Below, piece by piece: positions 1-49,734 of a stretch of 49,734 bases of DNA. The stretch comes from a virus: the IMG/VR virus record IMGVR_UViG_3300020472_000041, positions 1 to 49,734 of that record; one strand, 5' to 3'. Within the stretch, counting starts at the first letter, position 1. The number at the start of each line of letters is the position of its first letter. A model generated the notes under the pieces. It searched no databases. It saw only the letters and a program-made list of their open reading frames with translations, and was not told the DNA's origin. The position numbers and the translations under genes are program-made.

Positions 1-1
1 T

Positions 2-424
2 AAAGAACTGGCTGATCTTCGCAAACAGCTTGACGATGCAACGGCGGAAGCCGCTTCGCTTCGTGAAGAACGCGAGATGGAAAAAGCCACAGAGCGAGTC
101 GCTCAATGGCGCATCCTTCCGGGTGTAGTTGTTGAAGATTTCGCACCTGTTCTACGCTCTCTCCGAGCCGCTAATCAAGAAGCAACAACAGTCATCGAAA
201 ACATTTTTGATAACTGTGCTTCAGCATTAGCCGAAGCTGGCGTGTTAAAAGAATTGGGTTCCGATTTGGATGAAACATCAACTGATGCTTACGACCAAAT
301 TGAAGCCCTCGCTAAATCTGCTGTTGAAGCAGGTAGAGCAACCAGCTTGCCAGAAGCAATCGGGCTTGTGGCAGTAGAAAACCCTGACCTTTATTCAAGG
401 TACAGGACAGAACAGGGGGTCTAA
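2..424 (+). CDS. Scaffold-like C-terminal fragment (5' end outside window)
   Basis: The frame is already open at base 2, so this is the 3' end of a longer gene; a start at 77 (MEKATERV) is possible but has no good Shine-Dalgarno. The first ~25 residues are charged heptads typical of a coiled coil (KELADLRKQL, then AASLREERE). The remainder is a helical acidic domain ending in ENPDLYSRYRTEQ, resembling the C-terminus of phage scaffold or protease-scaffold proteins. It lies directly before the decoration and capsid genes, where a scaffold is expected. It is in phase with the frame running off base 49734, so in a circular genome both would form one protein of about 954 residues. Scaffold is inferred from position and coiled coil, not from a catalytic motif. 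Confidence 0.6.
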   Translation, partial: KELADLRKQLDDATAEAASLREEREMEKATERVAQWRILPGVVVEDFAPVLRSLRAANQEATTVIENIFDNCASALAEAGVLKELGSDLDETSTDAYDQIEALAKSAVEAGRATSLPEAIGLVAVENPDLYSRYRTEQGV

Positions 425-427
425 GTT

Positions 428-817
428 ATGGCCGCATACGAAGGGCAACAATCCTCTTTCGGTGAACTCACCGCAAGTTCAGATTTGTCCTCCAAACAGT
501 ACCATTTCGTGAAGCTATCAGCGGCTACTACAGTAACCGTATGTGCCGCTATCACAGATAAGCCAATCGGGGTTCTTCAAAACAACCCTGAATCAGGCGG
601 GCAGGCAATCGTTACAACGCATGGACTTTCCAAGCTTGTAGCTGATGGCACAATCGCCGCCGGCAATATTCTTGGTACTTCCGCAGACGGACAGGGCGAT
701 GCTATTGCCGCTGGAACAGACACAACAGTGTATGTTGCTGGTCAAGCAATCGGTGCCGCCTCAGCCGGTGAAACATTCACAGCGTTCATCAATATCACGA
801 ACGCTCGCGCGGCTTAA
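428..817 (+). CDS. Capsid decoration / head-stabilisation protein
   Basis: A 129-residue Ala/Gly/Thr-rich beta protein lying between the scaffold end and the major capsid gene, the usual place for a lambda gpD-like or DUF2190-like decoration protein. The stretch ITDKPIGVLQNNPESGGQA followed by alternating small residues (DGTIAAGNILGTSADGQGDA) fits the family that binds the outside of the expanded shell. ATG follows the previous stop by three bases and a weak purine-rich RBS is present. It has no signal peptide or membrane segment. The alternative is another small head protein; the assignment is from context and composition. Confidence 0.65.
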   Translation: MAAYEGQQSSFGELTASSDLSSKQYHFVKLSAATTVTVCAAITDKPIGVLQNNPESGGQAIVTTHGLSKLVADGTIAAGNILGTSADGQGDAIAAGTDTTVYVAGQAIGAASAGETFTAFINITNARAA

Positions 818-830
818 GGAGGAATAACAA

Positions 831-1778
831 ATGCCACAACCAACCTCAACAGACGTTCACGTAGACGCGATACTGACAAATATGTCAGTTGCTTATATGC
901 AGGAAGCTTACGCTTTCGTTGCTTCACGTGCGTTTCCACAAGTTTCCGTAGCGAAACAGACTGATAAGTATTTCACATACTCACAGGCTGATTTTATGCG
1001 GGATCAAGTACAACGTAGAGCAGACGGTACAGAGTCCGCTGGAACTGGGTACTCACTCAGCACAGCTACTTATGCTTGCGAAGTTTATGCTTTGCATAAG
1101 GACATTGGCGATCAAACGAGAGCCAACTCTGATGCTCCTCTAAGTCCAGATATGGATGCAACCCGCTTTTTGACACAACAAATGTTGATTCGTCAAGAAG
1201 TAGAATGGGCTGCAGCCGCATTTACAACTGGTATATGGGGAACAGACAATACTCCGGGTACTCTTTGGAGTGCCGCTAGCTCTACTCCTATAGCTGACAT
1301 TGAAACAGGTAAGAATACAGTATTAAGCGCAACTGGCTATGTACCAAACACAGTCATTATGTCTTATGCAGTATTCTCAGCACTTGTTGATAATGCAGAC
1401 ATCGTAGACAGAATCAAATACACAACACAGGATTCAGTGACTGAGGATCTCCTCGCTCGCTTGTTCAATGTTGATCGTGTTCTAGTAATGGCAGGCACAT
1501 ACAACACCGCCGCTGAGGGAGCAACTGCTGCTTACTCACAAATCGGTGATAAAGATTGCTTGCTTTGCTACACACCTGCAAATCCGGGTCTGATGGTTCC
1601 ATCAGCAGGATATTCCATGGTTTGGAATGGTGTAAGTAGTGGACTTGGAACTGGTTCTGCCGTAAGCCGCTTTAGGATGGAAGAACGTAAAGCAGATCGA
1701 ATCGAAATTGAGTCCGCTTGGGACACCAAGATCGTTTCTTCTCCTTTGGGATATTTCTTCTCTAACGTAGTAGCTTAA
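831..1778 (+). CDS. Major capsid protein (HK97-fold type)
   Basis: A 315-residue protein with a strong RBS (AAGGAGG) seven bases before its ATG, as expected for the most abundant virion protein. The early segment (AYAFVASRAFPQVSV...KYFTYSQADFMRD) and the later VIMSYAVFSALVDNADIVDRIKY resemble capsid proteins of Mu gpT/E-type phages with the HK97 fold. The C-terminus (WDTKIVSSPLGYFFSNVVA) resembles the closing beta strand of this fold. It is followed immediately by a strong terminator, also usual after capsid genes. The protease that would mature the head (XkdF-like) is at 45259-46605, upstream if the genome is circular. Confidence 0.85.
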   Translation: MPQPTSTDVHVDAILTNMSVAYMQEAYAFVASRAFPQVSVAKQTDKYFTYSQADFMRDQVQRRADGTESAGTGYSLSTATYACEVYALHKDIGDQTRANSDAPLSPDMDATRFLTQQMLIRQEVEWAAAAFTTGIWGTDNTPGTLWSAASSTPIADIETGKNTVLSATGYVPNTVIMSYAVFSALVDNADIVDRIKYTTQDSVTEDLLARLFNVDRVLVMAGTYNTAAEGATAAYSQIGDKDCLLCYTPANPGLMVPSAGYSMVWNGVSSGLGTGSAVSRFRMEERKADRIEIESAWDTKIVSSPLGYFFSNVVA

Positions 1779-1801
1779 AAAAAATAGCACCACCACCGCA
1801 T

Positions 1802-1833
1802 AAGCCGGAGTCGTTTAACCGGCTCCGGCTTTT
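1802..1833 (+). terminator. Intrinsic terminator after the capsid gene
   Basis: AAGCCGGAG (1802-1810) pairs perfectly with CTCCGGCTT (1823-1831) around a 12-base loop and runs into TTTT. It sits in the gap after the major capsid gene and before the next RBS. It probably limits readthrough so that capsid mRNA exceeds that of the connector genes. Confidence 0.85.
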
Positions 1834-1856
1834 GCATTTATATAAGGAGAAATAAT

Positions 1857-2336
1857 ATGGCTTGGACTTATAGCGGTGATCCAGACTCCAGCGCTTTGGA
1901 TGCTATTCGCTTTCTTTGCGGGGATACGGACACGAACGATCAGCTTCTTGCTAACGAAGAAATAACTTGGATAAATAAAGAAATAACAGGTAGCACTACA
2001 GCTATAACTGGTTTATATAGTGCCGCTTATCGAGCATGTATAACCATTGCTTCTAAATTCTCACGCCTTGCAGATCAATCCGTAGGTGATTTAAAGGTAA
2101 GCATGAGTCAAAAAGCTAAAGCTTACCAAAGTCAAGCTGCTTATTTGATGGAAATGGCAGGTCGTGAAGGACTCACACCTACACCATATGCAGGCGGTAT
2201 AACAGTTTCAGATAAAGACATTGACTGGGATAATTCAAACATTGTTCGACCTGATTTTTATAAAGGACAATTTGATGACAACCGTTATGGCAATATAGAA
2301 ACTGATCTTAAGCCTCTTTGGACTGGGGCTGACTGA
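1857..2336 (+). CDS. Head-tail adaptor protein
   Basis: A 159-residue protein with a good RBS (AAGGAGAAATAAT before ATG). It starts with WTYSGDPDSSALDAIRFLCGDTDTNDQLLANEEI, a typical opening of phage head-tail connector (gp6/gp15-like) proteins, and a helical centre follows (AYRACITIASKFSRLADQ). It is the first of four closely packed genes in the order adaptor, closure/stopper, HK97 gp10-like, terminator, which defines a siphovirus neck. The stop overlaps the next ATG (TGATG), implying translational coupling. Confidence 0.7.
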   Translation: MAWTYSGDPDSSALDAIRFLCGDTDTNDQLLANEEITWINKEITGSTTAITGLYSAAYRACITIASKFSRLADQSVGDLKVSMSQKAKAYQSQAAYLMEMAGREGLTPTPYAGGITVSDKDIDWDNSNIVRPDFYKGQFDDNRYGNIETDLKPLWTGAD

Positions 2337-2689
2337 TGGCACAACCTTCTGCACAGTTTATGACTGATCTGAAGGTCAACATGACTCCAGATACGATTGA
2401 ATTTCGAACTTCTTCAACTGTGAATAGTTACGGAGAACGTACTTTTACAGGCGCCGCTGTTTCTTATGATGCTTATATTCGTAGAGCTAATGAAGCTGAA
2501 CGTGACATGGATGAAACAAAAAAAATTGCTTGGGTTATTTACATACCGGATTCTTCTCTGACATTAAATGTAGAAGATCAAGTAACTTTAGGCGCACCAA
2601 TTAGCGCTACGAGACCATTAGTTAAAGTTGAAACTAGAAAAGATCCTTTGGGGCAAGTCGGAGTTGTTGCTTACGTTGGGAATAAATAA
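2336..2689 (+). CDS. Head closure (stopper) protein
   Basis: A 117-residue beta-rich protein overlapping the adaptor stop by one base. The segment TIEFRTSSTVNSYGERTFTGAAVSYDAYIRR followed by a barrel-like C-terminus (LTLNVEDQVTLGAPISATRPLVKVETRKD) matches the small beta-barrel closure proteins that plug the portal channel before tail attachment. The function rests on fold pattern and on gene order. Its stop overlaps the next start (TAATGG). Confidence 0.6.
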   Translation: MAQPSAQFMTDLKVNMTPDTIEFRTSSTVNSYGERTFTGAAVSYDAYIRRANEAERDMDETKKIAWVIYIPDSSLTLNVEDQVTLGAPISATRPLVKVETRKDPLGQVGVVAYVGNK

Positions 2690-3114
2690 TGGTAGCGAAC
2701 ATAAAACTAGAAGGCATACAGGACATTAGAAGAATACTTAAAACTGCCGCTCCTGAAATCATTATGTCGGTTAATCAAGAACTTCATGAAATAGCTAACG
2801 AAGTTAAAAGTGAATCAATGGCTTTAGTTCCTTTCGATCAAGGTGTTTTGAGAGGATCAGCTACTTTAAAAACAGAAGGCAGTCCTAGTATGACTCGAAA
2901 GTTCACCATTTCTTATGGGGGACCTGCCGCTCCTTATGCTTTAGTTCAACACGAAAATTTACGTTATTTCCATCCGTCTAGAGCTAAGGGTGGAATGAGT
3001 ACAGGAGTTCCGGGTGAAAGCAGAGCAGCTAAGTATCTTGAATGGCCTGCTAAAAGAAAACAGATGACTATAGTTCCAAGAGTTATTAAAGCGATAAAAA
3101 GGGTGATGAGATAG
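2689..3114 (+). CDS. HK97 gp10-like neck / tail-completion protein
   Basis: A 141-residue protein with the usual HK97 gp10-family plan: an N-terminal helical half (IQDIRRILKTAAPEIIMSVNQEL), then VPFDQGVLRGSA, then a strand region (SYGGPAAPYALVQHENL) and AKYLEWPA near the end. The family joins head and tail at assembly. It is translationally coupled on both sides (TAATG before, TAGTG after). No anomaly is visible. Confidence 0.75.
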   Translation: MVANIKLEGIQDIRRILKTAAPEIIMSVNQELHEIANEVKSESMALVPFDQGVLRGSATLKTEGSPSMTRKFTISYGGPAAPYALVQHENLRYFHPSRAKGGMSTGVPGESRAAKYLEWPAKRKQMTIVPRVIKAIKRVMR

Positions 3115-3518
3115 TGGCTGTTTTAACTGATATAGGCACATACTTAGCCGCTAACGTCACGGATACTACTTTAGTGTTAGGAACCAATCTTTTTCTTGGG
3201 CGCCTGCCTGATAGCCCTGACACCTGTGTGGGGATATATGAGACAGGCGGTAATGCTCCAACAAATGTTTTTGGTGCAGATACTTCTCCACCTATAGAAA
3301 ATGCAGGTTTAATGTGTCATACAAGAGCTACTAGCTATTCAGCCTGCCAATCTTTAGCTGTTGACATTATGAAAACTTTAACAAAAGTTATAAATGAAAC
3401 TTTAACTAGCACTACTTATTATCAGATAGAAGCAATTCAGTCTCCTTTTGGTTTGGAAAGAGATGAACAAGAACGAATGATTTTTTCGTGTAATTTTACG
3501 GCGGTTAAGGCTCTGTGA
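3114..3518 (+). CDS. Tail terminator protein
   Basis: A 134-residue protein starting with GTG that overlaps the previous TAG. The layout is typical of tail terminators: an N-terminal helix (LTDIGTYLAANV), strands through LFLGRLPDSPDTCVGIYETGG, a helix (SYSACQSLAVDIMKTLTKVI), and a final strand pair (ERMIFSCNFTAVKAL). Such proteins cap the finished tail tube and contact the neck. It is the last head-tail connector gene before the reverse-strand island. It contains several cysteines but no metal motif. Confidence 0.65.
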   Translation: MAVLTDIGTYLAANVTDTTLVLGTNLFLGRLPDSPDTCVGIYETGGNAPTNVFGADTSPPIENAGLMCHTRATSYSACQSLAVDIMKTLTKVINETLTSTTYYQIEAIQSPFGLERDEQERMIFSCNFTAVKAL

Positions 3519-3519
3519 A

Positions 3520-3681
3520 ATGGATGACGCTTATGGAGAAGATCGCGCTGTAGTTGTACGGCAAACTCTTTTCCATGTCAGATGTATTAGTTGTAAAAAA
3601 CTTTTAGCTGAGATGGTTTCAACTCCTTACAGACTTAAATGCCCTCGCTGTAAAGTAGTTAATTCCGTAGAACAGAAATAG
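3520..3681 (+). CDS. com: Com-like zinc-ribbon protein
   Basis: A 53-residue ORF beginning two bases after the tail terminator stop. It carries two CxxC knuckles, C22-I-S-C25 and C41-P-R-C44, in the arrangement RCISCKKLLAEM ... LKCPRCKVVNS, which is the pattern of the Mu Com family (RCxxCgKlLa ... iKCPRCxxxN). In Mu, Com is a zinc-binding RNA-binding protein that activates translation of the DNA-modification gene mom. I see no mom homologue here, so its target is unknown. It could control translation of another late or DNA-modification gene. Family membership looks good; the role is inferred. Confidence 0.65.
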   Translation: MDDAYGEDRAVVVRQTLFHVRCISCKKLLAEMVSTPYRLKCPRCKVVNSVEQK

Positions 3682-3687
3682 AAATAG

Positions 3688-3894
3688 TTATTCACTAGCT
3701 TCATCAAGAAATTTGGAAATCATTTCTAAACCTTCAGCAGTATGATTTGCTATAAGTTCTTCTATTTCTTTTTCTTTAGCGCCTTCTGCTATTGAAACAA
3801 TGTCTTTCATTGTTTGCGCCGCACTTTCTAATAAGTGACTTAAAATTCCAAGCTTTACTATTATTTCTTCTTTTTGTTCAGTTGTTAATTCCAT
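3688..3894 (-). CDS. Small helical protein of unknown function
   Basis: A 68-residue, fully helical, acidic protein (MELTTEQKEEIIVKLGIL, ending FLDEASE). It is the last gene of a reverse-strand operon (5922 down to 3688) and overlaps the upstream gene's TAA (TAATGG), so it is probably translationally coupled. It has no membrane segment, cysteine or known motif. The amphipathic heptads suggest dimerisation. I do not recognise it. Confidence 0.6.
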   Translation of the reverse strand: MELTTEQKEEIIVKLGILSHLLESAAQTMKDIVSIAEGAKEKEIEELIANHTAEGLEMISKFLDEASE

Positions 3895-4157
3895 TATTCT
3901 TCTTCTGCATCAGGTTCGGTTGAACCGAAAGTTTCTGGAAATTCAAATATCTCTGCATTTGATACTAATGGAACATTAGGTATTTCTTCAAATTGCATTT
4001 CTTTCTCATCTATATCAATAACCATTATTCCTGTGCCGCCAATAAAAGGAGTTTCGACTGCTCCCATAGTTGTTAATACTGCTGGCATTAATTCTTCCCA
4101 TTCACCGTGAGCCGCTACATCAAAAGTCAATCTGCGGTATGTCATTTTGTGGCTCAT
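3894..4157 (-). CDS. Hypothetical acidic protein
   Basis: An 87-residue protein beginning MSHKMTYRRLTFDV. An ATG two codons upstream exists (4163), but the RBS AGGAGGG touches it, whereas its spacing to the ATG at 4157 is normal, so I prefer the latter. The start overlaps the TGA of the upstream gene. The alternating pattern (GIMVIDIDEKEMQFEEIP) suggests a small alpha/beta fold, and the C-terminus ends in an acidic tail (EPDAEEE). No known family recognised. Confidence 0.6.
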   Translation of the reverse strand: MSHKMTYRRLTFDVAAHGEWEELMPAVLTTMGAVETPFIGGTGIMVIDIDEKEMQFEEIPNVPLVSNAEIFEFPETFGSTEPDAEEE

Positions 4158-4495
4158 TGCCATCCCTCCTCATCTAAAGACGGTCTGTCTAAAGTTTCTC
4201 TAATAGCGTCAGCTACCATTTTTAGCATTGCAAGATCTTCAGCATTAGTAGTATCTAAACCTTCTCCAAATTTTTCAGCTACGTAGCCTGTGGTTAAAGT
4301 TCCTTCTTTCGCCATAACGTAACTTCTGCCTATGTGATCGTTTGGAAGCCAAACGGTAACGACTACATAAGCATCAGGACTTCCACCTCCCATGAAACCA
4401 CTGTAGGGAAGTTCAGAAATTAGAATTGTATATTGCCACCCACCATCAGGTTGGTAAATGTTCACATGAGGTAAATGCCCATTAAGTGCGCTCAT
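4154..4495 (-). CDS. Hypothetical protein
   Basis: A 113-residue protein with a beta-rich first half (WQYTILISELPYSGFMGGG, DAYVVVTVWLPND) and a helical end (EDLAMLKMVADAIRETLDR). The ATG overlaps the upstream stop as ATGA and the end overlaps the next gene, so it is an internal gene of the reverse-strand operon. No catalytic motif, metal site or membrane segment is visible. Unrecognised. Confidence 0.6.
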   Translation of the reverse strand: MSALNGHLPHVNIYQPDGGWQYTILISELPYSGFMGGGSPDAYVVVTVWLPNDHIGRSYVMAKEGTLTTGYVAEKFGEGLDTTNAEDLAMLKMVADAIRETLDRPSLDEEGWQ

Positions 4496-4737
4496 TTTAT
4501 TACTGAATCTCCTAATATTTCATCTACAGCCCAAGCTATATGTTCAGCTAGTTTCACAGAAAGTTCTTCATCTGTTATAGGTGTTTTAAGATTTTCAGCT
4601 AATTTACATACACAAACCAAAGACCCCTCCTCGTCATAACAAATTTTTTTATGTTGTTCCTCCATGAAAACATTATATTTTACTTCTGTGACAAATCTGT
4701 ATTTTCTTCTTCTGCCCACATGTTCATTCCACACCAT
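4492..4737 (-). CDS. Hypothetical protein
   Basis: Up to 81 residues if started at 4737 (MVWNEH). A start at 4665 (MEEQHKKICYDEEGS, 57 residues) is equally possible, because the first ~19 codons overlap the end of the 37-residue membrane ORF at 4680-4793, and neither start has a clear RBS. The shared part reads CYDEEGSLVCVCKLAENLK and then a helix (KLAEHIAWAVDEILGD). It lies within the reverse-strand operon and its stop overlaps the next ATG. No family recognised. Confidence 0.5.
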   Translation of the reverse strand: MVWNEHVGRRRKYRFVTEVKYNVFMEEQHKKICYDEEGSLVCVCKLAENLKTPITDEELSVKLAEHIAWAVDEILGDSVIK

Positions 4738-4793
4738 TCAAGAATTAATCCTGTGAAAAGAAAACCAAATAGAAATAATCCAAGTTCTAACAT
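4680..4793 (-). CDS. 37-residue single-pass membrane micropeptide
   Basis: Small ORF with the best RBS of this operon (AAAGGAGAAGGTAA then ATG). It encodes MLELGLFLFGFLFTGLIL followed by a short polar, acidic tail (WAEEENTDLSQK). The hydrophobic run of about 16 residues is enough to span a membrane, with no charged lead. It overlaps the end of the upstream gene by a few bases and the start of the downstream one. Membrane micropeptides in phages can be inhibitors of lysis or of superinfection; nothing here decides the role. Confidence 0.55.
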   Translation of the reverse strand: MLELGLFLFGFLFTGLILEWCGMNMWAEEENTDLSQK

Positions 4794-5224
4794 TTACCTT
4801 CTCCTTTCATAAAATGAGTTACTGATTTAGTAAATACATCGTGTGACATTTCCTGAACTATTTGGTCATGGTTTGCTAATTTGCAGCCGATTAGATGTTC
4901 AGGCACGTAAGCTCTTTGAACTACTTTCCATTCGCCTGAAGATTTAGAAAGCACGTAAGCGCCATTGTCATAGTTGTCATAATCAAGATTATTAATTACG
5001 TCAACGTAAACGCTTTGATTACCTCCGAACCAGTTGGCTACCATTTGGATGAATCTTGCTGGGTCACTAATTTCTAAATCTGTTGCCGCTTTACAAAAAG
5101 CTTCAATGGATTCCAAACCACCGTTCCAGTGAAGGTAAAGTCCGACCTGTGATGTGTCCAAAGTGCCTGCTTTGCAATTTGCGTAACCTGACTGAGTGAA
5201 ACTTATTACTGCTCTGTTACCCAT
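4787..5224 (-). CDS. Conserved phage protein of the 'MGNRAVI' type, function unknown
   Basis: A 145-residue protein starting MGNRAVISFTQSG, followed by VGLYLHWNGGLESIEAFCKAA, then MVANWFGGNQSVYVD and DYDNYDNGAYVLS. I recognise this order (NRAVI, YLHWNGG, helical pair, FFGG, DxDNxDNGxYV) from proteins of many unrelated phages and plasmids, but no function is known to me. The start is firm because the N-terminal motif sits at residue 1. It lies two bases after the upstream stop within the reverse-strand operon. Confidence 0.7.
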   Translation of the reverse strand: MGNRAVISFTQSGYANCKAGTLDTSQVGLYLHWNGGLESIEAFCKAATDLEISDPARFIQMVANWFGGNQSVYVDVINNLDYDNYDNGAYVLSKSSGEWKVVQRAYVPEHLIGCKLANHDQIVQEMSHDVFTKSVTHFMKGEGKC

Positions 5225-5225
5225 T

Positions 5226-5603
5226 TCAGTTCACCACCTTTACTGCAACTATTATGTCGGCACTTATGTGAGCGGTTTGGTCGTAGACTCCAGTACCAAC
5301 GATTTTTTCATCGCTGTAATTTCCGTACTTTTCTCTCCATGCGTTTGTGTCTATTAACCGTATAGCCATTGCGTCTGACATATAAGCCCATTGAGTAGGC
5401 AAGCCGTCAGGTCTTGTCTTTGGTAGAGGCTCAATCCCTGTAACAATTAAGCCATTCAATTCGGTGTTATCCAAATCCTCTAACCAGTAACTAATCTCGT
5501 CACCTACCTTAAGGCAAGAAACTTGTGTCATCCGATGTATCGCATCGCTGTGATTTTCTATTTCCATTTGATGGTTCTCCTTTCGGTTTGTTTGTTTTCC
5601 CAT
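5226..5603 (-). CDS. Hypothetical protein with shared MGK...NHQME leader
   Basis: A 125-residue protein if started at 5603 (MGKQTNRKENHQMEIEN). The alternative start is 5567 (MEIENHSD, 113 residues) using AAAGGAG as RBS. The first 12 codons are the same in-frame leader found before the genes at 5922 (-), 26067, 33581 and, more weakly, 34101. Here, however, the TATAGT promoter half of that cassette is missing and a tRNA T-arm-like hairpin stands in its place. The body (GDEISYWLEDLDNTELNGLIVTGIEPLPK ... ADIIVAVKVVN) suggests a small beta barrel. No family recognised. Confidence 0.6.
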   Translation of the reverse strand: MGKQTNRKENHQMEIENHSDAIHRMTQVSCLKVGDEISYWLEDLDNTELNGLIVTGIEPLPKTRPDGLPTQWAYMSDAMAIRLIDTNAWREKYGNYSDEKIVGTGVYDQTAHISADIIVAVKVVN

Positions 5604-5605
5604 CG

Positions 5606-5629
5606 TGCCTGTCCGAGAATCGAACTCGG
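5606..5629 (-). other. tRNA T-arm-like hairpin (possible tRNA 3'-end relic)
   Basis: On the minus strand CCGAG-TTCGATT-CTCGG makes a 5-bp stem with a canonical 7-base T-loop (TTCGATT) followed by ACAGGCA, as at a tRNA 3' end. I looked for the 5' acceptor partner (TGCCTGT) and an anticodon arm within 90 bases and found neither; the upstream bases belong to the end of the gene at 5662. It is therefore not a functional tRNA. It may be an attachment-site relic, a regulatory hairpin, or chance. Confidence 0.4.
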
Positions 5630-5661
5630 TTGAACCATTCAGGCGAACTTGCATTATTGAT

Positions 5662-5922
5662 TTAACGTTCCTCCCATGCACGTTCGTTTGCTTGTTCAGC
5701 GGCACATTCCATATCTGCTATGGCTATGTCTTCTTGTGCTTGTTCTGTTTGGCATGATTCGCAGTTAGAGTCACGTGTCATTTCTCCCGCATCCCATTCA
5801 ACGCCATCCTCTCTGGTTATTATTGCGGATACCCAGACGCCCATTCCGCCGCAAGTGTGATTTGGTAATCCTGTATGTATTTCCATTGGGTTTTCCTCTC
5901 GGTTTGTTTTTATATTTCCCAT
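5662..5922 (-). CDS. Cys/His-containing small protein, first gene of the reverse island
   Basis: An 86-residue protein if started at the ATG eight bases after the -10 hexamer TATAGT (MGNIKTNREENPMEIHTG). Starting at the second ATG (5886, RBS GAGAGGAAAA) gives 74 residues. It contains NHTCGGMGVWVSAII, then DSNCESCQTEQAQ and a Glu/Ala-rich helical tail, so three cysteines and two histidines could bind a metal. It is the promoter-proximal gene of the 5922-3688 operon. No family recognised. Confidence 0.55.
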   Translation of the reverse strand: MGNIKTNREENPMEIHTGLPNHTCGGMGVWVSAIITREDGVEWDAGEMTRDSNCESCQTEQAQEDIAIADMECAAEQANERAWEER

Positions 5923-6016
5923 CAAAGACCACTATAACCACATATAACCCCATTTATACAATTGGACAGGATATTTTTTAAACTTTTTTAAAACCGTTGA
6001 GCTTTCAATGGTTTTA
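5923..6016 (-). promoter_or_regulatory. Divergent control region A: leftward promoter plus operator dyad
   Basis: Reading leftward there is a near-perfect dyad at 5989-6016 (12-bp arms TAAAACCGTTGA / TCAATGGTTTTA, one mismatch, 4-base centre). Then comes an AT block (TTTTAAAAAAGTTTAAAAAATAT), then GTATAA, 17 bases, TATAGT and, eight bases on, ATGGGAAA. The same order occurs at 25977-26066 and 33485-33580 in the other orientation. The dyad looks like a repressor or activator operator between the two divergent promoters. GTATAA is not a good sigma-70 -35 box, so an activator or special sigma factor may be needed. Confidence 0.7.
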
Positions 6017-6017
6017 A

Positions 6018-6077
6018 GGGCATATAAACCATCATCGAAACTGTAGAAAACGCTTAAAATCGTTCTATCAGGTACGA
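6018..6077 (+). promoter_or_regulatory. Rightward late-type promoter element (E1 copy 1)
   Basis: GGGCATATAAACCATCATCGAAA (6018-6040) and GCTTAAAATCG...TCTATCAGG (6052-6077) recur in the same order, with about the same spacing, at 31243-31302 before the DUF932 gene; a shorter version is at 33428-33451 on the minus strand. TAAAAT (6055-6060) is a plausible -10; no TTGACA-like -35 is seen. It would drive the tail operon from 6190. Nothing else recognisable lies in 6078-6189. Confidence 0.55.
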
Positions 6078-6189
6078 GACATAAACAAATACAGGTGCTA
6101 CCATGTAATTACCAAAGTGACCTATGTGTCCTGTGTCCAGCGTGAACGGTGACAACGGTTTTCGCTGTGCCATAAAAGAAGGGTGAGTG

Positions 6190-6465
6190 ATGCCGAAATA
6201 TATTGTCACTGGAGGCGAGAGTGGAACTTCAGGAATTAATTACAACGGCGAACGATATGAAGCTGGTGAAGTTGTAGAAATTGCAAAACCAAAAGGTTTA
6301 TGGCTTATTACTGAAGGCTATTTAGCTTTAGAATCTGAAGTAGTTAAAGAACGTGCAAGAAATGATAAGGGACATTACATCCCTGATGATCCTTCTACAC
6401 CTGATATTAATGAAGCATTCGTTCAAGAAGAAGAACCACCTAAGAAAACAGGAGGTAAGAAATAA
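6190..6465 (+). CDS. Small structural-region protein of unknown function
   Basis: A 91-residue protein beginning MPKYIVTGGESGTSGINYNGERYEAGEVVEI. A GTG one codon upstream is in frame, but the ATG has better spacing to AGAAGGGTGA. The N-terminal half looks like a small beta domain, and the C-terminus is an acidic then lysine-rich tail (FVQEEEPPKKTGGKK). It is the first gene of the tail operon and its stop overlaps the tube protein ATG (TAATG), so it may be a minor neck or tail component. Function unknown. Confidence 0.6.
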   Translation: MPKYIVTGGESGTSGINYNGERYEAGEVVEIAKPKGLWLITEGYLALESEVVKERARNDKGHYIPDDPSTPDINEAFVQEEEPPKKTGGKK

Positions 6466-7226
6466 TGCCAACATTCGTTCACGGTAAAGGCACTAAGGTA
6501 TATGTTGACGAATTTGATTTAACAAGCTATTTCAATTCAGCGGATCTAACAATGGCAAATGACACAGCAGAAACAACCGCTTTTGGAGATACAAGCAAAG
6601 CCTACATTAAAGGGCTAGCTGATGGAACTATAGCGCTTTCTGGTATGTGGTCTGCTGATACAGATGGATCTGATGAAGAACTACATGCACTTCTTGGCAA
6701 TACCACAACTCCATTAATAACAGTTGCGGAAGCCGCTGGGACTATAGGCAATGGTTCAATTATTGCTCAAGCTCATGAAGTCAATTATTCGATTTCTAAT
6801 CCTGTTTCAGATATTTCAACTATAAGCGCTGATTTTCAAGCTTCTAATGATGGTACAACTAATCAATCTTATGGAATAAGAGGAGCAGTTCAATTAACTG
6901 CTGGAGCAAGCATAGCTTTTGGCTCTCTTGGAAACCTTACAGGACATGATGGAGCCGCCGCTTCAACAGGTGGCGGTATGGCAATACTTCACGTTCCCAC
7001 TAACAGTATTGGTGGCGGCGTTACTACTATCAAAGTTCAACATGACTCAGCTTCCAACTTCGCTTCGGCGGCTGATCTTATAACATTCTCAACTGTTGCG
7101 GCTTCAACCGCCACAAGTGAGTTAGTAGCAGTATCAGGAACAATCAACAGATACGTTCGTGTAACTGCTTCAACTGCCGGATCTTCCGGCGCAATCACCT
7201 TTATGGTGTCATTAGCAAGGTTCTAG
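6465..7226 (+). CDS. Major tail (tube) protein, long paralogue
   Basis: A 253-residue protein starting MPTFVHGKGTKVYVDEFDLTSYFNSA, with DTAETTAFGDTSKAYIKGLADGTIALSGMW, a pattern common in siphovirus tube proteins. The first ~135 residues form the tube domain. The C-terminal ~115 residues (from about GAVQLTAGASIAFGSLGN) form an extra Ala/Ser/Thr-rich beta domain that may decorate the tube surface. The next gene repeats the same N-terminal motif without the extra domain. The two are probably co-assembled or used in different proportions. Confidence 0.75.
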   Translation: MPTFVHGKGTKVYVDEFDLTSYFNSADLTMANDTAETTAFGDTSKAYIKGLADGTIALSGMWSADTDGSDEELHALLGNTTTPLITVAEAAGTIGNGSIIAQAHEVNYSISNPVSDISTISADFQASNDGTTNQSYGIRGAVQLTAGASIAFGSLGNLTGHDGAAASTGGGMAILHVPTNSIGGGVTTIKVQHDSASNFASAADLITFSTVAASTATSELVAVSGTINRYVRVTASTAGSSGAITFMVSLARF

Positions 7227-7238
7227 GAGGACTAACTT

Positions 7239-7649
7239 ATGCCAACATTTGTTCATGGTAAGTCAACTGACTTTGAGCTTGATGATACGAGTGGAACATC
7301 ACGTTCACTTGCTAACACGCTCACTTCAGTAGATTTCCCAGAAACTATAGATACAGCCGAAACAACTGCTTTCGGTTCCACATCAAAAAGTTACATCGTG
7401 GGTCTTAAAGACGCTACTATTTCTGTAAGCGGTCTTTGGGATTCAACAATAGATGGATACATAATGGGCGGTACTGAACCAACTACTCGTTCATTCATAT
7501 TCGGACCCGCTGGCTCAACTGGCGGTAACGTAAAATATTCTGGTGAGTGCATACTCACTAACTACTCTGTTTCAAATCCTGTCGGAGATGTTGTTACTTA
7601 CAGCGTTGATCTTCAATGCACAGGTGGAGTAACAAGAGGAACTTACTAA
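7239..7649 (+). CDS. Major tail (tube) protein, short paralogue
   Basis: A 136-residue protein with a strong RBS (AGGAGGACTAACTT) and the start MPTFVHGKSTDFELDD. It shares MPTFVHGK, DTAETTAFG-TSKSYIVGLKDATISVSGLWD and SNPVGDVVTYSVDLQC with the gene just upstream, so the two are tandem duplicates. It lacks the extra C-terminal domain. The strong RBS suggests that this is the more abundant tube subunit. It is followed by the tail chaperone genes, as is standard. Confidence 0.75.
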   Translation: MPTFVHGKSTDFELDDTSGTSRSLANTLTSVDFPETIDTAETTAFGSTSKSYIVGLKDATISVSGLWDSTIDGYIMGGTEPTTRSFIFGPAGSTGGNVKYSGECILTNYSVSNPVGDVVTYSVDLQCTGGVTRGTY

Positions 7650-7678
7650 ACCCAACAACTAAATAAGGAGTGACCATT

Positions 7679-8110
7679 GTGTCCAAGTTAAGTGAGAAAA
7701 TAAAAGCCGCTGATGATACCAGCGCTGAAGCATATGACATACCTGAATGGGGTGTAATTCTCTCTATTCGTTCAATGACTGCTAGATCAAGAGCCACTTT
7801 CGTGGCGGACATGGCTACAGAAGATGGCGATATGGGTGGAATTAATAGCTCTGAAAAGATTGAAGCTTTGTGGTGGAATGTTATTTCACAAACGTGTTTC
7901 GATCCTGAAACAGGCGATCCTGCTTTTGAAGCTGGTGATGAATTATGGCTATTTAATAAAAATGCTCGCATTGTTAACGATTTAGCTAATCGTTGCATGG
8001 AAGCTTCAGGATTAACTGAGGAAGCGAGCACTAATGCGGGAAAAGATTTCTCGGCTTTGCAGATAGCCGAGGAAGAAGAAGCCCTGAACGAAGATTCTAC
8101 TTCAGATTAG
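7679..8110 (+). CDS. Tail assembly chaperone, short form (G-type)
   Basis: A 143-residue acidic protein. I chose GTG at 7679, eight bases after AGGAG, rather than the GTG at 7670 that overlaps the RBS itself. It lies between tube and tape measure genes, the invariable position of the tail chaperone pair. Its sequence (WGVILSIRSMTARSRATFVADMA ... DPAFEAGDELWLFNKNARIVNDLANRCMEASGL) has the usual helical make-up. About 66 bases before its stop is a slippery GGGAAAA, giving the longer GT product. The chaperone binds the tape measure during tail assembly and is absent from the finished virion. Confidence 0.8.
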   Translation: MSKLSEKIKAADDTSAEAYDIPEWGVILSIRSMTARSRATFVADMATEDGDMGGINSSEKIEALWWNVISQTCFDPETGDPAFEAGDELWLFNKNARIVNDLANRCMEASGLTEEASTNAGKDFSALQIAEEEEALNEDSTSD

Positions 8111-8259
8111 CGAGAGAACTCTGTATGACCGTAGGTGAACTCCTAGACCGAATGAGTAGCGCAGAGTTAACAGAATGGCTTGCTTTCTATAATCTGGAAG
8201 CTGAAGAAAGAACACATGCTTCTAAAGTAGCTAGTTCTCGTTCAAGGATGAAAAGGTAG
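7679..8259 (+). CDS. Tail assembly chaperone, -1 frameshift product (GT-type)
   Basis: The heptamer GGGAAAA occupies 8038-8044 and is read G-GGA-AAA in the frame of the upstream gene, which is exactly the -1 slip geometry. After slipping, the new frame is open to TAG at 8257-8259. It reads RFLGFADSRGRRSPERR, FYFRLARELCMTVGELL, then DRMSSAELTEWLAFYNLEAE. FRLARELCMTVGELLDRMSSxELxEW is the classic T-domain signature of siphovirus tail chaperones. An independent start at ATG 8125 would cut this motif, so frameshifting is the better explanation. The tape measure gene begins four bases later. Confidence 0.85.
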
Positions 8260-8262
8260 ATT

Positions 8263-11200
8263 ATGGCAACCGTTGGCATAGTTAGAGCGATTATTACTGC
8301 TGATATAGCAGGACTTAAAAAAGGTTTAAATCAAGCTCAAGGCAGTTTAGATCAATTCAGTTCTAAAGCTAAAGCCGCTGGTAAAGCTATGACCATGAAA
8401 GTTACAGCGCCTCTTGTAGGTGCTGGAGTTGCCGCCGCTAAAATGGCTGGCGATTTTGAATTTTCAATGACTCAAATTGAAAGTTTGGTAGGGCGATCTG
8501 CTGAGGAAGTTGCACAACTTAAAACAAATGTTCTTGGGTTAGCTGGGGAGACAGGTCGTGCGCCTAAAGAATTAGCTGACGCTATGTTCTTTATAACATC
8601 TGCTGGTTTGGATGCGGAAGCGGCTACAGCGGCATTAGAGATGTCTGCTAAAGCGGCGGCTGTAGGTATGGGTGAAACCGTAGTTGTAGCTGATGCTGTG
8701 ACTAACGCTATGAACTCTTATGGCATGTCCGCAGATCAAGCGGCTTTTGCTACTGATGTTTTAGCTAAAACAGTTGAACAAGGTAAAGCTTCCGCTGAGG
8801 ACTTGGCTCCTCAAATTGGTCGTCTTACTCCTATGGCGGCTGAATTAGGCATTGGTTTCGATCAGGTGGGTGGAGCTTTAGCTTTCCTTACTAGGCGTTC
8901 AGGTGACGCTTCACAATCCACTACCGGCTTAATGGGAGCTATGAAAGCGCTTCTTAAACCTTCTTCGGGTGCTAAAGATCTAATGGATGATATTGGTTTC
9001 AGTTTGGAAGATTTCCGTTCTGTAGCTGAACGTGATTTCTTATCTGCAATGAAACAAATGCGTGACGCTTTGGAAGCTAACGGTCACGAAATGAGTGCTG
9101 TTATTGAAGATGTGACTGGTATGAACGCCGCTGTCATGATGACAGGTGACAATATGGATGAAGCTAGACAAGTCATGGATGAGATGACTAATTCATTAGG
9201 TAAAACTGATGAGGCTTTTGCTATTGTTTCCAAGACTGCTAATTTCCAAATGTCTACTGCTATGGCAGATCTTAAAGCCGCTTTCATAACAATAGGTGAA
9301 AAGCTTTTGCCAGTAGTTATTCCTTTGGTGCAAAAATTAGCTGATTTTATTTCACATCTTGTAGAAGCTTTCGACAATCTTAGTCCCACTATGCAAAAAG
9401 TTGTGGGAATTATTACTGCTATGGCGGCAGCAGCGGGTCCTTTACTTTTGGTTATGGGTTCTTTAGCTGGTGCTGTAGCTAAATTAGGTATAGCGGCTGG
9501 TGCAAGTGGAGCCGCTAAAGGCGCTGGTGCATTAGCTGGTTCTTTAGGAACTGGCAGTCGTGGTTTGGGTTCTATTATTCCTAAATTGATAAGCCCTGTA
9601 GGTTTGTTAACAACAGCGGTTGGTGTCGGTTTGTTTATGGCATGGAAAAGTTCCGCTGAGGAAGCTCGCAAAGCTAGGGAACGTCAAGAAGAATTAACAG
9701 AGGCTTTTGCCGCTGAAGGTGATGAAGCTACTTTGCTTGTCAGCAGGGTGGATGCTCTTATTGAAAGACATAAAGCTTTATCTTCTTCCACTCAAGAAGC
9801 AACAGCAGACATCGAAAACTTTACTGGCAAGTCAACAATGCTTGGTTACGCATTAGAGAGAGAAGTAGCTGGAGCGTTTGATGATCTTGCTTTAAGTTCA
9901 GATGAGTTAAGTGAAGCTGTTTCAGGTGGAACTGACGAATTTCAAAGGCTTGAAAAAATGACCAAGCTTACTCTTAATACAGATCGTGACTTAATTCTCG
10001 CTTTGCGAGATACTGATGATGAAATTAATCATGTGACAAGTGCTTTAGCTGACCAGTTTGCCGCTGGAAAAATCAACCGTGACGAACTTGAAAAAATGTT
10101 AGATGTTCTTGATGAAACTGCTGACGCTTATGACGATCATCGAGAAACGTTAAACGAAGATGCTAAAGCAGTTCTTGAAAACACTGAAAAGCAAAAAGAA
10201 TTTGCTGAAGTGTTAGGTGTAAATGTTGTAGAAAATATTGTTAAAGCCGCTAAAGAATCAGGTGAATGGGCTGACCGTTTAGATTATTTAGAAGGTCGAA
10301 TAGAAAGATCTGTTGAAGCAGGCGAGCGTTTTGAGCATGTGCTGAATATGTCCGCAGATGCGCAACGTGATGTTTGGCGTCAGGGTCAAACATGGGCTGA
10401 TGTGTTAGATCCTCTTATTACGGATGTGGAAAGTCTCGCTGATGCTGTAGAAGAAACTGTTGAGGAAATAAGAGATTTGAATGGGGTAAGCACTGACCTT
10501 ACCGACATTTTAGAAAATGAAGGTTACGGAGTTCAGGGAGTTGATTCAGGGCTTAAATCTTTATTAGATAAATATAAAGCGGCGGCGACTTTAGGTGGAA
10601 GTTTAAGAGCAGGCGTTTTTGCTAACACTGAAGAATATAAAGACTTTCAGCGAGCTATCAAAGCTGCAGAAGAAGCTGAAGATGAACTTATTGAAACTGA
10701 AACAACTCTTACAGAAACAACTAGAAAATCTACTGTAAAAACAATGGAAGCTTTTGATGCTGTTGTTCAACTTGAAAGAGCACAAGAGCGTTTAGGAGAT
10801 ATAGAACAAAAACGAATAGATTTAAGTGGAGATATTGAAACTGCTCAATCTCGTTTAATTGAATTAGCACAAGAACAAAACGACTGGCAACAAGTCATTG
10901 CCGATAATGATGATGTAGCTATCATAAAAGGCGAAAAGCTTTTAGACATTAATAAAGAAATTATTAAATTAGCTGAAGATCTTGCTGAAGATCAAATCGC
11001 TTTAGAAGACACAACACTTAATTTGACAATAGCTCAAAGAAACTTAGAGGAAGCAGAAGTTGATTTAAAGAACGCTACAGGCAATGTAGATGAAGCTATG
11101 GCTTTATTAAATGACAACATGCCTACATATGAAACAGGTTTTTTAAATATGGCTGATATAGCTGACAGTGTTTCTATGGCAATTCAAGGGATTGCTGATT

Positions 11201-11649
11201 CAGTTGATGGTGCTAATAGCGCTATGAATGGATTAAACACTAATTCTTTAAACACATTGCGTGCATCTGAGCGTGGAGGCAGGTTAAAAGATTTAACTTT
11301 AACGGATGCTACTGGCGCTCCTACTATGGACTGGTTCCAGAATCCTGAAACAATAATACATTTCCAAAAGATGGAAATGATGGATGTATTCCGTCATCTA
11401 CAAAAAAATCAACATGTAGAGGGTCTTGGTCTCGTCTCCCAAATGGTAGCAGGTAGTGGACAATTTAAAGATGTAGGACCTGTAAGCAAAGGTGATGTTA
11501 GAGAACTTGTTATGAATATTGTTGTTGAAGGTTCTGTAATTTCAGAAACAGATTTGTTTAATACAGCTATCAACCATATTCAAAACGCGACAGCTTCTTC
11601 GGGCGACCAATTTGCGAATATTGGCGCCACACAGGACTTCACCCCATAG
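8263..11649 (+). CDS. Tail tape measure protein
   Basis: An 1128-residue protein, the longest complete frame in the window, lying directly after the chaperones. Residues ~60-350 match the TP901-type tape measure core (FEFSMTQIESLVGRSAEEVAQL, AVTNAMNSYGMSADQAAFATDVLAKTVEQGKAS, IGRLTPMAAELGIGF). Residues ~375-470 hold hydrophobic, Ala/Gly-rich segments likely to become membrane-inserting at ejection. Residues ~830-960 are predicted coiled coil (QLERAQERLGDIEQKR). At about 0.15 nm per residue the tail would be near 170 nm, a general rule and not a measurement. No lytic domain is evident inside it. Confidence 0.92.
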   Translation: MATVGIVRAIITADIAGLKKGLNQAQGSLDQFSSKAKAAGKAMTMKVTAPLVGAGVAAAKMAGDFEFSMTQIESLVGRSAEEVAQLKTNVLGLAGETGRAPKELADAMFFITSAGLDAEAATAALEMSAKAAAVGMGETVVVADAVTNAMNSYGMSADQAAFATDVLAKTVEQGKASAEDLAPQIGRLTPMAAELGIGFDQVGGALAFLTRRSGDASQSTTGLMGAMKALLKPSSGAKDLMDDIGFSLEDFRSVAERDFLSAMKQMRDALEANGHEMSAVIEDVTGMNAAVMMTGDNMDEARQVMDEMTNSLGKTDEAFAIVSKTANFQMSTAMADLKAAFITIGEKLLPVVIPLVQKLADFISHLVEAFDNLSPTMQKVVGIITAMAAAAGPLLLVMGSLAGAVAKLGIAAGASGAAKGAGALAGSLGTGSRGLGSIIPKLISPVGLLTTAVGVGLFMAWKSSAEEARKARERQEELTEAFAAEGDEATLLVSRVDALIERHKALSSSTQEATADIENFTGKSTMLGYALEREVAGAFDDLALSSDELSEAVSGGTDEFQRLEKMTKLTLNTDRDLILALRDTDDEINHVTSALADQFAAGKINRDELEKMLDVLDETADAYDDHRETLNEDAKAVLENTEKQKEFAEVLGVNVVENIVKAAKESGEWADRLDYLEGRIERSVEAGERFEHVLNMSADAQRDVWRQGQTWADVLDPLITDVESLADAVEETVEEIRDLNGVSTDLTDILENEGYGVQGVDSGLKSLLDKYKAAATLGGSLRAGVFANTEEYKDFQRAIKAAEEAEDELIETETTLTETTRKSTVKTMEAFDAVVQLERAQERLGDIEQKRIDLSGDIETAQSRLIELAQEQNDWQQVIADNDDVAIIKGEKLLDINKEIIKLAEDLAEDQIALEDTTLNLTIAQRNLEEAEVDLKNATGNVDEAMALLNDNMPTYETGFLNMADIADSVSMAIQGIADSVDGANSAMNGLNTNSLNTLRASERGGRLKDLTLTDATGAPTMDWFQNPETIIHFQKMEMMDVFRHLQKNQHVEGLGLVSQMVAGSGQFKDVGPVSKGDVRELVMNIVVEGSVISETDLFNTAINHIQNATASSGDQFANIGATQDFTP

Positions 11650-11655
11650 GGAATT

Positions 11656-12897
11656 ATGCCAGCCGCCGCTACATTAACTGCAACCATAAGGTTTCAAACA
11701 AGTCCCTCATTCGGACCTAATCTAATTTTAGGTGATGCAAGCTCTCCTTTGGGAACAGGTGTTTTATCTGATGCGACTTCAACTCCTGTAGATATTACAA
11801 ACATGTTAAACACAGTAGCTATTAGGCGTGGGCGTAACCGTGTGCTTGACCGTTTTGAAGCTGGCACTTGCACGATTGAATTAACAGACACAACAGGAAT
11901 CTTTGACCCTGATAATGGAACTTACGCTAATGAAATTCTTCCTATGCGGCAGTTGCAAATACAAGCTACTTATGGGGCAACTGTTTACACTTTGTATTCA
12001 GGATTTATTGATGAGTGGGATTACACATACAGACCCGGAGAAACAGCGGCTTTTATGACAGTTCGTGCAGTTGATTCTTTCCGTTTGCTTAATCTTTCAA
12101 ATATTGGAACTGTTACAGATTCAGGTGCAGGTCAAAGTACTTCTACAAGGTTGGGAAAAATTCTTGACATGATTACTTGGCCTTCTAGTTTAAGAGATTT
12201 TTCTACAGGAGCCGCTCAAACAACTGTTCAAGCAGATACAGGTGGAACAAGAGATGTGCTATCTGCCTGTCAGCAAGTTTCTCAAACAGAGCTTGGCGCT
12301 TTTTATTGTGAAACTAATGGTGTATTAAAGTTTTTAGATCGAAGTGCCATTATTGCTAAACATGCTGAAACACCTATTGAATTTGATGATACTGGGGCAA
12401 ATATTCAATATCAGGCAGTTGATTTCGATATAGATGACACTGTTCTTGCTAATGATGTGACTGTTACTCGTAACAGCGGAACTGCTCAAAATGTTACTGA
12501 TACTACTTCTATTACCAACTTTTTTGAAAGAGATTACAACAGAACTGGTTTGATAATGCAAACTGATGCTGATGCGTTAAATCAAGCTAATTCCATTTTA
12601 GGTTCTCGTAAAGATCCTAAATTAAGAGTAGGCAGTATTGCACTTGATGCTTACGCGAATGTGTCTAACAGAGTAACAGCCGCTTTGAATACGAAAATTT
12701 TTGACCCTATTAAAGTTACTAGAACTCAACCGGGTGGTGGCACGGTTTCTCGTACTCTTTCTGTTCAGGGGATTGAACATAATATTACGCCTAGTAATTG
12801 GGTGACAACATTTCAGACAGCCGAAAAGATATTGGATGGCTTCGTGCTTGATAGCTCTACGAGTGGTATCTTGGGTACGAACGCTTTGAGTTATTAA
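11656..12897 (+). CDS. Minor tail / distal tail baseplate protein
   Basis: A 413-residue protein immediately downstream of the tape measure, where distal tail or baseplate hub proteins lie. An N-terminal beta region (VAIRRGRNRVLDRFEAGTCTIELTDTTGIFDPDNG, MRQLQIQATYG, YSGFIDEWDYTY) resembles tail proteins that sit on the last tube ring. A helical central insert and a C-terminal barrel-like part follow (DPIKVTRTQPGGG ... VQGIEHNITPSNWVTTFQTAE). It is a structural prediction from order and fold pattern; it might combine Dit and tail-associated functions, because no separate hub gene is seen. Confidence 0.7.
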   Translation: MPAAATLTATIRFQTSPSFGPNLILGDASSPLGTGVLSDATSTPVDITNMLNTVAIRRGRNRVLDRFEAGTCTIELTDTTGIFDPDNGTYANEILPMRQLQIQATYGATVYTLYSGFIDEWDYTYRPGETAAFMTVRAVDSFRLLNLSNIGTVTDSGAGQSTSTRLGKILDMITWPSSLRDFSTGAAQTTVQADTGGTRDVLSACQQVSQTELGAFYCETNGVLKFLDRSAIIAKHAETPIEFDDTGANIQYQAVDFDIDDTVLANDVTVTRNSGTAQNVTDTTSITNFFERDYNRTGLIMQTDADALNQANSILGSRKDPKLRVGSIALDAYANVSNRVTAALNTKIFDPIKVTRTQPGGGTVSRTLSVQGIEHNITPSNWVTTFQTAEKILDGFVLDSSTSGILGTNALSY

Positions 12898-12908
12898 GGA
12901 GCAAAGAA

Positions 12909-13739
12909 ATGGCAACACCTAGCGGTTATAAGGTATTTAATACTGGAGATGTATTAACTGCCGCTGATTTGATGGGTTACGCAATCGATCAGGTTATTGG
13001 CGTTTACACATCTACCACTAACAGAGATGCAGAGTTAACCAGTCCCGCTGAAGGACAGTTTGCTTTCACAACTGACAGCGACACTCTCTATTACTATGAC
13101 GGTTCAAGCTGGACGGCTACATCACTTGCGGCTGATATAACGAATGTGACGGCAGGAACAGCGCTTTCGGGTGGAGGTAGTTCAGGTTCGGTTACGTTAA
13201 ATGTTGATGTTAATGGTGCAGGTTCGGTTACAGGAACAACATCTGACTATGTTTTAATTGAAGATGTTACAGACAGTTCAACCAAGAAATGTTTAATATC
13301 AGATTTTGTAGCCACAGGCGATATTACCGGAGTGACGGCAGGAACAGCGCTTTCGGGTGGTGGAAGCTCCGGATCAGTTACTTTGGATGTTGATGTCAAC
13401 GGTGCTGGTTCAGTTACCGCAGTTGCCACAGACTACGTGCTGATAGAAGATGCTACTGATAACTCAACGAAAAAAGCTTTAATATCTGACATCACAGCAT
13501 TAGCAGGTGATATAACCGGAGTTAGCGCAGGAACCGCAATTTCAGGTGGTGGAACTTCCGGAGCAGTTACAATAAATGTTGATGTTAATGCGGCTTCAAC
13601 TGCAACCGCTGTGACAGCGGATTACATGCTTATTGAAGATGTTACAGATAACACAACTAAGAAAGCCCTGATTTCTGATGTCGTTTCAGGCGGTGTCAGC
13701 ACAGGTAAAGCTATTGCCATGTCAATGGTATTTGGATAG
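12909..13739 (+). CDS. Tail fibre protein built of three repeats
   Basis: A 276-residue protein with RBS AAGGAG. Residues ~1-75 contain a fibre-type N-terminal section with TNRDAELTSPAEGQFAFTTDSDTLYYYDGSSW, common at the tail-attachment end of phage fibres. Three repeats of about 62 residues follow, each with DIT-V-AGTA-SGG, a VD-N segment, DY-LIED-TD and TKKALISD. A short C-terminus (STGKAIAMSMVFG) could be the trimerisation or attachment end. The repeats probably form a trimeric beta shaft. No host-binding domain is evident, so the binding proteins may be encoded just downstream. Confidence 0.75.
   Translation: MATPSGYKVFNTGDVLTAADLMGYAIDQVIGVYTSTTNRDAELTSPAEGQFAFTTDSDTLYYYDGSSWTATSLAADITNVTAGTALSGGGSSGSVTLNVDVNGAGSVTGTTSDYVLIEDVTDSSTKKCLISDFVATGDITGVTAGTALSGGGSSGSVTLDVDVNGAGSVTAVATDYVLIEDATDNSTKKALISDITALAGDITGVSAGTAISGGGTSGAVTINVDVNAASTATAVTADYMLIEDVTDNTTKKALISDVVSGGVSTGKAIAMSMVFG
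13131..13689 (+). repeat. Three tandem in-frame repeats in the fibre gene
   Basis: Units start near 13131, 13318 and 13504, each about 186 bases. The first two share long near-identical stretches (for example GGAACAGCGCTTTCGGGTGG); the third is more diverged (ATTTCAGGTGGTGG). The order of divergence suggests a recent duplication of units 1 and 2. Copy number could vary between related phages and change shaft length. Confidence 0.8.
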
Positions 13740-13748
13740 GAGAAAAAC

Positions 13749-14123
13749 ATGACAGCGCCCAACATTGTCAATGTAGCAACCATAAATGGCAAAACGGCTT
13801 TAACTGCTTTGTCATCTGCTGCTGCGGCAAGTGTTCTTGCGAATGCGGGTTCATCAAACAAGGTTCTGAAATTAGCTGGCGTTCTCGCTACTAACACTTC
13901 AGGTTCTTCAGCGGTGACAGCTTCGTTTGACCTTTATATAACTAGATCAAGTGTGGATTATTACTTAGCTAAAGAAGTACCGATCCCCGCTCTTTCTGTT
14001 TATGAAGCTTTTCTGAAAGACGGCACACCAGTCTATTTAGAAGAAGGAGACACTCTTTACGCTAAATCGGATAACGCTTCCGGTTACATTCACGTAATGG
14101 TTGCTTACGAAGATATTTCATAA
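13749..14123 (+). CDS. Small tail-associated protein
   Basis: A 124-residue beta-rich protein with RBS AGGAG. It reads MTAPNIVNVATINGKTALTAL, then NAGSSNKVLKLAGVLATNTSGSSAVTASFDLYITRSSVDYYLAKEVPIP and VYLEEGDTLYAKSDNASGYIHVMVAYEDIS. This is typical of small beta-sandwich proteins attached to fibres of marine phages, where the last strand is often HVMVAYEDIS-like. It lies between the fibre and the array of six related proteins. The role is inferred as tail accessory only. Confidence 0.6.
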   Translation: MTAPNIVNVATINGKTALTALSSAAAASVLANAGSSNKVLKLAGVLATNTSGSSAVTASFDLYITRSSVDYYLAKEVPIPALSVYEAFLKDGTPVYLEEGDTLYAKSDNASGYIHVMVAYEDIS

Positions 14124-14125
14124 CA

Positions 14126-14821
14126 ATGCCAGATGTTCCACCGAATAAGTTTCCTGTAGCTATACAGGGTGGCAAAATTTCACCTAGTGACAACTGGGTG
14201 ACCCAGAAAAGTGACACCCAGTTTATTGACGAACCCATTGTTCTAATAGACACGGTTACTGTTACTGGTAGCGCCGCTTCAGACATCACTTTTGCTTCAG
14301 AATATGCTGGTCGAAAAGATTGGCGCAGATACTCAATGCTCAGATGGGTTTGGTATGCGGACATGGATAACCCATACGGGACAGGTATTGACTACACATA
14401 CATTGTGGCACAGTTGGGACCTGTACCGTCTGCTACTCCGTATTCAAATTACTATTACACGACAATGTATGGGCGCAATCCGAATAGTGGAAGTGAATTA
14501 TGGTATGGAAGTACAAGTGGTGATGGTATCAGATGTGGTATTTTAGGTAGAGATACTTCTTTTCGAGGAAATTGTGTAGTAATGGATTACAACAATGGGC
14601 AACTGTTGAACAAAGTAGGGTCTTTAGTGTCTTTAGCTGGTGGTAAAGAAAGTGGGGGCGTAGCGACTGGCGGCATGGCAGCTACGACAGGTGAACCTGT
14701 GATGCTAGCAAAATTTTTAGCCCATTATCAGACAGGTGCAGGTAACACTTTCGGGGTGGGTACTACAGTTAGTTTGTACGGTTTTTATAATAACGATGGT
14801 GGAACAGGAGATTGGGAATAA
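14126..14821 (+). CDS. Tail array protein 1 (receptor-binding candidate)
   Basis: A 231-residue member of six consecutive tail genes that share a plan: an N-terminal phrase on VTGSAASDITF or SAT, then a segment on an RRY, YK or KHL element, a central aromatic and Gly/Ser/Asn-rich part, and a final strand ending xLYGx (here VSLYGFYNN). The N-terminus (FPVAIQGGKISPSDNWVT) and FASEYAGRKDWRRYSMLRWVW most resemble member 4. It overlaps the next ATG by one base. I infer a beta-sandwich tail-tip or fibre-head role from location. Confidence 0.6.
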   Translation: MPDVPPNKFPVAIQGGKISPSDNWVTQKSDTQFIDEPIVLIDTVTVTGSAASDITFASEYAGRKDWRRYSMLRWVWYADMDNPYGTGIDYTYIVAQLGPVPSATPYSNYYYTTMYGRNPNSGSELWYGSTSGDGIRCGILGRDTSFRGNCVVMDYNNGQLLNKVGSLVSLAGGKESGGVATGGMAATTGEPVMLAKFLAHYQTGAGNTFGVGTTVSLYGFYNNDGGTGDWE

Positions 14822-15393
14822 TGGGTGCAAAGGCTTACACACATATACTAACTGCGGTTGCTTCTACAGATAGATCCTTCATGCACATTTCAAATATTCC
14901 TCAAACATATAAAACAATAATGGGTACTGTTAATGCAACATCCATGATTGGATCAAACGACGGCATGGATAAGTTTAATCTTATCGTAAACCCTGCATCT
15001 CCTTCTTCTACAAGCTATGACAATTCAAGAGGTTGGTCAAAAGGTTTTTATATTGCGGGTACAAGCAGCAAATGGAATAACCCGAATGTTTATGATAGCT
15101 GGGATTCCGCAATTGGGAAGATAGGTGCTTCAAGCTATTTCACCTACTTTGACGATCAGGTAAATACTGTAGTTTTCTACTGTTACGATTACGCTGACGT
15201 TAATACGGTAACTTCAGTTGCTTATCAAGGCGGTTCACCTTATTTTGGTGATGCTGTCGCCGCGTCTGGGCGACCACTGGTTTCCATTGGATGCAGTGGA
15301 GAGAAAGATGTGGGAGCTATGACTTCAATGAATGTAGGTCCCGGTGGTCAGATGATGTCTGGGACTGTGACTACTCTTTATGGGATTAATTAA
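14821..15393 (+). CDS. Tail array protein 2 (receptor-binding candidate)
   Basis: A 190-residue protein. The start is the ATG at 14821 overlapping the preceding TAA; an upstream TTG in frame is less likely. It has the element ISNIPQTYKTIMGTVNATSM, close to FSSIPQTYKSLVIIGQVKS in member 6, and ends TVTTLYGIN. The centre is rich in aromatic and small residues (WNNPNVYDSWDSAIG). It belongs to the tandem tail protein array and probably forms a compact beta fold displayed at the tail tip. Confidence 0.6.
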   Translation: MGAKAYTHILTAVASTDRSFMHISNIPQTYKTIMGTVNATSMIGSNDGMDKFNLIVNPASPSSTSYDNSRGWSKGFYIAGTSSKWNNPNVYDSWDSAIGKIGASSYFTYFDDQVNTVVFYCYDYADVNTVTSVAYQGGSPYFGDAVAASGRPLVSIGCSGEKDVGAMTSMNVGPGGQMMSGTVTTLYGIN

Positions 15394-15395
15394 CG

Positions 15396-15941
15396 ATGGC
15401 TACTGTAGAAGTTGTAGACACAGCAAATGGTACAGGGTCATCTTCGTCTTTTTCGTTTACTGGCATCCCTGCCGATTTTAAGCATCTTCAAGCGATGGCA
15501 TTTGTAAGAAGTTCGTATGCCACCCAGCTTGACCAATTCAAAATCACAATAAATGGCAATACCACAGGTTATTATACGGCTGGAGTAAATTCACAAGTAA
15601 ACAGTGCAAGTGCTCCTTTTGTTTTTGCAGAAACAAGCGCAGGAACTCATATCTATTCGGCGCTTGGATGGATGATAGCGGGTGCTAGTGCGACTACTGG
15701 CGCTCACACACCGTTTGAAATGTGGTTTGCTAATTATGCGGAAAGCACAACTAAAAACTGTGGGATCCTAACTTGTAGAGCTGGAGATAATCAGAACAAT
15801 GCAGGTTGGACTAATAATCCTATTACGGTTGCTGGTTGGTTTTCGGATACGGCTGAGACTTTAACAAGCATTGAATTTACTGCGGCTAATGGGAACTTTA
15901 GTGCAGACAGTTGGATTACTTTATACGGCTGGAGGGGATAA
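15396..15941 (+). CDS. Tail array protein 3 (receptor-binding candidate)
   Basis: A 181-residue protein starting MATVEVVDTANGTGSSSSFSFTGIPADFKHLQAMAFVRS, the same opening phrase (ATGTGS..FxxIPxxxKxLxxxxxxR) as members 2 and 6. It carries the array feature MWFANYAEST and ends SWITLYGWRG. The stop overlaps the next start (ATAATG). It probably derives from duplication of a single ancestral gene. Function as a host-contact protein is inferred. Confidence 0.6.
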   Translation: MATVEVVDTANGTGSSSSFSFTGIPADFKHLQAMAFVRSSYATQLDQFKITINGNTTGYYTAGVNSQVNSASAPFVFAETSAGTHIYSALGWMIAGASATTGAHTPFEMWFANYAESTTKNCGILTCRAGDNQNNAGWTNNPITVAGWFSDTAETLTSIEFTAANGNFSADSWITLYGWRG

Positions 15942-16687
15942 TGCCGCAACACTCACCTTACCTTTTTTACAGCAACATGAACGGTACATGGACTGGCAGA
16001 TATAATCCTTCTGAAATTCACGAGAGGACATCTAATCATTGCCACAAAGGCTACGGAATGACTTTAATTGACTCGGTTGAGGTGACAGGTACAACTACTC
16101 AAGCTGTTGCATTTACATCACTTTTTAATGATCCGGTTAAAGATTTTAGAAGATACGGATTGTTACAACTTGTTGCTCGATGCCAAAATAGTGACGCCCT
16201 GTATGGGCAAGTTTATTACCATTACTCATGGGATAGATGGAATGCTGCTTACAACGCAGGGTATAGCAGTAAAACCACAGTGCCTACTGCCATAGCAACC
16301 GCTTGGGTTGGGCGTAACGGAGCTTCAGATTACAATTACCCAAAATATGATGATTGGTCTTACGGCGGTTTTTGGGCTGGTTACATGGGGTCAAGTAATC
16401 AAGGCAACGTGGGTGCCGACACGACACCTGAAAACTGGGGGATGAGTAACGCATGGTTTTCTTCACCTCAAGCCAACCGACAAGGTGGTCAAGTGATGTG
16501 GAATACTTGCACTCAGCTTTCTGATGATTCAACAAGCGGTTATTTAGCTAATTTTGTTGGAAGTGGTTGGACAACTAGCAAAATAGATTGCATAGTTGCT
16601 CAGGCGGAACAAATGAACTCGGCGGTTGTTTGGACTGCTGGAACAACTTTTGAACTGTACGGCTACCAGAAAAATCTTGTGTCATAA
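15941..16687 (+). CDS. Tail array protein 4 (receptor-binding candidate)
   Basis: A 248-residue protein from the ATG at 15941; the longer frame upstream overlaps the coding sequence of member 3 and is ignored. It shares GMTLIDSVEVTGTTTQAVAFTSLF and KDFRRYGLLQLVARCQ with member 1 (VLIDTVTVTGSAASDITFAS, KDWRRYSMLRWVW), so 1 and 4 form a sub-family. It ends TTFELYGYQKNLVS. Tyr, Trp, Gly and Asn are abundant, typical of carbohydrate-binding surfaces. Confidence 0.6.
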   Translation: MPQHSPYLFYSNMNGTWTGRYNPSEIHERTSNHCHKGYGMTLIDSVEVTGTTTQAVAFTSLFNDPVKDFRRYGLLQLVARCQNSDALYGQVYYHYSWDRWNAAYNAGYSSKTTVPTAIATAWVGRNGASDYNYPKYDDWSYGGFWAGYMGSSNQGNVGADTTPENWGMSNAWFSSPQANRQGGQVMWNTCTQLSDDSTSGYLANFVGSGWTTSKIDCIVAQAEQMNSAVVWTAGTTFELYGYQKNLVS

Positions 16688-17256
16688 TGGCTACCGGATA
16701 TAAGAACTCGCTGACATATTTAACCACTGCTGCCGTTTATTATTGGGCGGCGGCAGAACTTGATTTGACAATCAACACTTCGTACTATCAAGACTTTCAA
16801 CATCTAAGAATGGTTATGCAAACTTCCAGTAACCAAAGCGCTGATAACATGGGTTCAACTTTTAAAGTTGAATATAATGGTGATACAACAGCTAGTAACT
16901 ATTTCAAAACCATGTATTACAACACATCAGGAGATAGCACTTTCACACATTACACAGGTCAAGACAATCTTTTTGCGTTCTATGGAGGAAGATACAACAC
17001 TAACGGTTCAGGTACTTATAATTCTTACGGAAGTGATACACTTGTAATAGGAGATTTTTATAATGTGCATTCTTCTAGTTTGAAAAAACAATTCAAAGCT
17101 CGTCTTGTTCAGTGTGATAAGGAGGCTACTTTTTATTCAGGATTCGTGCAAGGAATTTGGAATAACACTGATGCGATAACAAACATTAAATGGGTTTTTC
17201 CAAATTTCATCATGTCGGGAAGTGCTATTACATGGTATGGGTATAATTCAGAATGA
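16687..17256 (+). CDS. Tail array protein 5 (receptor-binding candidate)
   Basis: A 189-residue protein with YYQDFQHLRMVMQTSSN in the position of the IPxxxKxL element, FKVEYNGDTTASNYFKTMYYN matching LKVNGDATTSHYSGKSVYN of member 6, and a final SAITWYGYNSE. It is therefore related to members 3 and 6. Start and end overlap neighbours by one to four bases. The central Tyr/Asn/Gly-rich section (FYGGRYNTNGSGTYNSYG) is the most variable part of the array. Confidence 0.6.
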   Translation: MATGYKNSLTYLTTAAVYYWAAAELDLTINTSYYQDFQHLRMVMQTSSNQSADNMGSTFKVEYNGDTTASNYFKTMYYNTSGDSTFTHYTGQDNLFAFYGGRYNTNGSGTYNSYGSDTLVIGDFYNVHSSSLKKQFKARLVQCDKEATFYSGFVQGIWNNTDAITNIKWVFPNFIMSGSAITWYGYNSE

Positions 17257-17786
17257 GTGTTTCAAGCCCCTTTAATATAATGGCAACCGCTACAGGAACA
17301 GGTAGCGCTAGTGCTATTACGTTCAGTTCCATTCCACAGACTTATAAAAGTTTGGTAATAATAGGTCAAGTAAAATCAGTTTTAGGTAGTGGTAATGACG
17401 GTTTTTATTTGAAAGTAAATGGTGATGCTACGACTTCTCATTATTCAGGAAAATCAGTTTACAATTTTAACGGCACAAACTATTATCAGGATTATTACAA
17501 TAGTTACGCTGGTTGGTATGTAACAGGTGTACCTTCAACTAATTGGTATGCTGACAAGCTGGGTTGGATTGAACTTACGTTTCCGAATTACACGCAAAGT
17601 AGCGGTTGGCAGCTTATGCAAGCAGAAACAGGTGTTCAGAACACGAACAACGTGGAAGCAATTTTGACTCAAGCGAATGGCGCTTACACTAATTCTACAC
17701 CAGCGGCGTTAACGGAAATAACAATGACTTTGTTCTCAGGATATTGGACTACAGACAGCAAAATAACTATGTATGGATTAGGATAG
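17253..17786 (+). CDS. Tail array protein 6 (receptor-binding candidate)
   Basis: A 177-residue protein overlapping the previous stop (ATGA). It reads FNIMATATGTGSASAITFSSIP, QTYKSLVIIGQVKS, FYLKVNGDATTSHYSG, WIELTFPNYTQSSGW and ends SKITMYGLG. It is the clearest copy of the array consensus, with member 3 next closest. It is the last of the six before two further tail genes. The function is inferred from the array. Confidence 0.6.
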   Translation: MSVSSPFNIMATATGTGSASAITFSSIPQTYKSLVIIGQVKSVLGSGNDGFYLKVNGDATTSHYSGKSVYNFNGTNYYQDYYNSYAGWYVTGVPSTNWYADKLGWIELTFPNYTQSSGWQLMQAETGVQNTNNVEAILTQANGAYTNSTPAALTEITMTLFSGYWTTDSKITMYGLG

Positions 17787-17794
17787 GAAACATT

Positions 17795-18088
17795 ATGGCA
17801 AACCCAACACGACTAACAAATGAATCAGGCGAATGGCAAGAAATTGAATTAACTGATGAAGAAGTTGCAGCAATGGACAAGAACAGGGAAGAAGCTGATA
17901 AGAACATTGATTCTATTCGACCTGAACGTGACCGACTTTTAACTATGACAGATTGGACTATTGGTAATGATTCTCCGTTGTCAACATCAAAACAGGATGA
18001 GTATAAAGTTTATAGAGGAAAATTAAGAGATTTACCTGCCGCATTTTCTAAAGTTTCAGAGGTTGTGTGGCCTACACCACCAAGTTAA
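17795..18088 (+). CDS. Small tail-region protein (fibre-assembly type)
   Basis: A 97-residue charged protein from the ATG at 17795 (MANPTRLTNESGEWQEIEL). It contains KNIDSIRPERDRLLTMTDWTIGNDSPLSTSKQDEYKVYRGKLRDLPAAF. The phrase RxxRDxLLxxTDWTxxxDsPL...YRqxLRDlP is well known from phage tail-fibre assembly or fibre-tip-linked proteins. It ends EVVWPTPPS, also typical. It probably helps fold or attach the adjacent adhesin. Confidence 0.75.
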   Translation: MANPTRLTNESGEWQEIELTDEEVAAMDKNREEADKNIDSIRPERDRLLTMTDWTIGNDSPLSTSKQDEYKVYRGKLRDLPAAFSKVSEVVWPTPPS

Positions 18089-18091
18089 GAC

Positions 18092-19396
18092 ATGGCTTTT
18101 AACGGCAGAATAAACCCTAAACGGTTCAGGAGAGCGCAAGCTCAAGGATACGCTCCTTTCTTGGTTGGCGCACCAACGGACTGTGCGGTGTTCAGGGATG
18201 ATGCAAGTTTGACTGCTGTTTGGAGAAAACCAGATTCCAAAGGTCAAACTATTAACAATTACATTGTTTCGTATTCAAGTGATGGTGGTTCTAATTGGAC
18301 TGTTGCCTCTAGTTCAGTGACGGCTAGTGATGCAAATCCCGAATATACTATTACTGGTTTAACTAACGGAACTACATATATTGTTTCTATTCAAGCAGTT
18401 ACTTGGAAAGCAGGGTATAGAGGATTGACTGGAAGTGTTGCACCAGCAGCAACAATTAGTTACACAACAACTGGAAGTCCTCTAACGGAGATAAATTTTA
18501 ATAGAAACAACCACACTAATGGTGTTGGTTATAAAACAGGCGCAGTCAAATTTACTGGAAGCGGAACTATTACTTTTACAACTAACCCATCAAGTACTGA
18601 TGTTAACCACACACTTCTTGGGGGCGGTGGTGGAGCAGGACGAGGTGGCGCTTCATACGGTGGTGGTGGCGGCGGCGGAGCGCAAAATCTAGGATCAGTA
18701 GTGATAGGACACGCTGATATAACTGGCAACACTCTTACTGTTACTGTTGGTGGTGGGGGAACCGCTGGTTTAAGTGGAGCTACTCCGGGTAATGGCACTG
18801 ATAGCACAATAGCTAATTCAGGCGGTGCATCAACTATCTATGGTTACAGAGGTGGTCGAGGTGGAAATGGTTGGAACGGTGCAAGTCCTGAATTTAGTTC
18901 TGCAAGTTCAACTTACGGATCAGGTGGTGGTGGTATTTATCCGGGTCAAAAAGGTACAAGTGGTAGCGGTTCAGGAACTAATGACGGTGGTGAAGGAGCC
19001 TCAAACTATTCTTATGGGGCGCGAGTCGGCGGTGGCGGCGGTGGGGCTGGAGGAACTGGTTTTAACGGATACGTTTATCCCTATTCGGGTGGATCCTCAT
19101 ACGGTGGTAACGGTGGATACGGTGTGTACTCCAATCATGGAAGTTTTGGAGGCACAATAGGTGGCGGTGGAGCAGGTGGGGGTATGTATAACAGTGGTGG
19201 ACCTGCATGGATTTATACATCTTATGGAAATGCAGGAGGAGGTCAGGGAAAAACTGGCGGCTACTACGGGGTAGCTCCACAAGCCGATGGTGGTGATGGA
19301 ATAGCCAATATGGGCGGTGGCGGTGGATCAGGAAGTTACGGTGGTGATGGTGGTGCTGGTGGTTCAGGTGTTGCTATTTTTAGTTGGGACCTCTAA
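18092..19396 (+). CDS. Adhesin with FN3 domain and glycine-rich tip
   Basis: A 434-residue protein. Residues ~25-115 form a fibronectin type III domain (AVWRKPDSKGQTINNYIVSY ... YTITGLTNGTTYIVSIQAV). Residues ~150-434 are a glycine-rich domain with many poly-Gly patches (GGGGGAGRGG, GGGGGGG) and a closing GGSGVAIFSWDL. Phage glycine-rich tips of this kind, as in the T2 gp38 adhesin, stack polyglycine-II helices and hold the receptor-binding loops. It comes after the fibre-assembly-type gene, so it is the best candidate for the main host-recognition protein. Its variable segments lie between the Gly runs. Confidence 0.75.
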   Translation: MAFNGRINPKRFRRAQAQGYAPFLVGAPTDCAVFRDDASLTAVWRKPDSKGQTINNYIVSYSSDGGSNWTVASSSVTASDANPEYTITGLTNGTTYIVSIQAVTWKAGYRGLTGSVAPAATISYTTTGSPLTEINFNRNNHTNGVGYKTGAVKFTGSGTITFTTNPSSTDVNHTLLGGGGGAGRGGASYGGGGGGGAQNLGSVVIGHADITGNTLTVTVGGGGTAGLSGATPGNGTDSTIANSGGASTIYGYRGGRGGNGWNGASPEFSSASSTYGSGGGGIYPGQKGTSGSGSGTNDGGEGASNYSYGARVGGGGGGAGGTGFNGYVYPYSGGSSYGGNGGYGVYSNHGSFGGTIGGGGAGGGMYNSGGPAWIYTSYGNAGGGQGKTGGYYGVAPQADGGDGIANMGGGGGSGSYGGDGGAGGSGVAIFSWDL

Positions 19397-19911
19397 TGGC
19401 ACATTTTGCTGAAATAGATGAGAATAATATAGTTTTACAAGTTTTAGTAATTAATAATACAGAAATTGAAGATGGTCGTTTCGCTTCAGGTGAGTCTGAA
19501 CAAAAAGGGATTGATTTCTTAAAAACTTTATTACCTGATTCTAAAACTTGGGTGCAAACTTCGTACAACAAAAAGTTTCGAGGAGAGTATGCGAGTGTAG
19601 GTGGTAAATATGATGCGGGTTTAGATAAGTTTCAACCAATTAAAGTATTTGCTTCTTGGGTTTGGAATAACACAACTAATGAATGGGAAGCACCAGTTCA
19701 ACCGCAACCTGCTGGTCAAGTATGGAATGAAGAAAAAGGTGAGTGGGAAATTCCTGAAAAACCCGATGATGTTTTTCCTTCATGGGAATGGGATTCAACG
19801 AACGGTGGTTGGATACCGCCTGATGGTATTGGTGCTCCTGAATTTGAAGAAGGCAAGATTAAAGAGTGGGATGAGGAGAACAGACAGTGGTCTGTTCGTG
19901 ATGTAACATAG
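19396..19911 (+). CDS. Conserved tail-region protein with Trp repeats
   Basis: A 171-residue protein from ATG 19396 (MAHFAEIDENNIVLQVLVINN). The N-terminal ~90 residues (GIDFLKTLLPDSKTWVQTSYNKKFRGEYASVGGKYDAGLDKF) match a family frequent in marine and freshwater phages, usually near fibre genes. The C-terminal half consists of four short repeats centred on W-x-W-x5-7-W (WVWNNTTNEWEAP, VWNEEKGEWEIP, WEWDSTNGGWIPP, EWDEENRQWSV). Function unknown; a virion decoration or fibre role is likely from context. Confidence 0.65.
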   Translation: MAHFAEIDENNIVLQVLVINNTEIEDGRFASGESEQKGIDFLKTLLPDSKTWVQTSYNKKFRGEYASVGGKYDAGLDKFQPIKVFASWVWNNTTNEWEAPVQPQPAGQVWNEEKGEWEIPEKPDDVFPSWEWDSTNGGWIPPDGIGAPEFEEGKIKEWDEENRQWSVRDVT

Positions 19912-19915
19912 CTAA

Positions 19916-20653
19916 ATGAACATTCCTACTACTAAAAGCAATATTCAGCTTGATTTGCTGCATCCAAAATTTGTTACAAGACTGGAAGCGTTCTTTTCAG
20001 ATAGTCGTATTAAAGGAAAAGTTAAAGTCAATTCAGGTTGCAGATCGTATGCAACACAGATGGGTTACTACAAAGCGTATAAAGCAGGCAAGGGTAATCT
20101 TGCCGCTAATCCTGACAGACGGTTTGGTGTTAAAGGTTTAGATGGTCAAGGCATTTGGCGTGGTTCTTGGCATATGGAACAGCTTGACGGATATTGTTAC
20201 GCTGTTGATCTAGCTCAGTGGAGTAAGAAACTTTCTAAACCTGACATTAATGGTATTGCTGTTGAATATGGGATAGTTCCAACGATTAAAGATAAAGAAT
20301 GGTGGCATCATCAACCACGTTCAGGTGTTGACTGGTTTCCAGCTCCAGCATTAACAGGCGAACCGTCAGAGCTAGTAGACGCTTCTGAACCAGTAACAGA
20401 TTGGGCGGGGATATTAGCCGCATTAGAAATGCAACGCAAAGAAGTAACAGCTTTCCATCTACGAAAAGGTGCTAAAGGAGCATCAGTTAAAACAGTGCAG
20501 TCGAGTCTTGGTAGACTGGGTTTTGATTGTGGAATAGCTGACGGTTTGTATGGTCGTAAAACAGTCTGGGCTGTTAAACAGTTTCAGAAAAAGCGAGGAT
20601 TGCGTGTAACTGGTACAGTTGACGGTAATACCTTTAGCGCATTATTGAAATAA
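19916..20653 (+). CDS. Endolysin: M15-type peptidase with peptidoglycan-binding domain
   Basis: A 245-residue enzyme. Residues ~10-150 form an M15 (VanY/D-Ala-D-Ala carboxypeptidase-like) zinc peptidase: H86 and D98 in SWHMEQLDGYCYAVDL, and E128-W-W-H131 give the zinc and catalytic set. Residues ~178-245 form a PG_binding_1 domain (LRKGAKGASVKTVQSSLGRLGF). There is no signal peptide, so release needs a holin; a holin candidate follows two genes later. It would cut peptide cross-links in the host wall at lysis. It begins four bases after the previous stop. Confidence 0.85.
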   Translation: MNIPTTKSNIQLDLLHPKFVTRLEAFFSDSRIKGKVKVNSGCRSYATQMGYYKAYKAGKGNLAANPDRRFGVKGLDGQGIWRGSWHMEQLDGYCYAVDLAQWSKKLSKPDINGIAVEYGIVPTIKDKEWWHHQPRSGVDWFPAPALTGEPSELVDASEPVTDWAGILAALEMQRKEVTAFHLRKGAKGASVKTVQSSLGRLGFDCGIADGLYGRKTVWAVKQFQKKRGLRVTGTVDGNTFSALLK

Positions 20654-20666
20654 GGAGAATAATAAA

Positions 20667-21002
20667 ATGCTACTCACCCACAAGAGGGCTGATCGTGTGT
20701 CAACTGTAAGAGTTCAAGAAGCTTTAAGAAATAAAGGCTACGCATCAGGTCATACAGACGGCAAATATGGGGTTACAACCATGCGTGCTGTAGTCGCTTT
20801 TCAGAATGACAACAAAATTGACCCAACAGGACATGTTAATGACGATTTGTTTGCAATGATTGTGGAAGGAGTAAAAGCTCCTGTTAAGAAAGCTCCTGCT
20901 AAGAAAGAACCAGCTAAAAAACCAGAAGCTAAAAAAGCTCCTGTTAAAAAAGCTCCAGCTAAAAAACCAGCCGCTAAGAAACCTGCGGCTAAGAAAGGCT
21001 AA
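20667..21002 (+). CDS. Peptidoglycan-binding protein with Lys/Ala/Pro tail
   Basis: A 111-residue protein with RBS AAGGAG. Residues ~10-68 are a second PG_binding_1 domain (VSTVRVQEALRNKGYASGHTDGKYGVTTMRAVVAFQNDN). Residues ~70-111 are repeats of KKAPAK or KKPAAK, as in histone H1/HupB tails. It has no catalytic domain. The basic tail could bind teichoic acid-like polymers, membrane or DNA. It sits between endolysin and holin candidate, so an accessory lysis role is likely. Confidence 0.7.
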   Translation: MLLTHKRADRVSTVRVQEALRNKGYASGHTDGKYGVTTMRAVVAFQNDNKIDPTGHVNDDLFAMIVEGVKAPVKKAPAKKEPAKKPEAKKAPVKKAPAKKPAAKKPAAKKG

Positions 21003-21004
21003 CA

Positions 21005-21271
21005 ATGAATTTGAAATTAGATTTAGATCAACTTAAAGATGTAGCCGAACGTGCAGTAATGACTTATGTGCAATCAGTAGTCGGTTTAATCGCTGCTTCA
21101 GGAATGACAGATTTGTCAATGTCGAATGCTAAAGCAATCGCTGTTTCAGCGGCTCCTGCGGCGTTGTCAATTATTAAAGGTTACTTTGCTTCTGTTCTCC
21201 CAATGGGAGATAAGTCAGCTTCAGTGCTTCCTATGGCGAAACCATCAGGGTCAGAATACAAAGCCGAATAG
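21005..21271 (+). CDS. Holin candidate
   Basis: An 88-residue protein with RBS-like bases overlapping the previous gene end (TAACAATG). It has a short amphipathic lead (LDLDQLKDVAERAVMTYVQSVVGLIAASGM), then a hydrophobic Ala-rich segment (NAKAIAVSAAPAALSIIKGYFASVLPM). AERAVMTYVQSVVGLI...AAPAALSIIKG resembles small actinophage holins of the r1t type. It is the last gene of the rightward late operon and abuts the convergent HNH gene, with stops one base apart. Endolysin two genes upstream supports the role. Confidence 0.6.
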   Translation: MNLKLDLDQLKDVAERAVMTYVQSVVGLIAASGMTDLSMSNAKAIAVSAAPAALSIIKGYFASVLPMGDKSASVLPMAKPSGSEYKAE

Positions 21272-21679
21272 TTAAGCTCTTTTAAGTAAACCCAATTTGG
21301 TTGCAGCTTCAGGATTATCATGTATCCATGTATGGCAAGCTCTACAGACTGCCATAGTGTTTTCGACATCAAGAATAGAACCACCTCTAGCTCTAGTTAA
21401 AGGCTCATGAATATCAACTGCCCTACCATCACAAACAAGTTTTTGGGCGTTGGTTTTAATAGCACGTTTTTGTGTTTGAGTTAATAAAGATAACAAATGT
21501 CTAGTTATATGAGAACCAGCTTCACACCACTGTCGGTGCTCCAACTCGTTTCTTACAAGCTCTCTTCTTTGCGTTTGAACACGTTGACGCTTTTTGCTGA
21601 CAGGGCGTAAAGGTGTTTTGCGTTTTAAAGGAGTTTTTTGCTTTAAAGGCGTTTTTCGTTTAAGCGGTGTTCTTTTCAT
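21272..21679 (-). CDS. HNH endonuclease
   Basis: A 135-residue protein. The first ~45 residues are basic with a repeated TPLKRK unit (about four copies), probably DNA-contacting. Residues ~90-125 form the HNH motif (CDGRAVDIHEPLTRARGGSILDVENTMAVCRACHTWIHDNP). It could be a homing-type or packaging-associated nuclease, although it is far from the terminase and lies at the end of the leftward operon. It overlaps the small gene upstream by 20 bases. Stop-to-stop contact with the holin candidate indicates convergent transcription without an obvious terminator. Confidence 0.75.
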   Translation of the reverse strand: MKRTPLKRKTPLKQKTPLKRKTPLRPVSKKRQRVQTQRRELVRNELEHRQWCEAGSHITRHLLSLLTQTQKRAIKTNAQKLVCDGRAVDIHEPLTRARGGSILDVENTMAVCRACHTWIHDNPEAATKLGLLKRA

Positions 21680-21815
21680 TTTTACAACTCCGTAATTGTT
21701 TTATCGAATGTGTTTTTGTCGCTTTACCACAATGACATATTATTGCTATGTCTTGTTTGAATTTTGTTCTTTCTCCTTGCCAGTTGCTAGAAAAATTAAA
21801 CCCATCAAAACCCAT
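21660..21815 (-). CDS. Small cysteine-containing protein
   Basis: A 51-residue ORF (MGFDGFNFSSNWQGERTKF, then IAIICHCGKATKTHSIKQLRSC). The ATG overlaps the upstream stop (TAATG), suggesting coupling, and it ends inside the HNH gene start. CxC plus a later C suggests a half zinc site. No family is recognised; the arrangement is its main support. Confidence 0.5.
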   Translation of the reverse strand: MGFDGFNFSSNWQGERTKFKQDIAIICHCGKATKTHSIKQLRSCKNEKNTA

Positions 21816-22669
21816 TAAATGTTCCAAACATTGTCTAAACCCTTAAGTTTTCCACCTTGCCTAAGAAATTCTACAGCAGTAGATAACCTGAAGTGATATT
21901 TGTTAGGAGTGTTAGGTGGGTAGCGTTCTTCTAAAAGTTTTATTGTTTGTTCAAAAGGAAAGTCATTCCATTCTGCTTCAAACCATTTTTCTATCCAACT
22001 AGAAGAAGTTTGTGGTGTTGAAATTACAGGAGCAACTAAAGGTGGAATCACCTCTGGTTCTAAAATAGTTACAGTTGGAATAATTGGAGTTGTCACAATG
22101 GTGGTAGTTGTAGTTGGCACATTAGATTCCCAATTTCCATCTTTTATTTCAAACATTGGTATTGAGTAACCTAAATTAGCCATACACAATGTTGCCCACA
22201 CTGTGAACGATGGGGACAGCGGGTTTACTTGCAACCAGTAAGGGTCATCGAAACGTCTTACTTTTTTGCTTGCATCTAACTGCCATTCAGCTACCAATCC
22301 TGAATCAAACATCAGTTTTTCCAACTCAGGGTGCTGACCATTAGCCCAATTACCTAAAGAAAGAATCTGTCCTTCTTCTAAGTCTCTAGCCCACACACGG
22401 CGAGGATCTTCGTTGCCTTTACCTCCATCACGTGCTTCTACGTAGCGTGAGATCATGCCTGATGGTATGACACCTTCTTGCTCCATGATTGAGATACGAG
22501 CAGACACTTCTTCGAAAGACATGTGTGTATGTCCTGATGTTGTGTCACAGGGCGTATATATCCTGTCATGGTGTGCATTAGCTGTGTGTGGTTCACAAGC
22601 TAACCACATGATTCCTGAAATTAATAGTCCTATAGCTACCACTGACCATAAGTGGATGTAGTGTTTCAT
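21815..22669 (-). CDS. Exported protein with Thr-rich linker, function unknown
   Basis: A 284-residue protein with an N-terminal hydrophobic segment (HLWSVVAIGLLISGIMWLACE), a signal peptide or anchor; the LAC could be a weak lipobox. A domain of about 150 residues follows (MSFEEVSARISIMEQEGVIPSGMISRYVEARDGG ... FTVWATLCMANLGYSIP). Then comes a Thr/Pro linker (VPTTTTTIVTTPIIPTVTI) and a C-terminal helical part (SWIEKWFEAEWNDFPFEQTIKLLEER). The linker type is shared with the transglycosylase at 23105-23764, so both probably act outside the membrane. I cannot name the enzyme, if it is one. Confidence 0.6.
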   Translation of the reverse strand: MKHYIHLWSVVAIGLLISGIMWLACEPHTANAHHDRIYTPCDTTSGHTHMSFEEVSARISIMEQEGVIPSGMISRYVEARDGGKGNEDPRRVWARDLEEGQILSLGNWANGQHPELEKLMFDSGLVAEWQLDASKKVRRFDDPYWLQVNPLSPSFTVWATLCMANLGYSIPMFEIKDGNWESNVPTTTTTIVTTPIIPTVTILEPEVIPPLVAPVISTPQTSSSWIEKWFEAEWNDFPFEQTIKLLEERYPPNTPNKYHFRLSTAVEFLRQGGKLKGLDNVWNI

Positions 22670-22914
22670 ATCACCGCCTTAAAACTTTCACATCTTGTGC
22701 ATCTAAGCCAAAAGTCGTAGCGCAAAGATTGTTTGCTTTTATGTTTTTTACTTTTTAACTCTTTAAGAATTTCTTTTTCTTCTGTAAGTGTTACAGCGTC
22801 TTGCCAATCATGTTCACATTTACGAATATAAAAACGCCAGCCTGTAGGAATACACCACCTGCAGAGAGGTGATTGGTTGACACAAGTTGTAGCGCATTTC
22901 ATCTGATGGTGCAT
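22666..22914 (-). CDS. Small Cys-rich zinc-finger-like protein
   Basis: An 82-residue protein from ATG 22914 (MHHQMKCATTC), which overlaps the upstream TAA; a start at 22932 would add six residues. Cysteines occur as C-x3-C, C-x2-C (CRWC), a single C and CTRC near the C-terminus, with several histidines, suggesting one or two zinc sites. A Lys/Glu-rich helix lies in the centre (EEKEILKELKSKKHKSKQS). Function unknown. Confidence 0.55.
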   Translation of the reverse strand: MHHQMKCATTCVNQSPLCRWCIPTGWRFYIRKCEHDWQDAVTLTEEKEILKELKSKKHKSKQSLRYDFWLRCTRCESFKAVI

Positions 22915-23108
22915 TATTTCTTTTCCCAGCATTTACATCCGCAGTTAGTTTCTTCAGTGCATTCACAGCTAGTGCCACAACCGCAGTTGCAACCTATAAT
23001 TTGTACAAGTGGCGAACAGACTTTTAATTCCTGATCCACTCTGCGCAAAAGTGTTGACCAATAATCTTTTTGGTAAAACACTTGCATTTTCCACCAGTCA
23101 AATTTCAT
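22914..23108 (-). CDS. Metallothionein-like Cys-rich protein
   Basis: A 64-residue protein from ATG 23108 (MKFDWWKMQVFYQ), overlapping the upstream TGA as ATGA. The last ~33 residues contain ten cysteines, mostly as CxC and CxxxC (CNCGCGTSCECTEETNCGCKC). Such density is typical of metal-binding, metallothionein-like tails. The N-terminal half is aromatic and basic. It sits between two exported proteins but has no signal peptide of its own. The role is unknown. Confidence 0.55.
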   Translation of the reverse strand: MKFDWWKMQVFYQKDYWSTLLRRVDQELKVCSPLVQIIGCNCGCGTSCECTEETNCGCKCWEKK

Positions 23109-23764
23109 TTTCCACCCCAACAACGTCTTGATGGGTACCAGTGTGATTTTCCACCCCAGCGAGTATTGGAATCCATGTTAAAGAAAAGCCAAGCTGCCAT
23201 GCCTACGTTTGCAACAGGATCGAGAATATGAAACCCATCAAAAGTTTTACTTTTTCTAGTTCTTTCATCCCAAAATTTTGGCAAGTGCTGAAACCAGCCT
23301 GCGGCACCGCTAGATTTATTGACAGCCGTAGAATATTTGTCGGTTGGTTTAGCGCTTGATTCGCAAAAAGCAATTTTTAGAAATGCTTGTCTATCTGCCC
23401 ATTTAGGAAAAAACCAATTTATTAATTCTTCTAAAGTTGGCATTTGTTCTATGTAAAGCTCAGGATCTATTTCACAAGGTTTGTTTATAGGGCATTCTTC
23501 AAGTTTGCCTTGAGCTTCTAACCACCTGCCGTAACCATTAAGATCTAATTCTTTTGTTGTTATTTTTTTAGCAGGAGTTCTTACTGGGAAAACTGTTTCA
23601 ACTTTTTGAGGAATAATAACAGTTGTGGTAGTGGTAGTAGTCGTAGTTATAGCAGGTGCATGTATTTGAGTTTCAACTAGGTTTAAGGGTTCCTGAATGA
23701 TTACAGCTTCACTTACAACTGTGCAACAAGTAATAGTTAAAGCAGTAATGATTTTCTCAATCAT
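23105..23764 (-). CDS. Secreted lytic transglycosylase-like protein
   Basis: A 219-residue protein. Residues 1-20 form a short hydrophobic signal segment (IITALTITCCTVVSEAV). Residues ~40-49 form a poly-Thr linker. Residues ~115-219 are a goose-type/SLT-like domain: AFLKIAFCESSAKPTDKYS (E135 likely catalytic), SSGAAGWFQHLP, and DPVANVGMAAWLFF ... HWYPSRRCW, as in actinobacterial resuscitation-factor-like transglycosylases. It would cleave glycan strands from outside the membrane without a holin. It overlaps the replication gene upstream by eight bases, so it is expressed with early genes rather than with the endolysin. Confidence 0.7.
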   Translation of the reverse strand: MIEKIITALTITCCTVVSEAVIIQEPLNLVETQIHAPAITTTTTTTTTVIIPQKVETVFPVRTPAKKITTKELDLNGYGRWLEAQGKLEECPINKPCEIDPELYIEQMPTLEELINWFFPKWADRQAFLKIAFCESSAKPTDKYSTAVNKSSGAAGWFQHLPKFWDERTRKSKTFDGFHILDPVANVGMAAWLFFNMDSNTRWGGKSHWYPSRRCWGGK

Positions 23765-24587
23765 AAGTATCCCACTTTCCTGTTTCAGCGTTATAAGCCG
23801 CTGTTACATTCCCGTCATTATCTTTAATTACTGTTCCAATAAGTTCAGGATTGGTTATATGAGGTTTAGGTTTCTCAAGTACAAGTGTAGCCTCTCTTTC
23901 AAGATCCCTAAATTTTTCTATATGGTCAGCATCACGTAATAAAAGATTTAAAGAGTTATAAATCGCATTTCTATCATTTTTCCCACAATAAAAAGGTTCC
24001 CGTTTCCAACCAACTACAGCATCACAAACATCTTCAAAAGAGTGTGTTTTAAGCGCTTTTCGGATAGTTGATCTACGTTTTTCATCTAATTTTGTTCGTG
24101 TTGGATGCTTTTCAGTGGCTTCTATCCATTTTTCAAATACTTTTTCCACCAAATTTGGTTCTTCTTTTTGGTTATGTTCATTTATTAGGTTAAAAGGGGG
24201 ATCAGTTTCGACCCCCACAAGGGGTACAGTATTGTCCTCCTCATCGGGGTCAGTTTCGACCCCCTTGTTTACAGGCACTAATAATGTGTAAAGAGGTGTT
24301 GTATCCCTACCATTTCGGGGATCTTTACGAAATTCAACTTCTAAAAGATCGGCTTTTTCCAATTCTGCTCTTGCCCTACGCAAAGAAGATTTTGCGGTGC
24401 CTTCAGGCATTAATTCCAACAATTTTCTACGTGATGGAAAGCATTGGCGTTTATCATTAGCAAATTGCGCTAATGCAATCCACAACCGTAAAGCAGTTGG
24501 TGATAATTTTTCGGCAAGTATTGCAGTCGGAAAAATAACTATCTCATTATTTGTCCAACGCCGCCGTAATTTAGTAGAATCTGACAT
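23757..24587 (-). CDS. Replication initiator with N-terminal winged helix
   Basis: A 276-residue protein. Residues ~1-110 form a helix-turn-helix domain of phage replication O/DnaD type (SPTALRLWIALAQFANDKRQCFPSRRKLLELMPEGTAKSSLRRARAELEKADLL). Residues ~145-250 contain WKREPFYCGKNDRNAIYNSLNLLLRDADHIEKF, a conserved C-terminal block of phage replisome organisers. A linker holds the phrase GVETDP twice. It would bind the origin and recruit the host helicase. The origin may lie inside this gene or at the GC hairpin just upstream. Confidence 0.7.
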   Translation of the reverse strand: MSDSTKLRRRWTNNEIVIFPTAILAEKLSPTALRLWIALAQFANDKRQCFPSRRKLLELMPEGTAKSSLRRARAELEKADLLEVEFRKDPRNGRDTTPLYTLLVPVNKGVETDPDEEDNTVPLVGVETDPPFNLINEHNQKEEPNLVEKVFEKWIEATEKHPTRTKLDEKRRSTIRKALKTHSFEDVCDAVVGWKREPFYCGKNDRNAIYNSLNLLLRDADHIEKFRDLEREATLVLEKPKPHITNPELIGTVIKDNDGNVTAAYNAETGKWDTYD

Positions 24588-24611
24588 GTATACCGTAACC
24601 CTTATATACAG

Positions 24612-24644
24612 TGGTCGGGGGGTTATTCCCTAGCCCCCCGACCA
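24612..24644. other. GC-rich 11-bp perfect hairpin between RecT and replication genes
   Basis: TGGTCGGGGGG (24612-24622) pairs perfectly with CCCCCCGACCA (24634-24644) around an 11-base loop. It stands out in an AT-rich genome. No T-run follows on either strand, so it is not a standard terminator; it may be an mRNA stabiliser or attenuator between recT and the initiator gene, or an origin element. Confidence 0.6.
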
Positions 24645-24655
24645 AAACTTTTCCC

Positions 24656-25372
24656 TTATAGAATTACCGATTGTAACTCCTCAAGTAACCTAAGTACATC
24701 GATTCGGAGTATTTTTTTAGAATTTGCAAATTCCAACTCCCAGATTTCCTTAGCTTCTTCTTTGTTACCACCGACTGCATCTAAAATAAGATGTTTAGCT
24801 TCACTTATTGAAATTTCGTCTTCAGAAATTTGTTCATCAGAATCCATTCCAACAACCTCACCTGTATGTGTTACTTCAGCACCAAGTTCCTCAGGAACAT
24901 AACCTGCCCCTAAAACAACATCGGGAAACAACACACGGCAAAGTTTGGAAACTGCTCTCCAAGTCAACATTGCTTCTTGATATTGTTTCCAGTTTCTTTT
25001 ATCAGCTAAACCAGCCGCTTCAGCATCTTCCATTGTGAAAGTTGCTACATGTTCATCACCTGTATCAACACGTTTACCTGTAGCTTCAGCATAAGTTTCT
25101 GTTGTTTCTAAGGTCACTGAATGCCCTGCTTGTCTAACGAGACCCAACATAGATTCGGGTCTTAAACTTGCAGAACCTTCTATAACATGAAACTGTCTCA
25201 TGCTTGTCATTACATCCCACCCATAAGCTCGACCCGCAAGCCCAGCCGCTACAATATCAGCGGCTTTACGCCTATAAGAACTGGGAATAATAGTTGAATT
25301 AGCTAAAATATCTGCTTGTCTCATAATAAGATCAAACGAAGCCGTTTCACTAATAGGCATTAATTCTGACAT
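24656..25372 (-). CDS. recT: RecT-like single-strand annealing protein
   Basis: A 238-residue protein. The section ADILANSTIIPSSYRRKAADIVAAGLAGRAYGWDVMTSMRQFHVIEGSASLRPESMLGLVRQAGHS is a clear RecT-family core (small-molecule-like entry, GxxxGxxxxxAMxxxyvIxGkpslsaelm). EDAEAAGLADKRNWKQYQEAMLTWRAVSKLCRVLFPDVVLG closes the fold. The C-terminal ~60 residues are acidic and helical. It anneals DNA during recombination. Its ATG overlaps the stop of the gene upstream, likely its partner. No RecE/lambda-exonuclease is adjacent; the PD-(D/E)XK protein at 26992 could serve. Confidence 0.8.
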   Translation of the reverse strand: MSELMPISETASFDLIMRQADILANSTIIPSSYRRKAADIVAAGLAGRAYGWDVMTSMRQFHVIEGSASLRPESMLGLVRQAGHSVTLETTETYAEATGKRVDTGDEHVATFTMEDAEAAGLADKRNWKQYQEAMLTWRAVSKLCRVLFPDVVLGAGYVPEELGAEVTHTGEVVGMDSDEQISEDEISISEAKHLILDAVGGNKEEAKEIWELEFANSKKILRIDVLRLLEELQSVIL

Positions 25373-25878
25373 TACAATACCCCCGCACTTGTAAGTTTTA
25401 CAGATGCAATAAACTCACGTGAGCAAAAGTCATCATCATTGACCCCAAGATTTTTCAATTCAGTCCACTTAGGTTCTGAACGAAAGCATCTTTTATGCAA
25501 CTCTAAAGCTGTTGCATCAGGTGATTTAAGCTCACCTGTTTCAGGATCCATGCGTAAATCTTCTAAGCGAGCACATTTAGCCACATATTTTTCTAACCCT
25601 TCACGGTCTATGTTTGTGCGCCGATAAGAACCAGTCTTTTCAGCTATTAGCCCACTTGGAAGAACTACTCTTTGCTCCCCACGTTTATCCATTTGTATAT
25701 TTGCAAGCGTTTTTGCCGCTGTAAGGGCAAAACGAATATTGCGATTGGATCTATCAAGCTGATCTATAATTTCAATCAGTGTTGCTAAATCCTCAAAGTC
25801 AGAATCAGAATCTGAAAACTCGTTTAACAAAGCTTCAGACATATCATTTAGCTCGGAAGCTAATTTTAATGTTTCCAA
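25372..25878 (-). CDS. RecT-associated protein of unknown function
   Basis: A 168-residue protein. Its N-terminal half is helical and acidic (LATLIEIIDQLDRSNRNIRFALTAAKTLANIQM). The C-terminal half has VLPSGLIAEKTGSYRRTNIDREGLEKYVAKCARLEDLRMDPETGELKSPDA. The gene is the first of the leftward early operon. It overlaps recT by one base, so it probably acts in the same recombination step. GYK/SGSYRR-type sequence is often seen in phage proteins next to recT; I do not know a demonstrated activity. Confidence 0.6.
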   Translation of the reverse strand: METLKLASELNDMSEALLNEFSDSDSDFEDLATLIEIIDQLDRSNRNIRFALTAAKTLANIQMDKRGEQRVVLPSGLIAEKTGSYRRTNIDREGLEKYVAKCARLEDLRMDPETGELKSPDATALELHKRCFRSEPKWTELKNLGVNDDDFCSREFIASVKLTSAGVL

Positions 25879-26066
25879 TTTTTCTCCTAACTTTCAGCCG
25901 ATGGAAACCATCGCTAATACCATTTTATTTCGTAGGGGTGACAGGGCTGTATTAGCTGACTGTTTAAAACACGGATAACCATTGAAAACTCAACGGTCTA
26001 AAAAGTTTTAAAAAGTTTTCCGCCTAATGTATACATGGGGTTATATTTCGTGTATAGTAGTACTTG
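25879..26066 (+). promoter_or_regulatory. Divergent control region B
   Basis: Between leftward 25878 and rightward 26067. The dyad AACCATTGA-aaac-TCAACGGT is at 25977-25997, then the AT block (AAAAAGTTTTAAAAAGTTTTC), GTATAC (26029), 18 bases, TATAGT (26053-26058), GTACTTG and ATGGG at 26067. A leftward 23-base element (25936-25958, minus strand CAGCTAATACAGCCCTGTCAC) recurs before the DUF932 gene at 31309-31330 and may belong to the leftward promoter. The layout matches regions A and C. Confidence 0.7.
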
Positions 26067-26291
26067 ATGGGAAATACAAAAACAACCGAAGGAAAAAACC
26101 AAATGGAAACAAAAACATCTATGCCAAGAATGAATAAAGTTGCTAAAGGCTTCGCTATTCAATTCATAACAAACGGAATGCTTGACACTTATGGAACCGA
26201 ATGGGCTGTAAAAAATTGCAATGGTGAAATTTACAGCAAAGAAATAATCAACCAAGTTGCTGAGGTTCTTAAAGAAATGGGTGAAATCTAA
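26067..26291 (+). CDS. Small protein with shared MGN...NQMET leader
   Basis: A 74-residue protein from ATG 26067, eight bases after the -10 (MGNTKTTEGKNQMETKTSM). The alternative start is 26103 (METKTSMPRMN, 62 residues) with AAGGAAAAAA as RBS. The body is helical/mixed (KGFAIQFITNGMLDTYGTEWAVKNCNGEIYSKEIINQVAEVLKEMGEI). It is the first gene of the rightward operon containing two WhiB genes. No family recognised. Confidence 0.55.
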   Translation: MGNTKTTEGKNQMETKTSMPRMNKVAKGFAIQFITNGMLDTYGTEWAVKNCNGEIYSKEIINQVAEVLKEMGEI

Positions 26292-26292
26292 C

Positions 26293-26511
26293 ATGGAAAC
26301 AAAAACAACACGAATTTATTGGAAAAAAGCCGAATTAACTAAAGAACAATCTCTTAATAAATGCGAAGCTGAAGAATTGTTCTATGACTTGCTTAATGAC
26401 ATCAAGGTAACTGACACAAAGAATCTTGTGGAAGTTTTAAACTTCACAAAAGTTCACATAGACAAATGGTTAAAGGAAAACCAATTAGACAATTATGGAG
26501 ATGAAAGCTGA
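26293..26511 (+). CDS. Hypothetical protein
   Basis: A 72-residue protein from ATG 26293, one base after the previous stop. It starts METKTTRIYWKKAELTKEQS, repeating the METKT of its neighbour, and continues with helices (CEAEELFYDLLNDIKV ... VLNFTKVHIDKWLKEN). The end overlaps the WhiB ATG (TGATGG). No recognised domain. Its position directly before two WhiB genes suggests an early regulatory operon. Confidence 0.55.
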   Translation: METKTTRIYWKKAELTKEQSLNKCEAEELFYDLLNDIKVTDTKNLVEVLNFTKVHIDKWLKENQLDNYGDES

Positions 26512-26768
26512 TGGAGGGATTCTTGGATAGAGAATTTACTCCAGCACCTTTCATGGAGAATGCCGCTTGTAAAAATGCAGACCCTGATGTCTTTTTTGTC
26601 AATAAAGGAGATACAGGGCTTGCGGCTAAAAAACTTTGCGAATCTTGTCCTGTAAAACAAGTATGTTTGGATTTTGCTATTCAAACCCATGAACGGTTTG
26701 GAATTTGGGGTGGAATGAATTTCGCTGAACGAACCAGAGAAGCAAGAAGAAGAAGAAAGGCAATCTGA
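26511..26768 (+). CDS. WhiB-like transcription factor 1
   Basis: An 85-residue protein with the WhiB set C20, C43, C46, C52 (AACKNADPDVFF ... CESCPVKQVCLDFAI), the turn GIWGGM and a basic C-terminus (ERTREARRRRKAI). WhiB proteins bind a [4Fe-4S] cluster and act with the principal sigma factor on promoters; phage copies can displace host WhiB2-type proteins and block division. Starting at the TTG a few codons on (RBS GGAGGG) is possible. It is coupled to the next WhiB gene. This family is specific to Actinobacteria and their phages. Confidence 0.9.
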   Translation: MEGFLDREFTPAPFMENAACKNADPDVFFVNKGDTGLAAKKLCESCPVKQVCLDFAIQTHERFGIWGGMNFAERTREARRRRKAI

Positions 26769-26995
26769 TGCAAAGTTGGTTTAAAAATGCAGCCTGCAAA
26801 GACATGGATTCAAATCTTTTCTTTTCACAAAGAGGAGAATCAACTGACCCTGCAAAACTTGTTTGCCAAAGATGTCCCGTAAAGGAACCCTGCTTAGATT
26901 ATGCACTTGCTAACAATGAGACAATCGGTGTTTGGGGTGGAATGTCTCGTAAACAAAGAAGAATTGAAGCTCGGAGAAGAAAGCAAGCTGTATGA
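26768..26995 (+). CDS. WhiB-like transcription factor 2
   Basis: A 75-residue protein overlapping the previous TGA. Cluster ligands C10, C33, C36, C42 (AACKDMDSNLFF ... CQRCPVKEPCLDYAL), GVWGGM and a basic tail (RKQRRIEARRRKQAV). It is a tandem paralogue of WhiB 1 with the same spacing C-x22-C-x2-C-x5-C. Both are probably made early from control region B. The nuclease gene that follows overlaps its stop. Confidence 0.9.
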   Translation: MQSWFKNAACKDMDSNLFFSQRGESTDPAKLVCQRCPVKEPCLDYALANNETIGVWGGMSRKQRRIEARRRKQAV

Positions 26996-27477
26996 ATTTT
27001 GAAGATTTAAATATCACCTCAGAAATACTTGAAGAAGCTCAAAGAATGGCAGACGAATTACCAATTCTGAATCATTCAATTAGACAAGGCGAAGGAACCA
27101 TTTACGGTTTTTTAGGTGAAATAATTTTTAGAACTTTAGTTGGCGGTGAACAACAGAACACTTACGACTATGACATTGTTATGACAAGCGGGATGAGGGT
27201 AGATGTCAAAACTAAGATGGTCAATTCTATTCCTAAACCCCATTATGAATGTTCAATAGCTTCAGGTCACACTCATCAAGATTGTGACATTTATTCCTTT
27301 GTTCGAGTTATGGAAGATAAATCTAAAGGATGGTATGTGGGTTCTATTTTGAAAGAAGATTTCTTTCAGAAAGCTCATTTCATTAAAAAAGGCGATGTTG
27401 ACAAAAGCAATAATTGGACAGCTAAAGCTGATTGTTACAACCTGCCAATTAGTAAACTTGGAGTTAGAGATGCCTAA
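26992..27477 (+). CDS. PD-(D/E)XK-type nuclease
   Basis: A 161-residue protein. IYGFLGEIIFRTLVGG supplies the early Glu; YDYDIVMTSGMRVDVKTKM supplies the D...D-x-K core of a PD-(D/E)XK nuclease. The rest is alpha/beta (ECSIASGHTHQDCDIYSFVRVMED, GWYVGSILKEDFFQKA). Such small phage nucleases may act as exonuclease or resolvase, and this one might partner the RecT-like protein transcribed from the other side of region B. It overlaps WhiB 2 and the next gene. Confidence 0.65.
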   Translation: MNFEDLNITSEILEEAQRMADELPILNHSIRQGEGTIYGFLGEIIFRTLVGGEQQNTYDYDIVMTSGMRVDVKTKMVNSIPKPHYECSIASGHTHQDCDIYSFVRVMEDKSKGWYVGSILKEDFFQKAHFIKKGDVDKSNNWTAKADCYNLPISKLGVRDA

Positions 27478-28552
27478 AGGTAAACCCAACAGTGGCATTC
27501 ATCCAAGTGGTTGGACTATAGAAGATCGTAAACCTAATGGCTATTACAAAGATAAGTCCTGTATCAAGAAGGGCTGTACGAAGAAGATAATGGCTAAAGG
27601 TATGTGTTCATTACACTATCAACGCACAAGACACACAGGTCAGTTAGACCCTTTGCCTCCTAAGCCAACGCCTGATTGCTCAGTCGAAGGTTGTGAACGT
27701 AAGTACTATGGGCGTAACTACTGTCAGCTTCATTGGGGGCGCTGGTATAAGACTGGTGATCCTCTACAGGGGACACAAGAACAGTATTTTGAAAAGATCA
27801 AAGCAAAACCAGTTACTTGCAAGGTTGTTTGTCAAGGTGTTCGCTGTGACTTAAAGATTGGCAGAGGACACGGTGATGGTATCACTCATAAAGGTAGTAC
27901 AGCTAGAGAATTTTGCAGTACACATGATGCACGCTGGCGTGCGCATGGTGATGTTAGAGCAGATGATCCTATAGCGATTATGCGTTCTGTAGATGCGAAG
28001 CGCCCACCTTGTAAAGAACCTGATTGTGAAAGAGAAGCAAGAGGTTGGCAAGGCAATCATGTCTACTGTGATCCTCATGGATTGTTATTTGGTAGGCATG
28101 GTCGAACTCACAGGATTAAAAAATCAAACATTGGTAAAACTTGTTCAAACAAAGGATGTGACAAGGTGTGTGAGAGTGGAGCCGACAGATTTGTTGATGG
28201 CATGTGTCCCGCTTGTTATGTGAGAGTTACTGGAAAAGGAAACGAATCTCAGGCACGCAGGAGAGCAAGAAAAGCCAATGCAAAGTGTGATGGGCATACT
28301 ACCGCTGAACTTCAACAATACTGGAAAGATAAAGGCATTGATCCAAAGCGTTGCACATATTGTGAAGATTGGCACACTAAATGGCCGAATAATTGGAAAA
28401 CATCTATAGGAGATCATGTTGTTCCATTATGCAGAGGTGGAACAAATTTAATGAGCAACTTAATGCCAGCTTGCGGAATTTGTAATTCAAAGAAAGGACC
28501 TAAATTGTTATCCGAATGGACACAACCTAAACATGAAAAGAAAGTGGCATGA
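27470..28552 (+). CDS. HNH endonuclease with tandem zinc-finger repeats
   Basis: A 360-residue protein from ATG 27470 (MPKGKPNSG, RBS GGAG). Residues ~20-270 contain five Cys/His units with pattern C-x4-C-x~10-C-x2-H (CIKKGCTKKI..CSLH, CSVEGCERKYYGRNYCQLH, CKEPDCERE...CDPH, CSNKGCDK...CPACY). Residues ~298-355 hold the HNH nuclease (CTYCEDWHTK...IGDHVVPLCRGGTNLMSNLMPACGICNSKKG). The repeats look like reiterated DNA-recognition fingers, as in phage homing endonucleases. It is embedded in the early operon, overlapping both neighbours, rather than in an intron. Confidence 0.8.
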   Translation: MPKGKPNSGIHPSGWTIEDRKPNGYYKDKSCIKKGCTKKIMAKGMCSLHYQRTRHTGQLDPLPPKPTPDCSVEGCERKYYGRNYCQLHWGRWYKTGDPLQGTQEQYFEKIKAKPVTCKVVCQGVRCDLKIGRGHGDGITHKGSTAREFCSTHDARWRAHGDVRADDPIAIMRSVDAKRPPCKEPDCEREARGWQGNHVYCDPHGLLFGRHGRTHRIKKSNIGKTCSNKGCDKVCESGADRFVDGMCPACYVRVTGKGNESQARRRARKANAKCDGHTTAELQQYWKDKGIDPKRCTYCEDWHTKWPNNWKTSIGDHVVPLCRGGTNLMSNLMPACGICNSKKGPKLLSEWTQPKHEKKVA

Positions 28553-28764
28553 AGAAAAAAAATAAACCTTGGGAATCAATGTACCGAGCGCTACTTAAAC
28601 GATTAACACAAATAGCTTACCCTGAAGAATACGAAACTTTAACAGGAGAAAAAACAGGTATGGCTGATCTAAAAGTAATAGTTAATGCACATAACGCTTT
28701 ATTAGCTGAACATGATAGATCAGTGGAAGAAAACACTAATGGTAAAGGAGGGCTATTAGACTAA
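28549..28764 (+). CDS. Hypothetical small protein
   Basis: A 71-residue protein overlapping the HNH gene stop (ATGA). It is basic at the start (MKKKNKPWESMYRALLKRLTQIAYPEEYE) and helical (MADLKVIVNAHNALLAEHD). No motif recognised. It lies directly before the RusA-like resolvase gene and is probably co-expressed with it. Confidence 0.55.
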   Translation: MKKKNKPWESMYRALLKRLTQIAYPEEYETLTGEKTGMADLKVIVNAHNALLAEHDRSVEENTNGKGGLLD

Positions 28765-28771
28765 TTGAACA

Positions 28772-29140
28772 ATGAATAAATGGATTCTGGAAGATAATGA
28801 GTTGCCTTGGACTGCTAACGCTGAAAGATCATGGCATTATCATAAACGGGCAACAAAAGTTCGGGAAACTAGAGAAAAATGGGCTTGGATAGCTAAAGCA
28901 TCTAAAGTTCCTAAGTTGAAACGAATTTCAATTATCGCCACTCCATTAAAATCATCTCGCAGAGCTATGCCTGATGTAGCCGCTTGCTATCCAGCAGTTA
29001 AAGCGGCAATAGATGGTTTGGTTGATGCAGAAATAGTTGCAGATGATGACCCTTTTCATGTGATTAGGATTACATTTAATGCACCTAAAGTTTGCTCTGA
29101 AAATGGGCTACGACTTGAAATAATTGAAGAAAGTGACTAA
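28772..29140 (+). CDS. rusA: RusA-like Holliday junction resolvase
   Basis: A 122-residue protein in the RusA size class. SSRRAMPDVAACYPAVKAAIDGLVDAEIVADDDPFHVIRITFNAP contains the D...D/DD signature of RusA (RRxxPDxxN..kai.DaL..agviaDD). The N-terminal part NAERSWHYHKRATKVRETREKWAWIA is the usual basic helix. It would resolve branched replication or recombination intermediates before packaging. It sits with SSB and recombination genes. Confidence 0.8.
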   Translation: MNKWILEDNELPWTANAERSWHYHKRATKVRETREKWAWIAKASKVPKLKRISIIATPLKSSRRAMPDVAACYPAVKAAIDGLVDAEIVADDDPFHVIRITFNAPKVCSENGLRLEIIEESD

Positions 29141-29268
29141 TGGAAAAAGAAGAAAAAACTAACATAATTGTATTAGCTGATTATCGAAATCTTCGCCAAT
29201 ACTCTGTTAACCATCCTTCTGTTTACTACAAATTAAAAAGAATGAGAGATAAATTAAATGGCGTTTGA
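29140..29268 (+). CDS. Small basic protein
   Basis: A 42-residue ORF whose ATG overlaps the resolvase stop (TAATGG) and whose end overlaps the SSB start by eleven bases. The sequence MEKEEKTNIIVLADYRNLRQYS then HPSVYYKLKRMRDKL could be a short helix-turn-helix. There is no known homologue to me. It is supported by tight coupling on both sides. Confidence 0.5.
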   Translation: MEKEEKTNIIVLADYRNLRQYSVNHPSVYYKLKRMRDKLNGV

Positions 29269-29650
29269 TAATACCGTAACTGTAATAGGAAATTTAACTA
29301 GGGAACCTGAATTAAAATACACAGCTTCTGGAACGGCTGTTTGTTCTTTTAGCGTTGCATGGAATAGGAAAGACCAAAACCAAGAAGATGTTGCATCATT
29401 TTTTGATGTTACTTGCTGGCGAGAATTAGCTGAACATAGTGCTGAATCTTTAAATAAGGGTCAGCGGGTAATTGTGTACGGAAGAATTGAACAGGAAACT
29501 TGGGAAAAAGACGGTGAGAAAAGAAACAAAATAAAAATTGTTGCAGAAGATGTAGGTGCTTCTACAAGATGGGCAACAGTAGGTGGAGTGGAGAAAACAG
29601 AACCTAAACCTTTAACTAAAAAATATGATCGACCTGAAGAACCCTTTTAA
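29258..29650 (+). CDS. ssb: Single-stranded DNA-binding protein
   Basis: A 130-residue SSB. The OB-fold phrases are all present: FDNTVTVIGNLTREPELKYTASGTAVCSFSVAWNR, FFDVTCWRELAEHSAESLNKGQRVIVYGRIEQETWEKDGEKR, IVAEDVGASTRW. The C-terminus ends DRPEEPF, a version of the acidic tip (DDDIPF-like) that recruits partner proteins. It protects ssDNA in replication and assists RecT. A short overlap with the upstream ORF suggests coupling. Confidence 0.93.
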   Translation: MAFDNTVTVIGNLTREPELKYTASGTAVCSFSVAWNRKDQNQEDVASFFDVTCWRELAEHSAESLNKGQRVIVYGRIEQETWEKDGEKRNKIKIVAEDVGASTRWATVGGVEKTEPKPLTKKYDRPEEPF

Positions 29651-30015
29651 TGGAGAATGATTATTTAATTCAAACTGATGTAGAAGAATTAATGGTCAGG
29701 TTGGGAAAACAATTAGAAGAAGGTACAGAAGATTTCGCTAAATTAGCGGAAGAAAAAGCTGTGGCAGAATCTGAATATAAAGAAAGATATTGGACTGCTT
29801 TAGTAAGACAAATAGATTCTGACGGTACAGGCATGCACCGTTTAACTTCACCACAAAAAGAAGCAAGAGCTTCTTTAATGGCAAGAGAAGAATTTAGACG
29901 TTTTAAACTTATGGAAGCAAGAGAAAAATCTGCTCAACAATTTTTAATAACAATTCGAGCGCGGTTAGATTCCTTACGCACCATAGCGGCAAACGTTAGA
30001 GCATCAGGAGGGTGA
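29650..30015 (+). CDS. Helical protein of unknown function
   Basis: A 121-residue, all-helical protein (VEELMVRLGKQLEEGTEDFAKLAEEKAVAESEYKERYW ... REKSAQQFLITIRARLDSLRTIAANVRA). It overlaps the SSB stop. Such coiled, roughly 120-residue proteins behind ssb are common in actinophages and are unnamed. A structural partner role in recombination is only a guess. Confidence 0.55.
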   Translation: MENDYLIQTDVEELMVRLGKQLEEGTEDFAKLAEEKAVAESEYKERYWTALVRQIDSDGTGMHRLTSPQKEARASLMAREEFRRFKLMEAREKSAQQFLITIRARLDSLRTIAANVRASGG

Positions 30016-30017
30016 AA

Positions 30018-30260
30018 ATGGATGATGCAGTTTTAACCATATTGAAAGATTCGGAAGAATTGACTAAAGAAATGCGTCAATTACAGAATCAGATAATGGA
30101 GTGTAATAATAAAAGACGGGAACTTTGGCATAAAGCTTCCACAAATGGAATCTCATATTCAAAGATTGCTGAAAATAGCGGAGTTGTAAAACAAACGGTT
30201 TATAACGAATTACGCAAAAGAAAAAATTTACCTCATGTTATAGGTAAGCTTAATGAATGA
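30018..30260 (+). CDS. Helix-turn-helix DNA-binding protein
   Basis: An 80-residue protein from ATG 30018 (RBS AGGAGGG); a GTG at 30012 would overlap the RBS. The N-terminal half is a coiled helix (LTKEMRQLQNQIMECNNKRRELW). The C-terminal half is a Fis/sigma-region-4-like HTH (ASTNGISYSKIAENSGVVKQTVYNELRKRK). It could regulate phage genes or help DNA binding. It overlaps the epimerase start. Confidence 0.65.
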   Translation: MDDAVLTILKDSEELTKEMRQLQNQIMECNNKRRELWHKASTNGISYSKIAENSGVVKQTVYNELRKRKNLPHVIGKLNE

Positions 30261-31252
30261 AAGTTCTTGTTGCAGGCGGAGCGGGTTTTATTGGCTCACA
30301 TTTAACGAATCGTCTTTTAAGCAGAGGTGATGAAGTCACTGTAGTGGATTCGTTGATTACAGGCAGAGAATCTAATTTAAATTCTGTTAGAGAACATCCT
30401 AAATTTGCATTCCATAAAGTTGATATTAACCATCCTCAGCATAGTCAATGGATTAATTTTAGTCCGTTTCAAGAAACAGGCGGGTTTGATGCGATATTAA
30501 ATTTAGCTAGTCCTGCTTCGCCTGATGATTTTAAAACGATTCCTATTCACATTTTAGAAACTGGAAGTATAGGCAATATGAGACTTTTGGAATTAGCTGA
30601 AAAATCTAATGCCAAATTTCTTTTAGCATCCACTAGCGAAGTTTATGGCGATCCTGAAGTTCATCCTCAAAAGGAATCATATAACGGTTCTGTAAATCCT
30701 GTTGGCAGAAGAAGTTGCTATGACGAGGCTAAAAGATTTGCTGAAGCATCAACTATGACATTTTGTAATGTTTATGGCACTGATACTCGTATAGCAAGAA
30801 TCTTTAATACTTATGGTGAACATATAAATCCGCATGATGGCAGAGTTATAAATACTTTCATCAAACAAGCTCTTACAAATAAACCGTTGCCTATTTACGG
30901 CAAGGGAACTCAAACACGTTCTTTTTGCCATGTTTGGGATCTTGTAGAAGGTTTAGTAAAACTTTTGGATTTAGAAGATTGTGATGTAAAAAACCAACCG
31001 TTTAATCTTGGCAATCCGACAGAACTCACAGTTTTTTCTTTAGCTGAAGCAATTATAGAAATGACCAATTCAAGTAGCAGAATACAATTTCTGCCTATGC
31101 CATTAGAAAGAGAAGGAGATCCTAAATTGAGATGTCCTGATATTACTTTGGCTAAACAATATTTAAATTGGGAGCCTGAGGTTCCTTTACACAAAGGTTT
31201 AAAAAGAACCGTTGATTATTTTGTCAATAATGAACAAATTTCGGGCATATAA
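30257..31252 (+). CDS. UDP-glucuronate decarboxylase (UDP-xylose synthase)-like SDR
   Basis: A 331-residue extended short-chain dehydrogenase. The NAD site is VAGGAGFIGSHL at residues 5-16. The catalytic pair is Y155/K159 in NPVGRRSCYDEAKRFAEA; G-x-R-x-C-Y-D-E-x-K-R is the mark of UDP-xylose synthases. ARIFNTYGEHINPHDGRVINTFIKQAL is also typical. It would convert UDP-glucuronate to UDP-xylose, supplying a pentose donor. A second SDR and a TAGT-like glycosyltransferase are at 36255-38112. Host-derived auxiliary gene is likely. Confidence 0.75.
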   Translation: MKVLVAGGAGFIGSHLTNRLLSRGDEVTVVDSLITGRESNLNSVREHPKFAFHKVDINHPQHSQWINFSPFQETGGFDAILNLASPASPDDFKTIPIHILETGSIGNMRLLELAEKSNAKFLLASTSEVYGDPEVHPQKESYNGSVNPVGRRSCYDEAKRFAEASTMTFCNVYGTDTRIARIFNTYGEHINPHDGRVINTFIKQALTNKPLPIYGKGTQTRSFCHVWDLVEGLVKLLDLEDCDVKNQPFNLGNPTELTVFSLAEAIIEMTNSSSRIQFLPMPLEREGDPKLRCPDITLAKQYLNWEPEVPLHKGLKRTVDYFVNNEQISGI

Positions 31253-31330
31253 TCCATCATTGAAATATTAATTACTGCTTAGAATCGCTCTATCAGGCAT
31301 GAATTTTGCAGCTAATACAGCTTTGTCACA
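31243..31330 (+). promoter_or_regulatory. Rightward promoter elements E1 (copy 2) and E2
   Basis: GGGCATATAATCCATCATTGAAA (31243-31265) and GCTTAGAATCGCTCTATCAGG (31277-31297) match region A at 6018-6077. The -10 would be TAGAAT (31280-31285). CAGCTAATACAGCTTTGTCAC (31309-31329) matches the minus-strand element at 25936-25958. The region precedes the DUF932 gene, whose RBS GAGGAGG is at 31364-31370. Confidence 0.55.
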
Positions 31331-31375
31331 GCTTTTGAATAATATGTTTCTATAAACAAATGTCGAGGAGGCATA

Positions 31376-32548
31376 ATGAAAACACAAACTGAAGCTAGGA
31401 ATTTGGATCTACCAAACCTAGTAGAAATGCTTAAAGAACAATCAGATGTTCGTTATGACATTGTTGTTCCTTCATCAGGAATGAGAATGGTAGGCGGTAA
31501 TCTTATTGTTAAAAGTGGTGGTGTCCGAATCAATGAGCAAGGTGTTCATACAGAAGATGCTACTTTAATTCCTACACCAATTTTTGATGAAGGAATAGCT
31601 AATCGTTTAAACATCCCAATGCGATATGTCCGCACTATGCGGAATCAAATCGCTTCAGATATAGCGGAAGCACCTGCACATATTGCTCCAACACTGTATG
31701 ACGAAAATGTCAATTACTGGTTGGAGAATGACCCATCTGCTTTGCATCTTGTCAGAGGTTTCAGAACTGATGATATTGACGACTTTGGAATTGCAAGAGC
31801 TTTTCTATCTGACAGATATCGCACAATAGATAATTATGATGTTCTGTTAGCCACACTTGACGGAGTTAAATCTGCTGGGGTGGAAGTAAATATTGACGGA
31901 GCAGATGTTTCAGATCGAAGAATGTCTTTAAGGTTAACCTGCCCTGAAGTTCAACAATACAGTGAAGAAATTCTACGTGGATACACTTCACCATTTACAG
32001 GAGAATCAGGATCAGATAATCCTACTATTTTTGCTGGTTTAGTTATTAAAAATTCTGAAACAGGTGGTGGAGCTTTTTCTATTGTTCCTCGCCTTGTAGT
32101 CAAAGTTTGTAATAACGGTTTACAGATGACTAAAGATGCTATGCGTGCTGTTCATCTTGGAAGCAAATTGGAAGAAGGGGTTATTACTTGGTCTGAGGAA
32201 ACTCAACAACAAGAATTAGCTTTAATCACCACCAAAACAAGAGATGCAGTAGCAACTTTCTTGGATGTGGAATATATGAAATCCAAGATAGATGAATTGC
32301 ATCAACTTGCAGGTGTTGAAGTTAAACAGCCACCTAAAACAATGAGAATGATTTCCAAAAAATCTGGTTGGTCAGAAAATGAAGAAAATAATATTCTGAA
32401 ACACTTCTATCAGGGTGGGGATAACTCTGCACTCGGTGTAGCCCAAGCAATTACATCTTATGCACAGACTGTGAAAAAAGCAGATCGGCAAGACGAATTA
32501 GAAAGTTCTGCACTTAACTCAGCAGAATTGGTTAATATGAATATTTGA
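31376..32548 (+). CDS. DUF932 phage/plasmid-like protein
   Basis: A 390-residue protein. The block RAFLSDRYRTIDNYDVLLATLDGVKSAGVEVNIDGADVSDRRMSLRLTCPEV ... FAGLVIKNSETGGGAFSIVPRLVVKVCNNGLQMTKDAMRAVHLG is diagnostic for the DUF932 family found on phages and plasmids. The molecular function is unknown. It has its own promoter region with conserved E1/E2 elements and a strong RBS, so it is likely produced in quantity. It is followed by a candidate structured RNA and terminator. Confidence 0.8.
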   Translation: MKTQTEARNLDLPNLVEMLKEQSDVRYDIVVPSSGMRMVGGNLIVKSGGVRINEQGVHTEDATLIPTPIFDEGIANRLNIPMRYVRTMRNQIASDIAEAPAHIAPTLYDENVNYWLENDPSALHLVRGFRTDDIDDFGIARAFLSDRYRTIDNYDVLLATLDGVKSAGVEVNIDGADVSDRRMSLRLTCPEVQQYSEEILRGYTSPFTGESGSDNPTIFAGLVIKNSETGGGAFSIVPRLVVKVCNNGLQMTKDAMRAVHLGSKLEEGVITWSEETQQQELALITTKTRDAVATFLDVEYMKSKIDELHQLAGVEVKQPPKTMRMISKKSGWSENEENNILKHFYQGGDNSALGVAQAITSYAQTVKKADRQDELESSALNSAELVNMNI

Positions 32549-32569
32549 CAACTAAATAATGAACATATG

Positions 32570-32692
32570 GTTTGAAGGCTCGTGGATGAACCGGCAGTAA
32601 TGGGTTAACCTAGCGGGTAGTTGAAACGACACAAAGTAATAAGTTTACCTTCGGGATTCTATATAGATAATTTGTGATACCAGCCTTCAAAA
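32570..32692 (+). ncRNA. Candidate structured RNA downstream of DUF932
   Basis: TTTGAAGGCT (32571-32580) pairs perfectly with AGCCTTCAAA (32682-32691), closing a ~100-base interior without a reading frame. Inside are AACC/GGTT, CACAAA/TTTGTG enclosing a CC-TTCG-GG tetraloop, and a TCTATATAGA palindrome. This could be a multi-branched RNA. I see no match to tRNA, tmRNA or a riboswitch class I know. It lies after a stop codon and before two terminal hairpins, so it is a 3'-UTR element or a processed sRNA. Confidence 0.5.
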
Positions 32693-32701
32693 CTTTTGCA
32701 G

Positions 32702-32749
32702 ACACAGGGAGCCTCCTCGGTTCGTTTTTCCCATCAGAAAAACCTGTGT
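32702..32749 (+). other. Nested hairpins before the terminator
   Basis: ACACAGG (32703-32709) pairs with CCTGTGT (32743-32749). Within it GTTTTTC-ccatca-GAAAAAC (32724-32743) forms a second perfect 7-bp hairpin, which shares its last base with the outer stem, so the two may be alternatives. They join the candidate RNA to the terminator. Confidence 0.45.
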
Positions 32750-32754
32750 TTGCC

Positions 32755-32800
32755 AAGGGGTCAGGATGATTAGGTCGAGCTAACATTCTGACCCCTTTTT
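32755..32800. terminator. Bidirectional intrinsic terminator
   Basis: AAGGGGTCAG (32755-32764) pairs with CTGACCCCTT (32788-32797), followed by TTTTT on the plus strand. It lies between the rightward DUF932/RNA unit and the leftward WhiB genes; the stop of the leftward WhiB is inside the loop. On the minus strand the T-run is short, so termination is stronger for rightward transcripts. Confidence 0.85.
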
Positions 32801-33025
32801 GTTTTCTGAATCCTGTTTGTAAGCTCTGCGTTTTGATTCAGTTAATCCTCCCCAAATACCGTGAGCAATATTTTCTTTTATTGCATAATCTAAACACCGT
32901 TGCTGTATCGGGCATTGTTTACAAATAAAAACTGCAATTTCAAATTTTCCACCTTGTTCAGGGAACCACCATTTTGTAGGAAAATCTCTACATAAGGCAG
33001 TATCTTGCCAAGCGAAAAGTCCCAT
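32780..33025 (-). CDS. WhiB-like transcription factor 3
   Basis: An 81-residue protein with C12, C35, C38, C44 (TALCRDFPTKWWFPEQGG ... CKQCPIQQRCLDYAI), GIWGGL and a basic/polar end. Spacing C-x22-C-x2-C-x5-C is that of WhiB. The start ATGGG follows the upstream WhiB stop directly. Its last codons run into the terminator stem. The sequence differs strongly from WhiB 1 and 2, so it is not a recent duplicate. Confidence 0.88.
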   Translation of the reverse strand: MGLFAWQDTALCRDFPTKWWFPEQGGKFEIAVFICKQCPIQQRCLDYAIKENIAHGIWGGLTESKRRAYKQDSENKKGSEC

Positions 33026-33412
33026 TCATTTAGCAGATCGCATATTGGGAGAAAGATGTTGCACAGTTCCTCTTTTTTTACTGTCAGCAGAATCTTTGTA
33101 TTCATTCCATGAATCGGATCTAATCTTTACTCTCCCTTTCATGGTTGTTCCTCCCCAAATTCCGTAGCGTTCCATTACTGTTACAGAGTAATCGAGACAT
33201 TCATTTTGCACGCTACAGTTATCGCAAATTTTTTTAGTTTCTCTAGTCTGATATGAGGAACCTGTAGGTTCCGGAAAGAAAAGGTTAGTATCCATTCCTT
33301 TGCAGGCGGCTTTCTCTCTCCAAGAATGATTCAGAGTTTTGCCTTCAAAAGTAGGATGGCTTCTTCCTGATCTGAATTCTATAAGCCAATGTCGGCGTTT
33401 TTCTTTTCCCAT
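33026..33412 (-). CDS. WhiB-like transcription factor 4, with terminal extensions
   Basis: A 128-residue protein with a WhiB core at C37, C63, C66, C72 (AACKGMDTNLFFPEPTG ... CDNCSVQNECLDYSV) and GIWGGT. The first Cys-Cys gap is 25 residues, not 22. It has a basic N-terminal extension of about 30 residues (MGKEKRRHWLIEFRSGRSH) and a ~45-residue C-terminal extension. Expressed leftward from control region C, ahead of WhiB 3. The extensions may add DNA or partner binding. Confidence 0.88.
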   Translation of the reverse strand: MGKEKRRHWLIEFRSGRSHPTFEGKTLNHSWREKAACKGMDTNLFFPEPTGSSYQTRETKKICDNCSVQNECLDYSVTVMERYGIWGGTTMKGRVKIRSDSWNEYKDSADSKKRGTVQHLSPNMRSAK

Positions 33413-33580
33413 TGAATTTGAAACTTACAGGTATTTGTAGCGTTTCTAAGCGATGGAGAAAACTTTTATTTGGGTTTATTGGAAAACCATTGAGAACTCG
33501 CATAGTTCTGCATTAAAAAGTTTTAAAAAATATCAGCAAAAGTGTATAAACCCCGTTATACAATGTTATAGTGGTACTTG
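33413..33580 (+). promoter_or_regulatory. Divergent control region C
   Basis: Dyad left arm AACCATTGA at 33485-33493 with a degenerate right arm; then AAAAAGTTTTAAAAAATATC, GTATAA (33544-33549), exactly 17 bases, TATAGT (33567-33572), GGTACTTG and ATGGG at 33581. The leftward side carries an E1-like element (minus strand GCTTAGAAACGC, 33440-33451) before WhiB 4. GTATAA-N6-TTATAC (33544-33561) is a second inverted repeat overlapping the -35 position. Confidence 0.7.
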
Positions 33581-34048
33581 ATGGGAAAACAAACCGAAAG
33601 GCAAAACCAAATGGAAACACAAATCAACAATCCAGTAAACGTAACAATTTTTCATAGAAATAACGAACAATTCGGAGACTGTTGGAAATTAACCAAAGAA
33701 TTTAATTCCGATTATGCAGATTACACACCTTCATGGAAGGAAGTTTATTCATACCAAGTAGAAAACACTTCAATGAACGCAGTTGATAGCCCTCACGAAG
33801 ATTGCTTTGAAATCAACAACCGTGTAGATGGAACTGATAAAGAAATGCCAGTTAAATTCCAAACACGCAGTCTAAGTGTTGGAGATGTAGTAGTGATATG
33901 GGATCCAAGAAACGAACATCCCTTGAGTGGCAAAAACTCTATATCAGAATTTCACTTTGTAGATAGTTTCGGTTGGATAAGACTTTACGAAAAAGATTTT
34001 GTTCAAACATCTGTTAACGAAATGACTATGGCAGAAGGGAGGAGCTAA
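33581..34048 (+). CDS. Hypothetical protein with shared MGK...NQMET leader
   Basis: A 155-residue protein from ATG 33581 (MGKQTERQNQMETQINNP). The alternative start is 33611 (METQINN, 145 residues) with AAAGGCAAAA as RBS. The body is beta-rich: VNVTIFHRNNEQFGDCWKL, YSYQVENTSMNAVDSPHEDCFEINN and LSVGDVVVIWDPRNEHPL. GDVVVI... resembles small beta-barrel proteins of phages and plasmids that carry a LSVGDVV turn. No catalytic residues seen. Confidence 0.6.
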   Translation: MGKQTERQNQMETQINNPVNVTIFHRNNEQFGDCWKLTKEFNSDYADYTPSWKEVYSYQVENTSMNAVDSPHEDCFEINNRVDGTDKEMPVKFQTRSLSVGDVVVIWDPRNEHPLSGKNSISEFHFVDSFGWIRLYEKDFVQTSVNEMTMAEGRS

Positions 34049-34062
34049 TCGTATAACCCCGA

Positions 34063-34100
34063 TTTGACAGTCGGGCAAATATGAGTTAGAATGGTACTTG
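34063..34100 (+). promoter_or_regulatory. Sigma-70-type promoter with shared GGTACTTGATGGG start
   Basis: TTGACA (34064-34069), 17 bases, TAGAAT (34087-34092), then GGTACTTG and ATGGG at 34101. This copy has a consensus -35 and lacks the dyad and AT block, so it should be constitutive. It shows where the -10 lies in the other copies. Confidence 0.75.
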
Positions 34101-34592
34101 ATGGGAAAAATGGAACATATGCAAAATCAAACGATTGAACAACTTATCGAAAATACTCCTCGCGAGGATTTTCAATTTGTTCTACCTTTCAAATTAACTA
34201 AAAAACAAATGGAAGGTTTATTCCACCAAGTCGAAATGAAAGATGACCGCCAAACTATCCAAGTTGATACCGACATCTTACTTGAAATAAGGGGAGAGGA
34301 ATTAGTTGAAGGCAAGGCACCTTCATGGATTGCCTTTGAAGAATTTGTGGATGAACTTTACTGGAACATTGATAGATTTGCTTATCCTGATAATTGGATG
34401 GATGAACAATCTTGCAGAAAAGCTGATTGTGAATGTGCGGTTGATGTATATGCCGTTTATGACAGGGAACAAAAAGAAGCTGGTGCTACTCCTCGTGAAA
34501 CTAAACACACAATCGGTTACCAAACCAAACTCCTCATAAATTCTTGGAAAGGCTTACTTACTAAGGTTTACAAATTAGGGGAAGCAATATGA
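34101..34592 (+). CDS. Hypothetical protein
   Basis: A 163-residue protein from ATG 34101 (MGKMEHMQNQTIEQLIENTPR); starts at 34110 or 34119 are alternatives. It contains FQFVLPFKLTKKQMEGLFHQVEMKDDRQTIQVDTDILLEIRGE and a helical C-terminal half with CRKADCECAVDVYAVYDREQKEAGATPRE. Three clustered cysteines could bind metal. First gene of a run of four small unknown genes driven by the promoter at 34063. Confidence 0.6.
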   Translation: MGKMEHMQNQTIEQLIENTPREDFQFVLPFKLTKKQMEGLFHQVEMKDDRQTIQVDTDILLEIRGEELVEGKAPSWIAFEEFVDELYWNIDRFAYPDNWMDEQSCRKADCECAVDVYAVYDREQKEAGATPRETKHTIGYQTKLLINSWKGLLTKVYKLGEAI

Positions 34593-34918
34593 ATCTTCCT
34601 TTTAATCACAATCGAGCTTATGACGATGCTGAAGTTGTAAATAGGCAAACAGTTGAAGCTTTGATCAAAACTTATGGGGAGTATATAGCAATATTTATGC
34701 CACGTAAACAGATTATCCATGTTCAGTTTGAAAGGTTTGAAGGCGATCTAATGTTTTATCGTAAGCTTGATGATATGAACAAACCTAAATATGCGGCTGA
34801 ACATTCCAATGATTGGGTGGATATTACACACAGCAATCTTATTCTTGCTTTTCCTTATGCAAATAATGAAGATGGCAGATTGGTTAGATCAATCAGTGGC
34901 GGCTGGGGGTTACATTAA
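34589..34918 (+). CDS. Hypothetical protein
   Basis: A 109-residue protein overlapping the previous TGA (ATGA). It reads MNLPFNHNRAYDDAEVVNRQTVEALIKTYGEYIAIFMPRKQIIHVQFERFEGDLMFYRK, then DWVDITHSNLILAFPY. Mixed alpha/beta. No domain recognised. Closely spaced with both neighbours. Confidence 0.55.
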   Translation: MNLPFNHNRAYDDAEVVNRQTVEALIKTYGEYIAIFMPRKQIIHVQFERFEGDLMFYRKLDDMNKPKYAAEHSNDWVDITHSNLILAFPYANNEDGRLVRSISGGWGLH

Positions 34919-35311
34919 ATGCTTTCTGAAAAAGCTAAAAAAGGTGCAGAATTTTGTGTCGATGCAATTATTTTAGATATGGAAAGATTGTATGCAGAAA
35001 ACCCTGATTCCACTTTTAATTTAGATGCAGATTCTTGGAAAGATGCAAAACGGTATTTTGCTAGTTTAGGACATCTTAAAGCAATCAGATGTGGGTTATA
35101 TACAGATTGGGATGTAGTTATAGAAGTTGCTATGAGTCAAACTCATAGTATTACTGAAGAAATAAAATATTGGGAAGATGATTACGACGAAACTTGGTTA
35201 AAAAAGAATTTAAAGATTATTGACCAATTAAAAGCTTTATTAGAAGAATCAGGTTGGGATTCTATTTTTACAAGTGAAGTCAAACAGTTTTTGAAAGAGT
35301 ACAAAATATGA
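34919..35311 (+). CDS. Hypothetical helical protein
   Basis: A 130-residue protein starting at the base after the preceding stop. It is largely helical and acidic (EKAKKGAEFCVDAIILDMERLYAENPDSTFNLDADSWKDAKRYF ... EIKYWEDDYDETWLKKNLKIIDQLKALLEESGW). No family recognised. Its stop overlaps the next start (ATATGA). Confidence 0.55.
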   Translation: MLSEKAKKGAEFCVDAIILDMERLYAENPDSTFNLDADSWKDAKRYFASLGHLKAIRCGLYTDWDVVIEVAMSQTHSITEEIKYWEDDYDETWLKKNLKIIDQLKALLEESGWDSIFTSEVKQFLKEYKI

Positions 35312-35472
35312 AATGCCAAAATTGTACTGCACTAATTATTTATGCGGGTGAGGGAATTTGGATTGATGGATACCAAAATTCTGAATGTTCAAGTTTTGAA
35401 CTTTTTCATAAGCCAGTCACCCCCTGTATTGCAGAAGAAGCTATGCTGATTGGAGAAGTTAATAACCCATAA
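35308..35472 (+). CDS. Small Cys-containing protein
   Basis: A 54-residue ORF (MKCQNCTALIIYAGEGIWIDGYQNSECSSFELFHKPVTPC) whose ATG overlaps the previous stop. C3 and C6 plus two later cysteines could make a zinc ribbon. It ends just before the RBS of the ParB-like gene. Similar short CxxC ORFs of the kind 'MKC.NC...I.......CP..L..F.H.P' are frequent in phages, without function. Confidence 0.6.
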   Translation: MKCQNCTALIIYAGEGIWIDGYQNSECSSFELFHKPVTPCIAEEAMLIGEVNNP

Positions 35473-35487
35473 TACGGAGGCATAGCT

Positions 35488-36255
35488 GTGGGCATATTTG
35501 ACAATTTGAATCAGTCACAAAAATCTGAACCTGAAGATCCAACAAGTGAATATCAAAGATCGGCTGAACAATGTTCATTGCATGACTTGAAACCACATCC
35601 ACGTAATTACAGGCAACACTCCGAGGATCAAATAGAACACATTAAACAATCTATTAAAGATCATGGTTTTTACAGAAATGTAGTTATTGCTAAAGACAAC
35701 ACTATTTTGGCTGGTCATGGAGTTGTTAAAGCAGCAAAAGAATTAAATATGAGCAGTATCCCTGTTGTCAGACTGAAAGTTTCTCCTGAAGATCCACAAG
35801 CTTTAAAACTTTTAGCGGCTGATAATTACATACAGCATCTATCTTTTGATGATGACAGAATGCTCACAGAGCTTTTAAAAGAAGTTTCCATCGAAGATGG
35901 TTTACTTGGTACAGGTTTTGATGACAATTCATTAGCTGCTTACGCTATGGTTTCTCGCCCAGCAGATGAAATAGGGGATTTCGATGCCGCAATGGAATGG
36001 GCTGAAGCTGGAATGCCCGAATTTGAAGATCCAACTACAATGGATGAATTTAGTAAAGAAGCTTTTGTGAATATAAAATTTCCAACAGCGGAACATAGGG
36101 AACAATGGGTAGAAAAAGCTACACAAGCTGATCCTGAACTTGTTGAAACGGTGCGAAGATTAAATAATTGGTCATTAAGATGGCCTGCCAGTGAAAGCAT
36201 AGATCAGAGAGAAGATTTAAGTTCAGTAGAATTTACCGTTGCTATTGACGAATAA
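35488..36255 (+). CDS. ParB-like nuclease-domain protein
   Basis: A 255-residue protein from GTG 35488 (RBS GGAGG, eight bases away). Residues ~27-120 form a ParB N-domain (LHDLKPHPRNYRQHSEDQIEHIKQSIKDHGFYRNVVIAKDNTILAGHGVVKAAKELNMSSIPVV). Residues ~125-160 carry LKLLAADNYIQHLSFDDDRMLTELLKEV, the usual extension in phage ParB-type proteins often placed near terminase or DNA modification genes. It overlaps the glycosyltransferase gene by one base. It may nick or bind DNA, or use nucleotides as newer ParB relatives do. Confidence 0.75.
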   Translation: MGIFDNLNQSQKSEPEDPTSEYQRSAEQCSLHDLKPHPRNYRQHSEDQIEHIKQSIKDHGFYRNVVIAKDNTILAGHGVVKAAKELNMSSIPVVRLKVSPEDPQALKLLAADNYIQHLSFDDDRMLTELLKEVSIEDGLLGTGFDDNSLAAYAMVSRPADEIGDFDAAMEWAEAGMPEFEDPTTMDEFSKEAFVNIKFPTAEHREQWVEKATQADPELVETVRRLNNWSLRWPASESIDQREDLSSVEFTVAIDE

Positions 36256-37142
36256 TGCCTGAACTACCTAAATATCCTATTTATATTCCCACTAAAGGCA
36301 GATGGGAAACACCTTTCACTATAAGAGCTTTCCAAAAAGACGAAGTTCCTATATATGTAGTTGTTCAACCGCAAGAACTAGAAGAATATGAAAAGCATTG
36401 TTCATCACCCACAACAACTTTTCTTACCCTGCCTTTCAGTAATCCTGTAGATAAAGAAGGAAATCCGTGTGGTCTTTTATCAACTCGTAATTGGATAATG
36501 GATCATTCATTAGAGCTAGGTGCAACCCGTCATTGGCAATTCGACGATAACCAAGACAAATTTCTACGCTATTACAAAGGCAGAAGCATCCCAATACAAT
36601 CACATATCGCTTTAAGAATCGTAGAAGATTTCACAGACAGATACAAAAATGTAGCTGTATCAGGTTTCGATTACGAAATGTTCGTAGTGAGAGGTAAACA
36701 AACTAAACCATTTACACGTAATTGCAGAGTTTACTCAGCTTCGCTTATAAATAACGAAGCAAACATACGTTGGAGGCTTCGATACAACGATGATGTGGAT
36801 ATATGCCTGCAAGCTTTAGCAACAGGGTACTGGTCAACCATTCTGTTCAGAGCAGTTCATATTCGTAAAAGAAAAACAATGACAGTAAAAGGCGGTAACA
36901 CAGATGACCTTTACCAAGATGATGGAAGAAACACTATGGCACGTTCATTAGAAAGAGTATGGCCGGGAGTAGTAGAAACTAAAAGAAGATTCAGTAGACC
37001 ACAACACGTTGTTTCACACTCATGGAAACATTTTGACAACCCATTAATACCAGTAGATAAACCCAAACCTATACCCGAATACTCAATGAAAATAGAAGGA
37101 ACCCCAGAATCAAAATCGTTACGTAACGCACTTGACCTCTGA
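36255..37142 (+). CDS. TAGT-like (TET-associated type) glycosyltransferase
   Basis: A 295-residue GT-A-type enzyme. YPIYIPTKGRWETPFTIRAFQKDEVPIYVVVQPQELEEYEKH is the nucleotide-sugar binding start. RHWQFDDNQDKF (D97-D98-N99) is the metal-binding DxD-like motif. NCRVYSASLINNEANIRWRLRYNDDVDICLQALATG follows as the acceptor/catalytic part. This set is what I know from TAGT enzymes, predicted to glycosylate modified bases in phage DNA. It is coupled with the ParB-like gene. No TET/JBP or hydroxymethylase is visible, so the acceptor is open; surface or protein glycosylation is the alternative. Confidence 0.55.
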   Translation: MPELPKYPIYIPTKGRWETPFTIRAFQKDEVPIYVVVQPQELEEYEKHCSSPTTTFLTLPFSNPVDKEGNPCGLLSTRNWIMDHSLELGATRHWQFDDNQDKFLRYYKGRSIPIQSHIALRIVEDFTDRYKNVAVSGFDYEMFVVRGKQTKPFTRNCRVYSASLINNEANIRWRLRYNDDVDICLQALATGYWSTILFRAVHIRKRKTMTVKGGNTDDLYQDDGRNTMARSLERVWPGVVETKRRFSRPQHVVSHSWKHFDNPLIPVDKPKPIPEYSMKIEGTPESKSLRNALDL

Positions 37143-37158
37143 ACACTAAGGTCTGAAC

Positions 37159-38112
37159 ATGGAAAATAGAAAAAATAAAATGATTGTGACAGGTGGGGCA
37201 GGTTTCATAGGCTCACATCTCACTGAAAAACTGGTTGAACGAGGTGATGATGTTCTTGTAATAGATAATTTCTCTACTGGTTCATTAAAGAATCTTGTTC
37301 AAATAGAAAAAGAAATAGAAATCACCAATATGGATATTGCTAATCCTTTAATAATTGATTTGGTGAGAAGTTTTAAACCTGATGTTGTTTTCCATTTAGC
37401 GGCTCAAATGGATGTGCGTCATTCTGTAGGGAATCCACTCAATGATGCACACACAAATATCATAGGTTTGCTTAATGTTTTAGAAGGAGCTAATAACAAA
37501 ACTTTAAAGAAAATAGTTATTGCTTCTTCAGGGGGAACGATTTATGGAGAGCTTGACAAAGCACTTATTCCAGTTAAAGAAACTGCTGTTCGTAAGCCTT
37601 TATCTCCATATGGTGTAGCAAAAGTAGCAGGTGATCTTTATTTAGACGTTTATCGTTTTCTTCATAAATTATCAGGAACGAGTCTTGCTTTGGGAAATGT
37701 GTATGGTCCTCGACAAGATCCTTTAGGAGAGGCAGGAGTAATTTCTATTTTCGCAGGGATGTTGTTGGAAGGCAAACAGGCAGTTATTTATGGGGATGGA
37801 AAGCAAACGAGAGATTTTATTTACATTGATGATGTGGTAGAAGCTTTTTTAAGCGCAGAAGAATACGAAGGTGAAGAACTTTTCAATATTGGGAGTGGTG
37901 AAGAAACTTCAATAAATGAATTGCATAAAATGTTGGCTTCAATAATAGATCCTACTGCTGAACCAAAATGGGAAAATAATCGTAAAGGAGAATTGCAATA
38001 TTCAGCTTTAGATTCTTCATTGGCGCAATCGAAACTCAATTGGAAACCTGCTATTGACTTACAGCAAGGTTTAAATCGTACTGTTGACTGGTTCAAAACA
38101 AAGGAATTGTAA
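37159..38112 (+). CDS. NAD-dependent UDP-sugar 4-epimerase-like SDR
   Basis: A 317-residue extended SDR. The NAD site is VTGGAGFIGSHLTEKL near residue 10. The catalytic pair is Y151/K155 in SPYGVAKVAGDLYLDVYRF. FHLAAQMDVRHSVGNP and LGNVYGPRQDPLGEAGVISIF match GalE-type epimerases. With the UDP-xylose-synthase-like enzyme at 30257 it might make UDP-arabinose from UDP-xylose; conversion of UDP-glucose to UDP-galactose is the simpler alternative. It is preceded by the glycosyltransferase and followed two bases later by the methyltransferase. Confidence 0.75.
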   Translation: MENRKNKMIVTGGAGFIGSHLTEKLVERGDDVLVIDNFSTGSLKNLVQIEKEIEITNMDIANPLIIDLVRSFKPDVVFHLAAQMDVRHSVGNPLNDAHTNIIGLLNVLEGANNKTLKKIVIASSGGTIYGELDKALIPVKETAVRKPLSPYGVAKVAGDLYLDVYRFLHKLSGTSLALGNVYGPRQDPLGEAGVISIFAGMLLEGKQAVIYGDGKQTRDFIYIDDVVEAFLSAEEYEGEELFNIGSGEETSINELHKMLASIIDPTAEPKWENNRKGELQYSALDSSLAQSKLNWKPAIDLQQGLNRTVDWFKTKEL

Positions 38113-38114
38113 AT

Positions 38115-38966
38115 ATGGAAAATACAAAACAATACCCGTTTGATTTATTAAATATTAAACCTAAAGAAGCATTCAAAGTTTTTTATCGTTCAATGGTTAT
38201 TGAGAATGTGCAAAATCCTGATTTTATTATTAATGCAACAAAAGGTGTAATTAAAGCATACGCAGAAAATGATTTAAAAATTTCTGAAAATGTTCCTTTA
38301 TATTCGTTATATAAGCGTTGGTATAATTCTTTAAAATCTAGTACTCCAGCTTACGAAGTTTATGATTCACCTCTTTATTTAGCAGAAGCTTTTGCTTGTT
38401 GGAGTATTTATGCTCGGAAGTATCTTCTTCAAATCAATAAAGAAAAATCTTTATCCCCTACAGGAGTTGTAAAAGATTTAGGTCAAGTAAAGTCAGTTGT
38501 GGATCTTGGTTGCGGTATAGGGTTTTCAACTGCGGCTTTAACTCAACTTTTTCCTAACGCTCAAGTTGTTGGAACTAATGTTCCCGATAGTGACCAGACA
38601 AGAATTGCTAAACGAATAGCTGATCCTTATAAAACTGGTGAGAATCGTTTTGAAATGGTTGCCTCACCCAATCAGATAAACAAACCAGTTGATCTTGTAT
38701 TTGCATCAGAATATTTTGAACATTTTGAGACACCGATACAACATTTGTTTGAAGTTTTACAAGAATTAGATCCCTGCAATTTACTTATAGCAAATACTTT
38801 CACTAGCCCATCAATCGGGCATTTTGATATTTATAAACACGAAGCTGTTGAATATTCAGGAATACAAATATCTCGTTTATTTAATAAAGCATTAAAAGAA
38901 AAAGGTTATGAAAATATAAAAACAACTTTATGGAATAACCGCCCGACTTATTGGAAAAAAAGCTAA
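38115..38966 (+). CDS. Class I SAM-dependent methyltransferase
   Basis: A 283-residue protein. Motif I is VVDLGCGIGFSTAALTQLFPNAQVVGTNVPD (around residue 130); VDLVFASEYFEHFETPIQHLFEVLQELDPCNLLIANTF covers motifs II-III. It lacks the DPPY/NPPY or PC motif of DNA methyltransferases, so sugar, small molecule or protein substrates are more likely. The ~110 N-terminal residues are helical and unique. Lying behind glycosyltransferase and epimerase, it may methylate the transferred sugar. The end overlaps the TerS start (TAATG). Confidence 0.7.
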   Translation: MENTKQYPFDLLNIKPKEAFKVFYRSMVIENVQNPDFIINATKGVIKAYAENDLKISENVPLYSLYKRWYNSLKSSTPAYEVYDSPLYLAEAFACWSIYARKYLLQINKEKSLSPTGVVKDLGQVKSVVDLGCGIGFSTAALTQLFPNAQVVGTNVPDSDQTRIAKRIADPYKTGENRFEMVASPNQINKPVDLVFASEYFEHFETPIQHLFEVLQELDPCNLLIANTFTSPSIGHFDIYKHEAVEYSGIQISRLFNKALKEKGYENIKTTLWNNRPTYWKKS

Positions 38967-39505
38967 TGGCGAAAGGACAATCACCAGCATTATCACCTGA
39001 AACGGCTGAAAGATATAGACAGGTTGTTCAAATGCGAGCCGCTGGTCTTACTTTTGATCGAATTGCTCAAGAATTGGGTTATGCAAGCCGTTCAGGAGCT
39101 AAAGAAGCTTATGATGCGGCTTTAAATTCTTGGGGTAGGGAAGCTGTAGACAATTTAAGAGTTTTAGAAGGCGAACGTGTTGATGAGTTATGGCGAAGAA
39201 CTTTTGCCCGCTTGTTGGAAGCTGACCGTAATCAAGCTGAAGTAAATGAGTTTTTAAATATTGTTATGACTGCTGTAAGAATTTCTAAAAGAAGATCTGA
39301 ATTGTTTGGTTTAGATGCTCCTCGACAGCTTGAGGTTTCTGGTTTAGCAGGTGGAGCTATCAGAACTGATGTTGGTGATTTATTAATTACTCGTTTAGCA
39401 GAATTAAGAGATAAACAAGGTCCTTTGGCTGAGGAACTGGATAAAGAACCTTTGATTGTGGAAATACCATCTGAGACAGCTTTAGAGCCATCTCTAGACG
39501 AATAG
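38966..39505 (+). CDS. terS: Terminase small subunit
   Basis: A 179-residue protein from ATG 38966. N-terminal helix-turn-helix AERYRQVVQMRAAGLTFDRIAQELGYASRSGAKEAYDAAL, coiled centre (ERVDELWRRTFARLLEADRNQAEVNEFLNIVMTAVRISKRRSELFGLDAPRQLEV), then an acidic C-terminus. RRSELFGLDAP is a phrase typical of this family. It recognises packaging sites and feeds TerL 57 bases downstream. Confidence 0.85.
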   Translation: MAKGQSPALSPETAERYRQVVQMRAAGLTFDRIAQELGYASRSGAKEAYDAALNSWGREAVDNLRVLEGERVDELWRRTFARLLEADRNQAEVNEFLNIVMTAVRISKRRSELFGLDAPRQLEVSGLAGGAIRTDVGDLLITRLAELRDKQGPLAEELDKEPLIVEIPSETALEPSLDE

Positions 39506-39562
39506 ATACTACGATGATGGTTACCACCAAAACAACCTACAAACAGCTTAGAAAGGCTCCAA

Positions 39563-40885
39563 ATGTCAGAATTATCGGTTGTTGAGGAGATTTCTCGTAG
39601 AACAGAACCAAATCTGTTATTTGAAGGACTTTCACAGGAACAACTTGAAGCAGTAATGCATGATTGGAGACTTTGGCGCAGACCGAAACAAATAACACCT
39701 GAAGGTAATTGGAGAGTGTGGCTTATTCTTGCAGGTAGAGGTTTTGGTAAAACAAGAACAGGTTCAGAGTGGGTAAGAGAACAAGTTGAATTAGGAAAAG
39801 CAGGACACATAGCTTTAGTTGGCGCTACAGCCGCAGATGTTCGTGACACTATGATAGAAGGTGAATCAGGTATTTTGTCTATCTTTCCTGATAATGAAAG
39901 ACCCCGATATGAACCATCTAAAAGAAGAATAACTTTTCATAACGGAGCAATGGCAACAGCCTTTTCAGCAGATGAACCTGACAGGTTAAGAGGACCTAAT
40001 CATGATCTCGCTTGGTGCGATGAGTTAGCAGCATGGAGGTATCCTGACGCTTGGGACATGCTTATCTTCGGGTTGCGTATCGGTGAACATCCCCAAGCAT
40101 TAGTTACTACAACACCTCGACCAACACGAATAATAAGAGAGTTAGTTCACAGAAAAGATGTGATTGTTACTCACGGAAGCACCTTTGAAAATAAAACGAA
40201 TCTTGCTAGTTCATTCTTTGAGGAAATAATTGAACGTTATGAAGGCACCCGTTTAGGAAGACAAGAATTACACGCTGAAATACTAGATGATGTAGATGGC
40301 GCTTTATGGAGCCGAGACATGCTTGACGAAGCAAGAGTTTCACAGTTGCCTGATTTGAAAAGAATAGTTGTAGCTATTGACCCTGCTGTTTCATCTCACG
40401 AAAGTTCCGCTGAAACAGGAATAGTCGCCGCAGGTATAGATGAAGCAGGACATGGCTACATTTTGGAAGATGTTTCCAAACGAGGAACACCTTTGGAATG
40501 GGCTAACGAAGCTGTTGCCGCATATCACAGGTTAAAAGCTGATCGAATAGTAGCTGAAGCTAATCAAGGTGGAGATATGATACGCCACACTTTAAACACA
40601 GTGGACAGAAACATACCTCTACGATTAGTTCATGCAAGTCGAGGAAAAAGAGTTCGCGCAGAACCAATAGCTGCTTTATATGAGCAACATAAAGTCCACC
40701 ATGTTGGATCTTTCCCTGATTTAGAAGACCAATTGTGTTCATGGGTTCCTGATGTGTCAGCTTCCCCTGACCGATTAGATGCTCTAGTATGGGCATTGAC
40801 AGAATTAATGATTGACGGTGCTCGTCACCATGCCGCTGTTGCGCCTATAAACATTGAACAAGTAAATCCGTGGATACCACAATGA
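39563..40885 (+). CDS. terL: Terminase large subunit
   Basis: A 440-residue packaging motor. Walker A: GRGFGKT (residues 58-64, K63). Walker B and catalytic Glu: DLAWCDE (148-154). Motif III region: ALVTTTPRPTRIIREL. Nuclease: VVAIDPAVSSHESS with D273, continuing ETGIVAAGIDEAGHGYILED, and PDRLDALVWALTELM near the end. The length is usual for lambda/P22-type large subunits. Its RBS is AGAAAGG. It hydrolyses ATP at the portal and cuts DNA. Confidence 0.95.
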   Translation: MSELSVVEEISRRTEPNLLFEGLSQEQLEAVMHDWRLWRRPKQITPEGNWRVWLILAGRGFGKTRTGSEWVREQVELGKAGHIALVGATAADVRDTMIEGESGILSIFPDNERPRYEPSKRRITFHNGAMATAFSADEPDRLRGPNHDLAWCDELAAWRYPDAWDMLIFGLRIGEHPQALVTTTPRPTRIIRELVHRKDVIVTHGSTFENKTNLASSFFEEIIERYEGTRLGRQELHAEILDDVDGALWSRDMLDEARVSQLPDLKRIVVAIDPAVSSHESSAETGIVAAGIDEAGHGYILEDVSKRGTPLEWANEAVAAYHRLKADRIVAEANQGGDMIRHTLNTVDRNIPLRLVHASRGKRVRAEPIAALYEQHKVHHVGSFPDLEDQLCSWVPDVSASPDRLDALVWALTELMIDGARHHAAVAPINIEQVNPWIPQ

Positions 40886-41034
40886 GTGAAAAAGTAATTT
40901 TAACAGATGAGGACACTCCGTTTGGGCGTTTAGAAATTGATCCAAAAAAAGGAACTACCAAAATGATTTTCCCAAATGGAGTGGATACTCGTAGACTCAT
41001 TCCATTACGCAAAAAATATAGGCAACAATCTTGA
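40882..41034 (+). CDS. Small protein between TerL and portal
   Basis: A 50-residue ORF overlapping the TerL stop (ATGA): MSEKVILTDEDTPFGRLEI, then TTKMIFPNGVDTRRLIPLRKKY. It is a basic, strand-rich mini-protein without motif. The tight coupling supports translation. Unknown function. Confidence 0.55.
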   Translation: MSEKVILTDEDTPFGRLEIDPKKGTTKMIFPNGVDTRRLIPLRKKYRQQS

Positions 41035-41073
41035 ATAGAAGCAATAAACATGGTATTGATGTAAGATCACATT

Positions 41074-42393
41074 ATGTCTTTAACTGACGACTTCCAGAAA
41101 GCCGCACCCGCTTCAACTGATATGGGTGAAGTTGGTTCCACAGGGCTTGTCCAATACGGCGGTGATGTTCAAGAAGATTTTTTAAGGCAACTTCAAGGTA
41201 AACGAGGGTATGCCACTTATCGTGAGATGTCCGACAACCATCCTGTTATTGGAGCAATCCTTTATTCAGTAGAAATGCTTATAAGAGGTGTGAATTGGAC
41301 TGTTACACCTTCTGACCCTAACGAACAGCGTGCGATTGAAGAAGCAGAATTTGTTTCAGGGTGCATGAGTGACATGTCTCATTCTTGGGCTGATACTCTT
41401 TCCTCTGTTCTTTCAATGTTGCAGTTCGGTTACTGCTATAACGAAATTGTTTACAAAAGAAGAAGTGGACCCGAAAGAGAAGATTCTAGTGAACGATCTA
41501 ACTTCTCTGATGGGCGTATCGGTTGGCGTAAATGGCCTATAAGAGACCAATCAACCATTACCCGCTGGCAGTTCGATAAGAACGGTGGCATTGACGGCGC
41601 TTATCAGATGAACCCCCTTTCAGGACATGGTGAAGTTTATTTACCTATAGAGAAATGTTTGTTGTTTAGAACAAGTACGAAACGAAACAATCCTCAAGGT
41701 AGATCAATTCTTCGTAACGCTTTCGTGCCTTGGTATTTCCAGAAGCGCATAGCCGAGATTGAAGCTATTGGTATTGAACGTGATCTTGCTGGTATGCCAG
41801 TTGCTTTAGTGCCACCTCATCTACTTTCAGATAATGCAACAGCGCAGGAAAGAGAAGCGCTTACTGCTATTAAACAAATGGTTAGAAACATCCGCCGTGA
41901 TGAGCAAGAAGGAATAGTGTTTCCTCTCGCTTATGATCCTGACACTAAACAGCTTGCTTACGATTTGAAGCTGTTAACTACAGGCGGGCGTAGACAATTT
42001 GACACTAACGCTATTATCGCACGTTATGATGCTCGCATAGCAATGTCAGTGTTAGCGGACTTTATTCTTCTCGGACATGACAACGTAGGCACTCAAGCTC
42101 TTTCAGTTTCAAAAATACAATTATTCTCTGATGCTTTAGACACTTGGGTTACAGGCATAGCTGAAGTTATTAATAAGCACGCTATTCCACGTTTAATGAA
42201 ACTAAACGGAGTTGACCCACAATATTACCCAACAGTCGATTACGATTCACCTCGACAAGTTGACCTAAACGCTATAGCAGATTACGTACAGAAACTTGCA
42301 GGAGTCGGAGCTATCCTGCCTGATGAAAGCTTAGGTGAACACTTAAGAGACATCGCAGGGCTACCGCAGGAGGAAGCGGAAAGCATCGACTAA
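41074..42393 (+). CDS. Portal protein (DUF935/Mu gp29-like)
   Basis: A 439-residue protein. MSDNHPVIGAILYSVEMLIRGVNWTVTPSD is the usual N-terminal stem region. KNNPQGRSILRNAFVPWYFQKRIAEIEAIGIERDLAGMPVALVPP marks DUF935-type portals. ADFILLGHDNVGTQALSVSKIQLFSDALDTWVTGIAEVINKHAIPRLMKLN forms the clip/C-terminal part. It follows terminase and precedes the MuF protein, as in Mu-like head gene order. The ring is the DNA channel for packaging and release. Confidence 0.88.
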   Translation: MSLTDDFQKAAPASTDMGEVGSTGLVQYGGDVQEDFLRQLQGKRGYATYREMSDNHPVIGAILYSVEMLIRGVNWTVTPSDPNEQRAIEEAEFVSGCMSDMSHSWADTLSSVLSMLQFGYCYNEIVYKRRSGPEREDSSERSNFSDGRIGWRKWPIRDQSTITRWQFDKNGGIDGAYQMNPLSGHGEVYLPIEKCLLFRTSTKRNNPQGRSILRNAFVPWYFQKRIAEIEAIGIERDLAGMPVALVPPHLLSDNATAQEREALTAIKQMVRNIRRDEQEGIVFPLAYDPDTKQLAYDLKLLTTGGRRQFDTNAIIARYDARIAMSVLADFILLGHDNVGTQALSVSKIQLFSDALDTWVTGIAEVINKHAIPRLMKLNGVDPQYYPTVDYDSPRQVDLNAIADYVQKLAGVGAILPDESLGEHLRDIAGLPQEEAESID

Positions 42394-45105
42394 ATGGCTG
42401 GCAAAATTAATGTTGGTCGGTCAAAAAAGATTAACCATATTCCCCTTTCTTGGGATGTAAACAAAGCAAAATCTAATCATCAACCAAAATTTCGACCTGT
42501 TGGTGATGCAGTACTTCGAGGCAGAGAAAAATCTGTAGGCAAAATAATGGAACAAATGTTCGCCGCTATGCCTCCTGTTGAACTTTGGGTAGATGGCAAA
42601 TTAAATCCTGAACAATATTTGCAAAGAGCTAAAGAAATATCACAACCTTATATGCAACAAATAGCGGCTTTGTTGCAAGTGTCTTTTAACGAAGGCGCAA
42701 TTACTCAACAGGATAGGATACGCGCTGAAGCTAACAGACAGTTAAAACGCTTACGAAGTCCTTTACGTTTAACTGATGAAGATGGAAAAGTAACTAAAGC
42801 ATCAGTCGGTGGGATAGATGTAGGCAAAGATCCGAAAGCAGTTTGGGCGCCTGTAGGACTAGAATCATTCGACGAAGTTAGTTCAGCTTCAGTTCAATAC
42901 GCACAGTTTCGTTCAGCGACTCTTGTTACAGCAATGATAGAGGAACAACAAAAAGTCATTCAGGAACTTATAGGCGAATCTTTTACAACTGCACAAACTT
43001 TTTCTACTGGAAGATCAGTAATGGGTTTAACAGCAGGTCAAACATCAAGCGCTTTATTTAATGTGCTAGAAGAAATGAACCCGAACACTCCTTTAGGTAG
43101 ACAACTCGCTCAAATGCGAGGAGTCAATTCGGCAGGTTTAACTCACCCTTGGGAAAGAGCCGTTTTTCGCCGTTCAGAAAAAATAGCTCAACAGTTAGCT
43201 GATAAGGGAGTTACAGGCGCTAGAGCATACAACAAAATAAGAGACGATTCTAATAAGTACGCTAAAAAGCTTCGCCGTTCAAGAGCAAGAATGATTTCTC
43301 GCACTGAGATTAAACGAGCACAGGTTGCAGGTCAATTAGATTCAATGCGTGAAGCTTTAGATTCAGGTTTGGCTGATCCTGTAACATCAGGTAAGAAATG
43401 GATCACAGGTGTTACAGATGTATGCCCTGTGTGTGTAAGTCTTGGGTTTGGTAGAGCTATTCCTGTTAATCAATCTTTTCCAGATGTAGGTGATGGACCT
43501 CCTGCTCATCCTAATTGTCGTTGTGATGTAGATTTTTCTCATCGAATTAACGAAGCGCCTCAAGCTATAGGTGCAGGTAATCCTAAGTTTCCTGCTGGGA
43601 CTCCTGAGAACCCGATTGTTTGGCAATTCAATTCTGGTTTTCAATCTGCACCTAATGTGACTACTGCTTTCAGACCGCCTTCGGTTCCGAGAACGCCAAC
43701 ACCAACACCAACACCTACTGCAACTGCTACACCAGTGCAACCTAATGTTGTGCCTTCTCCAAAAACTCCAAATGTTGATGAAGTTATAGAGGAAATAGAT
43801 GCTGTTCCTGTGCAACCTAAACCCACTCCTACTGAAACAGGTAAAACATGGAAAGATGATGGTTTTTACGAAATCAATGCAACAGTAAATTATTCAGCAG
43901 GTACTTTAGGCAAAGTTATTGAAGATGCTATAGAAAAAATTGCATCAATTTTTGGTACACCTATACAAGTAACAAATTTACGAACACATATTAAAACTGC
44001 ATCTCTTAAGGCTAAAAGCGGATCAGGAGCAGATTTTAGAGTTGCAGGTGATTTCAGTCCTGCAGAAACTGTTGTGTTACCGAAATTTCCTAAAAAACCT
44101 AAGAAACTACGAGATGCTATTGATTCACGGCGTGGCGGGTATGCAAATAACCAACAATGGGATCAACGACAATGGGCTTCTGCAACAATAGATGATTTAG
44201 CTGATGGTGCTAAGAGTGCAGATGATGTTTTAGAAGAATTAGCTGAAGAAGGAAAATTTCCTTTTGCTAATTGGAAAGAAGCAGGTTACAAATCTGAAGA
44301 TGAATTTAAGGAAGCCGCTTTAAAATACGAACAGTCTCTTATTAAATACAAAGATGACACAAACGCGATTCTTAGTGGTGGCGCAGATCCAGCCGCTGAT
44401 GGAGGTTCTTTTGCAGATTGGGTTGATGATCGAACACCGCAAAGAAGAAGGGTTCGTGTATCAGAAATTAGCGATTACAAAAAAGGCACACCTGAATACG
44501 ATGCAGAAATGAAACAAATCTTTTATCACGAAAACGGACATAATATTGATTATTTGCATTTAACTAAAAACCAACCCACACCAAATAATGCCGGAAACAT
44601 GGGAAGGTTTTTACTTGATCCTCCTAGAAAAGGCGCTTTACCTGTAAACGGTATGGGTATGCAATCAAGAGCTAGAGCAATAACAGAGTTAACGGAATTA
44701 AGAATAAAGAAATTTAATATGACTTTAGAAGAAGCAATCATAAGTTTAGAGGATGAAGCTGATATTGCTTTAATGAGATTATTTGAAGCATTAGAAAATG
44801 CTGAGGCTACTATACGCATAAATCAATTTAAAGTAAGCTCTTTAGCTAAAGCAAAAACAAGTGCCGATATCACTCAAGTAGAAAAAAGATTTAAATATTT
44901 GTTAGATCCTAGTGAACGTATAGCAAGAATATTTGAGCAATACATTCCAACCAGAGTAGGCTCATTAACAGAAAGAAAAATGCTAGCTAAAAGGATTACT
45001 GGGACTGATGGGATTACAGGTGAATTGTTTTCTGTCGGAGAATTTGAAGAAGTGATTGTCCCTGCTTTTGAAAATTGGCTTCGAGCAACAGGGATGATTG
45101 AATAA
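42394..45105 (+). CDS. MuF head protein fused to a zincin-like metallopeptidase domain
   Basis: A 903-residue protein starting at the base after the portal stop. Residues ~1-395 are the MuF head-morphogenesis domain: zinc-type motif C344-P-V-C347 and H372-P-N-C-R-C377. Residues ~430-455 are a Pro/Thr linker (PTPTPTPTATATP). Residues ~710-850 contain H712-E-N-G-H716-N-I-D-Y-L-H722 (HExxH extended with D and a third H) and PSERIARIFEQY with E841 as a possible third ligand, a pattern like the lethal-factor/polyvalent-protein zincins. MuF fused to enzymatic C-termini is an established phage toxin design. It would be packed in the head and may be delivered with DNA. Confidence 0.75.
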   Translation: MAGKINVGRSKKINHIPLSWDVNKAKSNHQPKFRPVGDAVLRGREKSVGKIMEQMFAAMPPVELWVDGKLNPEQYLQRAKEISQPYMQQIAALLQVSFNEGAITQQDRIRAEANRQLKRLRSPLRLTDEDGKVTKASVGGIDVGKDPKAVWAPVGLESFDEVSSASVQYAQFRSATLVTAMIEEQQKVIQELIGESFTTAQTFSTGRSVMGLTAGQTSSALFNVLEEMNPNTPLGRQLAQMRGVNSAGLTHPWERAVFRRSEKIAQQLADKGVTGARAYNKIRDDSNKYAKKLRRSRARMISRTEIKRAQVAGQLDSMREALDSGLADPVTSGKKWITGVTDVCPVCVSLGFGRAIPVNQSFPDVGDGPPAHPNCRCDVDFSHRINEAPQAIGAGNPKFPAGTPENPIVWQFNSGFQSAPNVTTAFRPPSVPRTPTPTPTPTATATPVQPNVVPSPKTPNVDEVIEEIDAVPVQPKPTPTETGKTWKDDGFYEINATVNYSAGTLGKVIEDAIEKIASIFGTPIQVTNLRTHIKTASLKAKSGSGADFRVAGDFSPAETVVLPKFPKKPKKLRDAIDSRRGGYANNQQWDQRQWASATIDDLADGAKSADDVLEELAEEGKFPFANWKEAGYKSEDEFKEAALKYEQSLIKYKDDTNAILSGGADPAADGGSFADWVDDRTPQRRRVRVSEISDYKKGTPEYDAEMKQIFYHENGHNIDYLHLTKNQPTPNNAGNMGRFLLDPPRKGALPVNGMGMQSRARAITELTELRIKKFNMTLEEAIISLEDEADIALMRLFEALENAEATIRINQFKVSSLAKAKTSADITQVEKRFKYLLDPSERIARIFEQYIPTRVGSLTERKMLAKRITGTDGITGELFSVGEFEEVIVPAFENWLRATGMIE

Positions 45106-45266
45106 TGGGCGCAAGTAATAAAACTGTTCAACCAGTCGTATATGGAAAAGATGATACAGAACTAAACACTTCCCCGCATAGCTGGATGTTCAAATTACCA
45201 GCAGGAAAAAGAGTTAGTGATTTATCAACCAAACAACTCATGGACATAGGCTATTTTGATGAGTAA
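45105..45266 (+). CDS. Small head-region protein
   Basis: A 53-residue ORF overlapping the MuF-fusion stop (TAATG): MGASNKTVQPVVYGKDDTEL, then HSWMFKLPAGKRVSDLSTKQL. Its end overlaps the protease start by eight bases. If the upstream C-terminal domain is a toxin, a protein in this place could be its immunity partner, though it is very short. Otherwise unknown. Confidence 0.55.
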   Translation: MGASNKTVQPVVYGKDDTELNTSPHSWMFKLPAGKRVSDLSTKQLMDIGYFDE

Positions 45267-46605
45267 AGTATTAAAGATGCCTGCTGTGCAAAAAGCTGAA
45301 CCACACACTCCTACTGCTGGTATGAAAGCAGAAGCTAAACGTGGGTTAGCTTGGCGTAAAGAATTTAATAGAGGTGGAACACAGGTAGGGGTATCGAGAG
45401 CTAGAGATATTCTTAACGCTAAGTCTTTACCTTTAGACACTGTTAAAAGAATGTATTCTTATTTTTCTAGACATGAAGTAGATAAGAAAGCAGAAGGTTT
45501 TGAAAGAGGAGAAAAAGGTTACCCATCAGCAGGGCGTATCGCTTGGGCTTTATGGGGTGGAGATGCTGGTTTCTCTTGGTCAAAAAAATTAGTTCAATCG
45601 CATAAAGGAACAGATAAAGACATGGATGAAGAAACGCTTAAAGGCTATGGGTTATATGACGAGGAAAAAGCTGAATACGGAGACACAGCTCAAGGTATTG
45701 ATGCTATGACTCATCTGCTTATGGCATACCGATTAATGATGGATCACGAAGAATGCTGGACTTTGCTTAAACCGTTAATGCGTTTAATTCACAGGCTTGA
45801 AGAAAAAATGCTTAATTCAGATGAACCAGAAATGGATTCTGAAGATCACCATGATGATGATTATTATGTCGAATCAGATAAAGAAATAAAACAAGAAAAC
45901 GGACAGTTTTGTGTTTATTCAATGACAGGCAGATCGTTCGGATGTTATGCAAGTGAACAAGATGCTATTAGCCGTTTACAACAAATAGAAAGATTCAAAT
46001 TAGATAAACTCGAACCAACTTCTACTAAACAATTGGTTAAATACCATGACCGTTTACATGCTTTAAAAGAAGTAGGCGCTGAACACATTGTGGTACACAA
46101 CTTGATAGAGGACGAATTGGAAAGCAGGGGGATAGCTCCTCCTTATGATTTAGGTAATGTTGAAAAAAAATTGGAAATGCTTTCTGAACCAATGACAGGC
46201 ATAACGCCTGTTATCAAACAGGATGAACAACGATACACATTAGGACCTGTATATGTTCCCGACAGGGAAGATGCACACGGTGAATTTACTGATTCAATAA
46301 CTTTACAAAAAGCTTTATGGAATTGGGTTCGCAAAGGTGACCGCAGAATCTTTATACAACATTCAGATAAAGTAGCCGGTGAAATGGTTGAGACTCTTAC
46401 TTGGCCTTTCCCTATTGAAGTTGATTTAGAAGTTCCTAATCAGGGTGTAACGAAACAGACGTTCCCTGCTGACACTCCTTTTCTTGGTGTTGTTTGGGAG
46501 GATTGGGCTTGGGAGCTTGTTAAAGCAGGTGAGTTGAGAGGCTATTCGATTGGTGGTAGAGCTAAAAGAATTGAAGCAGATTTACCTGAACCAGCATTAA
46601 TTTAA
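45259..46605 (+). CDS. XkdF-like prohead protease
   Basis: A 448-residue protein from ATG 45259; the TTG one codon earlier is less likely. Residues ~15-110 are a module often fused to prohead proteases (KRGLAWRKEFNRGGTQVGVSRARDI ... SYFSRHEVDKKAEGF ... YPSAGRIAWALWGGDAGFSW). Residues ~325-448 are the XkdF serine peptidase region (RYTLGPVYVPDREDAHGEFTDS, KALWNWV, FIQHSDKVAG, DTPFLGVVWEDWAWELVKAGELRGYSIGGRAKRIE). There is no scaffold domain after it, agreeing with a separate scaffold at the capsid gene. It would cleave scaffold and capsid N-termini. Confidence 0.8.
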   Translation: MSKVLKMPAVQKAEPHTPTAGMKAEAKRGLAWRKEFNRGGTQVGVSRARDILNAKSLPLDTVKRMYSYFSRHEVDKKAEGFERGEKGYPSAGRIAWALWGGDAGFSWSKKLVQSHKGTDKDMDEETLKGYGLYDEEKAEYGDTAQGIDAMTHLLMAYRLMMDHEECWTLLKPLMRLIHRLEEKMLNSDEPEMDSEDHHDDDYYVESDKEIKQENGQFCVYSMTGRSFGCYASEQDAISRLQQIERFKLDKLEPTSTKQLVKYHDRLHALKEVGAEHIVVHNLIEDELESRGIAPPYDLGNVEKKLEMLSEPMTGITPVIKQDEQRYTLGPVYVPDREDAHGEFTDSITLQKALWNWVRKGDRRIFIQHSDKVAGEMVETLTWPFPIEVDLEVPNQGVTKQTFPADTPFLGVVWEDWAWELVKAGELRGYSIGGRAKRIEADLPEPALI

Positions 46606-46868
46606 AAAAGTTATAACACCGACCGATTTCTTCGTTTCCTACCATCTCACGTTAAGTTCTAGGTAGTTCCCTACTCTTTTCTCAGTCCATTGCCATTTAA
46701 CTTTTCAGATTTTGTTTCCTCTATCTTATTATTAAATGGTTTGTGCTATAACTCAATTACTAATCTACATTAAACCAAATCACACCTTGTATTAGCTTTA
46801 GAAAAAAATACTAATCTGCTAAGATGTTTGCCAGTGACCAGAGTGTCCTCAGAAATTAGGAGGGCATC
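46606..46868 (+). promoter_or_regulatory. Intergenic gap with promoter for the inserted module
   Basis: No ORF or clear terminator in this 263-base gap; it is pyrimidine-rich at 46625-46735. TTTAGA (46797-46802), 17 bases, TAAGAT (46820-46825) is a reasonable sigma-70 promoter. RBS AGGAGGG stands at 46858-46864 before the TTG start. AAGATG/CATCTT could form a weak leader stem. The gap interrupts the otherwise tight head operon. Confidence 0.6.
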
Positions 46869-47297
46869 TTGGATGACCAGCAATTAACTGAAGCTTTAGA
46901 CCATATACAGGAACGTCTGCAATTAAGTGTTGATGCGACTATCAGTAAAACTCAAGGTATAAAAGCTAAAGTTGAAAAATCACAAAGTTTAATTGAAACA
47001 ATTAAGGACAATATTGCTTATGTGGTTGGGTTGCCTGCAACTCTTGGCGGCACTTTCGGGTTTCTGTGGGACTCATCTGGAGATGAAGCGGCATTAACTC
47101 ATAAGGTGACAATGTTGGAGGAAGCGGTAGCAGGACTTAAAGCAGAAAATGATCTGCTAGGTGGCGGAACCAAAAATTTCGCTATTGACATGAGCGCAGT
47201 TCCTAGCGGTTCCATAACTGTTATAATTGTCGCCTCGATATTAGTTATAAGTATTGGGTTGCTTGCCATGTATCAAAGACGACGTAAACGACGTTGA
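46869..47297 (+). CDS. C-terminally anchored membrane protein
   Basis: A 142-residue protein from TTG 46869, chosen for the adjacent RBS AGGAGGG. Residues ~1-90 are helical (LTEALDHIQERLQLSVDATISKTQGIKAKVEKSQSLIETI), with a short Gly/Ala hydrophobic patch (VGLPATLGGTFGFLW). Residues ~118-136 are a clear membrane span (SITVIIVASILVISIGLLAMY) and the tail is RRRKRR, so the bulk lies outside the cytoplasm. It is coupled to the lipoprotein gene (TTGA overlap). A host-envelope-modifying role, such as superinfection exclusion, is possible. Confidence 0.6.
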   Translation: MDDQQLTEALDHIQERLQLSVDATISKTQGIKAKVEKSQSLIETIKDNIAYVVGLPATLGGTFGFLWDSSGDEAALTHKVTMLEEAVAGLKAENDLLGGGTKNFAIDMSAVPSGSITVIIVASILVISIGLLAMYQRRRKRR

Positions 47298-49734
47298 TAA
47301 AAAGAGTAGTCGCTGTTCTTTCAACAGCATTACTCATTGCCTCTTGCGCTCAAGGTAAAACAACTAAAACAACTGAAATAGCACCAATACCTACTGTAAC
47401 TGTTGCAGAAACTATTCCTGAAATTACAGAAACAACACTTGCACCTGTTAAAAAAGATATTTCAGCTTCTTTAGAGTATCAACCTGTAAATGATGGCTTT
47501 TCTTTTGAGAATTTTGGTGGTGGAGAAGCACCCGCAGGTTTAACAGTTAATATGACTCGCAGGTTTTACGGCGATGATCAAGTTTGTTCTGATGTAACAG
47601 ATAACGAATGTACTCCTTATCCAGTAATTCTTCAGTTAATAGCTCAAGCCAATCGCTCAATGAAAGGCGGTTTGTGTGAGGGATTAACAGTTTTATCTTT
47701 ACGTTTAGCTAATGACCCGCTTACTTTATCTGCTTTTCAAAACGCTGAAGAAGTAGCCGCATTAATCAAAGAAGATCCTGCTTTACTATCAGAGATTGCT
47801 TACTGGTATGCCACACAATTTGCTATCGAAGTTCAACAACAAGCAGCACAGTTCTTAGAACTTTCTCCTTTAGCTTTAGCTCGAATACTTTATGAAGATT
47901 TTGCTAAAGCAGAAGCAGGTGAACCTTCAGTTGGTTACACGATAGGCATTTACTCTGAGCAGGGTGGTCATGCTGTAACACCTTACAAAGTAACTACAGA
48001 CGGAGATACTTGGCGAATTTACATTTACGATTCCAATTGGGCTACGACAGAACGATGGATTGATGTAGATGAAAATGGTTGGAATTATGCTTTAGCCGCT
48101 ACCAACCCGACTGAACCAACAGAAGCTTGGGGTGGGGGAACTGGGACAATGGAATTAACTCCAATGACTTCCCGTTCGGGGCCTTTCACTTGCAGTTTCT
48201 GTCCTCAAGAAGAAAGTCAAGAATCAGGCACATTGTTAACTGTTGCCGCTTCAGGCAGTAAACAGATGTCTATTCAAATTGTAACTGAATCAGGTGAGCG
48301 TCTGGGTTATTACGACGGCAAATTTGTCAATGAAATAGAAGGTGCTACTTATCGTTATTTAATATCAGGAGTTTCAACCGCTGATCCAGTAATGGTTTTT
48401 TTACCACCTGATGTAGAGGATTTCAGTGCAGATGTAGATGTTATAGACATTCCCACCCCAGAGGATACATCGCCAATAACGCCTACGGAGGGGGTAGTCG
48501 AAGATTCACCTCCAGAGCAGGAACCCCAACAAGATACCACACAACAATTTTCACTTCTCATATTGGATGATGAGAAATCAGTTCAAATTGAAGCAGACAT
48601 TGTAATAGATGAACCTGAAATAGAAGAAGAAATAGTAACAGAATCTTTAATACATTTTTCTGAAGAAGTTGTTGAAATAGCGGACATCGAAGAAGCTATT
48701 GTAGCTATAGCTATTGATGCTTTAGAAGTAGAAATAGAAGTTGAACAAGGACAGCAAGTAGCAGTTCAATTCGTTCCTGAACCGCCGCCTGTAATAGAAG
48801 CAGGACAATCTGCACCTGCAATAGAAGCTCCAACAGTGTTAGATATTTCTATAGCAGACAACACGGGCGAACTTTTAGCTGAAGTCGAAGTTGACTTAAC
48901 TCCGTTTCGAGTTGAAGACAGACAAGAAGAAATAGAACTAGAAGAAGAACCTGAACAGGTTCCCGTAATGCTTGCGATTTCGTTTGATGAGGATATCGGA
49001 GAAGTAGAACAAGTAGAGGAGTCTATCGAAGCTTGGGTAGCTTCAGACGCCGAATACTTCCAAGCAATTATAGAAGATCGTGTCGAAGAAGTATTAGGTG
49101 AAACGTGGCTTGAAGAATTAGAAGAAACACAAGAATGGGAAATAGAAGAAGAATTTGAGGAGTTTGATTTAACAGAGATTCTCTTAGCAGTAGAAGAAGA
49201 TTACTGGGAAGACGAAATCTGGGAAGAAATTGATTATGACGAAGAATGGTTTGAAGAAGAAGCCGAGTTAGAAACCTTTGTCATTTATGAAGAAGAAGAA
49301 TGGTGGGATGAAGAACCACAAGAATGGATGGAAGAAGATGAATGGTTTGAAGAATTTATTTTGGAAGAAGAATGGATCGAAGAAGAATGGTTTGATCCTG
49401 AACAATTATTTGAAGAATTTGAGGAGGAAGAAATTGAAGAAATTATTGAAGAAATTATTGACGAAGTTTGGTTTGAAGAAGAAAACACAGACGAAGAATG
49501 GGAGGAGTTGGAAGAACCCGAAGGGCTTTGGGAACAACTTGAGGAATTAGAACAAGAATTTATTGAAGACGAGTTTTGGCTTGAAGAAGAAATCATACCA
49601 ACTACCACATGGATGGAAGATTGGGACTATGACGAGTTCGGTGAAATACCATTAGAAATGCTTGAATGGTCAGACGATGAGTTTGATTTATTTGAGGAGT
49701 TTTTAGACAACACAACAGAAGAAGAAGAATTAGA
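47294..49734 (+). CDS. Large acidic lipoprotein with papain-like N-domain (3' end open)
   Basis: Starts at TTG 47294 overlapping the upstream TGA; open to the window end (813 codons). Residues 1-18 are a lipoprotein signal (IKRVVAVLSTALLIASC, acylated C18). A Thr/Pro linker follows. Residues ~115-265 resemble a papain-like cysteine peptidase: C128 in GGLCEGLTVLS, H226 in GGHAVTPYKV, D246 in YIYDSNW. From ~355 onward it is extremely acidic. From ~590 it is mostly Glu/Trp/Phe/Ile repeats (EEEWIEEEWFD). In a circular genome it continues into the frame at base 2, ending in the scaffold-like domain. An exported lipoprotein here is unexpected for a scaffold; an inserted moron gene is the alternative. 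Confidence 0.65.
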   Translation, partial: MIKRVVAVLSTALLIASCAQGKTTKTTEIAPIPTVTVAETIPEITETTLAPVKKDISASLEYQPVNDGFSFENFGGGEAPAGLTVNMTRRFYGDDQVCSDVTDNECTPYPVILQLIAQANRSMKGGLCEGLTVLSLRLANDPLTLSAFQNAEEVAALIKEDPALLSEIAYWYATQFAIEVQQQAAQFLELSPLALARILYEDFAKAEAGEPSVGYTIGIYSEQGGHAVTPYKVTTDGDTWRIYIYDSNWATTERWIDVDENGWNYALAATNPTEPTEAWGGGTGTMELTPMTSRSGPFTCSFCPQEESQESGTLLTVAASGSKQMSIQIVTESGERLGYYDGKFVNEIEGATYRYLISGVSTADPVMVFLPPDVEDFSADVDVIDIPTPEDTSPITPTEGVVEDSPPEQEPQQDTTQQFSLLILDDEKSVQIEADIVIDEPEIEEEIVTESLIHFSEEVVEIADIEEAIVAIAIDALEVEIEVEQGQQVAVQFVPEPPPVIEAGQSAPAIEAPTVLDISIADNTGELLAEVEVDLTPFRVEDRQEEIELEEEPEQVPVMLAISFDEDIGEVEQVEESIEAWVASDAEYFQAIIEDRVEEVLGETWLEELEETQEWEIEEEFEEFDLTEILLAVEEDYWEDEIWEEIDYDEEWFEEEAELETFVIYEEEEWWDEEPQEWMEEDEWFEEFILEEEWIEEEWFDPEQLFEEFEEEEIEEIIEEIIDEVWFEEENTDEEWEELEEPEGLWEQLEELEQEFIEDEFWLEEEIIPTTTWMEDWDYDEFGEIPLEMLEWSDDEFDLFEEFLDNTTEEEEL

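Follow-up and report, generated by a model that had tools for sequence, protein, structure and literature searches.

An obligate gene pair encoding a giant lipoprotein with a predicted papain-like domain and a membrane partner in phages of Actinobacteria

What could a giant, glutamate-rich lipoprotein do for a phage, and is the frame that would encode it a gene at all? The window that we analyzed, an IMG/VR virus record of 49,734 bp taken whole, ends in a reading frame on the + strand that begins with TTG at position 47294 and continues for 813 codons without a stop (47294 to 49732) until it runs off the contig end at 49734. The TTG overlaps by 4 nt (TTGA) the stop codon of the partner gene upstream. 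Overlaps of this kind between the two genes (ATGA, GTGA, or TTGA) recur in 40 of 72 loci, a spacing of +4 being found in 29, and this recurrence supports TTG as the start; translation of the lipoprotein gene appears to be coupled to that of its partner through the overlap. ATG-only gene calling would be expected to place the start at M87 (47552) and to lose the lipobox, while callers that permit TTG should recover the gene. A preliminary description of this DNA had proposed the long TTG frame and had named frameshifts or stops in independent assemblies as what would speak against it. The frame is open in independent contigs, and its Ka/Ks ratio against the nearest relative, L002, is 0.128 overall, 0.059 for residues 59 to 390, 0.053 for a conserved acidic block, and 0.197 for a variable stalk. 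Selection on the N-terminal domain is strongly purifying, and we regard 47294 to 49734 as a confirmed gene. On the complementary strand, an antisense ORF of 107 amino acids composed mainly of Ser, Asn, and His (49285 to 49608, −) is an artifact of the GAA-rich sense strand.

The length of at least 813 codons given in the preliminary description holds as stated, but the truncation of the gene by the contig end had been overlooked. L002, which is 86% identical across the query, carries a complete gene (L002:10001-13672) of 1,223 amino acids, and full-length relatives range from ~990 to 1,730 amino acids. Since the window lacks ~4.4 kb that L002 has between the lipoprotein and capsid genes, the 3′ end of the window's gene must be missing. 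That interval in L002 encodes a ferredoxin, a metallophosphoesterase-like protein, a staphylococcal-nuclease homologue, and a scaffold-like protein; the Fer4_15 single-cluster ferredoxin (L002:13627-13920) and the nuclease homologue (L002:15447-15947) often lie downstream of the lipoprotein gene, in many loci. Circular joining of the contig ends, by which the ORF would continue in frame into an ORF at 2 to 424, was rejected as spurious given the ~4.4 kb present in L002. Both ends of the window (49734 and 1) belong to one neighborhood, and the in-frame continuation across them is a coincidence. The contig therefore appears to represent almost all of a permuted genome of ~54 kb.

Relatives of the lipoprotein, confirmed by tblastn, numbered 10 virus contigs when a single sequence was used as the query and 79 loci when a profile was used, and many of the carriers are uncultured, mostly marine viruses. 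Genes for WhiB occur in 16 of 24 cassette-bearing records, including four copies in the window (26556 to 26735 and 26777 to 26962, +; 32822 to 33010 and 33128 to 33322, −), while among control genomes WhiB was found in Corynebacterium only. This distribution marks the hosts as Actinobacteria, phage-encoded WhiB having been used likewise as a host marker by Mizuno et al. (PMC3861242). In the window, the genes upstream of the cassette encode TerL (39563), portal (41074), a MuF-type head protein (42394), and an XkdF-type protease (45256), and the other end of the record encodes a probable major capsid protein (831, assigned by position and relatives) and the tape measure (8263). The MuF-type protein (42394 to 45105; L002:4694-8125) has a long C-terminal extension with an HExxH-like motif (FYHENGHNID), and its L002 counterpart contains an extra inserted segment of ~240 amino acids, which suggests variable, effector-like tails. 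Elsewhere the cassette adjoins tail-fiber genes (40 of 84 loci), often following them, or divergent WhiB genes (L003 to L008), while in L002, as in the window, it sits in the head operon.

Relatives of the window's major capsid protein were found in 5 of 23 cassette-bearing records and relatives of its TerL in 2 of 23, numbers to be read with the caution that many of these records are fragments in which a missing capsid or terminase gene is not proof of absence. Counts as low as these point to a module that is directed at the host and is not a part of the capsid. One record (L163) is 70% identical to the window in capsid and 63% in terminase, with a lipoprotein domain 60% identical; another (L008) has neither the capsid nor the terminase of the window's type, yet its lipoprotein domain is 72% identical. 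Such a pattern indicates that different phage backbones have exchanged the cassette. The reading that we favor, at a probability of roughly 45%, is that the phage makes an ectoenzyme of papain type, tethered to the membrane, by which the surface of the host is remodeled; superinfection exclusion or receptor inactivation is the likeliest purpose.

The gene directly upstream of the lipoprotein, also overlooked in the preliminary description, encodes a membrane protein of 142 amino acids (46869 to 47297, +), and a Shine-Dalgarno sequence, AGGAGG (46858 to 46863, +), lies 5 nt before its TTG start, at the same site as in L002. Hydropathy suggests a hydrophobic stretch at residues ~49 to 67, a heptad-like segment at ~73 to 97, and a C-terminal transmembrane (TM) helix at ~117 to 137, followed by an RRRKRR tail. 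A homologue of this partner stands directly upstream of the lipoprotein gene in all 80 loci with enough sequence. The reverse search, from the partner alone, recovered the lipoprotein in 63 of 65 loci, many of them on the same contigs as the 79 loci of the lipoprotein profile search, and the remaining two contigs stop ~170 nt past the partner. The two proteins also co-diverge (Mantel r = 0.72, 0 of 2,000 permutations). Partner and lipoprotein genes are therefore an obligate two-gene cassette. A search for promoters ahead of the partner gene returned sites no commoner than in shuffled sequence, and an Rfam scan gave no match.

The arrangement of the cassette raises the main rival explanation, an egress factor in which the two proteins would function like a two-component spanin, but in a version suited to a monoderm host, and act after holin and endolysin, with the enzyme opening an outer protein or glycan layer. 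A small membrane protein whose gene overlaps that of a lipoprotein recalls spanin pairs (PMC6139136). Among 41 partners, 14 match phrog_739, annotated "Rz-like spanin" (best E value, 5e-4), and 3 match phrog_214, also Rz-like. In 26 of 84 loci an endolysin or r1t-type holin gene is no more than 6 ORFs away, for example in L103 and L107, where the order is endolysin, holin, partner, lipoprotein. However, spanins act on the Gram-negative outer membrane, and WhiB indicates Actinobacteria; the spanin matches are weak and of a coiled-coil/TM type, and the window's own partner returned no match to the PHROG Rz-like spanins. The partner's conserved C-terminal TM helix and basic tail are also unlike an i-spanin, and neither the window nor the loci of the L003 to L008 type have the cassette beside lysis genes. 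Weighing these points, we consider egress a rather doubtful alternative to remodeling of the host surface for exclusion.

The case for a surface location begins with the N terminus of the lipoprotein, where a hydrophobic signal peptide and lipobox extend to Cys18 (47294 to 47347, +). The lipobox, IAS-C18, had been recognized in the preliminary description and is confirmed here: the pattern is present in nearly all loci, and Cys18 is invariant in alignment A1, so that the signal, lipobox, and invariant cysteine of bacterial lipoproteins are all present. The domain that follows (residues 57 to 390; 47462 to 48463, +) contains the Cys/His/Asp arrangement earlier likened to papain-like peptidases, with codons for Cys128 at 47675 to 47677, His226 at 47969 to 47971, and Asp246 at 48029 to 48031 (+). 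Loss of these three residues from every homologue would have spoken against the assignment. Instead, Cys128, His226, Asp246, and Asn248 are invariant across 81 to 82 aligned loci, as are Cys98/106 and Cys300/303, the counts being slightly inflated by contigs sampled twice (L008/L136, L011/L153, and L010/L149).

An AF2 model of residues 57 to 398 (pLDDT, 72; pTM, 0.73) orders the elements as helix(Cys)-β1-β2(His)-β3(Asp)-β4-β5, with Cys at the N terminus of the helix, His at the start of β2, and Asp at the end of β3. In this prediction the order agrees with the definition of the papain-like core, in which Cys lies at the N terminus of the core helix, His on β2, and a polar residue on β3 (PMC10318531). 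Foldseek searches of the domain against PDB and BFVD returned no match at E ≤ 0.001, a profile search of PDB returned none, and no Pfam profile matched. A link to a Pfam peptidase by way of Clostridia intermediates (L243 and L246) was rejected, Pfam naming only other domains in them. The triad is found in all close homologues, while the papain-like fold itself is a prediction, drawn from residue conservation and modeled topology and matched by no structure.

Given that the papain-like superfamily includes the NlpC/P60 and CHAP enzymes (PMC10318531), the domain might instead act on the cell wall, as a membrane-tethered peptidoglycan amidase or endopeptidase. A phage CHAP domain did come up 30th in the PDB search, but at an E value of 0.35, which is not significant, and no NlpC/P60, CHAP, or amidase family was matched in Pfam or NCBIfam. 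Endolysin-like proteins that carry a peptidoglycan-binding domain exist separately as well, and we judge a cell-wall enzyme unlikely beside the proposed ectoenzyme for remodeling of the host surface.

The rest of the window's copy is acidic. A linker with β-type hydrophobic periodicity (residues 411 to 575; 48524 to 49018, +) leads to a conserved acidic block (residues 576 to 660, EAWVASDAEYFQ..EYWEDEQW; 49019 to 49273, +), retained even in the divergent L159 and L163, and then to the beginning of a variable E/W-rich stalk (49274 to 49734, +), which differs among relatives in composition and length. Residues 576 to 813 are 39.5% Glu and 8% Trp with a net charge of −113, which bears out the Glu-rich tail described earlier, and the full L002 lipoprotein reaches −283. 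The Trp, Phe, and Ile residues had been called regularly spaced, which holds only in part, as their periodicity of ~4.5 to 5 residues is weak (z = 5.4 at 70 degrees).

Among 34 distinct complete proteins, the spacer measured from the conserved block (~residue 660) to the C-terminal part ranges from 143 to 611 residues, from −0.57 to −0.13 charges per residue, and from 49% to 9% Glu. Spacers are Pro/Thr-rich and weakly charged in the close relatives L100, L104, and L040, and Pro/Glu-rich in other relatives; the L100 and L040 contigs carry the window's capsid type. Since the acidic stretch is exchanged for Pro/Thr- or Pro/Glu-rich spacers, it behaves as a stalk, a swappable one of which the E/W-rich form is one version among several. 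With such variability, the earlier proposal of a polyanionic or metal- or cation-binding layer is not supported as the function, and we rejected it. The exchangeable stalk also illustrates how a low-complexity composition as extreme as this can be tolerable in a spacer. The idea of a DNA mimic was also set aside, because the lipobox would put the protein outside the cell.

A related explanation, that the protein is a polyanionic brush or decoy that repels or traps virions, cationic peptides, or tape-measure proteins, with the enzyme-like domain secondary, draws on the charge of L002 and on Ltp, whose negative residues are important for contact with the basic C terminus of the tape measure (PMC3952083). 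Yet charge is not conserved, as the Pro/Thr stalks illustrate, and the enzyme domain with its triad is among the most strongly conserved parts; a brush therefore seems improbable, and the charged stretch is better read as the stalk of the proposed ectoenzyme.

The stalk leads to a C-terminal stretch of ~135 to 215 amino acids that a pattern search found in all but a few complete relatives; the preliminary description had overlooked it, the window's copy ending before the C terminus. Modeled from L002 (pLDDT, 84), it is predicted to form a PPC β-sandwich, the best Foldseek match being 5sv5, the PPC domain of a Bacillus collagenase (E = 2e-4, probability 1.00), followed by the collagen-binding domains of ColG (probability 1.00). 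Reading from L002 and the complete relatives, we take the lipoprotein to end in a PPC fold.

The lipoprotein returned no match above curated cutoffs in Pfam, NCBIfam, PHROG, or PADLOC, and the phages of INPHARED gave none for the lipoprotein, the partner, or the divergent L163. The only close copy among GTDB genomes (L092) is a 3,264-bp contig with partner and lipoprotein, 75% identical, in a Phycisphaerae MAG; it is probably of phage origin and reached the bacterial MAG as viral contamination during binning. Remote cellular relatives include Lachnospiraceae proteins that keep Cys/His/Asp and Myxococcales paralogues in which Cys is replaced. The latter are three large paralogues in one MAG (L093, L094, and L251) that are related to the N-terminal domain, and the two inspected have QGRSEG at the Cys position. 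The cassette is thus absent from the annotated phage and protein-family databases searched, and its retention under strong selection in phages with differing head genes points to a common host-surface target.

Bringing these parts together, we propose that the cassette gives rise to an ectoenzyme complex at the surface of the infected actinobacterial host. The lipobox suggests that the lipoprotein would be exported and anchored by a lipid on Cys18 to the outside of the cytoplasmic membrane, with the papain-type domain close to the membrane, the stalk of variable length and composition projecting outward, and at its tip the PPC domain, of a kind that binds matrix polymers. The obligate partner may hold or activate the lipoprotein in the membrane. 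Host surface proteins, possibly including the phage receptor, would then be cleaved or otherwise modified, and the changed envelope could exclude further phages or keep progeny from readsorbing. Action on the host surface had been guessed in the preliminary description, and the analysis supports that guess as well as the phage context. We prefer exclusion or receptor inactivation because the module is host directed, is not tied to one capsid type, and often adjoins tail-fiber genes, and because phage lipoproteins with such roles are known (Ltp and Llp). However, many copies of the cassette lie in presumably late operons (tail, lysis, and head), while exclusion genes are often early or prophage expressed, and the weak Rz-spanin resemblance of the partner points to egress. 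A virion- or tail-associated structural protein, as placement in the window's head operon and near tail-fiber genes elsewhere could suggest, is very improbable given a lipobox in nearly every member and the presence of the cassette in phages without recognizable window-type head genes.

More tentatively, it is possible that a stalked, lipid-anchored papain-type protease and its dedicated partner shave actinobacterial surfaces, excluding phages or freeing progeny, and constitute a previously undescribed two-component system that is passed on whole among phages with no other relationship. We know of no earlier case in which exclusion or egress relies on a surface protease. Uncultured Actinobacteria abound in aquatic habitats, and next to nothing is known of the biology of their phages; should the enzyme be active, the cassette would offer a directly testable mechanism of exclusion or release in such hosts.

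Among known systems, the secreted Lachnospiraceae proteins (L095 to L097) have a related domain (27 to 30% identity) with Cys/His/Asp kept and then acidic Trp-containing stretches, but they are large bacterial LRR/DUF285 proteins of another architecture, in which the acidic stretches are followed by arrays of RYRM or WRCKGRLN units. With the papain-like superfamily (clan CA) the lipoprotein domain shares, in its model, Cys at a helix N terminus and His then Asp on successive strands, but it matches no family model or solved structure. Spanins (Rz/Rz1) likewise pair a membrane protein with a lipoprotein whose genes adjoin or overlap, with holin and endolysin close by as in some of the cassette loci, and match the partner weakly by profile. 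They differ in that they belong to Gram-negative hosts with an outer membrane, whereas WhiB suggests a Gram-positive host for the cassette; in that i-spanins have a single N-terminal TM helix and a periplasmic C terminus, from which the partner departs, by hydropathy, in its extra C-terminal TM helix; and in that the lipoprotein is far larger and enzyme-like. T5 Llp and T1 Cor are phage lipoproteins too, and the gene for Llp, which blocks reinfection, adjoins that of the receptor-binding protein (PMC9586334), much as the cassette often follows tail-fiber genes; they are small, however, reside in the Gram-negative outer membrane, and act by binding, without an enzyme domain. Ltp of Streptococcus thermophilus phage TP-J34, an exclusion lipoprotein, resembles the window's protein in its predicted place on the outside of a Gram-positive membrane, in having a negatively charged functional region, and in spreading as a moron (PMC3952083). 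A Pfam scan to an E value of 1 found no Ltp repeat domain in the lipoprotein, which differs from Ltp in its much larger size, enzyme-like domain, PPC cap, and obligate partner. We place it among phage-encoded host-surface lipoproteins.
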